Shown: piece by piece, positions 1-64,000 of the stretch | Layout: every line of letters begins with the position of its first letter | Numbering within the stretch: the first letter of the stretch is position 1 | Assembly: GCF_017114865.1 (NCBI RefSeq) | Contig: NZ_JADEYH010000007.1 | Location: 62,001 to 126,000 of the forward strand | Direction of reading: 5' to 3' | Source: Streptomyces verrucosisporus | GTDB lineage: Bacteria; Actinomycetota; Actinomycetes; Streptomycetales; Streptomycetaceae | DNA: 64,000 bases | Program-made: the position numbers and the translations under genes | The notes under the pieces: model-generated | The model's input: only the letters and a program-made list of their open reading frames with translations | The model's database searches: none | Told to the model about the DNA's origin: nothing

Positions 1-152
1 GCCCGGATGAGCGCGTCGTCGGCGTCCGCGCCGACGACCGTGCGCACCGAGAAGCCCGCCGCGCGCAGGGCGCGTGCGGCGGGCTGGGCGGCTCCCGCAC
101 CGCGGCCACCGCCCGCGGTGGGGTTGACGAACAGGGTGATCTCACCGGTCAC
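1..152 (-). CDS. Diacylglycerol kinase-family lipid kinase, N-terminal fragment
   Basis: Only the first 50 codons are in the window; the gene runs off the left edge. The residues VNPTAGGGRG at about 9-18 form the glycine-rich ATP-binding signature at the start of the DAGK catalytic (YegS/BmrU-like) lipid kinase domain, which phosphorylates diacylglycerol or a similar lipid. The GTG start lies 17 nt after the tatC stop on the same strand, so it is probably cotranscribed with tatC. An ATG a few bases upstream runs into a stop after four codons, which leaves the GTG as the start. The family call rests on the N-terminus only. Confidence 0.7.
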   Translation of the reverse strand, partial: MTGEITLFVNPTAGGGRGAGAAQPAARALRAAGFSVRTVVGADADDALIR

Positions 153-169
153 GCGCGGACCATACCGGC

Positions 170-1132
170 TCAGGTGGCGTCGTCGTAACCGTTGCGCCTG
201 GTCGGACCGCCCTCGGAGGTGCCCTCGGGCAGTGCGGAGGGGCCGTCGACGGGTTCGATCGCGCCGACCTTCTCCGGGGTGTGGTCGAGCGGGGACGCCT
301 CGTCGTCGCTCAGTCCGGCGTAGGGGTCCTTGCGACTGCGGCGGCGGTCGTTGAACAGGGAGACCCCGACGGCGATGAAGTACAGCAGCACGATCGGCGC
401 GGCCAGGGCGCCCATGGTCAGCGGGTCGCCGCTGGGGGTGGCGACAGCCGCGAAGAGGGTGATGGAGACGACCATGACCCGCCACCAGCCCAGCAGCCTG
501 CGGCCGGTGAGGACGCCGCCGAAGTTCAGCATCACCAGCACCAGGGGCAGCTCGAAGGCCAGCCCGAAGACGATCACCATCCGCGTGATGATGTCGAGGA
601 GCTCGTCCAGGGGCACGAGGTTTCCGGTGCCCTCGGGGGTGAACTCGATCAGGGTGGCGGCCATCGTCGGCAGGACGATGTACGCGAGGTAGGCGCCGCC
701 GAGGAAGAGCGGCACGCCGGCCGCGACGAAGGAGCGTGCGTACTTCTTCTCGTGGCTGTGCAGGCCGGGGGCGAGGAAGGCCCACAGCTGGTAGAGCCAG
801 ACCGGGCAGGCCAGCACCATGCCGGTGGTGAGTCCAACCTTCAGCATGAGGGTGAAGGGCGCGATCACACCGCTGATGGTGATCTCGGCGCAGGCCTCGC
901 CCTTCTCCGCGGCCCGGCCGAAGCCCGCGGTGCAGCCGACGGCGTCGCGGAGGGGCTCGGTGAGGAAGTCGGCGATCTGCTTGTAGTACACCAGCCCGAT
1001 GACGGTGACGGCCAGGATGGCCAGCACCGACTTCATCAGGCGGTTGCGCAGCTCCCGCAGGTGCTCCGCGAGCGGCATGCGCCCCTCGGGATCCCTCTGC
1101 GGCTTCCCCTGTCTGCGGGCGGACTTGAGCAA
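170..1132 (-). CDS. tatC: Sec-independent protein translocase TatC
   Basis: TatC is the polytopic receptor of the twin-arginine translocase. It binds the RR signal peptide of folded cofactor proteins at the cytoplasmic membrane and recruits TatA. The 320-residue product has the conserved entry motif PLAEHLRELRNRL near residues 20-32, six hydrophobic segments, and the family signature FLAPGLHSHEKKY in the first periplasmic/second cytoplasmic region. The charged tail after about residue 260 is typical of actinobacteria. It follows tatA on the same strand with an 82-nt gap, consistent with one transcript. Confidence 0.96.
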   Translation of the reverse strand: MLKSARRQGKPQRDPEGRMPLAEHLRELRNRLMKSVLAILAVTVIGLVYYKQIADFLTEPLRDAVGCTAGFGRAAEKGEACAEITISGVIAPFTLMLKVGLTTGMVLACPVWLYQLWAFLAPGLHSHEKKYARSFVAAGVPLFLGGAYLAYIVLPTMAATLIEFTPEGTGNLVPLDELLDIITRMVIVFGLAFELPLVLVMLNFGGVLTGRRLLGWWRVMVVSITLFAAVATPSGDPLTMGALAAPIVLLYFIAVGVSLFNDRRRSRKDPYAGLSDDEASPLDHTPEKVGAIEPVDGPSALPEGTSEGGPTRRNGYDDAT

Positions 1133-1214
1133 CCCACGTCCTCGGTGTCAGTGGCGGTGTGCCGGGTGTCTGGGCTCTAGCGGCACCGGGCCCGTCTCCG
1201 GGCCTGGGACCGGG

Positions 1215-1508
1215 TCAGTTCTTGGTGGTCTGCTGGCCGGGCTCGTTAACCGGGCGGGAGCTGGTGACGTCGCCGGGCGCGGCCTGGATCGTCCTGGGCG
1301 CGGCCTGCTGCGCCGAGGCGTCCTGCTGGGCGGAGGCGTCCTGCTGGGCGGTCTCGTTCTCCTTCTTCATGGCCTTGGCCTCGCTCTTGAGGATGCGGGC
1401 CGACTTGCCGAGGGAACGGGCCATGTCGGGGAGCTTCTTGGCGCCGAACAGCAGCAGGACGACGAGGAGGATCAGTACGATCTCCATGGGCCTGAGGTTG
1501 CCGATCAT
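1215..1508 (-). CDS. tatA: Twin-arginine translocase subunit TatA
   Basis: TatA oligomerises to form the protein-conducting element of the Tat system. The 97-residue protein has one N-terminal membrane helix (about residues 8-21) followed by the diagnostic FGAKKLPDMARSLGKS hinge and amphipathic helix, then a polar Gln/Ala-rich tail with two consecutive copies of QQDASA. Length and motif fit TatA/E; TatB is less likely because the tail is short. It sits directly upstream of tatC. Confidence 0.95.
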   Translation of the reverse strand: MIGNLRPMEIVLILLVVLLLFGAKKLPDMARSLGKSARILKSEAKAMKKENETAQQDASAQQDASAQQAAPRTIQAAPGDVTSSRPVNEPGQQTTKN

Positions 1509-1779
1509 GTGCCACTACCTTCTCGCCGGGGCGGCGGTGTCCGTGCCTGCCCTACTGATTCGGACGGGCTTCCTCGTACTGGTGCGCTGGCAGCGATCGT
1601 AACCCCGGGGGGTGAACGCGGGGCAATGCCTCCGCGTCATCCCGGTGCCGGTCACGGACACCACGTCCACACCGTCTTGAAGGGTACCGCCCCGGAGTCC
1701 GGACATGGAGGGGGCGACGCCCGGCGGTGCCCCGGGGGGCATGCACCGGCATGCGGTCGGCACACCGCCGGCGCTCCGT
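1509..1779. other. tatA leader region with possible hairpin
   Basis: I see no credible coding region between tatA and the upstream small membrane gene. The stretch CCGGCGGTG at 1721-1729 pairs with CACCGCCGG at 1763-1771 and encloses two GCATGC copies (1739-1744, 1749-1754). This hairpin begins 8 nt beyond the stop of the upstream gene and could terminate it, which would leave a tatAC promoter in the remaining 200 nt. No clear -35/-10 pair stands out. Confidence 0.35.
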
Positions 1780-1977
1780 TCAGCGTTCGATCCGCGCCCG
1801 TGCGGCCAGGGGGGTCGCGGCCCGCTCCAGGTCATCGGCGGCCCTGGCGAGATGCTCGCAGCCGTCGCCGACCGCCCGGGCGAAGCGCCGTACCTCCAGC
1901 CCAACCCGGACGGCGAGGACGCCGAGCACGGCGAATCCGCAGAAGGCGAGCGTGAGGAAGACCATGGGCCAGAGCAT
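1780..1977 (-). CDS. Small single-helix membrane protein, unknown function
   Basis: This 65-residue protein has one strong N-terminal membrane helix (about residues 3-24), then a basic/acidic amphipathic segment with repeated Arg and Ala. I do not recognise a named domain. Its position between pafC and tatA on the same strand and its clean helix-plus-tail pattern suggest a real gene; small proteins of this kind occur at this site in Streptomyces (recollection, not searched). The C-terminal half could be a short coiled coil. Confidence 0.65.
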   Translation of the reverse strand: MLWPMVFLTLAFCGFAVLGVLAVRVGLEVRRFARAVGDGCEHLARAADDLERAATPLAARARIER

Positions 1978-2061
1978 GGGGCGAGCGTAGTGGACGGCCG
2001 CGGCCGGAGCGGGAACGCCCCGTCCCCGGCCGGAACCCGCCGGACCGGGCCCGGCCGGCCC

Positions 2062-3024
2062 TCAGTCGCCGTACGCGGCCAGCGCGGCCCGCGCCGCGTC
2101 CCGGGCGCTGTCGGCCAGCTCGCCCGGGGAGACGATCCGGCCGTCGCGGCCCAGCCGCAGGGCCAGGCGGCGCAGGGAAGCCGGATCGGGCGCGCGCAGG
2201 GTGATGCGCAGCCCGCCCTCGGGCAGCTCCTCGGCGCTGTCGTGCGGGTAGTACTCGGCCACCCAGCGCCCGCCCGGACCCACCTCGATCACCACCTGCG
2301 GGTCCTCGGCGGAGGGCTGGACCAGCCCCTCGGAAAGGTCTCGCAGCTCCACCGGCGGCGGGTCGGAGGGCTCGTCCAGCAGCCTGATCTCGGCCACCCG
2401 GTCCAGCCGGAAGGTGCGGTGCGCCTCGGACAGACGGCACCAGGCCTCGACGTAGGTGTGGCCGACGGCGAACAGCCGGATCGGGTCGATCTCCCGCTCG
2501 GTCAGCGTGTCGCGCGTCGGCGAGTAGTAGCGGATCCACAGCCTGCGGCGCTCGGAGATCGCCCGGTCGACGTCCGCGAAGACCCCGCCCTCGGACTCGA
2601 AGCTGACCGACAGCCGGGAACTGGCCCCGGCGCTCTCGCCCGCCGCCGCCTCGATCTTGGCCGTGGCGCGCTGGAGGGCCTCACGGTCGCTCTCGCGCAG
2701 CCCCGGCAGGGTGGCGACGGCCCGCGCGGCCACCAGCAGCGCGGTGGCCTCGTCGGCGGCCAGCCGCAGCGGCTCGCCCGTGCTGGAGCCCACCGCGTCG
2801 GCGTTGTGCCACCAGATGCGCTCGCCGTCGGTGTCGATGTCCAGCAGGTCCCCGCCGCGGAAGCTCGTGCCGCACATCGGCAGGACGTGGAGGTCGGAGA
2901 TCAGTTCGTCGGTGGTGATGCCGAAGGCGCGGGCGACGTCCTCGACGCGGGCGCCGGGCCGCTCGCGCAGATACGTCACCAGGGACAGCATCCGGCGGGT
3001 CTGGTCGATGGCGTTGGTGGCCAT
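2062..3024 (-). CDS. pafC: WYL-domain transcription factor PafC
   Basis: PafB and PafC form a heterodimer in actinobacteria that activates LexA/RecA-independent DNA-damage genes; single-stranded DNA is thought to be sensed through the WYL domains. The 320-residue product starts with a winged-HTH region (ARVEDVARAFGITTDELISDL, about residues 23-43) and has a central WYL domain around RLWIRYYSPTRDTLTEREID, then a WCX-type C-terminal domain. The ATG at 3024 is chosen because it opens the conserved N-terminus MATNAIDQTRRML. It lies 91 nt downstream of pafB on the same strand. Confidence 0.93.
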   Translation of the reverse strand: MATNAIDQTRRMLSLVTYLRERPGARVEDVARAFGITTDELISDLHVLPMCGTSFRGGDLLDIDTDGERIWWHNADAVGSSTGEPLRLAADEATALLVAARAVATLPGLRESDREALQRATAKIEAAAGESAGASSRLSVSFESEGGVFADVDRAISERRRLWIRYYSPTRDTLTEREIDPIRLFAVGHTYVEAWCRLSEAHRTFRLDRVAEIRLLDEPSDPPPVELRDLSEGLVQPSAEDPQVVIEVGPGGRWVAEYYPHDSAEELPEGGLRITLRAPDPASLRRLALRLGRDGRIVSPGELADSARDAARAALAAYGD

Positions 3025-3115
3025 GTCGGTGGTGCCTCTTCCCCTGAGTTCCCTCAAGCCCTCGCCGGCCCCGTGCCGGGCCGGCCGGTCCTGTGCGGCC
3101 CCTTGCCGGGGCCGG

Positions 3116-4099
3116 TCATCCCTTGGCCACGGCGCGCAGCCGGTCCACCACGTCGGTCCGCAGTTCGGCGGGCTCCAGCACGACCACGTCCGGCCCGAAC
3201 TCCACCAGCCAGGCGTCCAGCCCATGGCCGTAGGGGATCTCCAGCTCGTCCCAGCCGTCGCCGGCCTCGCGCGTCCGAAGGGCCCTGGCCCGCAGCGGGT
3301 AGCCGGCGCCCTGCCGCAGCCGGATGCGGGCGGTGGCGGTGGCGATCTCCCCGGCCCACCGCTCGACGGTCTCGCGGACGGTGACGTGGTCGGGCACCTC
3401 GGCGGTGTAGACCCCGGCGCGGGAGCGGACCGGCCCGGTGATACGGGAGAGCCTGAAGACCCGCTCGGCGCCCCGGTCGCGGTCGTGGCCGGCCAGATAC
3501 CAGTGGCCGCGCCAGCACTCCAGCGTCCACGGCTCCACGTGCCGGGTCCCGGGGCGGGCGGCGTTGGACTTGCGGTAGGCGAAGGTGACCGGGCGCCGGT
3601 CGCGGCAGGCGAGCATCAGCGGTTCGAAGGCGGCCTCGCGCACGGGGATGCGCGGTTCCAGGGCGCTGTGGCCGCCGTACGGGTCCTCCGTGCCGGTGTC
3701 GGCCAGCGGCATCCCGGCGGCGCGCAGTTTCTGCAGGGCGCCGCTGGCGGCCCCGGCCAGCCGGGCCTGCTGCCAGACCTTGGCGGCCAGGGTGAGGGCG
3801 GCGGCCTCCTCGGCGTCCAGGGCGACGGGCGGGAGGCGGTTGCTGTCACGGCGGGCCTGGTAGGCGATCTCGCCCTCCAGGTTCTCCACCGTCTCGATCA
3901 CCAGACCGAGCTCGCGCAGATCGTCCTTGTCCCGCTCGAACATCCGGTTGAAGGCGTCCTCGCCGCCTCTGCCCGGGCCCCCGCCGACCTCCAGGTACGC
4001 CTCGATCGAGGCCCGCAGCTCGCGCTTGGTCAGCGGGCGCCGCGTCCCCAGCAGGCACAGCGCCAGATTCATCAGCCGCTCGGCCTTGGCAATGGCCAT
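3116..4099 (-). CDS. pafB: WYL-domain transcription factor PafB
   Basis: This is the partner of PafC in the DNA-damage-responsive activator. The 327-residue product begins MAIAKAERLMNLALCLLGTR, the conserved PafB start, followed by a wHTH (PLTKRELRASI), a WYL domain with FAYRKSN and a C-terminal WCX domain. It lies three genes downstream of pafA on the same strand, as in other actinobacteria, although two FKBP genes intervene. The pafA hairpin at 5822-5860 suggests pafBC is not simply cotranscribed with pafA here. Confidence 0.93.
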   Translation of the reverse strand: MAIAKAERLMNLALCLLGTRRPLTKRELRASIEAYLEVGGGPGRGGEDAFNRMFERDKDDLRELGLVIETVENLEGEIAYQARRDSNRLPPVALDAEEAAALTLAAKVWQQARLAGAASGALQKLRAAGMPLADTGTEDPYGGHSALEPRIPVREAAFEPLMLACRDRRPVTFAYRKSNAARPGTRHVEPWTLECWRGHWYLAGHDRDRGAERVFRLSRITGPVRSRAGVYTAEVPDHVTVRETVERWAGEIATATARIRLRQGAGYPLRARALRTREAGDGWDELEIPYGHGLDAWLVEFGPDVVVLEPAELRTDVVDRLRAVAKG

Positions 4100-4163
4100 C
4101 GACGCCCTCTTTCGTACTTGTCCCGATCGTCGACCGTACCGCTCCGGACGTGCCCGGTACAAA

Positions 4164-4197
4164 GCCCGGGCCCCCGCCGTACGGCGGGGGCCCGGGC
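4164..4197 (-). terminator. 34-nt perfect palindrome after the FKBP gene
   Basis: The left arm GCCCGGGCCCCCGCCGT (4164-4180) is exactly complementary to 4181-4197. It starts 16 nt beyond the FKBP stop in the minus direction and lies 65 nt upstream of the pafB start. There is no T-tract, as is common for Streptomyces terminators. It should separate fkbP and pafB transcripts. Confidence 0.7.
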
Positions 4198-4213
4198 GGG
4201 TGCTCGGACGGTC

Positions 4214-4585
4214 TCAGACGGAGACCAGGTCGCAGACGAAGATGAGCGTCTCGCCCGGCTTGATCCGGCCGCCGGCGCCGCGGTCGCCGTACGCCATGTG
4301 CGGCGGGATGATCAGCTGGCGGCGCCCGCCGACCTTCATGCCCTGCACGCCCTGGTCCCAGCCGGAGATGACCTGGCCGACGCCGAGCTGGAAGCTCAGC
4401 GGGGTGCCGCGGTTCCAGCTGGCGTCGAACTCCTCGCCGGTGGAGAAGGCGACGCCCACGTAGTGCACGGAGACGGTGTCGCCGGCCTTGGCGACCGGTC
4501 CGTCGCCCTCCCAGATGTCCTTGATCTCCAGGTCGGCCGGGGGCTCGCCGCCCGGGAAGTCGATCTCGGGCTTGTCGATGCTCAC
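4214..4585 (-). CDS. FKBP-type peptidyl-prolyl cis-trans isomerase, cytoplasmic
   Basis: A minimal single-domain FKBP of 123 residues that should isomerise X-Pro bonds. It shows the FKBP core in order: VSVHYVG, FDASWNRGTPLSFQLGVG, VISGWDQGVQGMKVGGRR, IIPPHMAYGDRGAG and the final LIFVCDLVSV strand. No signal peptide. The GTG start at 4585 has AGGAG seven nt upstream; an upstream in-frame extension would put that sequence inside the gene. It lies 79 nt downstream of the lipoprotein FKBP gene, so the cell has paired cytoplasmic and exported isomerases. Confidence 0.94.
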   Translation of the reverse strand: MSIDKPEIDFPGGEPPADLEIKDIWEGDGPVAKAGDTVSVHYVGVAFSTGEEFDASWNRGTPLSFQLGVGQVISGWDQGVQGMKVGGRRQLIIPPHMAYGDRGAGGRIKPGETLIFVCDLVSV

Positions 4586-4664
4586 GAAGTTGCTCCTACG
4601 AACGTTTCCATCGGTCAACCGGAACAGTCTCGCAGACCCGGCGGGCCGCCGACGAGGAAGATCG

Positions 4665-5675
4665 TCAGACCTTGCCGACGATGTCCACGACGAACACCAG
4701 CGTGTTCTCGGCCAGCTCCGACTGCGGGTTGCTCGCGTAGGCGAGGTCCGGCGGGATGACCAGGAGGACGCGGTCCCCGACCTTCTTGCCGACCAGGGCG
4801 TCGTCCCAGCCCTTGACGACCTTGCCGGTGCCGATCTGGAAGGCGGTGGCGCCGCCGTGGTCCCAGGAGGAGTCGAACTTCTTCCCGTCCTCCCACTTGA
4901 CCCCGGTGTACTGGGCGATCAGGCCGTCGCCGACCTCCACCTCGGGCCCGTCGCCCTCGATCAGCACCTGCTCCTTCAGCTTCCCGGGAGCCTTCTCGCC
5001 CTTGGGGACGGTGATGGTGGCGGCCTTCTGCTCGTTGGCCTTCACCTCGGGCATGCCCTCCTCGGAGGCCGCCTGCTCTCCGTCGGCCTCGGCCTTGGCG
5101 TCGGTCTTGGCGGAGGCGACCGCGTCGATCACCCAGACCATGCTGTCGGCCCCGTCGATCCCCAGCTGCGGGTTGATCGAGTCGCCCATGATCGCCTTGG
5201 CGGTGCCCTCGATCAGGACGCGGCTGCCGGCCCGCTCGCCGACCAGGGACTGGGCGACCGGCTCGGGAAGTCCCTGCGCCTCACCGAGACGGAGGACCTC
5301 CTGGCGGCGGGCGTCACCCGCGGAGGCGCCCTCCGGCTGCTGCTTCCAGGTGTTGATCAGCTCCTGGCCGTTGCTGGTCATCAGGATGTCGATGCGGACG
5401 AAGTCGCCCTCGGCCAGCTTGTCGCCCTTGCCCTCGGTGACGGTCCGCACGGCGGCCTTGTCGGGGGCCTCGGCGTCCTCGGCGACGGTGAGCTTCGGCT
5501 CCTCGCCGACCTTGCCGGAGACCTTGGTGGCGGCTTCGGAGGAGCCCTCGGATCCGTCGGAGCCGCACGCCGCGGTGAACAGCATGGCGGGCACGACCAG
5601 GGCCGCGGCGACGCGGCGGCCGGCCTTCGCCAGGGGGCGGGGGTGTGGGGGGCGTCCCCCTCGAGATTGCAGCAT
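4665..5675 (-). CDS. Lipoprotein with C-terminal FKBP isomerase domain
   Basis: The N-terminus is a basic stretch, a hydrophobic core and the lipobox LFTAAC (about residues 32-37), so the protein should be a lipid-anchored extracytoplasmic protein. The C-terminal 110 residues are a typical FKBP domain (VEVGDGLIAQYTG, FDSSWDHGGATAFQIGTG, VVKGWDDALVGKKVGDRVLLVIPP). Residues about 55-160 resemble a second, degenerate FKBP-like unit (GDKLAEGDFVRIDILMTS). The region between is Lys/Glu/Ala-rich. The start lacks a strong RBS, so an internal GTG a few codons in is possible. Probable role: folding of secreted proteins. Confidence 0.88.
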   Translation of the reverse strand: MLQSRGGRPPHPRPLAKAGRRVAAALVVPAMLFTAACGSDGSEGSSEAATKVSGKVGEEPKLTVAEDAEAPDKAAVRTVTEGKGDKLAEGDFVRIDILMTSNGQELINTWKQQPEGASAGDARRQEVLRLGEAQGLPEPVAQSLVGERAGSRVLIEGTAKAIMGDSINPQLGIDGADSMVWVIDAVASAKTDAKAEADGEQAASEEGMPEVKANEQKAATITVPKGEKAPGKLKEQVLIEGDGPEVEVGDGLIAQYTGVKWEDGKKFDSSWDHGGATAFQIGTGKVVKGWDDALVGKKVGDRVLLVIPPDLAYASNPQSELAENTLVFVVDIVGKV

Positions 5676-5821
5676 CTGTCCAACTCGTGGTGTAGGAGGT
5701 GTCCGGGCGTTCCGGGCGTGCCGGCCACTCTACGGGCCGCCCGGCCCACCTCCCATAACTTCCGGAAGGACCGATTTCGTTCCCGGCCCCGGACGCGGAT
5801 CCGGTCCCGGGCCGGCGGTAC

Positions 5822-5860
5822 GCGCCCGGGGCCGCGTCAGTGTGCCGCGGTCCCGGGCGC
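5822..5860 (-). terminator. pafA terminator hairpin
   Basis: GCGCCCGGGGCCGCG at 5822-5836 pairs with 5846-5860 over 15 bp with one G-T wobble and a 9-nt loop. It begins 14 nt past the pafA stop in the minus direction and separates pafA from the FKBP lipoprotein gene. Confidence 0.65.
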
Positions 5861-5874
5861 ACCGCCCGACGGGC

Positions 5875-7236
5875 TCACATGCCGGAGATGAGCTTCTCCA
5901 CTCGCTCGTCCACCGAGCGGAACGGGTCCTTGCACAGCACCGTGCGCTGGGCCTGGTCGTTCAGCTTCAGGTGCACCCAGTCCACCGTGAAGTCGCGGCG
6001 CTGCTCCTGGGCCCGGCGGATGAAGTCGCCGCGCAGCCGGGCACGGGTGGTCTGCGGCGGCACGGACTTGCCCTCGAAGATCTTCACGTCGTTGCAGATC
6101 CGGGCGGCCTGCCCCTTCCGCTCCAGCAGGTAGTACAGCCCCCGGCGGCGGTGGATGTCGTGGTACGCGAGGTCTATCTGGGCGATCCGGGGATGGGACA
6201 TGGTGATGTTGTTCTTGGCCCGGTACCGCTCGATGAGCTGGTACTTCATCACCCAGTCGATCTCGGTGTTGACCTTGTCGAGCTCCTGGGTGCGGACCGC
6301 CTCCAGGGTGCGGCCCCACAGCTCCAGCACCTGGTCCACCACGCCCGTGCGGATACCCCGGCGCTCGCAGAAGTCGGCGGCCTTCTCGTAGTACTCCTGC
6401 TGCACCTCCAGTGCGGAGGCCTCGCGCCCGTTGGCCAGCCGGACCTTGCGCCTGCCGGTGATGTCGTGGCTGACCTCGCGGATCGCCCGGATCGGGTTCT
6501 CCAGGGTGAGGTCGCGCATGACCGTGCCGGCCTCGATCATGCGCAGCACCAGGTCGGTGGCGCCGACCTTGAGCAGCATGGTCGTCTCGGACATGTTGGA
6601 GTCGCCGACGATGACGTGGAGGCGGCGGTAGCGCTCGGCGTCGGCGTGCGGCTCGTCGCGGGTGTTGATGATCGGCCGGGACCGGGTGGTGGCGGAGCTG
6701 ACGCCCTCCCAGATGTGCTCGGCCCGCTGGCTGACGCAGTAGACCGCGCCGCGCGGGGTCTGGAGCACCTTGCCGGCGCCGCAGATGAGCTGCCTGGTCA
6801 CCAGGAACGGGATGAGGACGTCCGCCAGGCGCGAGAACTCCCCGTGCCGGGCCACGAGGTAGTTCTCGTGGCAGCCGTAGGAGTTGCCCGCCGAGTCGGT
6901 GTTGTTCTTGAACAGGTAGACGTCGCCCGCGATGCCCTCCTCGTGGAGGCGCCGCTCGGCGTCGACGAGGAGTCCTTCGAGGATGCGCTCGCCCGCCTTG
7001 TCGTGGGTGACCAGCTCGGTCACGTTGTCGCACTCCGGAGTGGCGTACTCCGGATGCGATCCCACGTCCAGGTAGAGGCGGGCGCCGTTGCGGAGGAAGA
7101 CGTTGCTGCTGCGGCCCCATGACACGACACGGCGGAAGAGGTACCGCGCCACTTCGTCAGGAGACAGGCGCCGCTGTCCCCGAAACGTACACGTGACGCC
7201 GTACTCGTTCTCCAGCCCGAAGATTCGGCGGTCCAT
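5875..7236 (-). CDS. pafA: Pup-protein ligase PafA
   Basis: PafA uses ATP to phosphorylate the C-terminal glutamate of Pup and joins it to a substrate lysine. The 453 residues match the usual length. The N-terminal FGLENEYGV carries the glutamates that hold Mg-ATP, and [18 protein letters not shown] carries the catalytic Asp57. Family motifs [20 protein letters not shown] and [13 protein letters not shown] are present, and the C-terminal domain ends near [13 protein letters not shown]. The ATG at 7236 has no good Shine-Dalgarno and lies 9 nt after the MFS stop, which suggests translation and transcription coupled to that gene. Confidence 0.98.
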
Positions 7237-7245
7237 GAATGAACT

Positions 7246-8541
7246 TTACGCCTGATGCCCGGTTTTGAAACCGGCTCCGGCGCCCCCGTTCCGATCACTT
7301 TCCATCCGGGTGGCGGCGCCGGAGGACGGGGCGGGCGGCGGAGCGGGAGCCGGGTGCGCGACCAGGGCGGGGGCCGCCAGGACACGCCGGGTGACCAGCA
7401 GGACCAGCAGCGCGGCCAGACCGCCCGCACCGGCTACGAGGAAGCCCGCGGGTGCCCCGCCCCGTTCGATGACCGGGCCCACCACGGCCGTCCCCGCCGC
7501 GGCTCCGACCCCGAAGGACGTCACCAGCCAGGAGAACGCCTCCGTGACCGTGCCGGCCGGTGCGTGCCGGTCCACCACCACGAAGGCGCAGGCCAGCGAG
7601 GGGGCCAGGAAGAGGCCCGCGATCCCGGCCAGGAAGGTCATCGCCACGGGGCCCGGCGCCAGCGCCAGCGGCAGGTAGCCGGCCGCCAGGGCGGCCACCA
7701 GGGCGCGCAGCCGGGCCTCGGGCTCCCCCGCCCAGGTGCGGGCTCCGTAGGCCAGGCCGCCGGTCAGGGCGCCGGCGCCCAGCGCCGAGAGCAGATAGCT
7801 GGAGATCAGTTCGTCGCCGTGGCCGTCGGCGTAGGCGACCGCGGCCACGGCGATCGTCCCCAGGGCGAGGCCGACGAAGAAGAACGAGCCGAGCAGGGCG
7901 AGCAGGCCACCGGAGCGCAGGGCCCCCAGCCAGTGCGCCTCGCGCGGCTCGGAGCGCCAGCGGCGTGAGGGCGGCGAGACCACCACGGACAGGGCGCCGA
8001 GCACTCCCAGAGCGTTGATCACCAGCAGGGCCGCGGCCTCGCTCCAGAGGGCCACCAGCACCGTGACGGCCAGCGGCCCCAGGGTGAACATCACCTCCTG
8101 GGCCACCGCGTCCAGCGCGTAGGCGGCGTGCACCCGGTCGGGGTGCTTCAGGACGGACGGCCACAGGGCGCGCAGACCGCCTTCCAGGGGCGGGGTGAAC
8201 AGGCCGGCGACGGCCGTCGCGGCGTAGGCGACGGGTAGCGGTTCGATGCCGGCGAGTGCGAGGGTGGCCATGCCGAGTCCGGAGAGCAGCGCGGCGGGCA
8301 GCATCACCGGCGGCTGGCCCCACAGGTCCACCGCCCGGCCCAGCAGCGGCTGGCCGACGGCGTTGGACAGCCCGTAGACGGCCGACAGCACGCCGGCCAG
8401 GGTGTAGCTGCCGCCTTCCGCGCGGGTGAACAGCACGATCGCCAGGGCGGCGGTGGCGTTCGGCAGCCGGCCGAGCAGGGTGCCGGTGAGCAGCCGCGCG
8501 GCGTGTCTGACGCGCAGCAGTTCGGCGTAGCCCGTCGCCAT
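7246..8541 (-). CDS. Major facilitator superfamily transporter
   Basis: A 431-residue protein with about twelve hydrophobic segments and MFS features, including GLSNAVGQPLLGRAVDLWGQ, the loop 2-3 motif A equivalent. Substrate unknown; the fold suggests a drug/metabolite exporter. The ATG at 8541 is preceded by GGAGGAGGAG. It diverges from the LacI-family gene across an inverted repeat and ends 9 nt before pafA. The C-terminal tail is Pro/Ala-rich. Confidence 0.88.
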   Translation of the reverse strand: MATGYAELLRVRHAARLLTGTLLGRLPNATAALAIVLFTRAEGGSYTLAGVLSAVYGLSNAVGQPLLGRAVDLWGQPPVMLPAALLSGLGMATLALAGIEPLPVAYAATAVAGLFTPPLEGGLRALWPSVLKHPDRVHAAYALDAVAQEVMFTLGPLAVTVLVALWSEAAALLVINALGVLGALSVVVSPPSRRWRSEPREAHWLGALRSGGLLALLGSFFFVGLALGTIAVAAVAYADGHGDELISSYLLSALGAGALTGGLAYGARTWAGEPEARLRALVAALAAGYLPLALAPGPVAMTFLAGIAGLFLAPSLACAFVVVDRHAPAGTVTEAFSWLVTSFGVGAAAGTAVVGPVIERGGAPAGFLVAGAGGLAALLVLLVTRRVLAAPALVAHPAPAPPPAPSSGAATRMESDRNGGAGAGFKTGHQA

Positions 8542-8588
8542 GGATCGGCTCCTCCTCCCCGGATCCCTCCGGCGGCCTGGGTGAGTGT

Positions 8589-8615
8589 TACGTATAACGC
8601 GCTCCGTTATACGTA
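8589..8615. promoter_or_regulatory. Inverted-repeat operator between MFS and LacI genes
   Basis: TACGTATAACG (8589-8599) is repeated as its exact reverse complement at 8605-8615 around a 5-nt spacer. It is an AT-rich island in GC-rich DNA, 48 nt from the MFS start and 73 nt from the lacI-type start. Each arm contains TATAAC, which could double as a -10 element for the divergent promoters. The adjacent LacI-family protein is the obvious ligand (inference). Confidence 0.8.
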
Positions 8616-8688
8616 CCATGAACCAGCCCCCGGGTCCACGTCGGCCCGGGCGCCGCCCATACCGTCCGTCCACTCCGGGAGCCGGCCA

Positions 8689-9783
8689 GTGACCACCGAC
8701 CGACCCCGGCCCACGAGCCGGGACGTGGCGCGTATCGCCGGTGTCTCCCAGGCGGCCGTCTCCCTGGTGCTGGGCGGCAAGTGGCGCGGCCGGGTCTCAC
8801 CGGGCAAGGCCGAGGCGGTGCGGGAGGCCGCACGGGAGCTGGGCTACCGGCCGAACCTGGCCGCGCGCAGCCTGCGGCTGGGGCGCACCCGTACCGCGCT
8901 GCTGGTGGTCCCGGCGCTGGCCAACGAGTTCTTCGCCCGGCTCCACGCGGGCGCCGCTCGGGTGGCCGCCGAGCACGGCCTCGGGGTGGTGCTCTACCCC
9001 TCCCCGGAGGGCGTCGGGCCCGCCCGGGACCCCTTCGACTCCGCCGGCGCCGCCCTGGACGGCGTGATCGCCTCCTCGATGGCCTCCGAGGCGCCGGCCG
9101 CCCTGCGCTCAGGCGGCGAACTGCCGCTGGTGATGCTCGACAGCGATCCCGAGAACACCCAGGCGGCGGCCACCGTCAACCTCGACATCGCCGACGGCAT
9201 GCGGCAGGCGGTGGGGCACCTGCTGGAGCTGGGCCATCGCCGGGTGGCCCACATCGCCGCGGCGGTGGACTCCTGGACCTTCGAGGTGCGGGCCGCGGCG
9301 CTGGCCGAGGCTCTGGACGCGGCCGGCTGCCCGCCACCGCCCACCTGGGCGGCCGGCCTGGACGTGGCCGCCGGGACGCGCGCCGCCACGCAGGCGCTGG
9401 CGGCGGTCCCCCGGCCGACCGCGCTGGTGTGCGACGACGACGTGCTCGCCGCGGGCGCGTGCAAGGCGGTGCGGCGGCTGGGGCTGCGGGTGCCGCAGGA
9501 CGTCTCGGTGACCGGCTTCGACGATCTGTCGCTCGCCCGGGCGGTCGAGCCGGAGCTGACGACGGTGCGGCTGCCCGCCGAGGAGGCGGGGGCGGCCGGG
9601 ATGCGGGCTCTGCTGGCCGTGCTGGACGGCCGGAAGGAAGGTGCCGTGCTGGACGGCCGGGGCCCACGGGCGGCCGGCGGTTCCGGATCCCCCGCCCGGG
9701 TGACGACCCTGCCGGTGCGGCTGACCGTGCGGGACTCCACCGCTCCGCCCCCGGACACGCCCGTGGGCCCCGGCCGGCACTGA
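8689..9783 (+). CDS. LacI-family transcriptional regulator
   Basis: The 364-residue protein has the LacI N-terminal helix-turn-helix (TSRDVARIAGVSQAAVSLVL, about residues 8-27) and hinge helix (YRPNLAARSLR), followed by a periplasmic-binding-protein-like sensor domain ending in FDDLSLARAVEPELTTVRLP. The GTG start has GGGAG 7-8 nt upstream. It probably represses the divergent MFS gene and itself through the inverted repeat at 8589-8615. The ligand cannot be read from the sequence. Confidence 0.92.
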   Translation: MTTDRPRPTSRDVARIAGVSQAAVSLVLGGKWRGRVSPGKAEAVREAARELGYRPNLAARSLRLGRTRTALLVVPALANEFFARLHAGAARVAAEHGLGVVLYPSPEGVGPARDPFDSAGAALDGVIASSMASEAPAALRSGGELPLVMLDSDPENTQAAATVNLDIADGMRQAVGHLLELGHRRVAHIAAAVDSWTFEVRAAALAEALDAAGCPPPPTWAAGLDVAAGTRAATQALAAVPRPTALVCDDDVLAAGACKAVRRLGLRVPQDVSVTGFDDLSLARAVEPELTTVRLPAEEAGAAGMRALLAVLDGRKEGAVLDGRGPRAAGGSGSPARVTTLPVRLTVRDSTAPPPDTPVGPGRH

Positions 9784-9805
9784 GCACGGCCGGGGCCCAC
9801 GGGCG
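9758..9805. terminator. Bidirectional terminator between lacI-type gene and prcA
   Basis: A 19-bp stem (9758-9776 with 9787-9805) and 10-nt loop; the loop contains the stop codon of the LacI-family gene. It lies between convergent genes and should stop both transcripts. Confidence 0.75.
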
Positions 9806-9835
9806 GCCGGCGGAAGCGGGAGGGATGCGCGCAGG

Positions 9836-10636
9836 CTACTCCTCGGAGTCGGAGGCGGAGGCCTCCCCCGAGGAGGCCCCGCCGGACGACTCACCGGACG
9901 ACTCCTCGGAGGAGTCACCGGAGGGCGCGGACGCACCCTCCTCCTCCAGCAGCCGGGAGAGCTGCCGGCCGAGCACACGCTTGAACTTGCGCTGCTGGGG
10001 CCGGGTGCGGTCCAGGACGGCGACCTCCAGCTGGTCGGCCGTGAGGGTGCGCTCGCCGCCGTTGCTGTCCCGGCTCAGGGACTCCACCGCCAGCTTGAGG
10101 GCCTCGGCCAGGGTCATCCCGTCCCGGTGGCGCTGTTCGAGGTAGCTGCCGATCTGGTCGGAGTTGCCGCCGACCGCCACCGAGCCGTGCTCGTCGACGA
10201 TGGAGCCGTCGTGCGGCAGCCGGTAGATCTGGTCGTCCTCGGGGCCCTCCCCGACCTCGGCGACGATCAGCTCCACCTCGTACGGCTTCTCCGCCGCGCT
10301 GGAGAAGATGGTGCCCAGTGTCTGGGCGTAGACGTTGGCCAGGCCCCGCGCGGTGACGTCCGTGCGTGCGTAGGTGTAGCCGCGCAGGTCGGCGTAGCGG
10401 ACGCCGCCGATGCGCAGGTTCTCGAACTCGTTGTACTTGCCCACCGCCGCGAAGGCGATCCGGTCGTAGATCTCGCTGACCTTGTGCAGTGCCCGAGAGG
10501 GGTTCTCGGCGACGAACACGATGCCGTCGGCGTACTGCAACACGACCACGCTGCGGCCGCGCGCGATGCCCTTGCGGGCGTACTCGGCGCGGTCCGCCAT
10601 GGCCTGCTGGGGTGAGACATAGAACGGCGTCGACAC
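9836..10636 (-). CDS. prcA: 20S proteasome alpha subunit PrcA
   Basis: PrcA forms the outer gated rings of the bacterial 20S proteasome. The N-terminus [26 protein letters not shown] is the typical alpha-subunit gate and H0 helix, and [19 protein letters not shown] leads into the Ntn fold. The 266-residue protein ends in about 35 residues of Ser/Glu/Gly-rich acidic sequence after [10 protein letters not shown]. The start is GTG with GGAAGGGA upstream. It follows prcB by 22 nt, so the two are cotranscribed. Confidence 0.97.
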
Positions 10637-10658
10637 CGGCTATCGGTCCCTTCCTGAT

Positions 10659-11504
10659 CTAGAGCACAGGGGCCTGGGGCCCGTTGGGCGACTGGAGCCG
10701 GCCGTCGTGCACCGAGCGGGCGATCTCGGCGACCTCCTCCTCGGTGAGCCTGCGGAAGCCGTCCTCGGTGATCACCGTGACGACGGGGTAGATCCGGCGC
10801 ACCAGGTCGGGACCGCCGGTGGCGGAGTCGTCGTCGGCGGCGTCGTAGAGGGCCTGGACGACGGCCGTGGCCGCCTGCCGCTCGCCCAGGTCGTCGCGGT
10901 GCAGCTTCTTGAGCGAACCGCGTGCGAAGACCGAGCCGGAGCCGACCGCCGCGAAGCCCTGTTCCTCGGATCGCCCACCGGTCACGTCGTAGGAGAAGAT
11001 ACGACCCCTGCCCCGGTCCACGTCGTACCCGGCGAACAGCGGGATCACCGCCAGGCCCTGCATGGCCATGCCGAGATTGCCGCGGATCATCGTGGACAGG
11101 CGGTTGGCCTTGCCCTCCAGGGACAGCTGGGTGCCCTCGACCTTCTCGAAGTGCTCCAGCTCCAGCTGGAAGAGCCTGACCATCTCCACGGCGAGTCCGG
11201 CGGTCCCGGCGATGCCGACGGCGCTGTACTCGTCGGCCGGGAAGACCTTCTCGATGTCGCGCTGGGCGATCATGTTGCCCATCGTCGCGCGCCGGTCGCC
11301 GGCCAGCACCACGCCGCCGGGGAAGGTGACCGCGACGATCGTCGTGCCGTGCGGCGCCTCGACGGCGCCCTTCACGGGCGGGAGCGGACGGTTTCCGGGG
11401 AGCTGCTCGGGCGCGTGCTCGGACAGGAAGTCCATGAACGAGGACGAGCCCGGCGTCAGGAAGGCAGCAGGCAGACGCCCTGTGCTACGGGTGTTGGCTT
11501 CCAC
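10659..11504 (-). CDS. prcB: 20S proteasome beta subunit PrcB
   Basis: This is the catalytic subunit. The GTG start at 11504 ([10 protein letters not shown]) has GGAAGGA five nt upstream and gives 281 residues. A 53-residue propeptide ends in PHG, and autocleavage would expose Thr54 of [21 protein letters not shown] as the N-terminal nucleophile; the GDRRAT strand and Lys/Asp of the Ntn active site follow. The gene is first in the prcBA pair and sits behind the hairpin that separates it from pup. Confidence 0.97.
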
Positions 11505-11580
11505 ACGTTTCCTTCCACCAGATCGTGAGACCGGATCTTGAGAATCCTGCACGGACCTTACCCGTGGCGGCGGATGTCAT

Positions 11581-11618
11581 CCGTCCCGCACCCCCGCCGT
11601 CGCGGGGGTGCGGGACGG
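11581..11618 (-). terminator. Perfect 17-bp hairpin between pup and prcB
   Basis: CCGTCCCGCACCCCCGC at 11581-11597 pairs exactly with 11602-11618 around a 4-nt CGTC loop. It begins 11 nt after the pup stop and ends 77 nt before the prcB start in the minus direction. No T-tract follows. It may be a partial terminator that sets the ratio of Pup to proteasome or an mRNA-stability element. Confidence 0.75.
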
Positions 11619-11629
11619 ACGGGCACGCC

Positions 11630-11848
11630 CTACTCGCCGCCCTTCTGCACGAAGGAGCGCACGAAGTCCTCGGCGTTCTCCTCGAGTACGTCGTCGATCT
11701 CGTCCAGCACGGAGTCCACCTCGTCCGACAGCGCCTCCTGGCGCTCCTTGAGGTCCTCCGAGACCTGCGCGTCCTGCGTCTGCTCGTCGACCTCCTCGGT
11801 GGTGCGTGCCGCCTTCTGCTGACCGCCGCCGGTGTCCTTGGTCGCCAT
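11630..11848 (-). CDS. pup: Prokaryotic ubiquitin-like protein Pup
   Basis: Pup is the 72-residue disordered tag joined to lysines of proteasome substrates. The sequence starts MATKDTGGGQQKAARTTEEV, has a central helix-prone segment (SEDLKERQEALSDEVDSVLDEIDDVLEEN) that docks on Arc/Mpa and PafA, and ends FVRSFVQKGGE. The last codon is GAG, so Pup is made with the ligation-ready C-terminal glutamate and needs no deamidation. The ATG at 11848 matches the conserved start; a GTG three codons upstream overlaps the RBS. Confidence 0.98.
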   Translation of the reverse strand: MATKDTGGGQQKAARTTEEVDEQTQDAQVSEDLKERQEALSDEVDSVLDEIDDVLEENAEDFVRSFVQKGGE

Positions 11849-12054
11849 ATACCTCACCCCGCTCGGTTGGACGGTACAAGATCAGACCCTACAAGCCGGG
11901 CCTGACATCGGCCCTTCTCCTGCTCGGTGGCACTTCCCACCGTGCCGCCGCCATGCCACTGCCATGCCTCTGCCACGCCGCCGTCGCCGGCGTTCGGAAG
12001 CCGTCTCCATGATTCCCGCGTCCGGAGGCTTTCAGCCGTCCCCTCTCCCCCGGT

Positions 12055-13566
12055 TCACTTTCCGGACAGCGCCCTGACCAGCTCCTCCGCCGTACCGCAG
12101 CGGTCGAGCAGCTCGCTGACGTGGGCGCGCGTGCCGCGCAGCGGCTCCAGGGTGGGTACCCGCTGAAGGGAGTCCCGACCCGGCAGATCGAAGATCACCG
12201 AGTCCCAGGAGGCCGCGGCCACCGCGTCGGCGTACCGCTCCAGGCACTGGCCCCGGAAGTAGGCGCGGGTGTCCTCAGGAGGCTGGGAGCGGGCCCGCTC
12301 CACCTCCGCCTCGTCCAGCAGCCGCTTCATCCGGCCGCGGGCCGCCAGGCGGTTGTACAGCCCCTTGTCGGGGCGTACGTCGGCGTACTGCAGGTCCACC
12401 AGGTGCAGCCGGGCCGCGTCCCAGTCCAGGCCGTCGCGGCGCCGGTAGCCCTCCATCAGCTCCCGCTTGGCGACCCAGTCCAGCTCGCCCGCCAGGCTCA
12501 TCGGATCGCTCTCCAGACGCACCAGGACGTCCTCCCAGCGGGCCAGCACGTCCCTGGTCTGCTCGTCCGCGTCCTGCCCCCAGCGCTCCTCCACGTACTT
12601 GCGGGCCAGCTCGTAGTACTCCATCTGGAGCTGTACGGCGGTGAGCGTCCGTCCGCTGCGCAGCCTGATCGGCCGGCGCAGCGACGGGTCGTGGCTGACC
12701 TGGTGAAGGGTGCGCACGGGCTGGTCGACGGCCAGGTCGACGGCGATGAAGCCGTCCTCGATCATGGACAGCACCAGGGAGGCGGTGCCGAGCTTGAGGT
12801 AGGTGGAGATCTCCGACAGGTTGGCGTCACCGACGATCACATGCAGCCGGCGGTACTTCTCGGCGTCGGCGTGCGGCTCGTCCCGGGTGTTGATGATCGG
12901 CCGTTTGAGGGTGGTCTCCAGGCCGACCTCCACCTCGAAGTAATCGGCCCGCTGGCTGATCTGGAAGCCGTGCTCGGAGCCGTCCTGCCCGATCCCGACG
13001 CGCCCGGCCCCGGTGACGACCTGGCGGGAGACGAAGAAGGGCGTCAGATGGCGCACGATCTCCGAGAAGGGGGTCTCCCGCTTCATCAGGTAGTTCTCGT
13101 GGCAGCCGTAGGAGGCGCCCTTGTTGTCGGTGTTGTTCTTGTAGAGGTGGATCGGCTGGGCGCCGGGCACCTCGGCGGCGCGCCGGGCGGCCTCGGCCAT
13201 GATCCGCTCGCCGGCTTTGTCCCACAGCACGGCGTCCCTCGGATTGGTGACCTCCGGGGCGCTGTACTCGGGGTGCGCGTGGTCCACGTACAGCCGCGCG
13301 CCGTTGGTGAGGATCACGTTGGCCAGGCCGATGTCCTCGTCCGTGAGCTGGCTGGAGTCGGCGGCCTCGCGCGCGAGGTCGAAGCCCCTGGCGTCCCGCA
13401 GCGGGTTCTCCTCCTCGAAGTCCCAGCGGGCGCGGCGCGCCCGGTGCATCGCCGCCGCGTAGGCGTTGACGACCTGGGACGAGGTGAGCATGGCATTGGC
13501 GTTCGGGTGACCGGGGACGGAGATCCCGTACTCCGTCTCGATGCCCATCACTCGCCGTACGGTCAT
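12055..13566 (-). CDS. dop: Pup deamidase/depupylase Dop
   Basis: Dop is the PafA homologue that removes Pup from substrates and, in species whose Pup ends in Gln, deamidates it. The 503-residue protein has MGIETEYGI for Mg-ATP, the longer Dop-specific insertion (about residues 45-80) and catalytic Asp95 in [14 protein letters not shown], plus [18 protein letters not shown]. It is followed by pup on the same strand after about 206 nt that I could not resolve into a gene. Given the GGE ending of Pup here, the working role should be depupylation. Confidence 0.97.
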
Positions 13567-13825
13567 GCGGCCCTCCTTGCCCGGCGGCGGCCCGCCTTTG
13601 GGCCACCGCTCAAGTCCCGCTGCGCATCCGGCCCGTTCGCGGCCCCTGGTCCCGCACTCCGCATGGCGGCGGTACGGACGAGCCTAGGGCGGTCGGGCCC
13701 CGGTTGGGAGATCACTGCGGACTTCCCGTGTTTCCTCGGTGGAGATCGGTCCGAAAAGATCCGGCTGCGGACGCCCGCCCCGCCTGTCGACGGTGACACG
13801 GGCATCCGCAGCCGGACGGTGTCTT
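13567..13825. other. arc-dop intergenic region
   Basis: No gene is seen. The 3' part carries the arc hairpin (13761-13815); the remaining 190 nt should hold a dop-pup promoter, with a comparatively AT-rich patch near 13720-13760. No consensus -35/-10 pair is convincing. Confidence 0.4.
13761..13815 (-). terminator. arc terminator hairpin
   Basis: CCGGCTGCGGA (13761-13771) pairs with TCCGCAGCCGG (13805-13815), followed by a C/A mismatch and a 5-bp GCCCG/CGGGC inner stem. The hairpin starts 10 nt beyond the arc stop. Confidence 0.65.
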
Positions 13826-15592
13826 CTACAGGTACTGACCGGTGTTGGCCACCGTGTCGATGGAGCGTCCGGTGTCCGCGCCCTGCTTTCCGGTGACGAG
13901 GGTGCGGATGAAGACGATCCGCTCGCCCTTCTTGCCGGAGATGCGGGCCCAGTCGTCGGGGTTGGTGGTGTTGGGCAGGTCCTCGTTCTCCTTGAACTCG
14001 TCCACGCACGCGGCGAGCAGATGGGAGACCCGCAGGCCCTTCTGGTTGTGGTCGAGGAAGGCCTTGATCGCCATCTTCTTGGCCCGGTCGACGATGTTCT
14101 GGATCATCGCGCCGGAGTTGAAGTCCTTGAAGTACAGGACCTCCTTGTCACCGTTGGCGTAGGTGACCTCCAGGAAGCGGTTCTCCTCGGACTCGGCGTA
14201 CATCTGCTCGACGACCGACTGGATCATCCCGGCGACGGTGGCCTCGGGGTCCTTGTTGTGCTCCGTGAGGTCGTCCGCGTGCAGCGGGAGGTTCGGGGTC
14301 AGGTACTTCGAGAAGATGTCCTTGGCGGCCTCGGCGTCCGGACGTTCGATCTTGATCTTCACATCGAGGCGTCCCGGTCGCAGGATCGCCGGGTCGATCA
14401 TGTCCTCGCGGTTGGAGGCACCGATGACGATGACGTTCTCCAGCCCCTCCACGCCGTCGATCTCCGACAGCAGCTGCGGGACGATGGTGTTCTCCACGTC
14501 CGAGCTGACGCCGGAGCCGCGGGTGCGGAACAGGGAGTCCATCTCGTCGAAGAAGACGATGACGGGCGTGCCCTCGCTCGCCTTCTCCCGGGCCCGCTGG
14601 AAGACCAGCCGGATGTGCCGCTCGGTCTCGCCGACGTACTTGTTCAGCAGCTCGGGGCCCTTGATGTTGAGGAAGTAGCTCTTCCCCTGGGGCTGCCCGG
14701 TCACCTCGGCGACCTTCTTGGCAAGGGAGTTGGCCACGGCCTTGGCGATGAGGGTCTTGCCGCAGCCGGGCGGGCCGTAGAGCAGGACGCCCTTGGGCGG
14801 GCGGAGTTCGTGCTCCTTGAACAGGTCCGGGTAGAGGTAAGGGAGCTCCACCGCGTCGCGGATCAGCTCGATCTGACCGCCCAGGCCACCGATCTTGTTG
14901 TAATCGATGTCCGGGACCTCTTCGAGGACGAGCTCCTCCACCTCGCTCTTGGGCACGACCTCGTAGACGTACCCCGAGCGCGGCTCCAGCAGCAGCGCGT
15001 CACCGGCCCGGAGCGTGGCGTTCATAAGGGGCTCGGCGAGCCTGACCACGCGCTCCTCGTCGGTGTGCCCGATCACCAGAGCGCGCTCGCCGTCCTCCAG
15101 GACCTCTTTGAGGGTGACGATGTCCCCGGCGCGTTCGAACTCCATGGCCTCGACCACATTGAGCGCCTCGTTCAGCATGACCTCCTGGCCACGCCTGAGC
15201 TCACCGAGGTCGAGACTGGGGCTGACGTTCACCCGGAGCTTGCGCCCGCCGGTGAAGATGTCGGCCGTACCGTCCTCGTTCGCCTGCAGAAAAACTCCGA
15301 AGCCGGCCGGCGGCTGGGCCAGCCGGTCGACCTCCTCCTTGAGGGCCACGATCTGGTCACGGGCCTCACGGAGGGTGCCTGCGAGCCGCTCGTTCTGTGC
15401 GGACACACCGGCCAGGTTCGTCTGCAGCTCGACGATCCGCTCCTCGAGAATCCGAGTGTGGCGCGGAGAGTCGGCGAGCTTGCGGCGCAGGACGGCGATC
15501 TCCTGCTCGAGATGGGCAACCTGGCCTGCCGGGTCGTCGGAACCCCGTTCGGGCCGGATGCCGCGGTTGATGTCGTCGTCGTGGGCTGCCAC
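13826..15592 (-). CDS. arc: Proteasome-associated AAA+ ATPase Arc/Mpa
   Basis: Arc is the hexameric unfoldase that binds pupylated proteins and feeds them to the 20S core. The 588-residue product has an N-terminal coiled coil (about residues 22-90) that binds Pup, two OB-type beta domains, Walker A GPPGCGKT (273-280), Walker B VIVFFDE (DE at 349-350) and the C-terminal Gln-Tyr-Leu tail with the penultimate Tyr that opens the proteasome gate. The GTG at 15592 is chosen because AGGAGG lies 8 nt upstream; six more codons upstream would run through that site. Confidence 0.97.
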
Positions 15593-15870
15593 GGTCCTCA
15601 CCTCCTCCAAGGGGAGCTGGACGCTTCCTGACCCTACCTGGACCCGTGGGGGTTGAAACCCCTAGATCACAAACACGGTCGGGGTGTGTCTGATCTTCAC
15701 CCTTGCGCACTCCCTTACCCCGGGTGAATACCCACCCAACCTCTCCGGAAAGCGGCCGGTTGTATCGTCTGAAGCGTCAACCCCCGTCACGGGTGGCTCT
15801 ATTCCGCCAAGATCACACCGACAATCCGTCACACGGTCCGGTCACGAGCGCAGGAACGGCAGGCAGCAAC
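15593..15870. other. Divergent promoter region, arc and ferredoxin
   Basis: The region separates divergent arc and ferredoxin genes and must hold both promoters. AT-richer stretches occur near 15655-15700 (CTAGATCACAAACACGG) and near 15770 (GGTTGTATCGTCTG). A small GGGTGAATACCC inverted repeat lies around 15720-15735. I cannot assign a sigma consensus with confidence. Confidence 0.4.
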
Positions 15871-16182
15871 ATGGGCTCGCACAACGAGCAGACCGCAGAA
15901 CTGGAAGTCTGGATCGACCAGGAACTCTGCACCGGCGACGGGATCTGCGCGCAGTACGCGCCCGAGGTCTTCGAGCTGGACATCGACGGGCTCGCCTACG
16001 TGAAGGGCCCCGCCCCCGCGGGCGAGGAGGCGGAGCTGCGCACCGAGCCGGGCGCCACCGCCCCCGTCCCCCTCCCACTGCTCAGCGACGTGGTGGATTC
16101 GGCCAGGGAGTGCCCGGGCGAGTGCATCCACGTGCGCCGGGCGGCCGACGGCGTCGAGGTGTACGGCCCCGACGCCGGGTAG
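15871..16182 (+). CDS. Ferredoxin, single [3Fe-4S]/[4Fe-4S] cluster
   Basis: A 103-residue electron carrier. The cluster ligands are seen in LCTGDGICAQYAPEVFELD (C-x5-C) and CPGEC near residue 85-90; the x5 spacing is typical of [3Fe-4S] ferredoxins that serve cytochromes P450 and other oxygenases in Streptomyces. The 20-residue insert rich in Pro/Ala/Glu between the clusters of ligands is unusual but common in the genus. It is monocistronic between arc and a convergent gene, so its redox partner is not evident here. Confidence 0.9.
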   Translation: MGSHNEQTAELEVWIDQELCTGDGICAQYAPEVFELDIDGLAYVKGPAPAGEEAELRTEPGATAPVPLPLLSDVVDSARECPGECIHVRRAADGVEVYGPDAG

Positions 16183-16229
16183 TACGGCGGCGCTGCGGCC
16201 TCCGGCCGCGCCGGGTGTCGCGTGACCGC

Positions 16230-16970
16230 TCAGACACTCCGCGCGGTCGGCGCCGCCTCCAGCACGAACTTCCCGCCCCGCCACTGCCATTCGACGTCCC
16301 GCGCCTGGTCGGGGCAGCAGCGGGGCACGTCCGGCGACGAGTAGCCCAGCAGTCTGGCGGACACCGTGCGGTCGCGGACGGCCAGGTCCTGCACAGCCAT
16401 CCCCTCCTCCGGATCCACCAGGGTCTCGGCGATCCGGGGTCCGCCTCCCTCGCTCGCGGGGTGCGCCAGGACGTACACCCCGCTGGGCGGGGTGCCGAGC
16501 CCCGCGGCGCAGCGGACCACCGCGACGGTCTCGGCGCGGCCGTCGCCGTCGAAGTCCACGGCCGCCCTGTCGATCACCTCGGCCTCCGCGGGGCCGCACT
16601 CCAGCGGGTAGCGGGCCGTGTCCGCGTCCGGCCCGGGAGCCACCGCGGAGGTCTCCCGCGGCTGGGTGGCGTCGGCGCCGGCGGGCTCCAGCAGCGCGAC
16701 CGCGCCCAGCAGTGCGCCCAGCGCCGCGGCGGTGGCGAACCAGTGCGGCGCGCGGGTCCGGGTGTGGGCGGGGGCCTCGGGGGAAGACGCGGTGGAGGAC
16801 GGTGTCCGGTCCGTCCCAGAGGCCCCGGCCGGACCGGGCTGGGGCGGGACGCGGGAGGCGGTGCCGGGGAGGGGCGAGGCGGAGGGAGCGGGCGCAGAGT
16901 CTGCCGGAAGCTGCACGCGGGACGGCTCCTGTGAGGTGCGGGCGGCCGGGGGTGCCCAGCATCGTGCCAT
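16230..16970 (-). CDS. Membrane-anchored protein with FG-GAP-like repeat, unknown function
   Basis: The 246-residue protein has a Pro/Ser/Ala-rich cytoplasmic N-terminus (about 75 residues), one membrane helix (ATAAALGALLGAVALLEPAG, about residues 79-98) and an extracytoplasmic domain with DFDGDGRAETVAVVRC, an FG-GAP/calcium-loop-like motif. Cys pairs may form disulfides (YPLECG, VVRCA, PRCCPD). I do not recognise a named family. It converges on the ferredoxin gene. Confidence 0.65.
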   Translation of the reverse strand: MARCWAPPAARTSQEPSRVQLPADSAPAPSASPLPGTASRVPPQPGPAGASGTDRTPSSTASSPEAPAHTRTRAPHWFATAAALGALLGAVALLEPAGADATQPRETSAVAPGPDADTARYPLECGPAEAEVIDRAAVDFDGDGRAETVAVVRCAAGLGTPPSGVYVLAHPASEGGGPRIAETLVDPEEGMAVQDLAVRDRTVSARLLGYSSPDVPRCCPDQARDVEWQWRGGKFVLEAAPTARSV

Positions 16971-17080
16971 ACGTCACACCGCGGTGGAACGGCCGGGTGC
17001 GCTTCGCCGCCGCCCCGTCTCCCGCCCGGCCCGCACAGGGCCGCCCCCGCATACGCCGCGGATGGCGGAAAAGAGCCGTA

Positions 17081-17980
17081 TCAGCCGCGGCCCGAGCCGC
17101 TGCCCGGACAGCTGTAGTCCTCCCCGTAGGCGCCCTTGGCCGGGCGGCGGCGGCGCATCGGGGGCTCCACCCCGTCGGCGAGCCGGCGGGCGGTGAGCAG
17201 GAAGCCGGTGTGCCCGATCATGCGGTGGTCGGGGCGGACGGCCAGACCCTCGACGTGCCAGGTGCGCACCATGGTCTCCCAGGCGGCCGGCTCATTGAAG
17301 GTGCCGTGCTCGCGGATGGACTCCACGGTGCGGGCGAGCTGGGTGGTGGTGGCGACGTAGGCGCACAGGATGCCACCGGGGACGAGGGCCTTGGAGACGG
17401 CCTCCAGGCACTCCCAGGGGGCGAGCATGTCCAGGATGACCCGGTCGACCTCGGTGTCGGACAGGTTGTCCTGGAGGTCTCCGACGGTCAGCCGCCAGGC
17501 CGGGTGCGGGCCGCCGAAGTACCGCTCGACGTTCGCCTGCGCGATCTCGGCGAAGTCGGCGCGGCGCTCGTAGGAGTGCAGCATGCCCTGGTCGCCCACG
17601 GCCCGCAGCAGGAAGGTGCTCAGCGAGCCCGAGCCGACGCCGGCCTCGACGACGCGCGCGCCGGGGAAGATGTCGGCCATCGCGAGGATCTGCCCCGCGT
17701 CCTTGGGGTAGACGACGGCAGCGCCGCGCGGCATGGACAGGACGTAGTCGGGGAGCAGGGGACGCAGCGCGAGGTAGGCGACGTTTCCCGTGGTACGGAC
17801 GACCGTGCCCTCGGGAGCACCGATCAGCTCGTCGTGGGGGAAGGCTCCCTTGTGGGTGTGGAAGCTCTTCCCCGCCTCGAGCGTGAAGGTGTAGTGGCGT
17901 CCCTTGGGGTCGGTGAGCTGGACCTGGTCCCCGACCTGGAAGGGCCCGCGACGGCGGGCGGCACCGGTCGGTTCGGACAT
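17081..17980 (-). CDS. trmI: tRNA (adenine-58-N1)-methyltransferase TrmI
   Basis: TrmI methylates A58 of the tRNA T-loop with S-adenosylmethionine as a tetramer. The 299-residue protein has the N-terminal beta domain (FQVGDQVQLTDPKGRHYTFTL), the TrmI-specific GFPHDELIG-like segment AFPHDELIGAPEG, the SAM-binding loop VVEAGVGSGSLSTFLL and DMLAPWE as motif IV. A Gly/Arg-rich tail follows. It lies 122 nt downstream of the site-2 protease gene on the same strand. Confidence 0.95.
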   Translation of the reverse strand: MSEPTGAARRRGPFQVGDQVQLTDPKGRHYTFTLEAGKSFHTHKGAFPHDELIGAPEGTVVRTTGNVAYLALRPLLPDYVLSMPRGAAVVYPKDAGQILAMADIFPGARVVEAGVGSGSLSTFLLRAVGDQGMLHSYERRADFAEIAQANVERYFGGPHPAWRLTVGDLQDNLSDTEVDRVILDMLAPWECLEAVSKALVPGGILCAYVATTTQLARTVESIREHGTFNEPAAWETMVRTWHVEGLAVRPDHRMIGHTGFLLTARRLADGVEPPMRRRRPAKGAYGEDYSCPGSGSGRG

Positions 17981-18102
17981 GGGGGCAAGGGTAGTCCAGG
18001 CACGCCCTCCGGCCGTAATCGAGGCCCGCCCCTCCCCCGCGTCCCTCCCCCGGGCGGCCCCGGAGAGGCGGACGGGGCGTACGGGACGAGGTTCCCGGAA
18101 GT

Positions 18103-19332
18103 TCAGGAGGCCGGCTTGGCCATGGCCGCCACGAAGGCCCGCTCGACGTCGCCGGCCGACAGCACCCCGTAGATCTCGCCGTTCCCCTCCACCACCAGGT
18201 ACTCGGTGGCGGGGGTGGCGCGCAGGTGCTCCAGCAGCTCCTCGCCGGCCAGCTCGGCCCACACCCGCATGCCCTCGGTGAGGTCCTGGGCCAGGGTGCT
18301 CACCGCCACCCAGGGGCGCCGGTGCTCGGGCACCCCGGCGATAGCCGCCTCGCGGACCACGGCGACCGCCTCCCCCTGGCCGTCCACGACCACCAGGGCC
18401 CTGGCCCCGGCCTCGTTGGCGCGGCGCAACCCCTCCGACAGGGGGGTGCCGGCGGAGACGGGGACGGCACGGCGGGTCAGGGCCCGGGCGTTCAGCTCGG
18501 GCAGGCGCTCGCGCAGCCTGGCCATGCGCAGGCTGTTGCCGGCGCCGGTCCAGATGATCGCGGCGAGGATCGCGGCGAGCAGGGCGTCGGTGATGGAGTC
18601 CACCCCGCCGAAGCCCTCCTCGGCGCCGTAGCCCCCCGCGTAGCTGAGCAGCGGCATCCCGATCAGGACGGCGACGGCGAGCGCACGGCCGGTCCAGGCG
18701 GCGGCGACGGTGCCGGTCATCGGCCTGCCGCTGATCTTCCACACCACCGCGCGCAGCATCCGGCCGCCGTCCAGGGGCAGACCCGGCAGCAGGTTGAAGA
18801 TCGCGACGATGAGGTTGGAGACCATCAGCCCGGCCAGCAGCACCGCGGGCACGGTGCCGGGCTCGACCGCGAACAGCGCCAGGTAGAACACGCCCGACAG
18901 CACCAGGGAGAGCAGTGGGCCGACGAAGGCCAGGACGAACTCCCGGCCCGGGGTCTCGCTCTCCTTCTCGATCTCCGACACCCCGCCGAAGAACTGGAGC
19001 TGGATGCGGCGCACCGGGAGTTTGAAGCGCAGCGCGGCGACGGTGTGGGCCAGCTCGTGGACCAGCACCGAGGCGTAGAAGGCGACCGCGAAGAACAGGG
19101 ACACCAGGTAGCGGGCGCCGCCCAGCTCCGGGAGCACGCGCTCCAGCTGGCCGCCGAAGACCCAGGTGATCAGCGCGGCGACGACGAACCAGCTCGGCGC
19201 CACGTACACGGGCACGCCGAAGGGGCGGCCCATGAGAATGCCGCCGCCGCTCTCCCGCGGGCGCTTCGGCCTGCCGTCCGCCGATTCGCCGGGGCCGGGC
19301 TCCGGCCGCCCGCCGTTGTCCGTGTCCGCCAC
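18103..19332 (-). CDS. Site-2 protease (M50 family) with CBS domains
   Basis: An intramembrane zinc metalloprotease of the SpoIVFB/Rip3-like group. The 409-residue protein has HELAH at residues 92-96, the third zinc ligand motif NLLPGLPLDGGR, four to six membrane segments and a C-terminal CBS pair (about residues 285-400) that could bind adenylate nucleotides and gate the protease. The GTG at 19332 has GAGGGG five nt upstream. Substrates, probably membrane-bound anti-sigma factors, cannot be read from the sequence. Confidence 0.92.
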   Translation of the reverse strand: MADTDNGGRPEPGPGESADGRPKRPRESGGGILMGRPFGVPVYVAPSWFVVAALITWVFGGQLERVLPELGGARYLVSLFFAVAFYASVLVHELAHTVAALRFKLPVRRIQLQFFGGVSEIEKESETPGREFVLAFVGPLLSLVLSGVFYLALFAVEPGTVPAVLLAGLMVSNLIVAIFNLLPGLPLDGGRMLRAVVWKISGRPMTGTVAAAWTGRALAVAVLIGMPLLSYAGGYGAEEGFGGVDSITDALLAAILAAIIWTGAGNSLRMARLRERLPELNARALTRRAVPVSAGTPLSEGLRRANEAGARALVVVDGQGEAVAVVREAAIAGVPEHRRPWVAVSTLAQDLTEGMRVWAELAGEELLEHLRATPATEYLVVEGNGEIYGVLSAGDVERAFVAAMAKPAS

Positions 19333-19467
19333 GGGTTCCCCTCGTAGAAGATGCCCTCGCACCCGGTGGTCGGTCCCCGCGGCCTTGTGGTGCGGGGGAG
19401 GGTGCGAAGGGGTACGCCATCGATGGTAAGCGGCGGTGTGTCGGTGGCGGGCCGTAGGGTCGTGTCC

Positions 19468-20427
19468 ATGGTCTCCCATCCGGCATCCGGCAAGGCGTCC
19501 TCGCCCGCCTCGCCGCCCAACTCCCTGTCACCTTCGCGGGCCGCCGACTTCATGCAGTGTCCGCTGCTGTACCGCTTCCGGGTGATCGACAGGCTGCCCG
19601 AGAAACCGACGCCCGCGGCCACCCGGGGCACGGTGGTGCACGCGGTGCTGGAGCGGCTGTTCGACTCCCCGGCCGCCGAGCGCAGCGTACGCCGGGCGCG
19701 CTCGCTGGTGGGGCGGGAGTGGGAGCGGCTGCTGGCGAAGCGGCCGGAGCTGGCGGAGCTGTTCACGGAGGACGGCCGGGCGGTCCCGGGCGAGGGCGCG
19801 GCCGACGGCACCGAGCTGGCGCGGTGGCTGGCCCAGGCGGAGGAGCTGGTCGAGCGGTGGTTCTCCCTGGAGGACCCCACCAGACTGGAGCCGGCCGAGC
19901 GTGAGCTGTTCGTGGAGGCCCGCCTGGAGTCCGGGCTGCGGCTGCGCGGCATCATCGACCGGGTGGACGTGGCGCCCACCGGTGAGGTCCGCATCGTCGA
20001 CTACAAGACCGGAAAGGCGCCCCGGCCTCAGTACACGGCCGAGGCGCTGTTCCAGATGAAGTTCTACGCCCTGGTGCTGTGGCGGCTGCGCGGCACGGTT
20101 CCGCGCCGGCTGCAACTGGTCTACCTGGGCAGCACCGATGTGCTCACCTACGACCCGGACGAGAACGACCTGCGCGGTGTGGAGCGCAAGCTGCTGGCCC
20201 TGTGGGAGGCGATCCGGCAGGCGACCGAGACCGGCGACTGGCGGCCCAGGCCGGGCCCGCTGTGCGGCTGGTGCGCCCACCAGGCGCTGTGCCCGGAGTT
20301 CGGGGGCACTCCCCCGCCGTATCCGCTGATGATCCAGCCCCGGCTGCCGCTGGATCCGGACGGCGGCGGGAGCGGCGACACGGGTGACGGCACGGGCGCC
20401 GGCGGGGAGGGCGGCGAGAGGTCCTGA
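19468..20427 (+). CDS. RecB-family (Cas4/AddB-like) exonuclease with Fe-S cysteines
   Basis: A 319-residue PD-(D/E)XK nuclease. The active-site motifs are LRGIIDRVDV and VRIVDYKTGK. Four cysteines are placed as in the iron-sulfur nuclease fold of AddB and Cas4: one near the N-terminus in DFMQCPLLYRF and three near the C-terminus in LCGWCAHQALCPEF. No helicase domain and no CRISPR genes are nearby, so it is a stand-alone repair nuclease of the actinobacterial type. The ATG at 19468 has GTAGGG upstream; GTG at 19462 is an alternative. Confidence 0.9.
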   Translation: MVSHPASGKASSPASPPNSLSPSRAADFMQCPLLYRFRVIDRLPEKPTPAATRGTVVHAVLERLFDSPAAERSVRRARSLVGREWERLLAKRPELAELFTEDGRAVPGEGAADGTELARWLAQAEELVERWFSLEDPTRLEPAERELFVEARLESGLRLRGIIDRVDVAPTGEVRIVDYKTGKAPRPQYTAEALFQMKFYALVLWRLRGTVPRRLQLVYLGSTDVLTYDPDENDLRGVERKLLALWEAIRQATETGDWRPRPGPLCGWCAHQALCPEFGGTPPPYPLMIQPRLPLDPDGGGSGDTGDGTGAGGEGGERS

Positions 20428-20522
20428 CGGCGGCGGCCGACCGGGCCCCTCCCCGGGTCGGAGGGCACGGCCGGCTGGGCGAGAATGGGCCTGCCGAGCC
20501 CTCGTTCCCGATAGGAGTTCCC

Positions 20523-21194
20523 GTGGCAATCCGCGTCCTGCTGGTCGACGACCAGCCGCTGCTGCGCACTGGTTTCCGGATGATCCTGGAGGCCGAGGGC
20601 GACATCGCCGTGGTGGGCGAGGCCGGGGACGGCCTGCAGGCACTGGAGCAGGTGCGGGCCCTCCAGCCGGACGTGGTCCTGATGGACATCCGGATGCCGC
20701 GGATGGACGGCGTGGAGGCGACCCGGCAGATCACCGGCCCGGAGCGGGACGGCCCCGCCAAGGTGCTGGTACTCACCACGTTCGACCTGGACGAGTACGT
20801 GGTGGAGGCACTGCGCGCGGGCGCGTCCGGTTTCCTCCTCAAGGACGCCCCGGCCGCCGAGCTGGTGCAGGCGATCCGGGTGGTGGCGGCCGGCGAGGCG
20901 ATGCTCGCCCCCAGCATCACCCGGCGTCTGCTGGACAAGTACGCCGGGAAGCTGCCCTCGGGCGAGGAGGAGGTGCCCGACGCGCTGGGCACGCTCACCG
21001 ACCGCGAGGTCGAGGTGCTCAAGCTGGTGGCGCGCGGTCTGTCGAACGCCGAGATCGCCGCGGACCTCTTCGTCAGCGAGACGACGGTGAAGACCCATGT
21101 CGGCCATGTGCTGACCAAGCTGAGCCTGCGCGACCGGGTGCAGGCGGCCGTTTACGCCTATGAGAGCGGGCTGGTCCGCCCCGGCGACCGGTAG
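20523..21194 (+). CDS. NarL/FixJ-type response regulator
   Basis: The 223-residue protein has a receiver domain (phospho-acceptor Asp55 in DVVLMDIRMPRMDG, Lys in LLKDAP) and a C-terminal LuxR-type HTH (LTDREVEVLKLVARGLSNAEIAADLFVSETTVKTHV). The GTG start has AGGAG five nt upstream. No histidine kinase gene is adjacent in this window, so it is an orphan here. It is followed by a convergent hairpin. Confidence 0.95.
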   Translation: MAIRVLLVDDQPLLRTGFRMILEAEGDIAVVGEAGDGLQALEQVRALQPDVVLMDIRMPRMDGVEATRQITGPERDGPAKVLVLTTFDLDEYVVEALRAGASGFLLKDAPAAELVQAIRVVAAGEAMLAPSITRRLLDKYAGKLPSGEEEVPDALGTLTDREVEVLKLVARGLSNAEIAADLFVSETTVKTHVGHVLTKLSLRDRVQAAVYAYESGLVRPGDR

Positions 21195-21215
21195 GGCGCC
21201 CACCAGGACCGGCGT

Positions 21216-21263
21216 CGCCGGTGCGCCGTCCGCCGCGGGGAGGCGGCGGGCGGCGCACCGGCG
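21216..21263. terminator. Bidirectional terminator between response regulator and binding-protein gene
   Basis: A 21-bp stem (21216-21236 with 21243-21263) with a single G-T wobble and a 6-nt GGGGAG loop lies between convergent genes. Confidence 0.75.
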
Positions 21264-21299
21264 GCGGTGCCGGTTCCGGGTTCCGGGGAGGGAGCGGGG

Positions 21300-22892
21300 T
21301 CAGCCCGCGCTGCCCTTGCCGATCTCCCAGAAGCGGAAGACGGTGGAGGCGTCCAGCGTCCACTCCAGCCCGGAGATGTCCTCGTGCGCCACGGCGTACT
21401 GCTTGCCCTGCCAGACGGGCAGGATCGGCAGGTCCCGGGCGACGATGTCCTGGATCTCGCCGAAGTCCTCGACGGTGGCGGCGCGGTCGCTCGCCGCGGC
21501 CGTGCGCGGCAGCAGCTTGGAGGTGATCCGTCCGGCCTCGTAGCCGTTGCCCAGCACGTTGTCCTCGCCGAAGAAGGGCGCGGTGAAGTTGTCGGCGTCG
21601 GGGTAGTCGGGGACCCAGCCCTTGACGTACACCCCGTACTCGCCCGCCTCGATGCCCTTCTCGTACTCATCCAGCTCCACGCTCTCGACCTTGGCCTCGA
21701 ACAGGCCGCTGGCGTTGAGCTGCTGGGCGATCTCCTCGAACTCCCGGACGGTGGCGGGGCCGTAGCGCACGGGGGTGGCCCACAGGGTCAGCTCCACCTT
21801 CTCCGTGATGCCCTCGGCGCGCAGGGCCGCCTTGGCCTCGGCCGGCTGCGGGCGACTGCCGTAGGCGTCGAAGAAGGCCGTGTTGTGGCCGGTGATCCCG
21901 GCGGGCACGATCGAGTACAGCGGTTCGGCGGTGCGCCGGTAGACGTCGCGGATCAGCGTGGAGCGGTCCAGCAGGTGCGCGATGGCCTTGCGCACCCCCG
22001 GCTTGCCGGTGACCGGGTGCTCCGTGTTGAAGACCAGGTGGTGGACCTCGGCACTGGTGCCCTCGACGACCTCCACACCGTTCTCGGCGCTCGCCGCCGC
22101 GTCCAGGTCGGCGATGTCGTCCATGGCCAGGCCGCGGTAGGCCAGGTCCACCTCGCCGTCGCTGAGAGCCTCCTTCAGCGCCGCCTGGTCGCCGTGGAAG
22201 AGCCTCATGGTCATACCGGAGTTCTTCACCTCGGCGGGCCCGACGTAGTCCGGGTTGACGGAGAAGACGGCCTCCTTGTCGCCGTAGGAGTCCAGCCGGT
22301 ACACGCCCGAGCCGACGGCCTTGCCGTCGGTGCGCAGTTCGTCGGCCGGGTACGCGCGGTGGTCGACGATCGAGCCGGCGCCGGAGGCGATCTTCTGCGG
22401 GAAGGTGGCGTCGGGCGAGGCGAGGCGGAAGACGACCGTCCCCGCATCCGGGGTCTCGATCCTCTCGATGCCCGACAGCATCACGGCCGGGCCGTCGGGG
22501 TCGTCGATGCGCAGGGTCCGCTCGAAGGAGAACTTCACGTCCTTCGAGGTGAGCGCGTTGCCGTTGGTGAACTTCAGCCCGTCCTTGAGGACGCACCGGA
22601 AGACCTGGCTGCCGTCGTCGGTGAACTCGCAGCTCCGCGCGGCCTCCGGCTGGGGCTCCGTCCCGTTCCTGGGGAAACTGAGCAGCGATTGGAAGACGTT
22701 GTTGAAGACCAGCCAGGACCCCGGATCGTAACCGGAGGCGGGGTCGACGGCCATGACCTCGTCGGTCATGCCCATCACGATCCGCTCCCCCTGCCCGGCG
22801 CCCGTGCCCTGCTCGTCACCGCAGCCGGTGAGCAGTGCGGCGACCAGGGTCGTACCTACCGCAAGCGCCCGGAAACGGGCCCTTTTCCTCAC
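21300..22892 (-). CDS. ABC transporter substrate-binding lipoprotein, family 5 (copy 2)
   Basis: A 530-residue exported solute-binding protein of the oligopeptide/nickel family (SBP_bac_5). The signal peptide ends in the lipobox LLTGCG (Cys at about residue 24). Family features include FTNGNALTSKDVKFSFERTL and WVPDYPDADNFTAPFF. The GTG at 22892 follows GAGG by 8 nt. It lies 92 nt downstream of a clear paralogue; both share FWVPDYPD-like blocks, EPLYSIVP and LPVWQGKQY. No permease or ATPase gene is adjacent. Confidence 0.93.
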   Translation of the reverse strand: MRKRARFRALAVGTTLVAALLTGCGDEQGTGAGQGERIVMGMTDEVMAVDPASGYDPGSWLVFNNVFQSLLSFPRNGTEPQPEAARSCEFTDDGSQVFRCVLKDGLKFTNGNALTSKDVKFSFERTLRIDDPDGPAVMLSGIERIETPDAGTVVFRLASPDATFPQKIASGAGSIVDHRAYPADELRTDGKAVGSGVYRLDSYGDKEAVFSVNPDYVGPAEVKNSGMTMRLFHGDQAALKEALSDGEVDLAYRGLAMDDIADLDAAASAENGVEVVEGTSAEVHHLVFNTEHPVTGKPGVRKAIAHLLDRSTLIRDVYRRTAEPLYSIVPAGITGHNTAFFDAYGSRPQPAEAKAALRAEGITEKVELTLWATPVRYGPATVREFEEIAQQLNASGLFEAKVESVELDEYEKGIEAGEYGVYVKGWVPDYPDADNFTAPFFGEDNVLGNGYEAGRITSKLLPRTAAASDRAATVEDFGEIQDIVARDLPILPVWQGKQYAVAHEDISGLEWTLDASTVFRFWEIGKGSAG

Positions 22893-22984
22893 GTTCGCAT
22901 CCTCATCCGTGGTGTGCCGTTCTCCGAACCCCCGTTCGCACAGCCCCGCGCCGCCCCCGGCCCCGGGGGCGGCGCGGGAGAAGC

Positions 22985-24583
22985 TCAGTCCTGGACGCCT
23001 CTGCCCAGCTCCCACAACTGGAGCACGGAGGAGGAGTTGAGTGCCCACTCCACCCCGGTGACCCCGTCGCGGGCGGCGACGTACTGCTTGCCCTGCCACA
23101 GCGGCAGCACGGGCACCTCCTTGGCGACGATGTCCTGGACGCGGACGAAGTCGTCGACCGCCTCGTCGCGCCGCTCCTCGACCCGGGTGCGCGGGATGAG
23201 CTGTTCGCGGATCTCGTTGTTCTCGTACGGGGAGCCCAGGAAGTTGTCCTCGGCGAAGAAGGGCGCGACGAAGTTGTCCGGGTCCGGGAAGTCCGGGAAC
23301 CAGCCCATGCCGTAGACCGCGTACTCCTGCTCGGCCGAGGCGGGCCGGTAGGTCTTCCACGGCACGCCCTTGGTCTCCGCCCGGAACAGTCCGGAGTCGT
23401 TGAGCTGCTCGGCCAGCACCTCGAACTCCTCGGCGGTGGCGGGGCCGTAGTGGTCGGTGGTGTAGGTGAGCTCCACCTCGACCGGGGTGTCGATGCCGGC
23501 GCGTTCGAGGACGGTGCGGGCCGCCTTGACGTCGGGCTCGCCGTAGACGTTGAAGAAGGAGTTGTGGTGGCCGGTCAGCCCGCTGGGGACGATGGAGTAC
23601 AGGGGCTCGGCGGTCCGGGCGTACACATCGCGCACCAGCTCGCCGCGGTCGACGGTCCGGGCGATGGCCTGGCGCACGGCCTTGCGGCCGACGACCGGGT
23701 CGTCGGTGGCGAAGACGAGGTAGCGGATCTCCTGGCCGGACATCTCGACGACGTCGATGCCGTCGCCCTTGTCGCTCCCGAGCCGGTCGATCTGCTCGGG
23801 CGACAGGCTCCGGTTCATCACGTCGATGTCGCCGTCGCGCAGGGCCTTCTCCATCGCCTTGGAGTCGTCGAAGAAGCGCAGCTCGACACGGTTGTTCCGC
23901 AGCTCCAGGTCGCCCTTGTAGCCCTCGTTGCGAGCGAGGACCGCCCGGCCGCCCTCGGCGTCGAAGGATTCCAGGACGTAGGGGCCGGAGCCGGTGAGCG
24001 AGTACCCCTCGTGGAGCTTGTCGGCCGAGTAGACCTCGCTGTCCAGGATCGCCGCCGCGGGGGTGGCGAGCTTCTGGGGGAAGGTGGCGTCGGGCTTCTT
24101 GAGGTGGAAGACCACCTCGTTTCCGGAGGGCGCCTCGACCCGGTCGAGGTTGCTCAGCAGCGACGCGGGGCCGCCGGAGTCGTCGATGCCGAGCATGCGG
24201 TTGACGGAGAACACCACGTCCTCGGCCGTCAGCTCGTGCCCGTTGGAGAACGTGAGTCCCTCGCGGAGGGTGCAGCGGTACTGCGTACTGCGCTGGTCGG
24301 CGAATCCGCACTCCTGCGCGGCCTCCGGCTCCGGCTGGGTGCCCGCCCGCGGCAGACGCAGGAGGGTCTGGAAGGTGTTGCGGAAGATGTTCCACGTGCT
24401 GACGTCGTAGACCGCCGCGGGGTCGAGCGGAGCGGGCGCCTTCGCCGTGGCCTCGATCAGGTCGGTGGTACCGACGACGATCGTTCCGCCGTTTCCGCCG
24501 CCGGCGCTGTCGTTGCCGCATGCAACGATCAGCTGGGCCAGCAGGCCCGCGAGGGCGGGCAGCAGCAGCGTCTTGCGGTTCAT
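22985..24583 (-). CDS. ABC transporter substrate-binding lipoprotein, family 5 (copy 1)
   Basis: A 532-residue SBP_bac_5 protein with lipobox LIVACG after an MNRKTLLLPALAGLLAQ signal peptide. Core blocks are FSNGHELTAEDVVFSVNRML, DATFPQKLATPAAAILD and GWFPDFPDPDNFVAPFF. It is the upstream member of a tandem duplication with the next gene, with colinear similarity over the full length, and probably binds a peptide or similar solute. Transporter partners must lie elsewhere. Its long upstream region carries repeated GATAAC elements and a CRP-like palindrome. Confidence 0.93.
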   Translation of the reverse strand: MNRKTLLLPALAGLLAQLIVACGNDSAGGGNGGTIVVGTTDLIEATAKAPAPLDPAAVYDVSTWNIFRNTFQTLLRLPRAGTQPEPEAAQECGFADQRSTQYRCTLREGLTFSNGHELTAEDVVFSVNRMLGIDDSGGPASLLSNLDRVEAPSGNEVVFHLKKPDATFPQKLATPAAAILDSEVYSADKLHEGYSLTGSGPYVLESFDAEGGRAVLARNEGYKGDLELRNNRVELRFFDDSKAMEKALRDGDIDVMNRSLSPEQIDRLGSDKGDGIDVVEMSGQEIRYLVFATDDPVVGRKAVRQAIARTVDRGELVRDVYARTAEPLYSIVPSGLTGHHNSFFNVYGEPDVKAARTVLERAGIDTPVEVELTYTTDHYGPATAEEFEVLAEQLNDSGLFRAETKGVPWKTYRPASAEQEYAVYGMGWFPDFPDPDNFVAPFFAEDNFLGSPYENNEIREQLIPRTRVEERRDEAVDDFVRVQDIVAKEVPVLPLWQGKQYVAARDGVTGVEWALNSSSVLQLWELGRGVQD

Positions 24584-24698
24584 CGGTGACGGTCTCCTCG
24601 TCCAGCCGGGTTGTCGCCGAATTCTCCGGCCGGGACACAGACATTAGTAGCCGTGGGGTCCGCCACTTCCCGGGACCACCGGCGTGGAATTATCACGC

Positions 24699-24728
24699 TC
24701 CGATAACTCCATCGCACGATCCGATAAC
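24699..24728. promoter_or_regulatory. Direct repeat TCCGATAAC x2, 21-nt period
   Basis: Identical 9-mers at 24699-24707 and 24720-24728 are spaced by two helical turns; a partial inverted TTATC copy at 24690-24694 precedes them. They lie about 115-145 nt upstream of the first binding-protein start. Such phased repeats are typical of activator sites such as response-regulator dimers. Confidence 0.5.
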
Positions 24729-24839
24729 CGGACGCCGGAGCGATCGGCGCGAGTGGGCATCAAACGGGACACATGGAAGCACGGAAAAGGGGCCAACCGC
24801 CCTCGGCGCCACCCCGGCCCCCGTCCCGCGCCCCGGCAT

Positions 24840-24859
24840 CGCGTGATGAAAGTCACGCG
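24840..24859. promoter_or_regulatory. CRP-like palindrome
   Basis: CGCGTGA-TGAAAG-TCACGCG contains the GTGA-N6-TCAC core recognised by CRP/FNR-type regulators, with 7-bp perfect arms. It is between the HAD phosphatase stop and the binding-protein promoter, about 257 nt from that start. Confidence 0.5.
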
Positions 24860-24970
24860 TTCAACCGCCAGGCGAAAAGCAGGAATTCGGCCACCGCATT
24901 CGTCACTGATAATGAACGGCCCGCTGCTCACGGTTTTCGATGCATTCATCGTGCAGCGAACGGCGCACGC

Positions 24971-25795
24971 TCAGTACGCGGAAGCGATCAGGGAGTGCAG
25001 AAAAGGCAGATCCACTTCCTCCAGGGACGGCACGACCGTGCGCCGGCGCGCGGGTTCGATCCGCGTCACCGACGGCACCGCCACCACATGACAGCCCGCG
25101 GCCTCCGCCGAGGCCACACCGGTCGCGGTGTCCTCCACCACCACACAGCGCCCCGGGTGCGCCCCCAGCCGCGAGGCGGCCAGCAGATACGGGTCCGGGT
25201 GCGGCTTGGTCCGCTCCACCTCGTCCCCCGCCAGGGTCAGCGCGAAGTGCTCCGGCCCCAGGGAGACCAGCATCCGGTCGATGACCCGCCGGTGCGAGGC
25301 CGACACCAGGGCGGCGGGCACGTCGTGCGCGGCCAGCTCCGTCAGCAGCCGCCGGGCACCGGGCATCAGGGACACCCCGCGCTCGACCCGCTCGATGAAC
25401 TTGGAGTTGAGCAGCACCGTCAGGTCTCCCAGGGAGACATCCGCCCCGGTGGCCTGAATCAGATAGGTCGCGCTCCGGGACATCGGCCCGCCGACCACCA
25501 CCTCACGGTGCTCGTCGGCCAGCGTGTACCCCAGCTCGGCGAACACCTCGACCTCGGTCTCCCACCAGAATCCCTCGGTGTCCACCAGCGTGCCGTCCAT
25601 GTCCAGCAGAACGGCCTGAAGACCGGCCGCGGCGGCCCCGGCCACGGTGGACGCTGCGGGCGAAGCGGCGGCGGACGCGCCCGCCGCGGCCGGTCTCCCC
25701 CCTCCGCCGGGAACCCGTACGGGCGCGGAGACGGGAGCCGGAGCGCTGCCGCCGAAGGCGGGCGGGACCTCGGCGCGGGATAGGGGACGAGTCAT
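24971..25795 (-). CDS. HAD-superfamily phosphatase
   Basis: A beta-phosphoglucomutase/GPH-like HAD hydrolase of 274 residues. Motif I is LLDMDGTLVDTE, motif II ALVSASH, the lysine of motif III lies in VERTKPHPDPYL, and motif IV is CVVVEDTATGV. An Ala/Pro/Gly-rich N-terminal extension of about 60 residues precedes the domain and is unusual. The ATG at 25795 has AGGAGG seven nt upstream, which supports the extension being translated. The gene lies directly downstream of metH on the same strand. Substrate unknown. Confidence 0.9.
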   Translation of the reverse strand: MTRPLSRAEVPPAFGGSAPAPVSAPVRVPGGGGRPAAAGASAAASPAASTVAGAAAAGLQAVLLDMDGTLVDTEGFWWETEVEVFAELGYTLADEHREVVVGGPMSRSATYLIQATGADVSLGDLTVLLNSKFIERVERGVSLMPGARRLLTELAAHDVPAALVSASHRRVIDRMLVSLGPEHFALTLAGDEVERTKPHPDPYLLAASRLGAHPGRCVVVEDTATGVASAEAAGCHVVAVPSVTRIEPARRRTVVPSLEEVDLPFLHSLIASAY

Positions 25796-25820
25796 CCGTG
25801 TGCCTCCTACGGGGACGCGA

Positions 25821-25861
25821 AGGCCGGTCGCCCGCACCTGACGGATGCGGACGACCGGCCT
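25821..25861 (-). terminator. metH terminator hairpin
   Basis: AGGCCGGTCG (25821-25830) pairs with 25852-25861 and CCGCA (25832-25836) with TGCGG (25846-25850), with one C/A mismatch between. It lies 34 nt after the metH stop and upstream of the HAD gene RBS. Confidence 0.65.
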
Positions 25862-25895
25862 GTACCGGACAGATCAGTCTACGTCGGCCCGCGAA

Positions 25896-28800
25896 CTATC
25901 GCGCGTTGAAGTATTTGGCCTCGGGGTGGTGCAGAACGATGGCGTCGGTGGACTGCTCGGGATGGAGCTGGAACTCCTCGGACAGCTTCACCCCGATCCG
26001 CTCCGGCCGGAGCAGCTCGGCGATCTTGGCGCGGTCCTCCAGGTCCGGGCAGGCCCCGTAGCCCAGCGAGAAGCGGGCGCCGCGGTACTTCAGGGCGAAC
26101 ATGTCCTCGATCGCGTCGGGGTCGTCGCCGGCGAAGCCGAGCTCGGCACGGACCCGGGCGTGCCAGTACTCGGCCAGCGCCTCGGCCAGCTGCACCGACA
26201 GGCCGTGCAGCTCCAGGTAGTCGCGGTAGGCGTCCGCGGCGAACAGGTCGGCGGTGGCCTCCCCGATGCGGGAGCCGACGGTGACCACCTGGAAACCCAC
26301 CACGTCCTTCTCGCCGGAGGAGGCGGGGCGGAAGAAGTCCGCCAGGCACAGCCTGCGCCCGCGGCGCTGGCGGGGGAAGGTGAACCGGCACCGCTCGGAC
26401 CCGTCCTCGGCCAGCACCACCAGGTCGTCGCCCTCGGCGTGGCAGGGGAAGTAGCCGTAGACCACCGCGGCCTCCAGCAGGTTCTCGGTGTGCAGCCGCT
26501 CCAGCCAGCCCCGCAGCCGCGGGCGGCCCTCGCGCTCGACCAGCTCCTCGTAGGTGGGCCCGTCCCCGGTACGCGGTGCCTTCAGCCCCCACTGGCCCTT
26601 GAACAGCGCGCCCTCGTCCAGCCAGCTCGCGTACTCCTTGAGCTGGATGCCCTTGACCACCTTCGTGCCGAGGAAGGGCGGGGTGGGCACCGGGTTGTCG
26701 GTGGCCACGTCCGAGCGCACCGGGCCGGTCTCGGCCGGCTCGGCCGGCTGGGCGGCCGCCGCCCTGACCCGGCGCTGCCGCAGCTCGGGCAGCTTCGCCC
26801 CCGGCACGCCGCGCTTGACGCCGATCAGCGCGTCCATAAGCCGCAGCCCCTCGAAGGCGTCACGGGCGTAGCGGACCTCGCCCTCATAGAGGGCGTGCAG
26901 GTCCTGCTCGACGTAGGCACGGGTCAGCGCGGCCCCGCCCAGGATCACCGGATACCTCGCGGCCAGCTCGCGGGCGTTGAGCTCCTGCAGGTTCTCCTTC
27001 ATGATCACTGTGGACTTCACCAGCAGCCCGGACATGCCGATCACATCCGCGCGGTGCTCCTCGGCCGCCTCCACGATCGCCGTCACCGGCTGCTTGATCC
27101 CGAGGTTGACCACGTTGTAGCCGTTGTTGGACAGGATGATGTCGACCAGGTTCTTGCCGATGTCGTGCACGTCTCCGCGCACCGTGGCCAGCACGATCGT
27201 GCCCTTGCCCTCCTCGCCCTCGGTCTTCTCCATGTGGGGCTCCAGGTAGGCGACGGCCGTCTTCATCACCTCGGCCGACTGCAACACGAACGGCAGCTGC
27301 ATCTGCCCGGAACCGAACAGCTCCCCGACCACCTTCATGCCCGCCAGCAGGGTGTCGTTGACGATGTCCAGAGCCGGACGCGTCTCCAGGGCCGCGTCCA
27401 GGTCGGCCTCCAGGCCGTTCCGCTCCCCGTCGATGATCCTGCGCCGCAGCCGCTCCTCCAGCGGCAGCGCGGCCAACTCCTCGGCCCGGGAGGCCTGCAC
27501 ACTCCTGGTGTCCACGCCCTCGAACAGCGACAGGAACCGCTGCAGCGGGTCGTAGCCCTCCGCCCGCCGGTCGTGGATCAGATCCAGCGCCACCTGGACC
27601 TGCTCGTCGGGGATCCGCGCGATGGGCAGGATCTTGGAGGCGTGCACGATCGCCGAGTCCAGGCCGGCCTTCACGCACTCGTCCAGGAAGACGGAGTTGA
27701 GCACCATCCGGGCGGCCGGGTTCAGGCCGAAGGAGATGTTCGACAGCCCCAGCGTGGTCTGCACCCGCGGATGCCGCCGCTTGAGCTCACCGATCGCCTC
27801 GATGGTGGCCACCCCGTCGCGGCGGGACTCCTCGGTGCCGGTGCAGATGGTGAACGTCAGGCAGTCGATGAGGATGTCCTCCTCCCGGATGCCCCAGTTC
27901 CCTGTCAGGTCGGCGATCAGCCGCTCGGCCACCGCCACCTTGTGCCCGGCCGAGCGGGCCTGCCCGTCCTCGTCGATGGTCAGCGCGATCAGCGCCGCGC
28001 CGTGCTCGGCCGCCAGAGCCGTGATCTTCGCCAACCGGGAGCCGGGCCCGTCGCCGTCCTCGTAGTTCACACTGTTGATCACCGCGCGGCCGCCCAGCTT
28101 CTCCAGCCCCGCCGCGATCACCGCCGGCTCGGTGGAGTCCAGAACGATCGGCAGCGTGGAGGCCGTCGCCAACCGCCCGGCCAGCTCGGCCATGTCCGCC
28201 ACACCGTCACGCCCGACGTAGTCCACGCACAGATCCAGCATGTGCGCACCCTCGCGGATCTGCTCCCGCGCGATCTCCACGCAGTCCTCCCACCGCCCTT
28301 CCAGCATGGCGGTGCGGAACTTCTTCGACCCGTTGGCGTTGGTGCGCTCCCCGATCGCCAGATACGAGGTGTCCTGCCGGAACGGCACCGCCTGGTACAG
28401 CGACGCCGCCCCCGGCTCCGGCCGCACCTCCCGCCCGGCCGGCGCCGCCCCCCGCACCCGCTCGACGACCTGCCTCAGGTGCTCCGGCGTCGTCCCGCAG
28501 CACCCGCCCACCAGCGACAGCCCGTACTCGGCCACGAACGACTCCTGCGCATCCGCCAGCTCGCCCGGCGTGAGCGGATAGCGCGCACCGTCGGCGGTCA
28601 GCTCCGGCAGCCCCGCGTTCGGCATACAGGACAGCGGAACGCGGGAGTGGCGGGCCAGATACCGCAGATGCTCGCTCATCTCCGCCGGGCCGGTGGCGCA
28701 GTTCAGCCCGATCATGTCGATGCCCAGCGGCTCCAGCGCCGTCAGGGCCGCACCGATCTCACTGCCCAGCAGCATCGTGCCGGTCGTCTCCACCGTCACC

Positions 28801-29450
28801 GAGCAGATCACCGGCACCGACAGCCCGGCCGCATCCAGCGCCCGGCGCGCCCCCAGCACCGCGGCCTTGGTCTGCAGCAGGTCCTGGGTCGTCTCGACCA
28901 GCAGCGCGTCCGCCCCGCCCGCCAGCAGACCCTCGGCATTGCGCTGATAGGCGTCCCGCAGCGTGCGGTACTCGACATGGCCGAGGGTGGGCAGCTTGGT
29001 GCCCGGCCCCATCGCCCCCAGCACCCACCGCTGGCGCCCCGTGTCCCGCGTGAAGGTGTCGGCCACCTCGCGCGCCACCCGGGCCCCGGCCTCGGACAGC
29101 TCGTACACCCGGTCGGCGATGTCGTACTCCGCGAGCGCCGCGTGGTTGGCGCCGAAGGTGTTGGTCTCCACACAGTCCACACCCACCGCGAGGTACGCCT
29201 CGTGCACCGAGGCCACGATGTCGGGGCGGGTGACGTTGAGGACCTCGTTGCAGCCCTCCAGCTGCTGGAAGTCCTCCAGCGACGGATCGGCCGCCTGCAG
29301 CATCGTGCCCATCGCCCCGTCGGCCACCACCACCCGCGAGGACAGCGCCTCACGCAGGGCATCGGCGCGGGGGGTCTTCGACGTACCGGCGGAGGCGGGT
29401 CCGGCGGTCGGCGTCGGGTCGAGGTCGTGCGGGGTCGGCGAAGCTGCCAT
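25896..29450 (-). CDS. metH: Cobalamin-dependent methionine synthase MetH
   Basis: MetH transfers methyl from 5-methyl-THF to homocysteine through cobalamin. The 1184-residue protein has all modules in order: homocysteine domain with zinc ligands Cys251, Cys317 and Cys318; pterin-binding domain beginning near YLAIGERTNANGSKKF; cobalamin cap and Rossmann domain with the lower axial ligand His762 in GDVHDIGKN; and the C-terminal reactivation domain ending near KYFNAR. The ATG has GGGAG seven nt upstream. I see no cobalamin riboswitch in the 220-nt leader. Confidence 0.98.
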   Translation of the reverse strand: MAASPTPHDLDPTPTAGPASAGTSKTPRADALREALSSRVVVADGAMGTMLQAADPSLEDFQQLEGCNEVLNVTRPDIVASVHEAYLAVGVDCVETNTFGANHAALAEYDIADRVYELSEAGARVAREVADTFTRDTGRQRWVLGAMGPGTKLPTLGHVEYRTLRDAYQRNAEGLLAGGADALLVETTQDLLQTKAAVLGARRALDAAGLSVPVICSVTVETTGTMLLGSEIGAALTALEPLGIDMIGLNCATGPAEMSEHLRYLARHSRVPLSCMPNAGLPELTADGARYPLTPGELADAQESFVAEYGLSLVGGCCGTTPEHLRQVVERVRGAAPAGREVRPEPGAASLYQAVPFRQDTSYLAIGERTNANGSKKFRTAMLEGRWEDCVEIAREQIREGAHMLDLCVDYVGRDGVADMAELAGRLATASTLPIVLDSTEPAVIAAGLEKLGGRAVINSVNYEDGDGPGSRLAKITALAAEHGAALIALTIDEDGQARSAGHKVAVAERLIADLTGNWGIREEDILIDCLTFTICTGTEESRRDGVATIEAIGELKRRHPRVQTTLGLSNISFGLNPAARMVLNSVFLDECVKAGLDSAIVHASKILPIARIPDEQVQVALDLIHDRRAEGYDPLQRFLSLFEGVDTRSVQASRAEELAALPLEERLRRRIIDGERNGLEADLDAALETRPALDIVNDTLLAGMKVVGELFGSGQMQLPFVLQSAEVMKTAVAYLEPHMEKTEGEEGKGTIVLATVRGDVHDIGKNLVDIILSNNGYNVVNLGIKQPVTAIVEAAEEHRADVIGMSGLLVKSTVIMKENLQELNARELAARYPVILGGAALTRAYVEQDLHALYEGEVRYARDAFEGLRLMDALIGVKRGVPGAKLPELRQRRVRAAAAQPAEPAETGPVRSDVATDNPVPTPPFLGTKVVKGIQLKEYASWLDEGALFKGQWGLKAPRTGDGPTYEELVEREGRPRLRGWLERLHTENLLEAAVVYGYFPCHAEGDDLVVLAEDGSERCRFTFPRQRRGRRLCLADFFRPASSGEKDVVGFQVVTVGSRIGEATADLFAADAYRDYLELHGLSVQLAEALAEYWHARVRAELGFAGDDPDAIEDMFALKYRGARFSLGYGACPDLEDRAKIAELLRPERIGVKLSEEFQLHPEQSTDAIVLHHPEAKYFNAR

Positions 29451-29589
29451 GGAAGGGCTCCCAGAGATGCGACGGCTGTCGGCTTTGCGTCTTCCATCGG
29501 GAAGCGCACCGGGTCAGGGTATCCGTCGGCACCGTGAGAGCCGCAAGTGTCCCGAGGCGTGGACGCCGGACTTCGGACGGCTACCGCGG

Positions 29590-29630
29590 TATCGGCATGA
29601 TCCGATAGCGTTCGGCATTGTCGAATGCCG
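29590..29630. promoter_or_regulatory. gylR operator/promoter repeats
   Basis: Two inverted repeats lie 44-84 nt before gylR: TATCGG-N6-CCGATA (29590-29607) and CGGCATT-GTCG-AATGCCG (29613-29630). The second lies in GTTCGGCATTGTCGAATGCC (29610-29629), which matches 17 of 20 bases of a site in front of glpF on the opposite strand (30729-30748). I infer GylR binding and autoregulation. Confidence 0.75.
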
Positions 29631-29673
29631 TCTTCAGGCCCACCTGGAGAAGCGAACAGAGGAGAGGTGCGCG

Positions 29674-30438
29674 ATGGCCCGGACCATCCAGTCGCTGGAG
29701 CGGGCGGCGGCGGTGCTGCGACTGCTCGCCGGGGGCGAGCGGCGCCTCGGGCTGTCCGACATCGCCTCCACCCTGGGCCTGGCCAAGGGCACCGCCCACG
29801 GCCTGCTGCGCACCCTCCAGCAGGAGGGCTTCGTCGAGCAGGATCCCGCCTCGGGCAGGTACCAGCTGGGTGCGGAGCTGCTGCGGCTGGGCAACAGCTA
29901 CCTGGACGTCCACGAACTGCGGGCCCGCGCCCTGGTGTGGACCGACGACCTGGCCCGTTCCAGTGGAGAGAGCGTCTACCTGGGCGTGCTCCACCAGCAG
30001 GGTGTACTGATCGTGCACCACGTCTTCCGCCCCGACGACAGCCGGCAGGTACTGGAGGTGGGTGCGATGCAGCCACTGCACAGCACCGCGCTGGGCAAGG
30101 TGCTGGCGGCGTACGACCCGGTGGCCCACAGCGAGGCGATGGACTCCGGGCGCGAGGCGCTGACCGCGCACACGATCACCGATCCGGAGTCGTTCGAGGA
30201 GGTCCTGGAGCTGACCCGGTCCCGCGGCTGGGCCGCGGATGTCGAGGAGACCTGGGAGGGGGTCGCCTCCATCGCCGCCCCCGTGCACGACCGGCGCCGG
30301 ATGCCGGTGGGCGCCGTGGCCGTCACCGGCGCGGTGGAGCGGGTGTGCTCGGACGGGGAGATACAGCCGCGGCTGGTGGCGGCCGTGCGGGACTGCGCGC
30401 GGGCGGTGTCGCGCGACCTGGGCGCGGGCCGTTTCTGA
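29674..30438 (+). CDS. gylR: IclR-family glycerol operon regulator GylR
   Basis: The 254-residue protein has an N-terminal winged HTH (SLERAAAVLRLLAGGERRLGLSDIAS region, residues about 5-60) and an IclR effector domain (VLIVHHVF, MQPLHSTALGKVLAAY). Its place directly upstream of glpF, glpK and glpD on the same strand identifies it as GylR, the repressor of the Streptomyces gyl operon, whose inducer is glycerol-3-phosphate (known for the family). ATG at 29674 follows GAGGAGAGG. Confidence 0.93.
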   Translation: MARTIQSLERAAAVLRLLAGGERRLGLSDIASTLGLAKGTAHGLLRTLQQEGFVEQDPASGRYQLGAELLRLGNSYLDVHELRARALVWTDDLARSSGESVYLGVLHQQGVLIVHHVFRPDDSRQVLEVGAMQPLHSTALGKVLAAYDPVAHSEAMDSGREALTAHTITDPESFEEVLELTRSRGWAADVEETWEGVASIAAPVHDRRRMPVGAVAVTGAVERVCSDGEIQPRLVAAVRDCARAVSRDLGAGRF

Positions 30439-30692
30439 CCCGTCGCGCTTCACCTCGTCCCGCTCTCGCCGGCCCGCCCGGTTCGCCCCGGTCCGTCGGC
30501 ATCGGAAGTTCATTCATCTGCTTGGCATATTATTTTTCGATTCGAGTCTCCGCCCGGTTCGGAGCAGTCGCCCCTGGGCAGTGTCCGAAGGCGCCCCGTG
30601 CACACCCCCGCTCGCCCGGTCCCGTCCGGCCGCTTCAGCACGGTTTCGGCCGTGCGGCCCGTGTCCGCCGTCACGATCCGCCACCCACGCCC

Positions 30693-30720
30693 TTGACGAG
30701 ATGTTCGACTGAGGTAAAAC
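30693..30720 (+). promoter_or_regulatory. gyl operon promoter
   Basis: TTGACG at 30693-30698 and TAAAAC at 30715-30720 are separated by 16 nt, a fair vegetative-sigma promoter. TGTTCGAC (30702-30709) lies between the two boxes and its complement GTCGAACA lies at 30742-30749, so a repressor bound here would cover the promoter. Confidence 0.6.
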
Positions 30721-30723
30721 TGC

Positions 30724-30756
30724 CGTTCGGCGGTCGACAATGTCGAACAGCGAACG
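30724..30756. promoter_or_regulatory. GylR operator downstream of the gyl promoter
   Basis: On the minus strand 30748-30729 reads GTTCGACATTGTCGACCGCC, almost identical to the site in front of gylR. It is nested in a CGTTCG (30724-30729)/CGAACG (30751-30756) repeat. Its position just after the -10 box suits repression. Confidence 0.75.
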
Positions 30757-30822
30757 GAACTCGGTCCGCCTCCCCCACCTCTTCCATCTGGCTCCCTCCG
30801 GACAAGAGCAAAGGAGTCGCGG

Positions 30823-31611
30823 GTGTCCAGCTCCGACATATTCCTGGGCGAGGTCATCGGCACCGCCGTCCTGATCCTGCTGGGCGGCGGCGTCTGCGCC
30901 GCCGTCACGCTCAGACGATCCAAGGCCGCCGGCGCCGGCTGGGCCGCCATCACCTTCGGCTGGGGATTCGCCGTCCTCACCGCCGCCTACATCTCCCTGG
31001 GCCTCTCCGGCGCCCACCTCAACCCTGCGGTCACCGTGGGCATCGCCGTGCAGAGCGGGGAGTGGGACAAGGTGCCCGTCTACTTCGCCGGCCAGCTGCT
31101 CGGCGCCATGGCGGGCGCCGTCCTGGTGTGGGTCTCCTACTACGGCCAGTTCCTGGCGCACCTGACCGACCGCGAGGTCGTCGGCGGCCCCGGCGCCCAG
31201 ACGACGGCCGCCGCCGACCGGCGGCGCTCCGACGCCCCCGGCCCGGTGCTCGGGGTCTTCTCCACCGCCCCCGAGATCCGCAACCCCGTGCAGAACACGG
31301 CCACCGAGACCATCGCCACCGCCGTGCTGGTCCTGGCCATCCTCACCCAGGGCCTCACCGAGGGGCTGGCCCTGTCCGGCACCGGCGTCCTCGTCACCGC
31401 CCTGGTCGTCGTCGGCATCGGCCTCTCACTGGGCGGCCCGACCGGGTACGCGATCAACCCCGCCCGCGACCTCGGACCGCGCATCGTGCACGCCCTGCTC
31501 CCGCTGCCCAACAAGGGCGGATCGGACTGGAGCTACGCCTGGGTCCCGGTGGCGGGCCCCCTGCTGGGCGGAGCGATCGCGGGCCTCCTCTACCGGCTCG
31601 CGTTCGCCTGA
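30823..31611 (+). CDS. glpF: Glycerol facilitator (MIP/aquaglyceroporin)
   Basis: The 262-residue membrane channel has six helices and both NPA boxes ([11 protein letters not shown] and [13 protein letters not shown]); the Asp after the second NPAR is the mark of glycerol facilitators rather than water channels. The GTG start follows AAGGAG by 6 nt. First gene of the gyl operon; also called gylC/glpF. Confidence 0.95.
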
Positions 31612-31681
31612 CCTCCTCCCCGCCCCCACTCCCTCCGATCCCCCGGCACCATCCCGCCGCCCACCCTTGGAGCACCCCGAC

Positions 31682-33199
31682 ATGAGCGACACCCGCCGCG
31701 AGTTCATCGCCGCCATCGACCAGGGCACCACTTCCAGCCGCTGCATCGTCTTCGACCGGGACGGCCGCATCGTCTCGGTCGGCCAGAAGGAGCACGAGCA
31801 GATCTTCCCCGAGCCCGGCCGGGTCGAGCACGACGCCGCCGAGATCTGGACCAACGTCCAGGAGGTGATCACCGAGGCCCTGGACAAGGCCGGCATCACG
31901 CGCGAGGACGTACGGGCGCTGGGCATCACCAACCAGCGCGAGACGACGCTGCTGTGGGACAGGGCCACCGGCGAGCCGGTCCACAACGCCATCGTCTGGC
32001 AGGACACCCGCACCGACGCGCTCTGCCGGGAGCTGGGCCGCAACGTCGGGCAGGACCGCTTCCGCCGCGAGACCGGCCTGCCGCTCGCCTCCTACTTCGC
32101 GGGCCCGAAGATCCGCTGGCTGCTGGACAACGTCGAAGGACTGCGCGAGCGCGCCGAGGCCGGCGAGATTCTCTTCGGCACCATGGACTCCTGGGTGATC
32201 TGGAACCTCACCGGCGGCACGGAGGGAGGCGTGCACGTCACCGACGTCACCAACGCCTCCCGCACCCTGCTGATGAACCTGCGCACCATGGACTGGGATC
32301 CGCGCATCTGCGAGTCCATGGGCGTGCCCATGGCGGTGCTGCCCGAGATCCGCTCCTCCGCCGAGGTCTACGGCGAGGCCCGCGGGGCACTGGCGGGCGT
32401 TCCGGTGGCCTCCGCGCTCGGCGACCAGCAGGCCGCGCTGTTCGGCCAGACCTGCTTCTCACCGGGCGAGGCCAAGTCGACGTACGGAACCGGTACGTTC
32501 CTGCTGCTCAACACCGGTTCCGAGGCCGTCAACTCCTACAACGGCCTGCTGACCACCGTCGGGTACCGCATCGGCGACCAGGACCCGGTGTACGCGCTGG
32601 AGGGATCGATCGCGGTCACCGGTTCGTTGGTCCAGTGGATGCGCGACCAGATGGGCCTGATCAACAGCGCCGCCGAGATCGAGACGCTGGCCAGTTCGGT
32701 CGAGGACAACGGCGGCGCCTACTTCGTCCCCGCCTTCTCCGGGCTGTTCGCCCCCTACTGGCGCTCTGACGCCCGGGGCGTCATAGCGGGCCTGACCCGC
32801 TACGTCACCAAGGCGCACATCGCCCGCGCGGTGCTGGAGGCGACGGCCTGGCAGACCCGCGAGATCGTCGACGCGATGGAGAAGGACTCCCGCGTCGAGC
32901 TGACCGCCCTGAGAGTGGACGGCGGCATGACCAGCAACAACCTGCTGATGCAGTGCATCTCCGATGTCCTGGACGCCCCGGTCGTCCGGCCGATGGTCGC
33001 CGAGACCACCTGCCTGGGCGCCGCCTACGCGGCCGGCCTGGCCGTCGGCTTCTGGCCGGACACCGACGCCCTGCGCGCCAACTGGCGGCGGGCCGCGGAG
33101 TGGACGCCCCGGATGGAGGCGGGCACCCGCGAACGCGAGTACAAGAACTGGCTCAAGGCCGTGGAGCGGACCATGGGCTGGCTCGAAGAGGAGAACTGA
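31682..33199 (+). CDS. glpK: Glycerol kinase
   Basis: GlpK phosphorylates glycerol with ATP to sn-glycerol-3-phosphate, trapping it in the cell. The 505 residues match the family: [12 protein letters not shown] at the N-terminus, [12 protein letters not shown] and the adenosine-binding [17 protein letters not shown] and [12 protein letters not shown]. The ATG at 31682 has TTGGAG upstream; a TTG inside that RBS is not the start. It is 70 nt after glpF and 5 nt before glpD. Confidence 0.97.
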
Positions 33200-33204
33200 T
33201 CCAC

Positions 33205-34824
33205 ATGAACACCCTCAAAAGCGCCCCCACCCTCGGGGCGCGCCCGGCCGCCGGCCCGGACCCGGGCCGTGCCGAGAGGCGGGAGGTGCTGGAGAGCGCG
33301 GTCTTCGACCTGCTGGTCGTCGGCGGCGGCATCCTGGGCACCTCGGTCGCCTGGCACGCGGCGCAGTCGGGGCTGCGGGTGGCGATGGTGGACGCCGGCG
33401 ACTTCGCCGGCGCCACCTCCTCCGCCTCCTCCAAACTGGTCCACGGCGGGCTGCGCTACCTGCGGACCGGCGCGGTGAGGCTGGTCGCCGAGAACCACCA
33501 CGAGCGGCGGGTGCTGGCCAAGGACGTGGCCCCGCACCTGGTCAGCCCGCTCACCTTCCACCTGCCGGTCTACCGGGGCGGCCCGCACGGCGCGGCCAAG
33601 CTCGGCGCGGGCGTCTTCGCCTACTCCGCCCTGTCCGCCTTCGGGGACGGAGTGGGCCGGCTGATCTCCCCGGCGAAGGCCGCCGCCGACAACCCGGCGC
33701 TGCGCACCGACGGCCTCAAGGCGGTCGCGGTCTACGGCGACCACCAGATGAACGACTCCCGGGTCGCGGTGATGACCGTCCGCGCCGCCGTGGACTGCGG
33801 CTCGGTCGTCCTCAACCACGCCGAGGTCACCGGTCTGCGCTTCACCCACGGCCGGGTCACCGGCGCGGAGCTGAAGGACCGGCTGGACGGCACGGAGTTC
33901 AAGGTGGACGCCCGGCTGGTGCTCAACGCCACCGGACCGTGGGTGGACCACCTGCGGCGGATGGAGTACGCGGGCGCGGCGCCCAGCGTCCGGCTGTCCA
34001 AGGGCGCGCACCTGGTGCTGAGGCGTACGGCGCCGTGGCGGGCGGCGCTGGCCACGCCCGTCGACAGGTACCGCATCACCTTCGCCCTCCCCTGGGAGGA
34101 CCATCTGCTGCTGGGCACCACCGACGAGGCATACGAGGGCGACCCGGCCGAGGTGTCGGCCACCGACGCCGACGTCCGGCAGATCCTGGACGAGGCCGCC
34201 TTCTCCGTGCGCGACGAGCAGCTCTCACCGGACCTGGTGACCTACGCCTTCGCGGGCCTGCGGGTGCTGCCCGGCGGCCCGGGCGGTGTGGAGTCGGCCA
34301 GGCGGGAGACGGTCCTCACCGAGGGCCGCGGCGGGATGCTCTCGGTCGCGGGCGGCAAGTGGACCACCTACCGGCACATCGGCCGCACCGTCCTGCGGAA
34401 GCTGGCGGCGCTGCCGGGCACCGCGCGGACCGGTTTCGCCGAGGACGCCGTGCCGGTCTCCGAGCTGGTGCGGCGGGTGCCGCTGCCGGGTGTGGCCAAC
34501 CCGGACGCGGTCGCCCACCGGCTGCTGGTGGACCGCGAGCCGGGCACCCGGCTCGACCCGCTGACCGCCAGGCACCTGGCGACCCACTACGGAGCGCTGG
34601 CGTTCGACATCGCACGCCTGGTGCACGAGGACCCGGCGCTGGGCGAGCGCGTCCACCCGGACGCCCCGGAGATCTGGGCGCAGGTCGTCTACGCCCGCGA
34701 CCGCGAGTGGGCCGCGACGGCGGACGACGTGCTGCGCCGCCGCACCACGCTGACCGTCCGCGGTCTGGACACCGGGGAGGTCCGCGACGGGGTCGCGAAG
34801 GTGCTGGAGGGGCGCCGGCCCTGA
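33205..34824 (+). CDS. glpD: Aerobic glycerol-3-phosphate dehydrogenase
   Basis: A 539-residue membrane-associated flavoprotein that oxidises glycerol-3-phosphate to DHAP and passes electrons to quinone. The FAD-binding loop is LLVVGGGILGTSVAWHAAQ, followed by SKLVHGGLRYLRTG; the C-terminal cap domain runs to DAPEIWAQVVYARDREW. The N-terminus has a 30-residue Ala/Pro-rich extension. The ATG has GAGGAG upstream within the glpK end. Confidence 0.96.
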   Translation: MNTLKSAPTLGARPAAGPDPGRAERREVLESAVFDLLVVGGGILGTSVAWHAAQSGLRVAMVDAGDFAGATSSASSKLVHGGLRYLRTGAVRLVAENHHERRVLAKDVAPHLVSPLTFHLPVYRGGPHGAAKLGAGVFAYSALSAFGDGVGRLISPAKAAADNPALRTDGLKAVAVYGDHQMNDSRVAVMTVRAAVDCGSVVLNHAEVTGLRFTHGRVTGAELKDRLDGTEFKVDARLVLNATGPWVDHLRRMEYAGAAPSVRLSKGAHLVLRRTAPWRAALATPVDRYRITFALPWEDHLLLGTTDEAYEGDPAEVSATDADVRQILDEAAFSVRDEQLSPDLVTYAFAGLRVLPGGPGGVESARRETVLTEGRGGMLSVAGGKWTTYRHIGRTVLRKLAALPGTARTGFAEDAVPVSELVRRVPLPGVANPDAVAHRLLVDREPGTRLDPLTARHLATHYGALAFDIARLVHEDPALGERVHPDAPEIWAQVVYARDREWAATADDVLRRRTTLTVRGLDTGEVRDGVAKVLEGRRP

Positions 34825-34844
34825 CCTCCCGCGCCCCGGTGCTC

Positions 34845-34890
34845 CGCGGGCCCGTACGGCGCGGCTCGCCGCCCGCCGTACGGGCCCGCG
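34845..34890 (+). terminator. gyl operon terminator
   Basis: A perfect 17-bp stem (34845-34861 with 34874-34890) with a GC-rich 12-nt loop, 21 nt after the glpD stop. No T-tract. Confidence 0.75.
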
Positions 34891-35059
34891 CGCCGTGGGC
34901 GGTTGCGGCGTTATCCGGACGGATCACCGCCGCAACCGCCCGGGAAGGAGTGCCATGGCTGCGGCGCGGGCACGGTCACGCCGTAGGCTGGGCCCGCACG
35001 GTAATGGAACGTCAGCCGGTACGGAGCGAGTGCTCCGGTCGGCCGGAAGGAGGCACTGG

Positions 35060-36127
35060 GTGATCGAGCTCGAGGGAGTTCCCGAGCTGGTCGACCCGGT
35101 CATGGTGGCCGCGTTCGAAGGCTGGAACGACGCCGGTGACGCCGCCTCCGCCGCGGTCGCGCATCTGGAGCGGGAGTGGAAGGGCGAGGTGTTCGCGGCG
35201 CTGGACGCCGAGGACTACTACGACTTCCAGGTCAACCGCCCCCAGGTGTGGCTGGAGGGCGGTGTGCGCAGGATCACCTGGCCGACGACCCGCCTGTCGG
35301 TGGTACGGGTCGGCGACTCCGACGGCCGGGGCCGCGCCCGTGATCTGGTGCTGGTGCGCGGTATCGAGCCGAGCATGCGCTGGAGGTCCTTCTGCAACGA
35401 GATCCTGGGATTCGCCCACGAGCTGGGCGTGGAGATGGTCGTCGTGCTCGGCGCGCTGCTCGGTGACACCCCGCACACCCGGCCGGTCCCGGTCACGGGC
35501 GTCACCTCCGACCCGGACCTGGCCCGCACGATGGATCTGGAGGAGTCCCGGTACGAGGGCCCCACCGGCATCGTCGGCATCCTCCAGGAGGCGTGCGGTC
35601 ACGCGGGCGTGCCGGCGGTGAGCCTGTGGGCCGCGGTGCCGCACTACGTCTCGCAGCCGCCCAACCCGAAGGCGACCCTCGCCCTGCTCAACCGGCTGGA
35701 GGACCTGCTGAACGTGCGGATCCCGATGGGCGAGCTGCCGGAGGACGCCCGGGCCTGGCAGCTGGGCGTGGACCAGCTCGCCGCCGAGGACAGTGAGGTG
35801 GCCGAGTACGTGCAGTCGCTGGAGGAGGCCCGGGACACCGCGGAGCTGCCGGAGGCGTCGGGCGAGGCGATCGCCAAGGAGTTCGAGCGCTATCTGCGGC
35901 GGCGGGACGGCCAGCCCGGCGGCCACGCCGGGGGCGGTACGGCCGCCGAGGGCGGCTCCTACCTGCGCGACACCTCGGCCGGGGGGCGTACACGTCCGGC
36001 GAGGCCGCCGGAGGGCGGTCCGGAGCGCGGGGCGCGGGGCTCCGAAGGCGGGGACGGCGGTGCGGAAGGCGGGGACGGCGCGGAAGGCGAGGAGGGCGGC
36101 CCTCAGGGCCCGGAGAAGGATCGCTGA
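35060..36127 (+). CDS. PAC2-family protein
   Basis: The 355-residue protein begins VIELEGVPELVDPVMVAAFEGWNDAGDAAS, the typical start of the PAC2 (proteasome assembly chaperone 2-like) family found across actinobacteria, and shows the Rossmann-like core VVVLGALLGDTPHTRP. A role in proteasome assembly is suggested only by the fold name; bacterial members have no proven function known to me. The GTG has AAGGAGG six nt upstream. The last 85 residues are Gly/Glu/Arg-rich and disordered. It converges on mshC. Confidence 0.9.
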   Translation: MIELEGVPELVDPVMVAAFEGWNDAGDAASAAVAHLEREWKGEVFAALDAEDYYDFQVNRPQVWLEGGVRRITWPTTRLSVVRVGDSDGRGRARDLVLVRGIEPSMRWRSFCNEILGFAHELGVEMVVVLGALLGDTPHTRPVPVTGVTSDPDLARTMDLEESRYEGPTGIVGILQEACGHAGVPAVSLWAAVPHYVSQPPNPKATLALLNRLEDLLNVRIPMGELPEDARAWQLGVDQLAAEDSEVAEYVQSLEEARDTAELPEASGEAIAKEFERYLRRRDGQPGGHAGGGTAAEGGSYLRDTSAGGRTRPARPPEGGPERGARGSEGGDGGAEGGDGAEGEEGGPQGPEKDR

Positions 36128-36154
36128 GCAAACAGGGCGCAGCGGTACGGCACG

Positions 36155-36198
36155 AGGTGTCGGGGGCGCCCGCCGTTCGGCGGGCGCCCCCGACACCT
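36155..36198. terminator. Bidirectional terminator between PAC2 gene and mshC
   Basis: AGGTGTCGGGGGCGCCCGCCG (first 20 bases quoted by position 36155-36174) forms a perfect 21-bp stem with 36178-36198 with a minimal loop, between two convergent genes. Each stop lies 20-28 nt away. Confidence 0.8.
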
Positions 36199-36218
36199 TC
36201 CGTCGCGCGACCGGATGC

Positions 36219-37448
36219 TCAGAGCGCGACGCCCAGCAGGGCGTCCACGGCCCGTGACACCAGACCGGGCGCGCCGGTGTCCGTACCGCCGTCCGCGTTC
36301 TGGCGCTCGACCCAGCGGTCGACCGCGGCCAGCGCGGCGGGGGCGTCGAGGTCGTCGGCGAGGGCGGCGCGGATCTTTTCCACCAGCGCGTCGGCCGACG
36401 GGCCGTCGGGCCGGGAGACGGCCGCCCGCCAGCGCCCGAGCCGGGCCACCGCCTCGTCGAGGACGGCGTCCGTCCACTCCCAGTCGGCGCGGTAGTGGTG
36501 GGCCAGCAGGGCCAGGCGGACGGCGGCCGGGTCGGTCCCGTCGCGGCGCAGCGCGCTGACGAAGACCAGGTTCCCCTTGGACTTGGACATCTTCTCGCCG
36601 TGGAGGGCGACCATCCCGGCGTGGACGTAGGCGCGGGCGAAGGGGTACCGACCGGTGAGCGCCTGCGCGTGCGAGGCTCCCATCTCGTGGTGGGGGAAGG
36701 CCAGGTCGGAGCCGCCGCCCTGGACGTCGAAGCCCATACCCAGGTGGTCCAGCGCGATGGCGACGCACTCGACGTGCCAGCCGGGACGGCCGGGGCCGAG
36801 CGAGCCGCCGTCCCAGGAGGGTTCACCCTCGCGGGCGGCCGTCCACAGCAGCGGGTCGAGCGGGTTCTTCTTGCCCGGGCGGTCCGGGTCACCGCCGCGC
36901 TCGGCCGACAGGTGCCGCATCGTCTCGGCGTCCAGACCGGACACCCCGCCGAAGTGGGGGTCGGAGGCGACGGAGAAGTAGACGTCGCCGTCGAGGTCGT
37001 AGGCGGCGCCGGTCTCCCGCAGCCGCTCGATGACGGGGACGATCCGGGGTATGTACTCCACGGCCCCGATGTAGTGCCTGGGCGGGAGCATCCGCAGGGC
37101 GGTCATGTCCTCGCGGAAGAGGGCCGTCTCGCGCTCGGCCAGCGCCGTCCAGTCCTCACCGGTGGCGGTGGCCCGCTCCAGCAGCGGGTCGTCGACGTCG
37201 GTGACGTTCTGCACGTAGTGGACCTGCCGCTTGGTGTCGAGCCACACGCGCTGCACGAGGTCGAACGCGTTGTAGGTCGCCGCGTGCCCGATGTGGGTCG
37301 CGTCGTACGGCGTGATGCCGCAGACGTAGAGGCGGGCGACGGGACCGGGGGCGAGGGTCACCCGTCCGCCGGTCGCGGTGTCGTGGAGGCTGAGGTCTCG
37401 GCCCTGACCTGGCAGGGCGGGCACCTCGGAAGCGGGCCAGGCATGCAT
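36219..37448 (-). CDS. mshC: L-cysteine:1D-myo-inosityl 2-amino-2-deoxy-alpha-D-glucopyranoside ligase MshC
   Basis: MshC joins cysteine to glucosaminyl-inositol with ATP, the third step of mycothiol synthesis. The 409-residue enzyme is a cysteinyl-tRNA synthetase relative: [18 protein letters not shown] contains the HIGH motif and Cys ligand for zinc, and EKMSKSKGN is the KMSKS loop; it lacks the long tRNA-binding domain. The ATG at 37448 opens the conserved [14 protein letters not shown] start. Confidence 0.97.
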
Positions 37449-37614
37449 GGTCATGAGCGTAACCGGCACGCGATGCCGTCCACGAACGGGATGCGCGCAA
37501 TGGCCTGAACCGGGTGCCGCGGCCGGTGTGGCCCGCTTGACGAGGCGTCGCCGGCCGGATCCATCCGCACGGGCGGCCGGGCGGAAAGGCGACCGGGCGG
37601 CGGGACCGGGCGGG

Positions 37615-38535
37615 TCAGACGGGCGGCCATGGGATCGCGGGCCAGTCGCCGCCGGGCAGCGGGTGGCGGCCGGCGGCGATCAGGGCGCCGGTCCGCTTGC
37701 GCAGGGCGTCCAGCTCGGCGGAGGTGATCAGCTCGGCCAGCCGGGTGGCGAGCGGCCCGCCGTCGGCCAGGGCGGCGGACAGGCCGCGCAGCGCTTGAAG
37801 CGCCTCCTTCGACAGCGGCTCGCCCGCCCAGCCCCACAGCAGGGTGCGCAGCTTGTCGTCGGTGTGGAAGGTCACACCGTGGTCGATGCCGTACAGCTCT
37901 CCGTCCGGGCCGGTCAGCAGATGCCCGCCCTTGCGGTCGGCGTTGTTGATCACCGCGTCGAGGACGGCCAGCCGGCGCAGGCGGGGATCGTCGGCGTGCA
38001 CCAGCAGCGCGGTGCGGTCCCCGTCCACGCCGACCGGGACGACGGGCTTCCAGCCCGGTCCCGGCTCTCCCTCCTCCACGAGCGCGAGCAGTTCGGCGGC
38101 GGCGGGCCCGCCGCCTCCCGGCTCCTCCCGCCCGTCCCGCTCCCGCGCCCCGTCCGGCCGGGGTCCGATCCACAGCTGGCACATGCCCTCGCCGTACGGG
38201 CCGTCGCGCAGCACGGTCGGCGGCACCAGATGCCAGCCCAGGGCCTCGCAGACCTCGTAGGCGGCCACCTCGCGCCGGGCGAGGCAGCCGTCGGGGAAGT
38301 CCCACAGCGGGCGCTCCCCGCGCACCGGCTTGTAGACGCAGGGCACCTCCCGCCCGCCGTCCCCGTCTTCCGCGTCCGCCTCGGCGACCGTGCAGTACAG
38401 CACCGTGTTGGAGGCGCCACCGAGGCGTCCGCGCACCGTCAGCTCACCGCGGGCGAGCAGTTCGGCCGGCGGTGCGCCGCCGGGGTCCGCCTCCGGCCTC
38501 ACAGGCCGCGGCGGTATCCGTTCTGGCGCGGGCAT
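37615..38535 (-). CDS. SCO1664-family (TIGR03843) PI3/4-kinase-like protein
   Basis: The 306-residue protein belongs to the family that is distantly related to phosphatidylinositol 3/4-kinases: [41 protein letters not shown] early and [13 protein letters not shown] plus [10 protein letters not shown] late supply kinase-like catalytic and metal-binding motifs. The substrate is unknown. The ATG has GGAGG seven nt upstream and starts 37 nt inside the DUF3090 gene, so the two are coupled. Stop lies well before mshC. Confidence 0.88.
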
Positions 38536-39089
38536 ACGTGTCCCTCCGGGTCGAGCGGCAGACTGCACAGCGGGCAGGGCGGACGGCCGGCCTTGACGAC
38601 CTCCATGGCGCGTTTGGCGAAGGCCCGGGCCATGGTGCCGCTGATCCTCACACGCAGCACCGGCGGGCCGTTCTCGTCGTCCCTCAGCAGCCTCTCCTCG
38701 GCCTCGGCCAGGTCCTCGTCGGAGTCGGCCTCGATCTCGACGAGCGCCTGCGCCTCCACGATCACGCACTCGTCCTCGCCGTCCCAGGCCAGCGCCATGG
38801 TGCCGACCCGGAACTCCTCCTCCACCGGAGTCCGCAGAGGGGCGTTGTCGGCCGTCTCGGCGGGCGCGACGGCCGGGACCGGGGCGCTGCCGCCGGTACG
38901 CCGCACGACCTCGTCCAGGAGTTCGTCTATGCGCTCGGCCAGCGCCTCGACCTGCGCCTTCTCCAGGGAGACGCTGGTGGTGCGGCCGGCCGCGGACGCC
39001 TGGAGGAAGAACGTCCGGCGGCCAGGCAGCCCGACCGTGCCGGCCACGAAGCGTTCCGGGGGGTCGTAGAGGAACACCTGACGGGACAC
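38499..39089 (-). CDS. DUF3090-family (TIGR03847) protein
   Basis: A 196-residue conserved actinobacterial protein with no known activity. It starts SRQVFLYDPPERFVAGTVG and ends [26 protein letters not shown], where four cysteines form a probable zinc-binding motif. It is coupled to the kinase-like gene and 87 nt downstream of the phosphomutase-like gene; this trio travels together in actinobacteria (known). Confidence 0.9.
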   Translation of the reverse strand: MSRQVFLYDPPERFVAGTVGLPGRRTFFLQASAAGRTTSVSLEKAQVEALAERIDELLDEVVRRTGGSAPVPAVAPAETADNAPLRTPVEEEFRVGTMALAWDGEDECVIVEAQALVEIEADSDEDLAEAEERLLRDDENGPPVLRVRISGTMARAFAKRAMEVVKAGRPPCPLCSLPLDPEGHVCPRQNGYRRGL

Positions 39090-39176
39090 GTTCCTGCTCC
39101 ATCGGTCGACTGCTGGGACACTGGCACCCTACTGCGCCCGGCGATCACCGTGCCGACCACCGCACCCGCCACCGTG

Positions 39177-39881
39177 TCAGGCGCCGCCCCCGACGACCGC
39201 GCCGCCGTCGCCGCCCGCCTGCGGCGTGCCGTGCGCGGCGTCCGCCTCGCGCGGGGCGAGCGAGGCGAGGTCGCCGGTGTCGCCCAGCCGCAGCAGGAAG
39301 GGGCGCAGCGGGGTGTAGCGGACGGCGGTGACCGAGCAGGGCTCGACGTGGAGGCGCTGGAAGAGGTCCAGGTGCATGCCGAGGGCGTCGGCGACCAGCG
39401 ACTTGATGATGTCGCCGTGCGAGCACACCAGATAGGTGGCGTCCGGCCCGTGCTCCCGCTCGATCCGCTCGTTCCACTCCCGTACGGCCTCCACCGCCCG
39501 GGCCTGCATACCGCGCATCGTCTCGCCGCCGGGGAAGGCCGCGGCCGAGGGGTGCTGCTGGACGGTGGCCATCAGCGGCTCCTCGTTCAGCTCGGCGAGC
39601 TTGCGGCCGGTCCAGTCGCCGTAGTCGCACTCGCCGACGCGCTCCTCGGTGTGCAGCGGCAGGTCCGGCCTGGCGGCGGCCAGCGGCGCCAGGGTCTGGC
39701 GGCAGCGCTCCAGCGGGCTGTGGACGGCGGCGGCCAGCGGGAGCGCCGCCAGGCGCGCGGGGAGGGCGGCGGCCTGGGCGGCGCCGAGCTCGTCCAGCTC
39801 GACGCCGGGGGTGCGTCCGGCCAGCAGTCCGGAGGTGTTGGCGGTGGACCGGCCGTGCCGGACGAGGAGCAGCGTGGGCAT
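39177..39881 (-). CDS. Histidine phosphatase-family protein (MSMEG_4193-like)
   Basis: A 234-residue phosphoglycerate mutase/phosphatase fold: the active-site RHG lies in LLVRHGRSTANTSG, the second His in YLVCSHGDIIK and the acid pair in RVGECDYGDW. It is the upstream member of the trio with DUF3090 and the SCO1664-type kinase-like gene, suggesting these act on the same unknown phosphorylated compound (inference). ATG start. Confidence 0.9.
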   Translation of the reverse strand: MPTLLLVRHGRSTANTSGLLAGRTPGVELDELGAAQAAALPARLAALPLAAAVHSPLERCRQTLAPLAAARPDLPLHTEERVGECDYGDWTGRKLAELNEEPLMATVQQHPSAAAFPGGETMRGMQARAVEAVREWNERIEREHGPDATYLVCSHGDIIKSLVADALGMHLDLFQRLHVEPCSVTAVRYTPLRPFLLRLGDTGDLASLAPREADAAHGTPQAGGDGGAVVGGGA

Positions 39882-39988
39882 GGCAGCCAGCGTAGGCGAG
39901 GGCGGTGGGGCCGAGTAGGGGCGGGGCGCGGGGACCGGGCGGGCGGCCGCCGCACACGCCGCCGGGTCGGCGGGGGAGAATCGTGGGT

Positions 39989-40972
39989 GTGATTGTGGAC
40001 TGTGCGATCTACCGGGACGGGCGCCGCACCGGGGATCCGTCCGGTCTCGCCGAGGCCCTCCGGGCGGCCCGCGCGGACCGGGACGCCTTCGTGTGGATCG
40101 GGCTGCACGAGCCCACCGAGGAGGAATTCGGCCAGGTCTCCCGGGAGTTCGGGCTGCACCCGCTGGCGGTGGAGGACGCCCTGTCGGCCCACCAGCGGCC
40201 CAAGCTGGAGGTCTACGAGGACTCGCTGTTCCTGGTGCTCAAGCCGGTGGACTACGACGAGGCGGCCGACACGGTGGCCACCGGGGAGCTGATGCTGTTC
40301 CTCGGCGACTCCTTCGTGGTGTCGGTGCGGCACGGTGCGACCAACCCGCTGGGCTCGGTGCGCGAACGGCTGGAGCGGGACCCGGGGGTGCTGCAGCACG
40401 GTCCGACGGCCGTGATGTACGCGGTGAGCGACGCGGTGGTCGACCACTACATGGAGGTGGCCTCCGAACTGCAGATCGACCTGGAGGAGCTGGAGGAGGA
40501 GGTCTTCACTCCCGGCGGGACCGCGCGCGGCACCGTGGCGAGCCGCATCTACGCCTTCAAGCGCCAGGTGCTGGAGTTCCGCCGGGCCACCGGGCCGCTG
40601 GCGGAACCGATGGAGCGGCTGGCGGGCATCGGCGTACCGTTCGTGCACGCCGACTCGCGCCCGTTCTTCCGCGACGTCAGCGACCATCTGACCCGGGCGA
40701 ACGAGCAGGTGGAAGCGTTGGACCGGCTGCTGTCGGACATCCTGTCGGCCTATCTGGCGCAGGTGGGCGTCCGGCAGAACGACGACATGCGCAAGATCTC
40801 GGCGTGGGCGGCCATGGCGGCGGTGCCCACCATGATCGCCGGGGTGTACGGCATGAATTTCGACCACATGCCCGAGCTGGCCCATCCGCTGGGCTACCCG
40901 GGGGTGGTGGTGGTGATGGTCACGGTGAGCGCCGGCCTCTACCGGCTCTTCAAGCGCCGGGGCTGGTTGTAG
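39989..40972 (+). CDS. corA: CorA-family magnesium/cobalt channel
   Basis: A 327-residue protein with an acidic N-terminal domain and two C-terminal membrane helices joined by GVYGMNFDHMPEL, the GMN filter signature of CorA. The family forms pentameric divalent cation channels. Start GTG at 39989 (VIVDCAIYRDG), with GTG at 39983 nearer the GGGGGAG RBS as an alternative. The 3' end overlaps the convergent next gene by 23 nt. Confidence 0.93.
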   Translation: MIVDCAIYRDGRRTGDPSGLAEALRAARADRDAFVWIGLHEPTEEEFGQVSREFGLHPLAVEDALSAHQRPKLEVYEDSLFLVLKPVDYDEAADTVATGELMLFLGDSFVVSVRHGATNPLGSVRERLERDPGVLQHGPTAVMYAVSDAVVDHYMEVASELQIDLEELEEEVFTPGGTARGTVASRIYAFKRQVLEFRRATGPLAEPMERLAGIGVPFVHADSRPFFRDVSDHLTRANEQVEALDRLLSDILSAYLAQVGVRQNDDMRKISAWAAMAAVPTMIAGVYGMNFDHMPELAHPLGYPGVVVVMVTVSAGLYRLFKRRGWL

Positions 40973-41858
40973 CCGCGTCCCCGGACGGGGCGCGCGTCCC
41001 GGTCCCGGGCGCCGCGCCGGACCCGGACTCCGCACCGTTTCCGGACTCCGCATCGGACCCGGCGCCCGGATCGGGCCGCGCCGTTTCACGCCGGGGCCCG
41101 GGTTCCGGTTCGGGCAGGGCGGGCAGCGGGTCCAGGCACACGGCACGGCGCCGGGCGACCAGCCGCTCGTGGACGTACCGGGCCTGGACGCCCCCCTCCA
41201 GCACCACCGACCTGGCCATGCTCCAGCCCAGCAGGTGGCCGGTGCGGGCCAGTACGGCGAGGGCGGCATCGCGGTGGGCACGGGCCTCCGCCAGCGCGTT
41301 CTCCCTGAGCACCAGCTCGACGGCGGCGACGTGGCCGGCGCGGGCGAAGCCCAGCATCCCCTCGCGGCACCAGGCCAGGTACTCCCGTTCGGCGCGGAAG
41401 ACCTCCCGGACCGCCTCGCCGGCCCCGGGGCGGACGAAGGCGTGCCCGGCAAGACGGGCGAGCCAAGCGGTGGCACGGGCCGCGGCCGCGTGCCCGTGGG
41501 CGAGGTGGGCGAGGACGTCCCGCTCGCTCAGGGGCTGCCCGCACCTCATCCGGACGTGTGCCGGGCAGCTCCCCCGCCGCTCCAGGAGTGCGGCGTGGTC
41601 CGCCTCGGGGGGCACCTCGGCCGGTTCCGGACCGCAGGCGGCGAGCAGCCCGGCCAGCAGCCGTGCGTGCCGCTCCTGAAGCTCGCCGTACCGGGCCATC
41701 GCGGGGGCGAGGTCGCGACGGCCCCGGGGGACGAGGGCGGCGATCCGGCGGTTCTCCCGGCCGTTGCGCGCCTGGGCCGCGACGGCCAGCGAGCACAGCA
41801 GCCGGAAGGACGCGTCGTCGTCGAGGACCTCCCGCACCAGGTCCCTTCTGCGCAGCAT
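40950..41858 (-). CDS. Helical protein, possibly ferritin-like, unknown function
   Basis: The 302-residue product starts MLRRRDLVREVLDDDASFRLL and is a mostly alpha-helical protein with repeated Glu/His pairs (ELQERHARLLAGLL, EREYLAWCREG, EARAHRDAALAVL) that look like a ferritin-type four-helix bundle. The last 70 residues are Pro/Gly/Asp-rich and disordered. The family assignment is weak. The ATG at 41858 has GGAAGG upstream. The 3' end overlaps corA. Confidence 0.5.
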   Translation of the reverse strand: MLRRRDLVREVLDDDASFRLLCSLAVAAQARNGRENRRIAALVPRGRRDLAPAMARYGELQERHARLLAGLLAACGPEPAEVPPEADHAALLERRGSCPAHVRMRCGQPLSERDVLAHLAHGHAAAARATAWLARLAGHAFVRPGAGEAVREVFRAEREYLAWCREGMLGFARAGHVAAVELVLRENALAEARAHRDAALAVLARTGHLLGWSMARSVVLEGGVQARYVHERLVARRRAVCLDPLPALPEPEPGPRRETARPDPGAGSDAESGNGAESGSGAAPGTGTRAPSGDAATTSPGA

Positions 41859-42135
41859 GGCCCGACACCTTCCGTGGACGTATCCGCAGAAATCCGAGTC
41901 AACCGGTGCGGGCGGGCGGCGGCAACAGCTCACCTCCGCCCCTGCGCCGAACGGAGGTGTCCGCCGTGCCGGGCGTAACCCCGGCGGCTCCGTGCCGTTG
42001 TGCCGGGAGACGGCCGTGGCGGGGAGGACCCCCGAGCCCCCACCACTGCCGTGGACACGCCCCGGCGCGGGGTGCGGCCGGACGGCTCGGTCCGGCCGCA
42101 CCCCGCGTGGCGTTCACGACGGGCGCGGCGGCTTC
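41859..42135. other. Intergenic region with LLM-oxidoreductase terminator
   Basis: No gene is evident. The region holds the promoter of the helical-protein gene and the strong hairpin at 42066-42107. Confidence 0.5.
42066..42107 (-). terminator. Terminator after the F420-type oxidoreductase gene
   Basis: A perfect 18-bp stem (42066-42083 with 42090-42107) and a 6-nt GGCTCG loop, 28 nt past the oxidoreductase stop. Confidence 0.75.
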
Positions 42136-43188
42136 CTAGGAGGCGGCCCCGGACCGCTCCAGGGCCTCCACTCCGACTCGCAGCGCGGCGATCCGCTCCT
42201 CCAGGGTGAAGCCGGCCGGTGTCAGCGACAGGGTGGTCACCCCGGCCTCGGCGTAGGCCCGCATCCGGTCGGCGATCCGCTCGACGGGACCGAGCAGCGT
42301 GGTGGAGTCGATGAGCTGCCGGGGCACGGCGGCCGCGGCGCCGTCCTTGTCGCCGGACAGGTACCTGTCCTGGATCTCGGCGGCCTCCTTCTCGTATCCC
42401 ATGCGCCGGGCGAGCCGGTTGTAGAAGTTCTGCTCGCGGCTGCCCATGCCGCCGACGTACAGCGCGGTGTACGGGCGGAAGGTGTCGGCCAGGGCGTCGA
42501 TGTCCTCCCCGACGGCCAGCGGCACGGTGGGCGCCACGTCGAAGCCCTCCATCGTCAGACCCGCCTTCTCGCGCCCGGCCCGCAGCGCGCCGAGCGTGGT
42601 CTCCTCGGCGTGCTCGGGGGCGAAGAAGATCAGCAGGGCGCCGTCGGCGATCTCGCCGGTCTGCTCCAGGTTCTTCGGGCCGATGGCGGCGATGTACAGC
42701 GGGATCCGCTCGCGGACGGGGTGGACGGTCAGCTTCAGCGGCTTGCCGGGACCGTCGGGCAGCGGCAGCGTCCAGTGCTCGCCGGAGTGGGTCAGCCGCT
42801 CGCGGGACATCGCCTTGCGGACGATCTCCACGTACTCGCGGGTGCGGGCGAGCGGCTTGTCGAACCGCACCCCGTACCAGCCCTCGGACACCTGCGGCCC
42901 GGAGACGCCCAGGCCCAGGCGGAAGCGCCCGCCCGAGAGGGAGTCGAGGGTGGCGGCGGTCATGGCCGTCATGGCGGGGGCGCGGGCGGGAATCTGGAGG
43001 ATGGCCGAGCCGACGTCGATCCGCTCGGTCCGGGCCGCCACCCAGGCCAGGACGGTGGGGGCGTCCGATCCGTAGGCCTCGGCGGCCCAGCACACGGAGT
43101 AGCCCAGCCGGTCGGCCTCCTGGGCGACCGCGAGATTGTCGGCGTCCATCCCGGCGCCCCAGTAACCGAGGTTGATCCCGAGCCTCAT
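42136..43188 (-). CDS. LLM-class F420-dependent oxidoreductase
   Basis: A 350-residue TIM-barrel protein of the luciferase-like F420 family: MRLGINLGYWGAGMDADNLAVAQEADRLGY at the start, LQIPARAPAMTAMTAATLD and RFRLGLGVSGPQVSEGWYG in the middle. It should use F420 to oxidise or reduce an unknown substrate. It diverges from an aldo/keto reductase gene over a 75-nt gap that contains a perfect palindrome. Confidence 0.9.
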   Translation of the reverse strand: MRLGINLGYWGAGMDADNLAVAQEADRLGYSVCWAAEAYGSDAPTVLAWVAARTERIDVGSAILQIPARAPAMTAMTAATLDSLSGGRFRLGLGVSGPQVSEGWYGVRFDKPLARTREYVEIVRKAMSRERLTHSGEHWTLPLPDGPGKPLKLTVHPVRERIPLYIAAIGPKNLEQTGEIADGALLIFFAPEHAEETTLGALRAGREKAGLTMEGFDVAPTVPLAVGEDIDALADTFRPYTALYVGGMGSREQNFYNRLARRMGYEKEAAEIQDRYLSGDKDGAAAAVPRQLIDSTTLLGPVERIADRMRAYAEAGVTTLSLTPAGFTLEERIAALRVGVEALERSGAAS

Positions 43189-43198
43189 CCGCGTCCCC

Positions 43199-43212
43199 TT
43201 ACCGATCGGTAA
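43199..43212. promoter_or_regulatory. 14-bp palindromic operator
   Basis: TTACCGATCGGTAA is a perfect palindrome between divergent oxidoreductase genes, 10 nt from one start and 51 nt from the other. The form TACCGA..TCGGTA is typical of TetR-family operators; no TetR gene is adjacent. Confidence 0.7.
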
Positions 43213-43263
43213 CGTGCCCGTCGCCGGGACTCTAGCGCGCGGCCGCAAGTACTCTCAACGCCC

Positions 43264-44247
43264 ATGAAGCACAGGCACGTGGGCCGCACCGGCCTCCGCG
43301 TATCCCGGATCGGGCTCGGTACGCTCACCTGGGCGAGGGACACCGGGGAACGGGAGGCGGCGGACCTGCTGAAGGCCTTCTGGGAGGCCGGCGGGACGCT
43401 GGTGGACACCGCCGACGTGTACGCCGACGGCGGTGCCGAGTACCTCCTGGGCCGGCTGGTGCAGGACCTCGTGCCCCGCCGGGACCTGGTGATCGCCACC
43501 AAGGCGGGCGGCGTGCCCGACCCCGAGCGGCGCTCCGACTGCTCTCGCGGCCATCTGCTGGACGCGCTGGACGCCTCCCTGGAGCGGCTGGGCACCGACT
43601 ACGTCGATCTGTGGCAGGTCCACTCCTACGACCCTTTCACCCCTTTGGAGGAAACCCTCCAGGCCCTCGACACCGCGGTGGCCAGCGGCCGCGCCCGCTA
43701 CGCGGGGGTGGCGGGCTTCTGCGGCTGGCAGCTGGCCAAGGCAGCCGCCTGGCAGCTCGCCGCCCCGGGGGCGCACACCCGGCTGGCCGGTGTCCAGATG
43801 GAGTACTCCCTGCTCCAGCGCGGTGTGGAGCGGGAGGTGCTGCCGGCCGCGCTGGACCTGGAGGTGGGGCTGCTGGCGTCCTCGCCGCTGGGCCGGGGCG
43901 TGCTCACGGGCAAGTACCGGCACTCCACCCCGCCGGACTCGCGCGGGGCGTCGGAGCATCTGGCGCCCTTCGTGGAGCCCTATCTGGACGACGCGGCGGC
44001 ACGGGTCGTCGACGCGGTCGCCACGGCCGCCGACGGGCTGGCCGTCACCCCGCTCCAGGTGGCGCTGGCCTGGGTGCGCGACCGGCCGGGAGTGGCCGCG
44101 CCGGTCATCGGCCCGCGTACCTCGCGGCAGCTCGTCGAGGCTCTGTCAGTGGAGGGCCTTACGCTTCCCGACGAGATCTGCCGGGCGCTGGACGATGTGT
44201 CGGCCCCGGTGCACCGCTATCCCGATCACGACTGGAGCACGCTTTGA
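43264..44247 (+). CDS. Aldo/keto reductase
   Basis: A 327-residue NADPH-dependent AKR with the catalytic Tyr in DTADVYADGG, Lys in IATKAGG and His in DLWQVHSY; the Asp is in the DT-ADVY stretch. The C-terminal motif GPRTSRQLVEAL binds NADPH. The stop codon shares four bases with the TTG start of the next gene, so the two are translationally coupled. Confidence 0.92.
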   Translation: MKHRHVGRTGLRVSRIGLGTLTWARDTGEREAADLLKAFWEAGGTLVDTADVYADGGAEYLLGRLVQDLVPRRDLVIATKAGGVPDPERRSDCSRGHLLDALDASLERLGTDYVDLWQVHSYDPFTPLEETLQALDTAVASGRARYAGVAGFCGWQLAKAAAWQLAAPGAHTRLAGVQMEYSLLQRGVEREVLPAALDLEVGLLASSPLGRGVLTGKYRHSTPPDSRGASEHLAPFVEPYLDDAAARVVDAVATAADGLAVTPLQVALAWVRDRPGVAAPVIGPRTSRQLVEALSVEGLTLPDEICRALDDVSAPVHRYPDHDWSTL

Positions 44248-46331
44248 CCGCGTCCGGCGCCGACAACGCCGATCAGGCTCACCAGACCGCACCCGGCGCC
44301 CCGGACAAGGCCGCGGAGCTCATGGCCGCCGTACGGGCCGTGGAGAGCGGCGAGCGCTCGGCCGCCGAGTTCTTCGCCGAGCCGAAGCCCGCGTCCCGGC
44401 CCCGGCGCGCCGCCCCGGCCGCCCGGCCCGGCGTCCCCGGCGGTCCGCAGGCCGCACCGGGCGGCGGCCCGGTGACGGTGCCCGAGGGCGTCACCGCACT
44501 GCTGGCCGAGGGCGGCGCGCCCGCGGCGCTGGGCACGGCCGTGGTGGAGACCTTCGGCGAGGGCGCCGAGGAGGTGCTGCGCGCCGACCCGTGGGAGCTG
44601 CTGGCCGTTCCGGGCGTGGCGCCGGAGCAGGCGGACGGCTTCGCGCGGGCGCTGCTGGGGCCCCGGGGCGGCCCCGGCGACGAGCGGCGCTGCCGGGCCC
44701 TGGCGGTGTGGCTGCTGGAGCGGGCTGCGCTGTCCGGGCACACGGTGCTCGGCGCCCGGACACTGGCCGAGGGGCTGGCCCGGTACGGCGTACCGGAGCC
44801 GGAGGCGGCGGTGGGCGAGGCGGTCGACGCGGGCGCGGTGCTGGCCTTCGAGGACGCCGGTGAGGAGGGCGCCGCCGCCGGGGAGGCCGATGCCGGGAGC
44901 GCCGGGGCGGACGGGGATGAAGAGGAGGGCGGGCGGCCCGTACGGCTGCTCGTCGGCCTGGAGCGCCACGCGCTGGCCGAGGAGAGCCTGGCCGAGGGCC
45001 TGGCCCGGCTGAGCAGCACCTTCATCCCGCCCGGTGAGGAGGAGGCGGCCCGCTGGGAGGAGGCCGCGGGCAGGGCGCCCGGCCCGTCCGCGGCCGAACT
45101 GGTGCGCGCCGCCGCCCGCCACGGCCTGGTGGCGCACACCGGCGGCGAGGCCGCCCGCGCCGAGCCGGCGGCGCTGGTGGCCGTGGCCCGGGCACTGGGG
45201 CTGCGGGCGTACGCCGCCGCGCACAGCGAGGACGGCAGGCGGCGGCTGGCGGCGCTGCTGGACACCGAGGGCGGCGGCGGGAGCGGCCGGGACGGCGATC
45301 CGGGGGACGGTCAGGGCGGGGACGGCCCGGACGGCAGCATGGGTCCGGCGGCCGTCACCGTCGACGGGCTGCTGGCCGGCCGGGAGGGCCCGGGGCGTGA
45401 CGAGGAGGGCGCGTACGCGCTGGACCTGCTCGCCGTGCTGGACGCCCCCCAGCTCGACGCCGAACGCGCGGCGATGCTGGTCGAGGCGGTGCCGGACGGT
45501 GCGCGGCTGGTCCTCAGCGGCGATCCGCACCTGCTCGGCTCCGCGGGCGCCGGCCAGGTGCCGGCCGATCTGCTGGCGGCGCGCGTCTGCCCGCAGGTGG
45601 TCTCCCGCACCCCGGACCCCGGGCCGGTCGGCGAGCTGGTCTCGGGCATCGGGATCGGCGAGCTGAACCAGGTGGAGGCGCCCGGCCGGGAGGTGGTGAT
45701 CGTCCCGGTGCGCGACGCCGGGGAGGCGGTGCACCGAACTGTGCAGCTCGTCGCCGACTCGGTGCCACGGGCGCTGGGGGTGCCCGCCGGGCTGACGCAG
45801 GTGATCACGCCCGGCCACGGCGGCGCCGCGGGCACCCGGGTCCTCAACGCCGCGCTCAAGGAGCGGCTCAACCCCGGTCCCGGCCGGTTCGGCGGCTTCG
45901 ACCCGGGCGACCGGGTGGCCCACTCCCCCGCCCCCGGGCACACCGTGCTGGGCACGGTGGTGTCGGGCGACGAGGAGGGGCTGCGTCTGGACTGCTGCGG
46001 CCGCGCCGTCACCGTCCCGCGCGAGCGGGTGGCGCGGACGGTGCGGCACGGCTGGGCCATTACCGCTCACCAGGCCGTCGGGACGCGCTGGCCTGCGGCC
46101 GTGGTGGTGCTTCCGGGGGATGCGGTCCCGGCCCTCGACCGCGCCTGGGTGTACACGGCCTTCGGCCGCGGCGAGCGGCATCTGTCCGTGGTGCACGGTG
46201 TGGATCAGGCGCTGCCGCGGGCGGTGGAACGGATTCCCGCACCGGAGCGCACGACACGCCTGCGCACGCTGCTGCGCGCGCAGGCGGCTCAAGCAGCACA
46301 GGCGGCCCCGCCGCCGGAGGCCGTGGACTGA
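44244..46331 (+). CDS. RecD2-like helicase relative with eroded ATPase motifs
   Basis: The 695-residue protein has the RecD2 plan: helix-hairpin-helix region (VPEGVTALLAEG to LLAVPGVAPEQADGFARALL, about residues 75-135), an ATPase-like core and a final region with GWAITAHQAVGTRWPAAVVVLPGD, which matches RecD2 motif VI. The place of Walker A reads HTGGEAARAEPAALVAVARAL, with no GKT, and Walker B reads LAVLDAPQL instead of DE. A helicase motor is therefore unlikely. TTG start at 44244 overlaps the AKR stop by 4 nt, with GGAG six nt upstream. Confidence 0.8.
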   Translation: MTASGADNADQAHQTAPGAPDKAAELMAAVRAVESGERSAAEFFAEPKPASRPRRAAPAARPGVPGGPQAAPGGGPVTVPEGVTALLAEGGAPAALGTAVVETFGEGAEEVLRADPWELLAVPGVAPEQADGFARALLGPRGGPGDERRCRALAVWLLERAALSGHTVLGARTLAEGLARYGVPEPEAAVGEAVDAGAVLAFEDAGEEGAAAGEADAGSAGADGDEEEGGRPVRLLVGLERHALAEESLAEGLARLSSTFIPPGEEEAARWEEAAGRAPGPSAAELVRAAARHGLVAHTGGEAARAEPAALVAVARALGLRAYAAAHSEDGRRRLAALLDTEGGGGSGRDGDPGDGQGGDGPDGSMGPAAVTVDGLLAGREGPGRDEEGAYALDLLAVLDAPQLDAERAAMLVEAVPDGARLVLSGDPHLLGSAGAGQVPADLLAARVCPQVVSRTPDPGPVGELVSGIGIGELNQVEAPGREVVIVPVRDAGEAVHRTVQLVADSVPRALGVPAGLTQVITPGHGGAAGTRVLNAALKERLNPGPGRFGGFDPGDRVAHSPAPGHTVLGTVVSGDEEGLRLDCCGRAVTVPRERVARTVRHGWAITAHQAVGTRWPAAVVVLPGDAVPALDRAWVYTAFGRGERHLSVVHGVDQALPRAVERIPAPERTTRLRTLLRAQAAQAAQAAPPPEAVD

Positions 46332-46352
46332 CCCGCCGGCGGCGCGCTCCTT

Positions 46353-46382
46353 CCGCCGGGGCGCGGACCGGCGCCCCGGCGG
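46353..46382. terminator. Hairpin between convergent genes
   Basis: A 12-bp stem (46353-46364 with 46371-46382) around a short loop between the RecD2-like gene and the convergent hypothetical gene. Confidence 0.6.
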
Positions 46383-46398
46383 CGGGAGCGGGCCGGGG

Positions 46399-47106
46399 TC
46401 AGTGCGCGGCCCGGACCACAGGCCCGGCGTCCCCGTCCTCGCCGTAGAGGTCCTCCTCCTCGTCGAAGACGGTGCTGACGTCGAAGCGGCACACGACCTG
46501 CTCGGGGTCGGCCCCGTCGAAGGGCGAGCCCAGCCACTCCCCCGGCTCGGCGGGCTCGTCGCCCGCGATCACCCAGAGCGTGGAGTCGCCCTCCTCCAGG
46601 CCGAACTCCTCGTGCCGCGTGGCGATCTCGTCGGGTTCGTACTCGCCGAACAGCACACTGAGGGCGGCGTGTACCCCGCTCCCGGCGAAGGGGCCCTCCA
46701 GCGCCTCCTCGTCCGCGTCGGCCGAGTCCGGGTCGAGCGCGGTGACGCGCTGCGCCTGGGCCATCAGCCGCCGCGGCTCCACCACCGTGTAGTCGCGGCG
46801 GATGAGGACGCCGATGGTGCTGGGCTCCTCCGGCCCCGCGTAGGCGGGCATGGTGTCGCCGCCCGGGATCTCGAAGGGTGTGACCTCGTCGTAGACGTCG
46901 TACAACAGCTCGTCGTACGCCTCGCCCGCCGCGGCGAGTTCGTCGAAGGCGGCGTGGACGGCGGCCTCGGCCCGAGCGGCCCCGGCGCCCGAGCCCCCCT
47001 CGGCGGACCGTCGTTCGACGGCTTCGAGGTGACGGTCCAGCGCGGTCTTCAACGCTTCGGCGGCGGCTCGTACCTCGGCAGCACCGGGCTGCGCAGCATC
47101 AGACAT
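46399..47106 (-). CDS. Conserved acidic hypothetical protein
   Basis: The 235-residue product starts MSDAAQPGAAEVRAAAEALKTALDRHLEAVERR, an alpha-helical N-terminal third, followed by beta-rich acidic sequence with repeated Asp/Glu (FDEEEDLYGEDGDAG near the end). I recognise no catalytic motif. It looks like a genuine Streptomyces-conserved cytosolic protein. Function unknown. Confidence 0.75.
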   Translation of the reverse strand: MSDAAQPGAAEVRAAAEALKTALDRHLEAVERRSAEGGSGAGAARAEAAVHAAFDELAAAGEAYDELLYDVYDEVTPFEIPGGDTMPAYAGPEEPSTIGVLIRRDYTVVEPRRLMAQAQRVTALDPDSADADEEALEGPFAGSGVHAALSVLFGEYEPDEIATRHEEFGLEEGDSTLWVIAGDEPAEPGEWLGSPFDGADPEQVVCRFDVSTVFDEEEDLYGEDGDAGPVVRAAH

Positions 47107-47153
47107 AGTGCAGACGCTATCCGTACCGGGGCCCCGCACGCACAATGGTTGTG

Positions 47154-47342
47154 ATGCCGGAATACGAATTTCGTGATGTGTACGTCCCGCGTGGGGTCTC
47201 CCGCAAGGCCGCCACACGTCTGCTGACCGAACACGCCGAGTACGGACACTGGGAACTGGACCGCCTCAGGCTCAACTCCGACGGCAGCCGCCAGGTGCGG
47301 CTGCGGCGGCGGATCATCCGCCAGTTGCGCGCCACCTGGTGA
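47154..47342 (+). CDS. DUF5703-family small protein
   Basis: A 62-residue basic protein starting MPEYEFRDVYVPRGVSRKAA with a patterned Arg-rich C-terminus (RLRLNSDGSRQVRLRRRIIRQ). It matches a short conserved actinobacterial family of unknown function. An in-frame ATG three codons upstream exists; the shorter start fits the conserved N-terminus. Confidence 0.8.
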   Translation: MPEYEFRDVYVPRGVSRKAATRLLTEHAEYGHWELDRLRLNSDGSRQVRLRRRIIRQLRATW

Positions 47343-47355
47343 CGCGCGAAGCGGA

Positions 47356-47397
47356 AGGAGCGGACCCCGACCCCCGTAAGGGGCGGAGCCCGCTCCT
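47356..47397. terminator. Terminator between DUF5703 gene and chpC-type gene
   Basis: AGGAGCGG (47356-47363) pairs with CCGCTCCT (47390-47397) with an inner CCCC/GGGG stem. It lies between convergent genes. Confidence 0.55.
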
Positions 47398-47430
47398 CGC
47401 CGTGCTTCCGGCCGTGATTCCCGGCGCCGG

Positions 47431-48294
47431 TCAGCCCCGCATGGCGCGGGCGCGCCGGTAGAGCAGGGCGCCGCCGAGCAGCACCCCGGCGCCGACCGGG
47501 ACGACCGTGCCCAGCCCGCTGCTGCCGGTCTGGGCCAGCTCGCCGCCCATGACCTGGGGAGCGGGCTTCTCGGGGGCCTCGGCACGGGGCTCGTCCCTCT
47601 TCTCCGGCTGCTTGGGCTCCTCCGGCTTCGGCTTCTCCGGGTGCTCGGGCCCGGGCTTCTCCGGCTTCGGCTTCTCCGGGTGCTCGGGCCCGGGCTTCTC
47701 CGGGGACGGCTTGTGGTCGCTCACGTTGGCGCACTCGTTGCCGGCGGCCGGGTTGAGCGCGCCCACCACGTTCACGGAGTTGCCGCAGACGTTCACCGGG
47801 ACGTGCACGGGGGCCTGGACGGTGTTGCCGGACAGCACGCCCGGCGAGCCCGCGGCCACACCCTCGGCCCTGGCGCCGCCGTCGCCGGCGTGCTTCCCGT
47901 GCTGCTTCTTGTTCTCGCCGTGGCTCTTGCCCTGCTCGCCGCCCTGCTCCCAGTGCTGCCCGCCCCGGTCCTCCTGGTGGCCGCCCTCGTGCCCGCCCCG
48001 GTGCCCGCCGCCGTCGCGGTCGCCCTGGTGGTGGCCGCCGCGGTGGTCGTCCACGTTGGCGCACTTGTTGCCGAAGGCCGGGTTGAGGCCGCCGCCGACG
48101 GTCGCGGTGTTGCCGCAGGCGTTCACCGGCGCGTGCACGGGGGCCTGGACGGTGTTGCCGGACAGCACGCCCGGCGAGCCCGCGGCCACACCCCGGGCCT
48201 CGGCGTCCGCGTGGGCGGCGTGGCCGCCCGACATGGCCAGCACGCCGCCGGCCGCGGCGATGGTGATCAGGCCCTTCCTTGTGACCTGTCGCAT
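47431..48294 (-). CDS. chpC: Long, sortase-anchored chaplin
   Basis: Chaplins are the amyloid-forming surface proteins that let aerial hyphae escape into air. The 287-residue preprotein has a signal peptide, two chaplin domains (GSPGVLSGNTVQAPVHAPVNACGNTATVGG and the similar GSPGVLSGNTVQAPVHVPVNVCGNSVNVVG, each with a Cys pair), a His/Gly-rich spacer, a Pro/Glu/Lys-rich stalk with two 13-residue GPEHPEKPKPEKP repeats, and the C-terminal sortase signal LAQTG-hydrophobic helix-RRARAMRG. This is the long cell-wall-anchored form. The symbol follows the chpC-chpH order seen in Streptomyces. Confidence 0.95.
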   Translation of the reverse strand: MRQVTRKGLITIAAAGGVLAMSGGHAAHADAEARGVAAGSPGVLSGNTVQAPVHAPVNACGNTATVGGGLNPAFGNKCANVDDHRGGHHQGDRDGGGHRGGHEGGHQEDRGGQHWEQGGEQGKSHGENKKQHGKHAGDGGARAEGVAAGSPGVLSGNTVQAPVHVPVNVCGNSVNVVGALNPAAGNECANVSDHKPSPEKPGPEHPEKPKPEKPGPEHPEKPKPEEPKQPEKRDEPRAEAPEKPAPQVMGGELAQTGSSGLGTVVPVGAGVLLGGALLYRRARAMRG

Positions 48295-48388
48295 GTGTAC
48301 TTCCCCTTGCCCTGTGATGTGCGGGTGGCTTGCGGTCTACGGGTTGTGCGCGGACAGGAGGCACTTCTCGACTCCCCGCCCGCCGAAA

Positions 48389-48429
48389 CGGCGGCCCCGG
48401 AGCGCATGGCGCGCGCTCCGGGGCCGCCG
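48389..48429 (-). terminator. chpH terminator
   Basis: A perfect 17-bp stem (48389-48405 with 48413-48429), 7-nt loop, 32 nt after the chpH stop and before the chpC-type leader. Confidence 0.7.
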
Positions 48430-48461
48430 CGCACAGGCCCTTCTCGGGCCCGGACGCGACG

Positions 48462-48695
48462 TCAGTCGTTGACGCAGAAGTTGCCGAAGGCGGGGTTCAG
48501 CAGCCCGATCACGCTGACCGTGTTGCCGCAGACGTTCACCGGGACGTGGATCGGCGCCTGGATGACGTTGCCGGAGATGACACCGGGGGAACCGATGGCA
48601 GCGCCCTGGGCACCGGAGTCGGCGGCGGCCACACCCGCGCCCGCGAGCACGAGACCACCGGTGGCAGCCGCGACGGCGACGACCTTCTTGATCAT
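48462..48695 (-). CDS. chpH: Short chaplin
   Basis: A 77-residue secreted chaplin with a signal peptide (MIKKVVAVAAATGGLVLAGAGVAAA, cleaved near ADSGA) and one chaplin domain GSPGVISGNVIQAPIHVPVNVCGNTVSVIGLLNPAFGN with a Cys pair. The ATG has AAGGAGG four nt upstream. It lies directly upstream of the long chaplin, the order known for chpC-chpH. Confidence 0.93.
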   Translation of the reverse strand: MIKKVVAVAAATGGLVLAGAGVAAADSGAQGAAIGSPGVISGNVIQAPIHVPVNVCGNTVSVIGLLNPAFGNFCVND

Positions 48696-48858
48696 TCTTC
48701 CTCCTTGTTGGCAATGCGATCCCAGCCGCGGACCGCACTCCCTGTAACGACACCGGAGGAAGCGGGCTACGGCCCGATGACGCATTCACCCGTTCCGGTC
48801 ACACGCGCACACATGGACGATTGCCGGTAAGGCCGGTCCGTACGGCGCCGGGCGCCGG

Positions 48859-50196
48859 TCAGCACTGGTCCAGGAAGCGGTCCAGCACCCGCACGCCGAA
48901 CTTCAGCCCCTCCACCGGCACCCGCTCGTCCACTCCGTGGAACATCCCGGCGAAGTCCAGCTCCGGCGGGAGCTTCAGCGGGGCGAAGCCGAAGCAGCGG
49001 ATGCCCAGGTCGTCGAAGGACTTGGCGTCGGTGCCGCCGGAGAGCATGTACGGCACGGCCCGCGCGATCGGGTCCTCGGCCTTCAGCGCGGACTGCATGG
49101 CGTCCACCAGGCCGCCGTCGAAGCCGGTCTCCACCGCCTTGTCGGCGTGCACGTCCTCGCGCCTGACGCGCGGGCCCAGGATCCGGTCGAGGTCGGCCAG
49201 GAACTCCTCCTCGTGACCGGGCAGGAAGCGCCCGTCGACATGGGCAGTGGCCTGGCCGGGGATGACGTTGACCTTGTAGCCGGCGCCCAGCATCGTCGGG
49301 GCCGCGGTGTTGCGCAGCGTCGCCCCGATCAGCTTGGCGATGCCGCCGAGCCTGGCCAGGGTCTCGTCCATGTTCTCCGGGTCCAGTTCCACGCCGAGGG
49401 CGTCGGAGAGCTCGTCGAGGAAGGAGCGCACCGTCTTGGTCACCCGGACCGGGAACTTGTGCCGGCCCAGCCGCCCGACCGCCTCGCACAGCTCGGTGAT
49501 CGCGTTGTCGTCGTTGGTCATCGAGCCGTGTCCGGCGGTGCCGTCCACGGTGAGCCGCATCCAGTGCATGCCCTTCTCGGCGGTCTCCACCAGATACAGC
49601 CGCAGCTTCTCGTTGACGGTGAAGGAGAAGCCGCCGACCTCGCCGATCGCCTCGGTCACGCCCTCGAAGAGCTCCGGATGCCGCTTGACCAGGTGCTTCG
49701 CCCCCCAGGTGCCGCCCGCCTCCTCGTCGGCGAGGAAGGCCAGCACGATGTCGCGCGGAGGCCTGCGGCCGCTGCGCAGCCGGTCGCGCACGACCGCCAG
49801 CGTCATCGCGTCCATGTCCTTCATGTCGACCGCTCCGCGGCCCCACACGCAGCCGTCGGCGATCTCGCCGGAGAACGGATGATGGGTCCAGTCCTCGGCG
49901 TTGGCCGGGACGACGTCGGTGTGCCCGTGGATGAGGAGCGCGGGCCGGGAGGGGTCCTCGCCCTCGATCCGGGCGACGGTCGACGCCCGGCCCGGGTGCG
50001 ACTCGAAGATCTCCGGCTCCAGTCCCACCTCCGCGAGCTTCTCCGCCACGTACTCGGCCGCGGCCCGTTCGCCCGGTCCCGAGTGGTCGCCGTAGTTGCT
50101 GGTGTCGATCCGGATCAGGTCGCGGCACAGGTCGACGACCTCGTCCTCGCCCCTGACCGCGTCGGCCGCGGTGGTGGTCGCGTTCGGCTCGCTCAC
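48859..50196 (-). CDS. M20-family metallopeptidase
   Basis: A 445-residue dizinc peptidase: metal ligands in LIHGHTDVVP, GRGAVDMKDMD and FLADEEAGG, with the dimerisation domain between. Likely an aminoacylase or dipeptidase of the ArgE/DapE group; substrate cannot be read. GTG start with GAGGAGG upstream. It lies immediately upstream of the tRNA-Leu gene on the opposite strand. Confidence 0.94.
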   Translation of the reverse strand: MSEPNATTTAADAVRGEDEVVDLCRDLIRIDTSNYGDHSGPGERAAAEYVAEKLAEVGLEPEIFESHPGRASTVARIEGEDPSRPALLIHGHTDVVPANAEDWTHHPFSGEIADGCVWGRGAVDMKDMDAMTLAVVRDRLRSGRRPPRDIVLAFLADEEAGGTWGAKHLVKRHPELFEGVTEAIGEVGGFSFTVNEKLRLYLVETAEKGMHWMRLTVDGTAGHGSMTNDDNAITELCEAVGRLGRHKFPVRVTKTVRSFLDELSDALGVELDPENMDETLARLGGIAKLIGATLRNTAAPTMLGAGYKVNVIPGQATAHVDGRFLPGHEEEFLADLDRILGPRVRREDVHADKAVETGFDGGLVDAMQSALKAEDPIARAVPYMLSGGTDAKSFDDLGIRCFGFAPLKLPPELDFAGMFHGVDERVPVEGLKFGVRVLDRFLDQC

Positions 50197-50292
50197 ACTG
50201 CCTCCTCGTGTTGCGGGGGTCCGCGCCCATCCTCCCGTCTCGGAGGTCCGGAGCACAGGAGCCGGGGTGATCGCCCGGCTCCGCTCCAGTGC

Positions 50293-50298
50293 TATGGT
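50293..50298 (+). promoter_or_regulatory. Possible -10 box of tRNA-Leu
   Basis: TATGGT 39 nt before the mature tRNA start is the best -10-like sequence upstream; no convincing -35 is seen 17 nt further up. Confidence 0.3.
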
Positions 50299-50336
50299 TT
50301 ACACGTCGCCACGACCACGGTCGGCGGCACACACCT

Positions 50337-50421
50337 GTCCGGGTGGCGGAATGGCAGACGCGCTAGCTTGAGGTGCTAGTGCCCTTTATCGGGCGTGGGG
50401 GTTCAAGTCCCCCTCCGGACA
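50337..50421 (+). tRNA. tRNA-Leu (GAG anticodon)
   Basis: The 85-nt sequence folds as a class II tRNA. Acceptor GTCCGGG pairs with TCCGGAC, the anticodon stem is CTAGC/GCTAG with the loop TTGAGGT giving GAG, a long variable arm TGCCCTTTATCGGGCG follows, and the T arm is GGGGGTTCAAGTCCCCC. The CCA end is not encoded. It reads CUC and CUU codons. Confidence 0.95.
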
Positions 50422-50428
50422 CAGAAGA

Positions 50429-50464
50429 GGCGAAGGCCCCGCGGACGTCCGCGGGGCCTTCGCC
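50429..50464 (+). terminator. tRNA-Leu terminator
   Basis: A 36-nt perfect palindrome (GGCGAAGGCCCCGCGGAC and its complement) begins 7 nt after the mature tRNA end. Confidence 0.75.
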
Positions 50465-50482
50465 GTTCCCGGTCCACCGGTG

Positions 50483-50534
50483 GGGACGGCCGGGGCGGGA
50501 CGGGCGCGGTCGCCCGTCCCGCCCCGGCCGTCCC
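50483..50534 (-). terminator. FAD-dehydrogenase terminator
   Basis: A perfect 24-bp stem (50483-50506 with 50511-50534) with a CGGT loop, 7 nt beyond the flavoprotein stop. Confidence 0.8.
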
Positions 50535-50541
50535 TCTCGCC

Positions 50542-52197
50542 TCAGCCCACCGCCTTCGCCGCCGCGCGGCCGGCGGTGCGGCCGGAGAACAGGCAGCCGC
50601 CCAGGAAGGTGCCCTCCAGGGAGCGGTAGCCGTGCATGCCCCCGCCGCCGAAGCCGGCGGCCTCGCCCACCGCGTAGAGGCCGGGCAGCGCCTCGCCTCC
50701 GGCCGTGAGGACGCGGGAGGACAGGTCGGTCTCCAGGCCGCCGAGGGTCTTGCGGGTGAGGATGTTCAGACGCACGGCGATCAGCGGGCCCGCCTTCGGG
50801 TCCAGCAGCCGGTGGGGCGGGGCGACGCGGATCAGCTTGTCGCCGAGGTAGGTGCGGGCGCCCCGGACGGCGGTGATCTGGAGGTCCTTGGTGAAGGGGT
50901 TGGCGATCTCGCGGTCGCGGGCGGTGATCTCGCGGCGCAGGGCGGCCTCGTCGATCAGGCCGTCACCGGTGAGCGCGTTCATGCCGCGCACCAGGGCGGA
51001 CAGGTCGCGCTCGACGACGAAGTCGGCGCCCTTGTCCATGAACGCGCGCACCGGGCCGGGCGCCCCGGAGCGGGCCCGGCCGAGGACCTGTCGGACGCTG
51101 CGGCCGGTGAGGTCGGGGTTCTGCTCCGAGCCGGAGAGCGCGAACTCCTTCTCGATGATCTTCTGTGTGAGGACGAACCAGGTGTAGTCGTGCCCCGTGC
51201 CCATGATGTGCTCGAGGGTGCCGAGCGTGTCGAAGCCGGGGAAGAGCGGTACCGGAAGCCGGCGGCCGGCGGCGTCCAGCCACAGGGAGGAGGGGCCGGG
51301 CAGGATTCGGATGCCGTGCCGCGCCCAGATCGGGTCCCAGTTCTCGATGCCCTCGGTGTAGTGCCACATCCGGTCGCGGTTGACGATCCGGCCGCCGGCC
51401 TCCTCGGCGATGCCGAGCATCGCGCCGTCGACGTGGGCGGGCACTCCGGAGAGCATCCGCCTGGGCGGAGTGCCGAGCCGCTCGGGCCAGTTGGCGCGCA
51501 CCAGGTCGTGGTTGCCGCCGATGCCGCCGGAGGCGACGATCACCGCCTGGGCACGCAGTTCGAAGACGCCGGTCACCTCCCGGCCGCTGGCCGTGCCACG
51601 TGCGGCGTCGCTGGGGGCGAGCACCTCGCCGGTGACGGTGTCCACCGCTCCGGCGCTGCGGGCCAGCCCCGTGACGCGGTGCCGGAAGCGCGGGTCCACC
51701 AGACCCCGTTCGGCGCCCTGCCGCACCCGCCGCTCGAAGGGCTCGACCAGGCCGGGCCCGGTGCCCCAGGTGATGTGGAAGCGCGGCACCGAGTTGCCGT
51801 GGCCGCGGGCATCGTAGCCGCCCCGCTCGGCCCAGCCGACGACGGGGAACAGCCGCACGCCCTGGGCGCGCAGCCAGGCGCGCTTCTCCCCGGCGGCGAA
51901 GTCGACGTACGCCTCGGCCCAGCGGCGCGGCCAGGCGTCCTCCTCGCGGTCGAAGCCGGCGGTGCCGAGCCAGTCCTGCCAGGCCAGCTCGCGGCTGTCG
52001 CGCACGCGCATACGGCGCTGCTCGGGCGAGTCGACGAGGAACAGCCCGCCGAAGGACCAGTGCGCCTGGCCGCCGAGCGAGGCCGGGGGCTCCTGGTCGA
52101 GCAGGATCACCTTCCGCCCGGCGTCGGCCAGTTCGGCGGTGGCCGCGAGCCCGGCCAGGCCCGCCCCGATCACGATCACATCGGCGTCGTACGCCAT
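50542..52197 (-). CDS. FAD-dependent dehydrogenase
   Basis: A 551-residue flavoprotein of the succinate dehydrogenase/ketosteroid dehydrogenase (FAD_binding_2) superfamily. The dinucleotide loop is DVIVIGAGLAGLAAT, with the FAD-binding HSW-like AHWSFGGLFLVDSPEQ and the C-terminal YAVGEAAGFGGGGMHGYRSLEGTF. Substrate unknown; steroid or polyketide oxidation is possible. ATG at 52197. Confidence 0.92.
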   Translation of the reverse strand: MAYDADVIVIGAGLAGLAATAELADAGRKVILLDQEPPASLGGQAHWSFGGLFLVDSPEQRRMRVRDSRELAWQDWLGTAGFDREEDAWPRRWAEAYVDFAAGEKRAWLRAQGVRLFPVVGWAERGGYDARGHGNSVPRFHITWGTGPGLVEPFERRVRQGAERGLVDPRFRHRVTGLARSAGAVDTVTGEVLAPSDAARGTASGREVTGVFELRAQAVIVASGGIGGNHDLVRANWPERLGTPPRRMLSGVPAHVDGAMLGIAEEAGGRIVNRDRMWHYTEGIENWDPIWARHGIRILPGPSSLWLDAAGRRLPVPLFPGFDTLGTLEHIMGTGHDYTWFVLTQKIIEKEFALSGSEQNPDLTGRSVRQVLGRARSGAPGPVRAFMDKGADFVVERDLSALVRGMNALTGDGLIDEAALRREITARDREIANPFTKDLQITAVRGARTYLGDKLIRVAPPHRLLDPKAGPLIAVRLNILTRKTLGGLETDLSSRVLTAGGEALPGLYAVGEAAGFGGGGMHGYRSLEGTFLGGCLFSGRTAGRAAAKAVG

Positions 52198-52294
52198 CGG
52201 CCCATCCGTTCCTCGGTCCGTCCCGCTGGTGACCGGAGAGTAACCTGCCGCCCGGCGGATGCGGCACCCCCCGGCCGGCTGCTTTGATGATCGG

Positions 52295-52843
52295 GTGACG
52301 AGCGAGGAGACGGCGGGCAGATCCGCGGACGAGCTGCTGGACATCGTGGACGAGTACGACCGTGTGATCGGCCGGGCCCGGCGCGGCACGGCCACCGCCC
52401 GGCGGATGCGGCACCGGTGCGTGTCGGTGCGGGTGCGGGACGCCGAGGGCCGGATCTTCGTCCACCGCCGCACCCCGGAGAAGCTGGTCTTCCCCTCGAT
52501 GTACGACCTGGTGGTCGGGGGCGTGGTCGGGGCGGGCGAGAGCTACGACGAGGCGGCGCTGCGCGAGGCCGGGGAGGAGCTGGGGGTCAGCGGGCTGCCG
52601 CATCCCGAGCACCGGCTGACGTTTCTGTACGAGTCGCCGGAGCACACCTGGTTCCTGGCCGTCTACGAGGTGCGGTGCGAGCTGCCGGTGCGCCCCCAGG
52701 CCGAGGAGATCGCCTGGTGGGACTTCCTGCCGGAGGACGAGGTGGAGCGGCGGCTGGAGGGGTGGGACGTGGTGCCCGACGGGCTGGAGTGCCACCGGCG
52801 GCTGGGGGAGTGGCACCGGGAGCGTGGCGTGGGCCCGGCGTAG
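52295..52843 (+). CDS. Nudix hydrolase
   Basis: The 182-residue protein has the full Nudix box GGVVGAGESYDEAALREAGEELGV (GX5EX7REUXEEXGU) in an IPP-isomerase/dCTPase-like Nudix fold (VDEYDRVIGRARRGTATARRMRHRCVSVRVRD). Substrate unknown. GTG start, weak RBS. It is 10 nt upstream of the DUF202 pair. Confidence 0.9.
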   Translation: MTSEETAGRSADELLDIVDEYDRVIGRARRGTATARRMRHRCVSVRVRDAEGRIFVHRRTPEKLVFPSMYDLVVGGVVGAGESYDEAALREAGEELGVSGLPHPEHRLTFLYESPEHTWFLAVYEVRCELPVRPQAEEIAWWDFLPEDEVERRLEGWDVVPDGLECHRRLGEWHRERGVGPA

Positions 52844-52853
52844 TGTCGGGAGC

Positions 52854-53264
52854 GTGATCAAACGGCTCTGGTACGGACTGCGGGACCCGCTGCGGCTGTG
52901 GCTGGCGCCGGAGCGGATGCGGGCCGAGGGCACCACCCCCGACTACCGCTTCTCCCTGGCCAACGAGCGGACCTTCCTGGCGTGGATCCGCACCGCGCTG
53001 GCGCTGGTGGCGGGCGGCCTGGCGGTGGACCAGCTCCTGACCGGGATCCGCCCCGGCCCCCGGGCGGCGATCGCCGTGGTGCTGCTGGCGGGCGGCGCGC
53101 TGTGCGCGGTGCGGGCGGTCAACCACTGGCTGCGTACCGAGCGGGCCATGCGGCGCGGCGAGGACCTGCCGCTGTCCCGCTTCCCCGTGCTGCTGGCGCT
53201 GGGCACGGCGGTGGCCGCGCTGGTGGTGGTCGCCGGAGTGCTGCTGGGGGAGCTGGGCAGGTGA
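52854..53264 (+). CDS. DUF202-family membrane protein
   Basis: The 136-residue product has an N-terminal ANERTFLAWIRTALALVAGG DUF202 motif and three membrane helices. Function unknown in bacteria. Its stop overlaps the start of the next DUF202 gene by 4 nt (GTGA). The GTG start has a GGGAG unusually close, so the exact start is uncertain. Confidence 0.8.
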   Translation: MIKRLWYGLRDPLRLWLAPERMRAEGTTPDYRFSLANERTFLAWIRTALALVAGGLAVDQLLTGIRPGPRAAIAVVLLAGGALCAVRAVNHWLRTERAMRRGEDLPLSRFPVLLALGTAVAALVVVAGVLLGELGR

Positions 53265-53647
53265 GCGCGGACCGCCGGCCGCGCGGGGACGGGACGCACC
53301 GGAACGGGACGCGCGGGAACGGGGCGTACGCGGTCGGGGCGGCCGTCCGCGATCCGGCCGCGCAGCCGGAGCGCACCCGGATGGCGTGGCGGCGCACCAC
53401 CCTGGCCTTCGCGGCCGTGGTGGCACTACTGGCCCGCGGGGTGGTTCACGACGGCGGGCCGCCGCAGGTCTACGCCCTGACCGCGCTGGGGGCGCTGGTG
53501 TGGCTGGCGTTCCTGGGCCTGGCCCACCGCCGCATCCGCGCGCTGGATGTGCCCCGGCCGGGCCCGCTGGGTATGCGCACGGCGTACGCGGCGGCCGTCT
53601 GTACGCTGGCCGTGCCGATCTTTGGAGTGGTGGTGTGGCTGTTGTGA
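53261..53647 (+). CDS. DUF202-family membrane protein, second copy
   Basis: A 128-residue DUF202-type protein with a 40-residue polar N-terminus, then RTRMAWRRTTLAFAAVVALLARG and three helices. It is coupled to the upstream copy by a GTGA overlap, and its stop overlaps the gluconokinase N-terminus. DUF202 pairs of this kind probably form a heteromeric membrane complex (inference). Confidence 0.8.
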   Translation: MSADRRPRGDGTHRNGTRGNGAYAVGAAVRDPAAQPERTRMAWRRTTLAFAAVVALLARGVVHDGGPPQVYALTALGALVWLAFLGLAHRRIRALDVPRPGPLGMRTAYAAAVCTLAVPIFGVVVWLL

Positions 53648-54138
53648 GTCCGCTCGTCGTGGTGATGGGTGTGTCCGGGTCCGGGAAGACGACGGTGGGC
53701 ACGGCCCTGGCGGAGCGGCTGAGTGTGCCGTACGCGGAGGCCGACGACTTCCACCCGCCGGAGAACGTGGCGAAGATGGCCTCGGGCGTCCCGCTGACGG
53801 ACACCGACCGCGCGCCCTGGCTGGACGCGATCGCCGCCTGGCTCAAGGCCCAGGGCGCCGACGGCGGCGTGGTGACCTGCTCCGCCCTCAAGCGCGTCTA
53901 CCGCGACCGGCTGCGCCGGGCCGCGCCGGATGTGTTCTTCCTCCACCTGGACGGCTCGCCCGAGCTGATCGGCGAGCGGCTGACGGGCCGCACCGGGCAC
54001 TTCATGCCGTCCGCGCTGCTCAAGTCCCAGTTCGAGACGCTGGAGGCGCTGGACGCGGACGAGGCGGGCGCGGTCGTTCCCATCGACGGGACGCCGCAGG
54101 AGGTCACGGGGCTGGCCGTCGCCGCCGTCCCCCGCTGA
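53635..54138 (+). CDS. Gluconokinase
   Basis: A 167-residue P-loop kinase (GntK/IdnK type) that phosphorylates gluconate with ATP: Walker A GVSGSGKTTVGTALAE, then ADDFHPPENVAKMASGVPLTDTDRAPWL and SALKRVYRDRLR. The GTG at 53635 has GGAG seven nt upstream and overlaps the DUF202 end by 13 nt; GTG at 53644 is a shorter alternative with a 4-nt overlap. No gluconate transporter is adjacent. Confidence 0.92.
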   Translation: MAVVSPLVVVMGVSGSGKTTVGTALAERLSVPYAEADDFHPPENVAKMASGVPLTDTDRAPWLDAIAAWLKAQGADGGVVTCSALKRVYRDRLRRAAPDVFFLHLDGSPELIGERLTGRTGHFMPSALLKSQFETLEALDADEAGAVVPIDGTPQEVTGLAVAAVPR

Positions 54139-54149
54139 TCCGTACCGCG

Positions 54150-54189
54150 GCCCCGGCACCGCCTCCACGCGGTGTCGGGGCTCTCTTTT
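54150..54189 (+). terminator. Intrinsic terminator with U-tract
   Basis: GCCCCGGCACCGC (54150-54162) pairs with 54169-54181 with one G-T wobble and a 6-nt loop, followed by TCTCTTTT. This is the only classic T-tract terminator I see in the window. Confidence 0.8.
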
Positions 54190-54210
54190 CGCGCCCTTCC
54201 CTGGACTCCA

Positions 54211-54226
54211 TACCGACTGGTCGGCA
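54211..54226. promoter_or_regulatory. TetR-type operator before the acyl-CoA pair
   Basis: TACCGACTGGTCGGCA contains CCGAC-TG-GTCGG, the form typical of TetR/FadR-type fatty-acid regulators. It lies 50-65 nt before the phosphotransferase start. No regulator gene is adjacent. Confidence 0.6.
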
Positions 54227-54275
54227 TCATTACCCGGTACGCACGACCACCCTCTTCCCGCCGAGGAGCCTGCCG

Positions 54276-55298
54276 ATGACCGAGCACCACCCACCGGGCC
54301 TCGATCCCGCGCGGCTGCGCGCGTACCTGGACGGCGAGCGCCCGGGGCTCGTCCAGGGGCCCCTGAGCGCGGAGCTGATCGAGGGCGGCCGCTCGAACCT
54401 GACCTACAAGGTGAGCGACGGGACCTCGCGCTGGGTGGTGCGGCGCCCTCCGCTGGGCCACGTCCTGGCCACCGCGCACGACATGGCCCGCGAGCACCGG
54501 GTGATCAACGCCCTGGGCCCCACCGACGTGCCCGTGCCCGGCGCGGTGCTGCTGTGCGAGGACGAATCCGTCCTCGGCGCGCCCTTCTACGTGATGGAGT
54601 ACGTGGAGGGCACCCCCTACCGCACCGCCGAGCAGCTCGCCCCGCTCGGCCCCGAGCGCACCCGCGAGCTGGTCCTCGGCCTGTCCGACGCCCTGGTGAA
54701 GCTGCACTCGGTGGACCCGGCCTCCGTCGGCCTGGACGGCTTCGGACGCCCCGAGGGCTTCCTGGAGCGGCAGCTGCGGCGCTGGGGCAAGCAGCTGGAC
54801 GCCTCCCGCAGCCGCGAACTGCCCGGCATCGACGAGCTCCACGCCCTGCTCGGCAGCCGGCTGCCCGACTCCCCCGCCCCCGCGATCGTCCACGGCGACT
54901 ACCGGCTGGACAACGTGCTCGTCGGCGCGGACGACGGGATCGCCGCCATCCTCGACTGGGAGATGTCCACTCTCGGCGACCCGCTGACCGACCTGGGCCT
55001 GCTGGTGATGTACAGCAGCCAGCAGCGCATCCCCGGCGCCCCCATCGCCACCACCCGCGAGGCGCCCGGCCACCCCGACGCGCGGGAGCTGATCGAGCGG
55101 TACGCCTCCTCATCGGGCCGCGACGTCTCGAACATCGCCTGGTACACGGCGTTCGCCTACTTCAAGCTCGCCGTGATCCTGGAGGGCATCCACTACCGCT
55201 ACACCCTCGGGCAGACCGTCGGCGCGGGCTTCGACCGCATCGGCGCGCTCGTCCCCCTCTTCGTCTCAGAAGGCCTCACCACCCTGCAGGAGGGCTGA
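54276..55298 (+). CDS. Phosphotransferase of the ACAD10/APH family
   Basis: The 340-residue product has the APH kinase core: VHGDYRLDNVLV catalytic loop, ILDWEMSTLGDPLTDLG metal loop and an N-terminal nucleotide-binding lobe (LIEGGRSNLTYKVSDG). Members of this type sit next to acyl-CoA dehydrogenases and are thought to phosphorylate hydroxyacyl-CoA intermediates, as in human ACAD10/11. ATG with GAGGAG upstream. The stop is 6 nt before the acyl-CoA dehydrogenase start. Confidence 0.9.
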   Translation: MTEHHPPGLDPARLRAYLDGERPGLVQGPLSAELIEGGRSNLTYKVSDGTSRWVVRRPPLGHVLATAHDMAREHRVINALGPTDVPVPGAVLLCEDESVLGAPFYVMEYVEGTPYRTAEQLAPLGPERTRELVLGLSDALVKLHSVDPASVGLDGFGRPEGFLERQLRRWGKQLDASRSRELPGIDELHALLGSRLPDSPAPAIVHGDYRLDNVLVGADDGIAAILDWEMSTLGDPLTDLGLLVMYSSQQRIPGAPIATTREAPGHPDARELIERYASSSGRDVSNIAWYTAFAYFKLAVILEGIHYRYTLGQTVGAGFDRIGALVPLFVSEGLTTLQEG

Positions 55299-55304
55299 TC
55301 CGCC

Positions 55305-56531
<1,227 letters not shown>

Positions 56532-56556
56532 GGCCCCGCGCCCAGAGGGCGCGCGA

Positions 56557-56599
56557 AGGTGTTAGGACTACACTCCTTAGGAGTGTAGTCCTAACACCT
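56557..56599. repeat. 43-nt near-perfect palindrome
   Basis: The arms 56557-56576 and 56580-56599 are exact complements over 20 bp with a TTA centre. It contains TTAGGA-N6-TCCTAA (56577-56594) and a nearly identical overlapping copy on the left. It is AT-rich for this genome and is followed by GGAG and an ATG at 56608, so it looks like an operator-promoter of a lost gene, or a bidirectional terminator. Confidence 0.7.
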
Positions 56600-56634
56600 G
56601 GAGTGAGATGCCGCGCCCGACAGGGCAGGCGCCG

Positions 56635-57447
56635 TCACCCGGTGCGGCTCCTCAGCGCGGCGACGGTCTCCCCGACCAGCACCCGCGCCTCGGCCACCGT
56701 CGCCGCCAGCGACTCGGAGGTCTCGCCAGGTGCTCCCAGCAGGCGTCGGGCCTGCGGGCCGAAGCCGGCCGGCGCGGCCGGCAGCGTCTCGGCGACGGCC
56801 AGCGCGCCCTTCTCGTTGAGGCACCAGCGCCGGTCCTCGGCGAACACCGCCTGCACCAGCACACCGACCGCCCGGGACAGGCAGAGCGAGACGTAGAGCG
56901 TGTCCGCTCCCGCCGCGCCCTTCGCCGCGGCACCGACCAGGAACTCCGCCTCCCAGGCCGCCGCGATCAGCGCCTCCCGCAGCGGCTCGGGGTAGACCGC
57001 GGTCCTGCGCCGAAGGTCCGTCAACTCCCCGGACGGGTCGGCCAGTACCCGGCCGAGCGCCACCTCGCCCGCATAGCACGGCGACCAGAATCCGAGCGGG
57101 TGCCCGGCCTGTACGCCCACTTCGTACCGGCCCTCGCGGCAGTCCGCCCACACCCGCCCGACCCGGTCCAGGTCCCGCAGGATCCAGTCCACCGCCACGC
57201 CGTGGACGCGCAGCCACGCGCCGCCGTTCACCCAGGGCCCCCAGCCACCCGGGCCGACCACCTCCACCCCGGGACCGGCCAGCGCGCGCAGTGCGGCGAG
57301 ATCGGGATCGCCCCGGTAGTAGACGCCGAGGTCCCAGTCCGATCCGGGCCGGTGCTCCCCGCGTGCCCGGCTGCCGCCGAGCATCACCCCGACCACGCCC
57401 GGCACCTCGGCCAGGCGGCCGGCCATGTCCTCGATGATCCTCCGCAT
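56635..57447 (-). CDS. Nucleotidyltransferase-domain protein
   Basis: The 270-residue protein has an N-terminal minimal nucleotidyltransferase domain with GSRARGEHRPGSDWDLGVYY (GSx10DxD) and a second catalytic Asp in VAVDWILRDLD. The C-terminal half is helical, as in aminoglycoside or protein nucleotidyltransferases. Substrate unknown; no cyclic-nucleotide partner genes are obvious. It is 27 nt downstream of a small gene on the same strand, and its 3' end meets the 43-nt palindrome. Confidence 0.85.
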   Translation of the reverse strand: MRRIIEDMAGRLAEVPGVVGVMLGGSRARGEHRPGSDWDLGVYYRGDPDLAALRALAGPGVEVVGPGGWGPWVNGGAWLRVHGVAVDWILRDLDRVGRVWADCREGRYEVGVQAGHPLGFWSPCYAGEVALGRVLADPSGELTDLRRRTAVYPEPLREALIAAAWEAEFLVGAAAKGAAGADTLYVSLCLSRAVGVLVQAVFAEDRRWCLNEKGALAVAETLPAAPAGFGPQARRLLGAPGETSESLAATVAEARVLVGETVAALRSRTG

Positions 57448-57474
57448 GGAGCGAGTCTGGCAGGCGGTTACGGT

Positions 57475-57834
57475 CTACGGCCCACCCGTCCCCACCACGA
57501 CTGCCGCGCCCTCCCCCGGGTGGCCCGTGATCTTCCGGAGCAGGTCGAGGAAGGCGTCCTCGACCTGCCGGCCGGCACCGGGCGACGGGGCCACCGAGCG
57601 CCGAAGGTACACAGCGTAGGAGACCGCAACGGGCGCAAGGCGCGACTCCTCGGGCAGAGGGGCCGCCCACCGCATGCCCTGGACGATCGCCTCACTGAGG
57701 GGATGCGAGACGACGACTTCCGGGATCCGAACGGCGCAGGCCTGTTCGACCGGGCTCGGCTCCCACCATCTGCTGTCGTAATCGACATGCGGATCACGGA
57801 TCAGCACTGCTAAATCCTCGATGTCGACTGCCAT
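57475..57834 (-). CDS. Hypothetical protein, operonic with nucleotidyltransferase
   Basis: The 119-residue product starts MAVDIEDLAVLIRDPHVDYDSRWWEPSPVEQ and is mixed alpha/beta without a recognised domain. It is probably real because of coherent composition and its 27-nt spacing to the downstream nucleotidyltransferase gene. Function unknown. Confidence 0.6.
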   Translation of the reverse strand: MAVDIEDLAVLIRDPHVDYDSRWWEPSPVEQACAVRIPEVVVSHPLSEAIVQGMRWAAPLPEESRLAPVAVSYAVYLRRSVAPSPGAGRQVEDAFLDLLRKITGHPGEGAAVVVGTGGP

Positions 57835-57924
57835 GAGCCGACCGTACCGGGCCCGTTACCCGATGCACTGCGGTTCGCCGAGCCTCCAGGCTTCCTCACT
57901 GATCCGTCCGCTCGGTGAAGGTTG

Positions 57925-58212
57925 TTACTCAGTGGTTCGGCTGGGCCGACGCCGGCGGTCGTGCTCGATGGTGTAGGCGACCGTCTCGGCGCAGTGGATG
58001 ACCGTCTGGAGGCGGTTGAGCACGTCGCGGCGGGCGGCCTCGATCAGCTCGCGGTGGCTGGGCGTCGGCTCGGTGCTGGTGCGGGGTGCCCAGAAGCCGC
58101 GGTGGCTGTGGTCGGTGACGATGTCCTGGCAGGCGCGGACCACGGCGTTCAGGGCTGCGGTGATCTCGTAGCGGTACAACTGCTCGGTCTGGACAGCACG
58201 GTCGAAGGTCAC
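57925..58212 (-). CDS. Small helical protein, fourth of a coupled string
   Basis: A 95-residue alpha-helical protein (VTFDRAVQTEQLYRYEITAALNAVVRACQDIVTDHSHRGFW...). GTG start overlaps the stop of the upstream gene by 4 nt (GTGA). No known domain. It is the last of four minus-strand genes each overlapping the next. Confidence 0.65.
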   Translation of the reverse strand: MTFDRAVQTEQLYRYEITAALNAVVRACQDIVTDHSHRGFWAPRTSTEPTPSHRELIEAARRDVLNRLQTVIHCAETVAYTIEHDRRRRPSRTTE

Positions 58213-58634
58213 GGGTAGGGCCTCGGGGTCGGTCGGGCGGCGAGCAGGTAGCGCACGGCGTCGTCGCGGATGGTGTGGGTGTAGTGCGTGCCGGAGGCGA
58301 GGACGGCCAGGGCGTGTTCGTGGGCCTGATCGTCGTGGAGCCAGCCCAGGACGGGGCGTGCGGCCGGTGGGTCGAGCTGGTCGGCGATGTGGTGGGCCCG
58401 CAGGTGGAGCCAGCGCAGGGCCAGGCGGGGTGAGCCGGCCGCGTGGGTGCCGAGGGGGAAGATGCGGCCATCGTCGGAGGTGTGGGCGACGGCCTGGCAC
58501 CGGTAGAGACGGGTTGCAGGTCCGAGGAGACGGAGTCCGGTGGTGGCCGTGGCGTCTCGCGGTGGTCGGCGTACGTCCTGGTGGCGGAACAGCCCGGATA
58601 CGTGCGTCTCGCGGAAGGACCGTGGCCGGTTCAC
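58209..58634 (-). CDS. Unrecognised protein, third of a coupled string
   Basis: A 141-residue His/Arg-rich protein (FRHQDVRRPPRDAT, LRWLHLRAHHIADQLDPP). GTG start overlaps the upstream stop by 4 nt. I do not recognise a family; the helical C-terminal half (ARPVLGWLHDDQAHEHALAVLAS) looks structured. Confidence 0.65.
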   Translation of the reverse strand: MNRPRSFRETHVSGLFRHQDVRRPPRDATATTGLRLLGPATRLYRCQAVAHTSDDGRIFPLGTHAAGSPRLALRWLHLRAHHIADQLDPPAARPVLGWLHDDQAHEHALAVLASGTHYTHTIRDDAVRYLLAARPTPRPYP

Positions 58635-59263
58635 AGGGGCCGCCCGGCGTGGAGGTCGACCAGGGTGCAGCCGGTGAGGGTGCGGGCGGCCTGGGCGGCA
58701 AGTGTCCAGCGGATCTCGGGCTGTTCGTACAGGACGACGGCCTGCAGGTCGGGAACGAGACGGCCGTTGTGGAGGCGGTGGGTCTGGCCGTGGACGCCGT
58801 CGAGTACGGAGTCGCGGACGCGGACCGCCACCGCTCCGGTGCCGCGCAAGTGGGGGCAGAGCCCGGCGGCCTTCGGTGCGCAGGGCAGGCAGACGGGCGG
58901 ATGGACGGTGACCAGGCCCTCCGGCCAGCCGGTCCAATCGGTGCGGTCGTCCTCCAGCAGCCACAGCACCCCGTGCTCGTCGCGGTCGGCCGGAGATCCG
59001 CAGATCTGGCACAGCAGCCGGGCCATCGCCCGGCGCTGCCGCTGGGGATGGACGCGGGAGTAGCGCGGCCTGCCCCGGCCCGGGTGCAGGGCGCGGCGCA
59101 CCCACAGCGCGCCGTCGGCGTCGCGGTCGTGGGGTACCTCGTCGGAGTAGGCGATGCCTCGTGCGGTGGCGATCACCGCAGGTGTGAGGCGCTGCTCGCC
59201 GCTCCAGGCGGTGATGTACGGCACCACGTCCGGCCAGTTCGGGTGTTGTGCGCTCACGGTCAC
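58631..59263 (-). CDS. Protein with zinc-ribbon-like cysteines, second of a coupled string
   Basis: A 210-residue product with LLCQICGSPADRDEHGVLW and CLPCAPKAAGLCPHLR, giving two CxxC pairs that likely bind zinc. The N-terminal part (WPDVVPYITAWSGEQRLTP) is unlike known domains. GTG start overlaps the upstream stop by 4 nt. Function unknown. Confidence 0.7.
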   Translation of the reverse strand: MTVSAQHPNWPDVVPYITAWSGEQRLTPAVIATARGIAYSDEVPHDRDADGALWVRRALHPGRGRPRYSRVHPQRQRRAMARLLCQICGSPADRDEHGVLWLLEDDRTDWTGWPEGLVTVHPPVCLPCAPKAAGLCPHLRGTGAVAVRVRDSVLDGVHGQTHRLHNGRLVPDLQAVVLYEQPEIRWTLAAQAARTLTGCTLVDLHAGRPL

Positions 59264-59772
59264 CGCGCCTCCCCTGCCTGCGCGGCGGCGATGCACGGCC
59301 GCCTGCCGTTGACCGCCACCAGGCGCACGAACCTCACCGGGTGGGCCCGCCAGGTCAGCCGGTGCCCGTCCCGGTAGACGGTCAGTGCGCAGGTGCGGCC
59401 CCGGCACAGCCGGACGTAGTCCTGGAGCGAGCCGGGCCCGTGCACCCAGTGGTCCAGCACGTACCCGGCCTGCAACGGCCCCAGCGACGGTGCCACCGCC
59501 CGCGCCCCGACCCGCAGCCACCGGATCGCCGTCTCCGGTGACGCGGCGGCGTACGCGTCGCGTCGCCCCTCCGCGCCCGGTTCGCTCTCGGCGGCGGTGA
59601 CCGCCTCGCACCACACACCCGACTCCACAAGAGCGTCGGAGAGTTGGGAGAAGCCAGTGGCTCCGGGCCTGTCCCCGAACCCGCACTGCAAAGGGGGAAG
59701 CCTGGCGGCGAGGAGTGAGGTTGAGGCCAGTGGGTCGTTGGCTGGCGATCCGGCTCGGTGCTCTTCGTTCAC
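59260..59772 (-). CDS. Unrecognised protein, first of a coupled string
   Basis: The 170-residue product starts VNEEHRAGSPANDPLASTS, with AGGAG seven nt before the GTG. The C-terminal half contains helical sequence and LCRGRTCALTVYRDGHRLTWRA. No family recognised. It diverges from the XRE regulator gene over 192 nt and leads the string of four. Confidence 0.6.
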   Translation of the reverse strand: MNEEHRAGSPANDPLASTSLLAARLPPLQCGFGDRPGATGFSQLSDALVESGVWCEAVTAAESEPGAEGRRDAYAAASPETAIRWLRVGARAVAPSLGPLQAGYVLDHWVHGPGSLQDYVRLCRGRTCALTVYRDGHRLTWRAHPVRFVRLVAVNGRRPCIAAAQAGEAR

Positions 59773-59964
59773 TTGGGCGCTCCTGACAGCACTACCGGAA
59801 ACCGCACCAGCCTCGCCGCGTATTCGAATCGTCGCTCTGAGCAACTAAGCTGACCGAAGCTTCCGGTGGAGATTTGAGTCGCGTTGAACTTACGGTGACG
59901 AAACGGGCGAAAAAACTGACGCAGAGTACGAGTAGTCCGCGAGCGAGACAGTCGGAGCGTGTTC
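59773..59964. promoter_or_regulatory. Divergent promoter region of the accessory block
   Basis: AT-rich for the window (patches near 59835-59960 such as GCGAAAAAACTGACG), between the coupled string and the XRE operon. It should carry both promoters and be controlled by the XRE protein (inference). No clear operator repeat was found. Confidence 0.5.
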
Positions 59965-61119
59965 ATGGCCACTGGCCGATCGCATGCCTTCTCAGCAAAG
60001 CTGACCGCTGGTCAGCGTTCGAAGCGGCCCACCGCCCGTGGCAACGTGGCGGGACACATGCTGAAGATCATCAGGGAGCGGATCCCCCTCACCCAACGGA
60101 CGCTGGCCGAGGAACTCGGAGCGGACCTGACCACGATCCAGGGTTGGGAATCGGGACGGCGTCCTCTCACCGCAGTGGCCTTCACACAACTGCTTGACCT
60201 ACGCCGACTCCTGCTCCGCCGAGGCGCTGACCCTGTTCTTCTGCCGTTGCTCGACCTGGCTGTCGAGGCCGACTCAGTGATCACTGCCACGCTGGCCGCC
60301 AAAGCGACCGACGACGACTGGCTTCGCCATCCGTTGTCCGGATGGGTGTTCAACAGGAACTCCACACACATGATCATCTGGGCACTCGACGGCTCCACAC
60401 CGACCGCCCTGCCGCAGCCACCGGCATCCACGCCCCGACGCAGGGGCCCCGCCCCTACGTCCCCGCTGCTCCCCGAACCGGAGCGCCGCGCTTTCTTCAC
60501 CGCTCTTCGCAGAGCGGCCGAGATCGCCGATCGAGCCGGCGATAAGGGGACACTGCTCCGCCGTCAGGCGCTCTACCTTTGCAGCTACGACACGAGCCCG
60601 GACACCCATGCGTGGCTCGCGGACATGAGAAGCCGACAACCGATGAAGGCGCACCAACTCACCTGGACACCGGCGTGGTCGGACGTGCGCTCCACCGCCA
60701 CGTCGCTGACCCGGTACGGCGATGTCGAGACTCTGCGCGCTTTCATCGCTCGTGGTATGAGCGATGACGCGGGCGAGGCGGCCAACCTCAATTACTGGGC
60801 CCACTGGCTCGGGCTGGACACGTTGCCGCGCCCCGACGACACCTTCATGACCCGGCGGTCCCCAAGTTCTTGGGATCCGGTCGCCTTGATGCGGAGCATC
60901 GCGGACCGCCTCGATCCGAAGCTCGGGGCGATCGACCTGAACGTCCACTCCGTGTGGGCGCTGGCCGGGTCGAAACCGGGTGTCCTCTCGGCCGACCGGT
61001 CCCTGCACGCGAATCTGTCCGCGCGTGTCGCCACGCTCCTGGAACGCGGCACGGTATCCCGGCAGGCCCGTCGTGAACTGGAGGCGCTGCATTACGGTCT
61101 GAGGCTGAGCAGCCAGTGA
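59965..61119 (+). CDS. XRE-family transcriptional regulator
   Basis: The 384-residue protein has a classic XRE helix-turn-helix (LTQRTLAEELGADLTTIQGWESGRRPL, about residues 46-70) and a long helical C-terminal domain that resembles the TPR-type sensor parts of Streptomyces XRE regulators. The ATG at 59965 has GGAG seven nt upstream. It is the first gene of a tight operon with the HD and SLOG genes (gaps 21 and 24 nt) and probably regulates it and the divergent string. Confidence 0.88.
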   Translation: MATGRSHAFSAKLTAGQRSKRPTARGNVAGHMLKIIRERIPLTQRTLAEELGADLTTIQGWESGRRPLTAVAFTQLLDLRRLLLRRGADPVLLPLLDLAVEADSVITATLAAKATDDDWLRHPLSGWVFNRNSTHMIIWALDGSTPTALPQPPASTPRRRGPAPTSPLLPEPERRAFFTALRRAAEIADRAGDKGTLLRRQALYLCSYDTSPDTHAWLADMRSRQPMKAHQLTWTPAWSDVRSTATSLTRYGDVETLRAFIARGMSDDAGEAANLNYWAHWLGLDTLPRPDDTFMTRRSPSSWDPVALMRSIADRLDPKLGAIDLNVHSVWALAGSKPGVLSADRSLHANLSARVATLLERGTVSRQARRELEALHYGLRLSSQ

Positions 61120-61140
61120 TCTGCCTGAGAGGAATGTCGC

Positions 61141-61716
61141 ATGACTGACGAGCAGGGCGCCAAGGGGACCGTCGGCTATCTGATGGAGATGGGCGCCCTC
61201 AAGCGCGGCAAGCGAAGCGGTTGGTGGATCGTCGGGGTCAAGGATCCCGAGACAATCGCCGAGCACTCGTTCCGTACGGCCGTCATAGGGGCTGTGCTGG
61301 CCATGATGGAGGGCGCCGACCCTGCCAAGGTCGCCCTGTTGTGCACTTTCCACGACACTCAGGAAACCCGGGTGGGTGACATTCCGTGGATCGGTCGGCG
61401 CTACCTCCGGGCGGCCTCGAACGAGGAGGTCACCGCCGACCAGGTCGCGGACGCGCACCCCGCCGTGGCAGAGGGCATCAGGGCCGTGGTCCACGAGTAC
61501 GAGAACGGTGAATCGCTGGAGGTGCTCGTCGCGCGTGACGCCGACAAACTGGAATGCGTGATTCAGGGGCTGGAGTACCTGGAACAGGGCTATTCCAACG
61601 CCCGGGAGTGGGTGGACACCACCCGGGCGAAGCTGAAGACGCCCTCCGCGCAGGCACTCGCCGAGGCTGCGGAAGGAATGTCCATCACCGAGTGGCAGCG
61701 CACCTACCTGCGTTGA
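61141..61716 (+). CDS. HD-domain phosphohydrolase (YfbR/HDDC2-like)
   Basis: A 191-residue HD-superfamily enzyme of the deoxynucleoside 5'-monophosphatase type: metal ligands His42 (IAEHSFR), His71-Asp72 (TFHDTQE) and Asp133/Asp135 (ARDADKLE). It could remove phosphate from (d)NMPs. It is 21 nt after the XRE gene, with AGAGG upstream. Its context suggests nucleotide metabolism or defence rather than housekeeping. Confidence 0.88.
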   Translation: MTDEQGAKGTVGYLMEMGALKRGKRSGWWIVGVKDPETIAEHSFRTAVIGAVLAMMEGADPAKVALLCTFHDTQETRVGDIPWIGRRYLRAASNEEVTADQVADAHPAVAEGIRAVVHEYENGESLEVLVARDADKLECVIQGLEYLEQGYSNAREWVDTTRAKLKTPSAQALAEAAEGMSITEWQRTYLR

Positions 61717-61740
61717 AGCCGCACCCTGCGGAGGAGACCC

Positions 61741-62217
61741 ATGCGCGTGGGAATCACCGGGCACCGCGGACTGCCCGAGCCTGTCGCCGAGCGGGTACGG
61801 ACCATGCTGGAGGCGGAGGTGCGGCAGTACCCGCCAGGTGAGCTGGTGGGGGTGTCGTGCCTGGCGGACGGGCCGGACGTATGGTTCGCCGAGTACGTGC
61901 TCGACCACGGCGGGCGCGTCGAGGCCGTCCTGCCCGCCGAGCGGTACCGCGACGATCTGCCCGAGTGGCACCACCCGGCGTACGACGGCCTGCTGGGGAG
62001 CGCGGCCGAGGTGCACCGCACCGGGCTGGTCGAGTCCGACTCCCACGCCCACCAGGCGGGCAGCGAGATCCTCGTCGGCCTGGTCGACCGGCTGCTCGCC
62101 GTCTGGGACGGGAAACCGGCGCGCGGCTACGGAGGCACGGCGGACGTGGTGGCCTACGCCCGCCGCACCGGCGTCCCCGTCCGGGTGCTGTGGCCCGAGG
62201 GCGCCTCCCGGGACTGA
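61741..62217 (+). CDS. SLOG-type Rossmann protein
   Basis: A 158-residue protein starting MRVGITGHRGLPEPVAERV and containing the glycine-rich phosphate-binding GYGGTADVVAYARRTG of the SLOG (SMF/DprA-LOG) superfamily, whose members bind or cleave nucleotide ligands. RBS GGAGGAG precedes the ATG. Function could be sensing or hydrolysing a nucleotide derivative (inference). Confidence 0.75.
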   Translation: MRVGITGHRGLPEPVAERVRTMLEAEVRQYPPGELVGVSCLADGPDVWFAEYVLDHGGRVEAVLPAERYRDDLPEWHHPAYDGLLGSAAEVHRTGLVESDSHAHQAGSEILVGLVDRLLAVWDGKPARGYGGTADVVAYARRTGVPVRVLWPEGASRD

Positions 62218-62259
62218 CGGCGTTGCCGCGTCGCCCGGTTCGGCGGAAGAATCCGTGGA

Positions 62260-62904
62260 ATGCGTGATCGACTGTGGTTACCGGCCGGGCTGTGCCTGCG
62301 TCCGTGGGCGCTGTCCGATGCCCCCGCCGTACTGGAGGCGTTCGCGGAACCGGTGATGAGGCGGCAGGCCGACGCGCCCGTCGCCACGGCGGCGGAGACC
62401 GAGCAGTGGATCCGGCGGCGACGGGACCAGTGGCAGCATGGAGTGGCCTACGGCTTCGCCGTCGCCGACGGCGGCGACACGGCTCTGGGCTGTGTCGCGG
62501 TGGGCGGCGTCAACGCGCAGCACAGTACCGGTTGGGTCTCCTACTGGACCACCGCCGCCGCCCGTGGCAGGGGCGTGGCGGCCCACGGCTGCCGGGCGCT
62601 GGCCGACTGGTGCTTCACCGACCTTGGCCTGTTCCGCCTGGAGTTGGGGCACCGCACCGACAACCCGGCCTCCTGTCGCGTGGCCCGCGCGGCGGGGTTC
62701 GCACCCGAGGGTCTGCAACGGCGAAAGCTCGCCTACGACGGCGTCCGCTACGACGTCGAGCTGCACGCACGGCTGGCGACGGACCCGCACCCGGAGCAGC
62801 AGGAGCACGAGGTGCGCATCAGCCGCCATTTCGAGCGTGCGCGCAAGTGGGGTGCTGTCGAGGATGCCGAGCGTCTGCATGACGCGGAGAAGCGCGACCG
62901 GTGA
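62260..62904 (+). CDS. GNAT N-acetyltransferase
   Basis: A 214-residue RimJ/RimL-type acetyltransferase: LRPWALSDAPAVLEAFAEPV, acetyl-CoA motif AARGRGVAAHGCRALADWCF and LELGHRTDNPASCRVARAAGF. 42 nt downstream of the SLOG gene, possibly the last gene of the XRE operon. Substrate unknown. A 35-residue C-terminal extension after the fold is unusual. Confidence 0.85.
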   Translation: MRDRLWLPAGLCLRPWALSDAPAVLEAFAEPVMRRQADAPVATAAETEQWIRRRRDQWQHGVAYGFAVADGGDTALGCVAVGGVNAQHSTGWVSYWTTAAARGRGVAAHGCRALADWCFTDLGLFRLELGHRTDNPASCRVARAAGFAPEGLQRRKLAYDGVRYDVELHARLATDPHPEQQEHEVRISRHFERARKWGAVEDAERLHDAEKRDR

Positions 62905-62939
62905 ACTTCCCCTGACCTGTCCGGCCGCGCACAAGAAGG

Positions 62940-62980
62940 CCGTGTGTCCCCGGACCGCCCAGCGGTCCGGGGACACACGG
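62940..62980. terminator. Bidirectional terminator
   Basis: A perfect 19-bp stem (62940-62958 with 62962-62980) with a 3-nt CCA loop between convergent GNAT and oxidoreductase genes. Confidence 0.8.
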
Positions 62981-63005
62981 CGCCGGCGGGTGGGCCGGCA
63001 ACGGC

Positions 63006-63998
63006 TCAGGGCTGGATGACGACGCGGCCGGTGGTGGTGCCGTCGGCGACGCGCTGGACGGCGTCGGCCGCGCCCTCCATCGGTACGCGCTCGCTCACCA
63101 GCGGCTTGACCGCGCCCTGTTCGGCGAGCCTGGTCAGTTCCTCGTGGCAGGCGCGGACGGCGGCCGGGTCATGGGTGTTGTACAGGCCCCAGTGCAGGCC
63201 CAGGATGGCGTAGTTCTTCACCAGGGCGTGGTTGAGGCCGGGGCTGGGGATGGCGCCGCTGGCGAAGCCGACGACCACGATCCGCCCCTCGAAGGCGACG
63301 CACTTGGTGGAGGCGGTGTACGCGTCGCCGCCGACGGGGTCGTAGACGACGTCCGCGCCGTGGCCGCCGGTGGCCTCCTTGATCGCCTGGGCCAGGCCCT
63401 TGACGCCGTCGACCGCGCGCCGGTCGATCACCGTCTCGCAGCCCAGCTCCCGGGCCACCGCGGCCTTCTCGGGGCCGCCGACGACGCCGATCACCTTCGC
63501 GCCCGCGGCCCTGCCGAGCTGGACGGCGGCGCTGCCCACTCCCCCAGCGGCGGCGTGGACCAGCAGCGTCTCGCCGGCCTGGAGGCGGGCGCGGCGGTGG
63601 AGGCCGAACCAGCCGGTCTGGTAGCCGATGTGGAGGGCGGCGGCCTCGGCGTCGTCCAGCGCCTTCGGCGCGGGGGCGCAGTGGGCCTCGTCGACCGCCA
63701 CCAGTTCGGCGAAGGCGCCGTGGGGCAGGTCGGGCTGGGCGATGACGCGGGTGCCGGTGGCGGTGGAGGCGCCCTCTCCGGCCGCCACGACCTCGCCGCA
63801 CAGCTCCACGCCGGGGGTGAAGGGCAGCGGGGGGCGTACCTGGTAGTGGCCGCGGCACAGCAGCGCGTCGGGGAAGTTGACGTTCGCCGCCCGTACGCGC
63901 AGCAGGAGGCGGCCGGGGCCCGGCTCGGGGTCCGGGACCTCATCCAGCCGCATCACCTCGCGCGGTTCGCCGTTGCTGTGGACGCGCCATGCCTTCAC
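63006..63998 (-). CDS. NADPH:quinone oxidoreductase-family protein
   Basis: A 330-residue medium-chain dehydrogenase/reductase of the quinone-oxidoreductase branch: N-terminal GroES-like part (VRAANVNFPDALLCRGHYQ), then Rossmann loop VHAAAGGVGSAAVQLGRAAG. No zinc ligands of alcohol dehydrogenases. The start GTG lies two nt from the window edge, so a longer form cannot be excluded. Confidence 0.92.
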   Translation of the reverse strand: MKAWRVHSNGEPREVMRLDEVPDPEPGPGRLLLRVRAANVNFPDALLCRGHYQVRPPLPFTPGVELCGEVVAAGEGASTATGTRVIAQPDLPHGAFAELVAVDEAHCAPAPKALDDAEAAALHIGYQTGWFGLHRRARLQAGETLLVHAAAGGVGSAAVQLGRAAGAKVIGVVGGPEKAAVARELGCETVIDRRAVDGVKGLAQAIKEATGGHGADVVYDPVGGDAYTASTKCVAFEGRIVVVGFASGAIPSPGLNHALVKNYAILGLHWGLYNTHDPAAVRACHEELTRLAEQGAVKPLVSERVPMEGAADAVQRVADGTTTGRVVIQP

Positions 63999-64000
63999 TG

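Follow-up and report, generated by a model that had tools for sequence, protein, structure and literature searches.

Organization of the locus

The window (the whole 64-kb stretch of Streptomyces verrucosisporus DNA that was analysed) carries a block of four genes on the + strand, here called XRE, HD, SLOG and GNAT, and a string of four minus-strand genes that diverges from it. In the ORF list, the gaps between the + strand genes are 21, 24 and 42 nt, so the gene set, order and 21-42 nt spacing given in a preliminary description of this DNA were borne out. The divergent string of four unknown genes that it reported is also real, with minus-strand ORFs that overlap by 4 nt. The features are as follows.

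56635..57447, nucleotidyltransferase (NTP_transf_2 8e-7, DUF4037 8.7e-7)
57925..58212, - strand, divergent gene 4 (ORF)
58209..58634, - strand, divergent gene 3, with 4-nt overlaps with its neighbours
58631..59263, - strand, divergent gene 2, Cys-rich, u210 family; relatives are divergent at HD and SLOG modules
59260..59844, - strand, divergent gene 1 (ORF), function unassigned
59913..59938, + strand, O1, candidate operator upstream of XRE (AAACTGACGCAGAGTACGAGTAGTCC), matrix score 24.9
59965..61119, + strand, XRE, regulator with an HTH and a helical solenoid, 384 aa (386 aa if the longest start, 59959, is used)
60001..60015, no strand, O2, CTGAC-N5-GTCAG, a perfect palindrome within the coding sequence of XRE, where it encodes LTAGQ
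61141..61716, + strand, HD, predicted HDDC2/YfbR-type 5'-nucleotidase (HD_3), 191 aa, PF13023 3.2e-26
61741..62217, + strand, SLOG-fold protein by prediction, 158 aa, AlphaFold2 model aligned to YpsA with Z 18.2
62260..62904, + strand, GNAT acetyltransferase, PF13302 1.7e-22
62939..62982, + strand, terminator-like 20-bp hairpin, -48.1 kcal/mol, z -7.07

None of the four divergent genes has a Pfam match above cut-off. For divergent gene 1, similarity to relatives begins near 59635, so its start probably lies near 59616. The nucleotidyltransferase has a PADLOC match to PDC-S09 (3.9e-7). Close relatives of GNAT (79-90%) are found on the same contig in L031/L141 and in the same genome in L178/L003, and close relatives at the equivalent place occur in the S. 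pini group only; distant matches (29-32%) are present in L144 and L165. The hairpin 3' of GNAT is a perfect 20 bp, and an inverted repeat that matches it is present in L033 and L178.

XRE and HD form a mobile two-gene module

In the window's XRE, the Pfam matches to HTH_31 (8.4e-5) and HTH_3 (6.6e-4) are both below the curated cut-offs, and HTH_3 is matched by 25 of 26 aligned XRE-family proteins, the window's own included. The AlphaFold2 model of XRE is helical (pLDDT 82.4). A fold search with its solenoid found no specific relative, the best named hits being ZYG11B (Z 10.2) and PlcR (Z 8.1), and Foldseek returned nothing with E <0.001 for the solenoid.

For HD, we found Pfam matches to PF13023 (3.2e-26, residues 18-167) and to the YfbR-like family PF12917 (2.4e-9), with the HD_3/YfbR-like domain spanning most of the protein, and profile matches in the PDB to AF1432 (1.8e-28), HDDC2 (3.2e-21) and YfbR (9.4e-10). 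Residues R25, W28, H42, H71, D72, E75, D80 and D133 are invariant in all 31 rows of the alignment, which includes the window; we take H42, H71, D72, E75 and D133 to be the metal-binding H..HD..D and E residues of HD. By domain and motif, HD is a predicted HDDC2/YfbR-type 5'-nucleotidase. It is not YfbR itself, because it scores 27 bits against the NCBIfam 5'-deoxynucleotidase equivalog model, which has a cut-off of 122. No dNTPase model in Pfam, NCBIfam or PADLOC matched HD.

XRE matches are present in 39 of 121 congeneric genomes and are near full length in 31. The locus thus does not behave as a housekeeping core without variability, the outcome that the preliminary description had named as counting against its reading. 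In all 31 genomes with a near-full XRE, HD lies downstream on the same contig and strand, and the aligned ends are 17-50 nt apart in 30 of them and 408 nt apart in the other (G306). A near-full XRE is also followed by HD in 28/28 plasmid records (several near-identical plasmids are included, and MZ502219 was counted by annotation) and in 9/9 IMG/VR loci. Among 39 fetched HD loci, which were hand-chosen, mostly as best matches, and are not a random sample, a near-full XRE is found in 27, a partial one in 5 and none in 7. Across 25 XRE-HD pairs, the distances of the two proteins are correlated (r 0.68; the maximum of 2000 permutations was 0.31), and this value includes strain kinship. As judged from these gene neighbourhoods, the two genes make up a mobile module (module A). 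In the open-access text that was searched, we found no characterised XRE-HD pair.

HD can exist without a near-full XRE, because 7 of the 38 congeneric genomes with a near-full HD lack one. HD is stop-free without a near-full XRE in G334, G335, G346, G366, G348 and G385, and in the S. pini group, where XRE is absent, HD copies are broken in three different ways. HD follows NUDIX in L160 and L159 and follows CYTH in L174; by motif, a NUDIX box adjoins HD in four of the 39 fetched loci (L158, L159, L160 and L169), and on pPZG101 a MobF relaxase gene adjoins HD. One reading of such a pair is a toxin-antitoxin system for plasmid or element maintenance, in which HD is the toxin and XRE the antitoxin. 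The two-gene operon of fixed order, its presence in the 28 plasmid records and the broken HD copies of the XRE-less S. pini group are consistent with this reading; however, the stop-free HD in six genomes without a near-full XRE, the large size of the regulator and its position 5' of the enzyme, and the HD copies behind NUDIX or CYTH all argue against it, and we consider it very unlikely.

SLOG probably derives from a second regulator cassette

SLOG matched 0 Pfam families at E <=1, and NCBIfam gave only two weak DNA polymerase III matches. The AlphaFold2 model (pLDDT 94.6) was aligned by VIA-align to YpsA (2nx2; Z 18.2, 153 aligned, 2.7 A), DprA (3uqz; Z 16.2), ShosA (Z 15.1) and LOG proteins (Z about 12). 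GITGHR and GGT stretches are conserved in an alignment of the window with 26 of 80 SLOG loci (L045 was left out, as its range contains a stop). By its predicted fold, with no match to a curated SLOG/LOG profile, the protein is assigned to the SLOG superfamily.

The 80 SLOG loci are those whose SLOG is most closely related to that of the window. An NsdA-like gene family is found upstream of SLOG in 53 of them and ends within 60 nt of SLOG in 50; L034, the sole representative scored, matches NF053720 at 2.7e-60. By descent, SLOG is probably part of an NsdA-like regulator/SLOG module (module B). When XRE was compared with NsdA-like regulators by profile, the alignment covered the HTH only, so the XRE and NsdA-like solenoids may be unrelated.

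The preliminary description had treated the whole block as one system. Only 3 of the 80 SLOG loci contain HD, even when remnants are counted with whole genes, and the partner of HD is XRE; we therefore rejected a single four-gene system. As far as gene content can tell, the block is a lineage-specific composite and not a conserved system. Both modules lie side by side in S. megasporus (L032), where an XRE remnant and HD are found at 1.4-2.2 kb and an NsdA-family regulator, an APH-like gene and SLOG at 3.6-6.5 kb. In L031, L033 and L178, an APH-like gene precedes HD pieces and SLOG, and L031 adds a TPR gene. Among the matches listed for the 121 congeneric genomes, which were compared by eye, HD is within 10 kb of SLOG in G000 and G334 only; further HD-SLOG neighbourhoods are found in G205, G187 and G137 (tail to tail), and G010. 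Because such neighbourhoods are commoner than a rough chance estimate, the HD and SLOG enzymes may be functionally tied. The block is probably a widespread mobile XRE-HD pair joined to SLOG from a second regulator cassette, and not a four-gene defence system.

The nearby nucleotidyltransferase had also been counted as a component. We found no relative of it by tblastn in 110 SLOG loci (30 of which are about 3.4 kb each) and none in 40 further loci, 39 of which are HD loci, and it was therefore rejected as a partner.

Candidate operators and divergent neighbours of the two modules

O1 is located at about -53 and, in the model proposed below, lies between divergent promoters. Its score of 24.9 compares with 5.5 for the next best site in the window. 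O1 scores >=20 at 36 of 40 XRE-HD loci, which are the same 40 loci on which the matrix was trained, and scores >=18 at 1 of 80 SLOG loci (L077); thus, modules A and B do not share O1. In the 6.06-Mb genome, the O1 core pattern has one exact copy and four one-mismatch places. O2 has its sole exact copy in the window inside XRE. When one mismatch is allowed, 19 of 40 XRE genes (13 exact) carry O2 within their first 75 coding nt, as compared to 0/400 control bins of the same genes, and in L220 both arms have changed together (CTCAC-N5-GTGAG). Genome-wide there are 10 exact palindrome sites versus 2 for the reversed control. Of the nine other sites, eight are intragenic according to a crude gene caller that misses XRE's own start, and we therefore claim no wider O2 regulon. 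O1 and O2, both derived from related loci, are candidate operators of module A.

When we compared the genes divergent from the two modules, we found 184 HD-locus/SLOG-locus pairs with an upstream minus-strand gene family in common (18 of 39 HD loci and 26 of 53 SLOG loci), as compared to 17 pairs in the downstream control, 8 of which are SLOG itself. At 21 of the 39 HD loci, no divergent gene family is in common with SLOG loci. A methyltransferase cluster is divergent at 11/39 HD loci and 15/53 SLOG loci, ATP-grasp at 4/39 and 12/53, and u210 relatives at 3/39 HD loci and 4/53 NsdA/SLOG loci. Graspetide-type methyltransferase and ATP-grasp genes are among the divergent neighbours common to modules A and B, with 6 of the 7 HD-locus methyltransferases scored falling below the NCBI graspetide-type cut-off. 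Among the matches listed for the 121 genomes, ATP-grasp is found near XRE-HD in G323 (2.5 kb) and G376 (1 kb). A few defence-like or toxin-like neighbours were also observed.

A simpler reading is that HD just sanitizes the nucleotide pool under the control of a local repressor of its own, and that the divergent genes are chance neighbours. The relation to the HDDC2/YfbR family, the NUDIX and CYTH enzymes that adjoin HD at some loci and the 21 HD loci without a common divergent family fit this reading. The divergent families common with SLOG modules are, however, well above the downstream control, and XRE-HD is patchy and mobile rather than core; we therefore regard sanitation as unlikely.

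We also scanned 75 divergent genes from 33 loci, hand-picked out of 266 predicted neighbours, and found 2 with matches to the defence-system kinase model MADS6 (best 4.9e-12). These matches would agree with anti-phage nucleotide depletion, in which XRE holds HD off until infection frees HD and dNMPs are destroyed. HD enzymes under partner control are used in this way in Clover, according to the available text (PMC12265719), XRE-HD is patchy and carried on plasmids, and HD has a relative in 32 IMG/VR contigs (phages or plasmids), nine of them at 39-51% identity. In contrast, 31 HD relatives have no PADLOC match, HD is of the predicted dNMP type and not a dNTPase, 50,697 phage records gave a single weak match, and modification enzymes are the commonest divergent neighbours. 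The available main text of DefensePredictor (PMC13092281) has no mention of HD domain, Streptomyces, SLOG or Xre. Phage defence as put forward in the preliminary description is thus unsupported, and we consider nucleotide depletion quite unlikely. What stands of the proposed signalling or defence block is a regulator with nucleotide-handling enzymes, patchy in distribution and facing a divergent string of unknown genes; we too favour a role in nucleotide-linked signalling, although not for the four genes as a single system.

A proposed two-cassette model

We propose that the block arose when two cassettes fused and that an autoregulated XRE-HD feedback loop in it steers a local accessory operon, a proposal to which, taken whole, we give an even chance. 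XRE would repress transcription by binding DNA and would sense through its helical domain; it would occupy two operator copies, O1 and O2, and from there would control its own gene, HD and probably the operon of four divergent genes. HD would be a functional 5'-nucleotidase of the HDDC2/YfbR-like type. Its substrate or its product would either be the small nucleotide-type ligand sensed by XRE or compete with that ligand, which would close the feedback loop. SLOG would be the enzyme left over from a second cassette of like organization (an NsdA-like TPR regulator plus SLOG) that lost its regulator here, and transcription from the XRE-HD promoter would run on through SLOG and GNAT as far as the hairpin at 62939.

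More broadly, and tentatively, streptomycetes might carry plug-in cassettes in which a helical-sensor HTH regulator (XRE386 or NsdA-like) is combined with exchangeable small enzymes of nucleotide metabolism (HD, SLOG, NUDIX, CYTH) that make or destroy a diffusible nucleotide-type signal. Such cassettes would use the same divergent slot to switch peptide-modification or other accessory operons, and the window would be a natural hybrid of two; we hold this generalization to be rather doubtful. The analysis corrects a tempting four-gene 'defence operon' and puts a testable unit in its place. The XRE-HD pair offers a handle on the nucleotide-type ligand that Streptomyces accessory operons, graspetide-type clusters included, would sense. 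If the enzyme sets the level of this ligand, there would be a new layer of small-molecule control over accessory metabolism and mobile elements.

Comparison with known systems

An xre-mdp(HD)-nud cluster has already been published from integrative elements of actinomycetes; the available text describes it on the integrative and conjugative elements pMEA100, pSE211, Sco5349 and four Frankia elements (PMC3218068). Compared by gene content, the cluster has, as here, an XRE and an HD metal-dependent phosphohydrolase on actinobacterial mobile elements. The adjacent XRE and HD genes by which it is recognised are found in the window, and the four HD loci with a NUDIX box resemble it further. Unlike the cluster, the window has no NUDIX beside HD; a motif search of the window gave a single NUDIX box, located at 52520 and thus 8.6 kb from HD. 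The role described for the Nudix protein Pif of pSAM2 (PMC3218068) raises the reading that XRE-HD serves element immunity or transfer control. The integrative elements that carry the xre-mdp-nud cluster, the NUDIX neighbours of HD and the MobF relaxase on pPZG101 speak for it, but of the window genes scanned (52-64 kb) none was recognised as a transfer or integrase gene, and NUDIX boxes adjoin HD in only those 4 of 39 fetched loci, which makes it highly improbable.

Clover consists of the CloA dGTPase and the CloB nucleotidyltransferase (available text of PMC12265719). The window resembles it in that a nucleotidyltransferase gene lies 3.7 kb from the gene for an HD enzyme. However, the window's HD is of the small 5'-nucleotidase kind (191 aa, HD_3) and not a dGTPase-type effector, and where Clover has a linked Pol-beta-type nucleotidyltransferase, no relative of the 56635-57447 gene was found at the other HD and SLOG loci that were searched.

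The NsdA-family TPR regulators (NF053720) are the usual partner of the window's type of SLOG; in contrast, the window locus lacks an NsdA-family regulator, and its own XRE (XRE386) has the HTH alone in common with that family. The window's SLOG has the predicted fold of the SLOG superfamily (YpsA, DprA, LOG, the ThsA SLOG domain); unlike its kin, it is a stand-alone protein beside a regulator, and its Z to ThsA structures is only 8.3-9.3. The 5'-deoxynucleotidases HDDC2, YfbR and AF1432 match HD by profile over most of its length, less strongly for YfbR (9.4e-10) than for HDDC2 and AF1432, and their motif residues are conserved in it. Unlike these enzymes, HD lies behind a dedicated regulator and is mobile.

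The four-gene block is a composite

The preliminary description had pointed to the tight packing of four genes, and this is borne out by intergenic gaps of 21, 24 and 42 nt. The window belongs to a genome of 6.06 Mb. The locus has the following features.

57925-59844, minus strand: four divergent ORFs of unknown function that overlap by 4 nt and face the XRE-HD-SLOG-GNAT ORFs
59913-59938: O1, candidate operator upstream of XRE
About 59965-62904, plus strand: four consecutive ORFs
first: XRE-type HTH protein, 386 aa
second: HD_3 protein, 191 aa
third: SLOG-fold protein, 158 aa
fourth: GNAT, 214 aa
62939-62982: perfect 20-bp hairpin, 3' of these four ORFs

The four genes had been taken as one system; however, among 80 SLOG loci drawn from the genome collection, we found HD, whole or as a remnant, at only three (L031, S. 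pini; L032, S. megasporus; L033, S. radiopugnans) and part of XRE at one. The block is a composite. Upstream of SLOG, a gene family with a median length of 418 aa is present at at least 53 of the 80 loci, and its 3' end lies within 60 nt of SLOG at at least 50, both counts being lower bounds because of the ORF selection procedure. The sole member scored (L034) is an NsdA-family HTH/TPR regulator (NF053720, 2.7e-60). The closest relatives of the window SLOG in the collection are from Streptomyces, and the protein was modelled at high confidence, with YpsA as its best alignment (Z 18.2). A DUF4037-type nucleotidyltransferase (56635-57447), also suggested as part of the system, has no relatives at any HD or SLOG locus that we examined; its matches to the MntA antitoxin model all fall below the cut-off, and it weakly matches PADLOC PDC-S09.

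SLOG genes were also seen in other settings. On an S. coelicoflavus plasmid (L238 5065-6474), SLOG has no NsdA-like gene with it. It adjoins an HTH regulator and, on the opposite strand, a RelE/ParE-type toxin gene, the latter not fitting the cassette picture. Two congeneric genomes carry tandem SLOG genes of two subfamilies (G323:C1:5120633-5122001 and G348:C1:5163969-5165617), whose copies share 41-43% and 67-72% identity with the query and lie ~430 and 700 bp apart. On Rhizobium binae plasmid p4 (L237 2617-4986), a distant relative of SLOG (DUF1273) is part of a closely packed TIR-caspase-SLOG-TIR string, which does resemble a system for defence or cell death. Caspase-family annotations also overlap SLOG relatives on two more plasmids, one from a second Rhizobium and one from a Bacillus.

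Linkage of XRE and HD

XRE and HD travel together. XRE matches are present in 39 of 121 congeneric genomes and are near full length (at least 215 of 359 residues aligned) in 31; in all 31, HD lies downstream of XRE on one contig and strand; the aligned ends are separated by 17-50 nt in 30 and by 408 nt in one (G306). HD adjoins XRE in 28 of 28 plasmid records, which include several near-identical plasmids (by eye; MZ502219 by annotation), and the two are adjacent at 9 of 9 IMG/VR loci. From the HD side the linkage is looser: HD is near-full in 38 genomes, seven of which have no near-full XRE, and at 39 fetched HD loci XRE is near-full in 27, partial in five and absent in seven. HD relatives occur in 104 of 297 family genomes (E 0.001) and in 7 of 296 phylum genomes (E 1e-20). 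On pPZG101 (L239 6742-8166), a MobF relaxase gene directly adjoins the pair.

HD is in all likelihood an active 5'-(deoxy)nucleotidase, because its profile matches AF1432, HDDC2, YGL101W and YfbR and all 31 alignment rows share its motif residues; the roles of individual motif residues we take to be those in the YfbR literature. The predicted XRE structure (pLDDT 82.4) consists of an HTH and then a helical solenoid, for which structure searches gave no specific structural relative.

Operator-like elements

Upstream of XRE, at a median of -53 from the start, we found a candidate operator, O1, with the consensus GGACTGACYGCGRGTACGNGT. O1 scores at least 20 at 36 of 40 loci, the same 40 on which its matrix was trained, whereas shuffled sequences reach 5.1 at the 99% quantile and 13.0 at most; exact 9-mers recur at 9 of 40 loci versus at most five across ten shuffles. 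The whole genome has a single exact copy of the core pattern and four more places that match it with one mismatch. O2, a palindrome (CTGAC-N5-GTCAG) inside the XRE reading frame, is found in the first 75 coding nt of 19 of 40 XRE genes (at most one mismatch) and in 0 of 400 control bins; the other 21 genes have no close copy. Both O2 arms are changed in concert at L220, and the palindrome would explain a recurrent LTxxQ peptide in XRE. Judged by sequence, these putative sites would look like those of an autoregulated repressor.

We propose that XRE-HD may be a self-regulating sensor/enzyme cassette that would control the divergent operon and in which HD would set the concentration of a presumed nucleotide-type ligand of XRE; SLOG may be a second nucleotide enzyme of this kind, inherited from another cassette. 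Counting against this mechanism, HD also occurs without XRE; O1 is found at 1 of 80 SLOG loci and is thus not common to both modules; profile comparison of XRE with NsdA-like regulators spans the HTH only, not the solenoids; and 21 of 39 HD loci have no divergent family in common with SLOG loci.

The two modules have upstream neighbours in common

When we compared 39 XRE-HD loci with 53 NsdA/SLOG loci, we found that 184 locus pairs have upstream divergent gene families in common, involving 18 of the former and 26 of the latter. Downstream, 17 locus pairs share families, eight of them SLOG itself. PCMT-type methyltransferases (11/39 HD loci, 15/53 NsdA/SLOG loci) and graspetide ATP-grasp ligases (4/39, 12/53) are the largest families in common; u210, the Cys-rich family of the second divergent gene in the window (58631-59263, minus strand), is found at 3/39 and 4/53. 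At 33 loci we scanned 75 hand-picked divergent genes near HD: TIGR04188, the graspetide methyltransferase model, is matched by 15 and the graspetide ligase TIGR04187 by four, while nine have a HATPase domain. Of seven HD-locus methyltransferases with a recorded score, six are below the NCBI cut-off of 380 bits; L225 alone is above it. The divergent genes of two Nocardia plasmids are a P450/ferredoxin operon. At some loci other nucleotide enzymes accompany HD, NUDIX at L158, L159, L160 and L169 and CYTH at L173 and L174, where the CYTH-domain (CyaB-like) genes (L173 5443-6009; L174 5275-5841) directly adjoin HD and an NsdA-like/SLOG cassette lies tail to tail with them.

Some neighbours do not fit the cassette picture. 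On an S. virginiae plasmid the pair has an integrase and a gene of the zeta-toxin family nearby; on the Nocardia plasmids an antitoxin-like regulator of the Scr1 type lies ~4 kb from the pair, as does a PIN-domain gene; and 2 of the 75 divergent genes match a MADS6 defence-kinase model.

Proposed origin of the hybrid

In S. megasporus the two modules are neighbours: an XRE remnant and a full-length HD are followed, after 1.4 kb, by an NsdA-family regulator (8.6e-27), an APH-like gene and SLOG. The S. pini order is a TPR gene with an apparently disrupted frame, then an APH-like gene, HD without its ~20 final residues, and SLOG. Only the first part of HD remains in S. radiopugnans (L033 5818-6471), where the HD start and a shortened SLOG form one open frame of 217 aa; only the last part remains in genome G113. 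HD DNA of the window and of S. pini is 99.2% identical, as compared to 92-96% in the flanks, which suggests that the HD piece was recently exchanged. The simplest reading is that two neighbouring cassettes fused through deletions, and that the window would have retained XRE-HD and SLOG.

Comparison with described systems

The preliminary description had put the block forward as a candidate for phage defence, and HD relatives do occur on 32 IMG/VR contigs; however, PADLOC matches none of 31 HD relatives, the phage collection yields one weak HD match, and the window locus has none of the Clover features checked. These searches do not support a defence role for the XRE-HD locus, though the IMG/VR contigs leave it a small probability.

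Regulators near graspetide loci include HATPase and HTH-DUF5753 (PMC8939145), and the main text of that paper does not use the term 'HD domain'. The constant XRE-HD linkage, the operator-like sites, the slot shared with NsdA/SLOG cassettes and the neighbouring genes for peptide modification lie outside the account that PMC3218068 gives in its passages on an xre-mdp-nud cluster. Those passages describe mdp (HD), nud (Nudix) and xre as common to pMEA100, pSE211, Sco5349 and four Frankia elements, with larger XRE proteins 27-36% identical to NsdA; the XRE and HD gene pair had therefore already been noted (PMC3218068).
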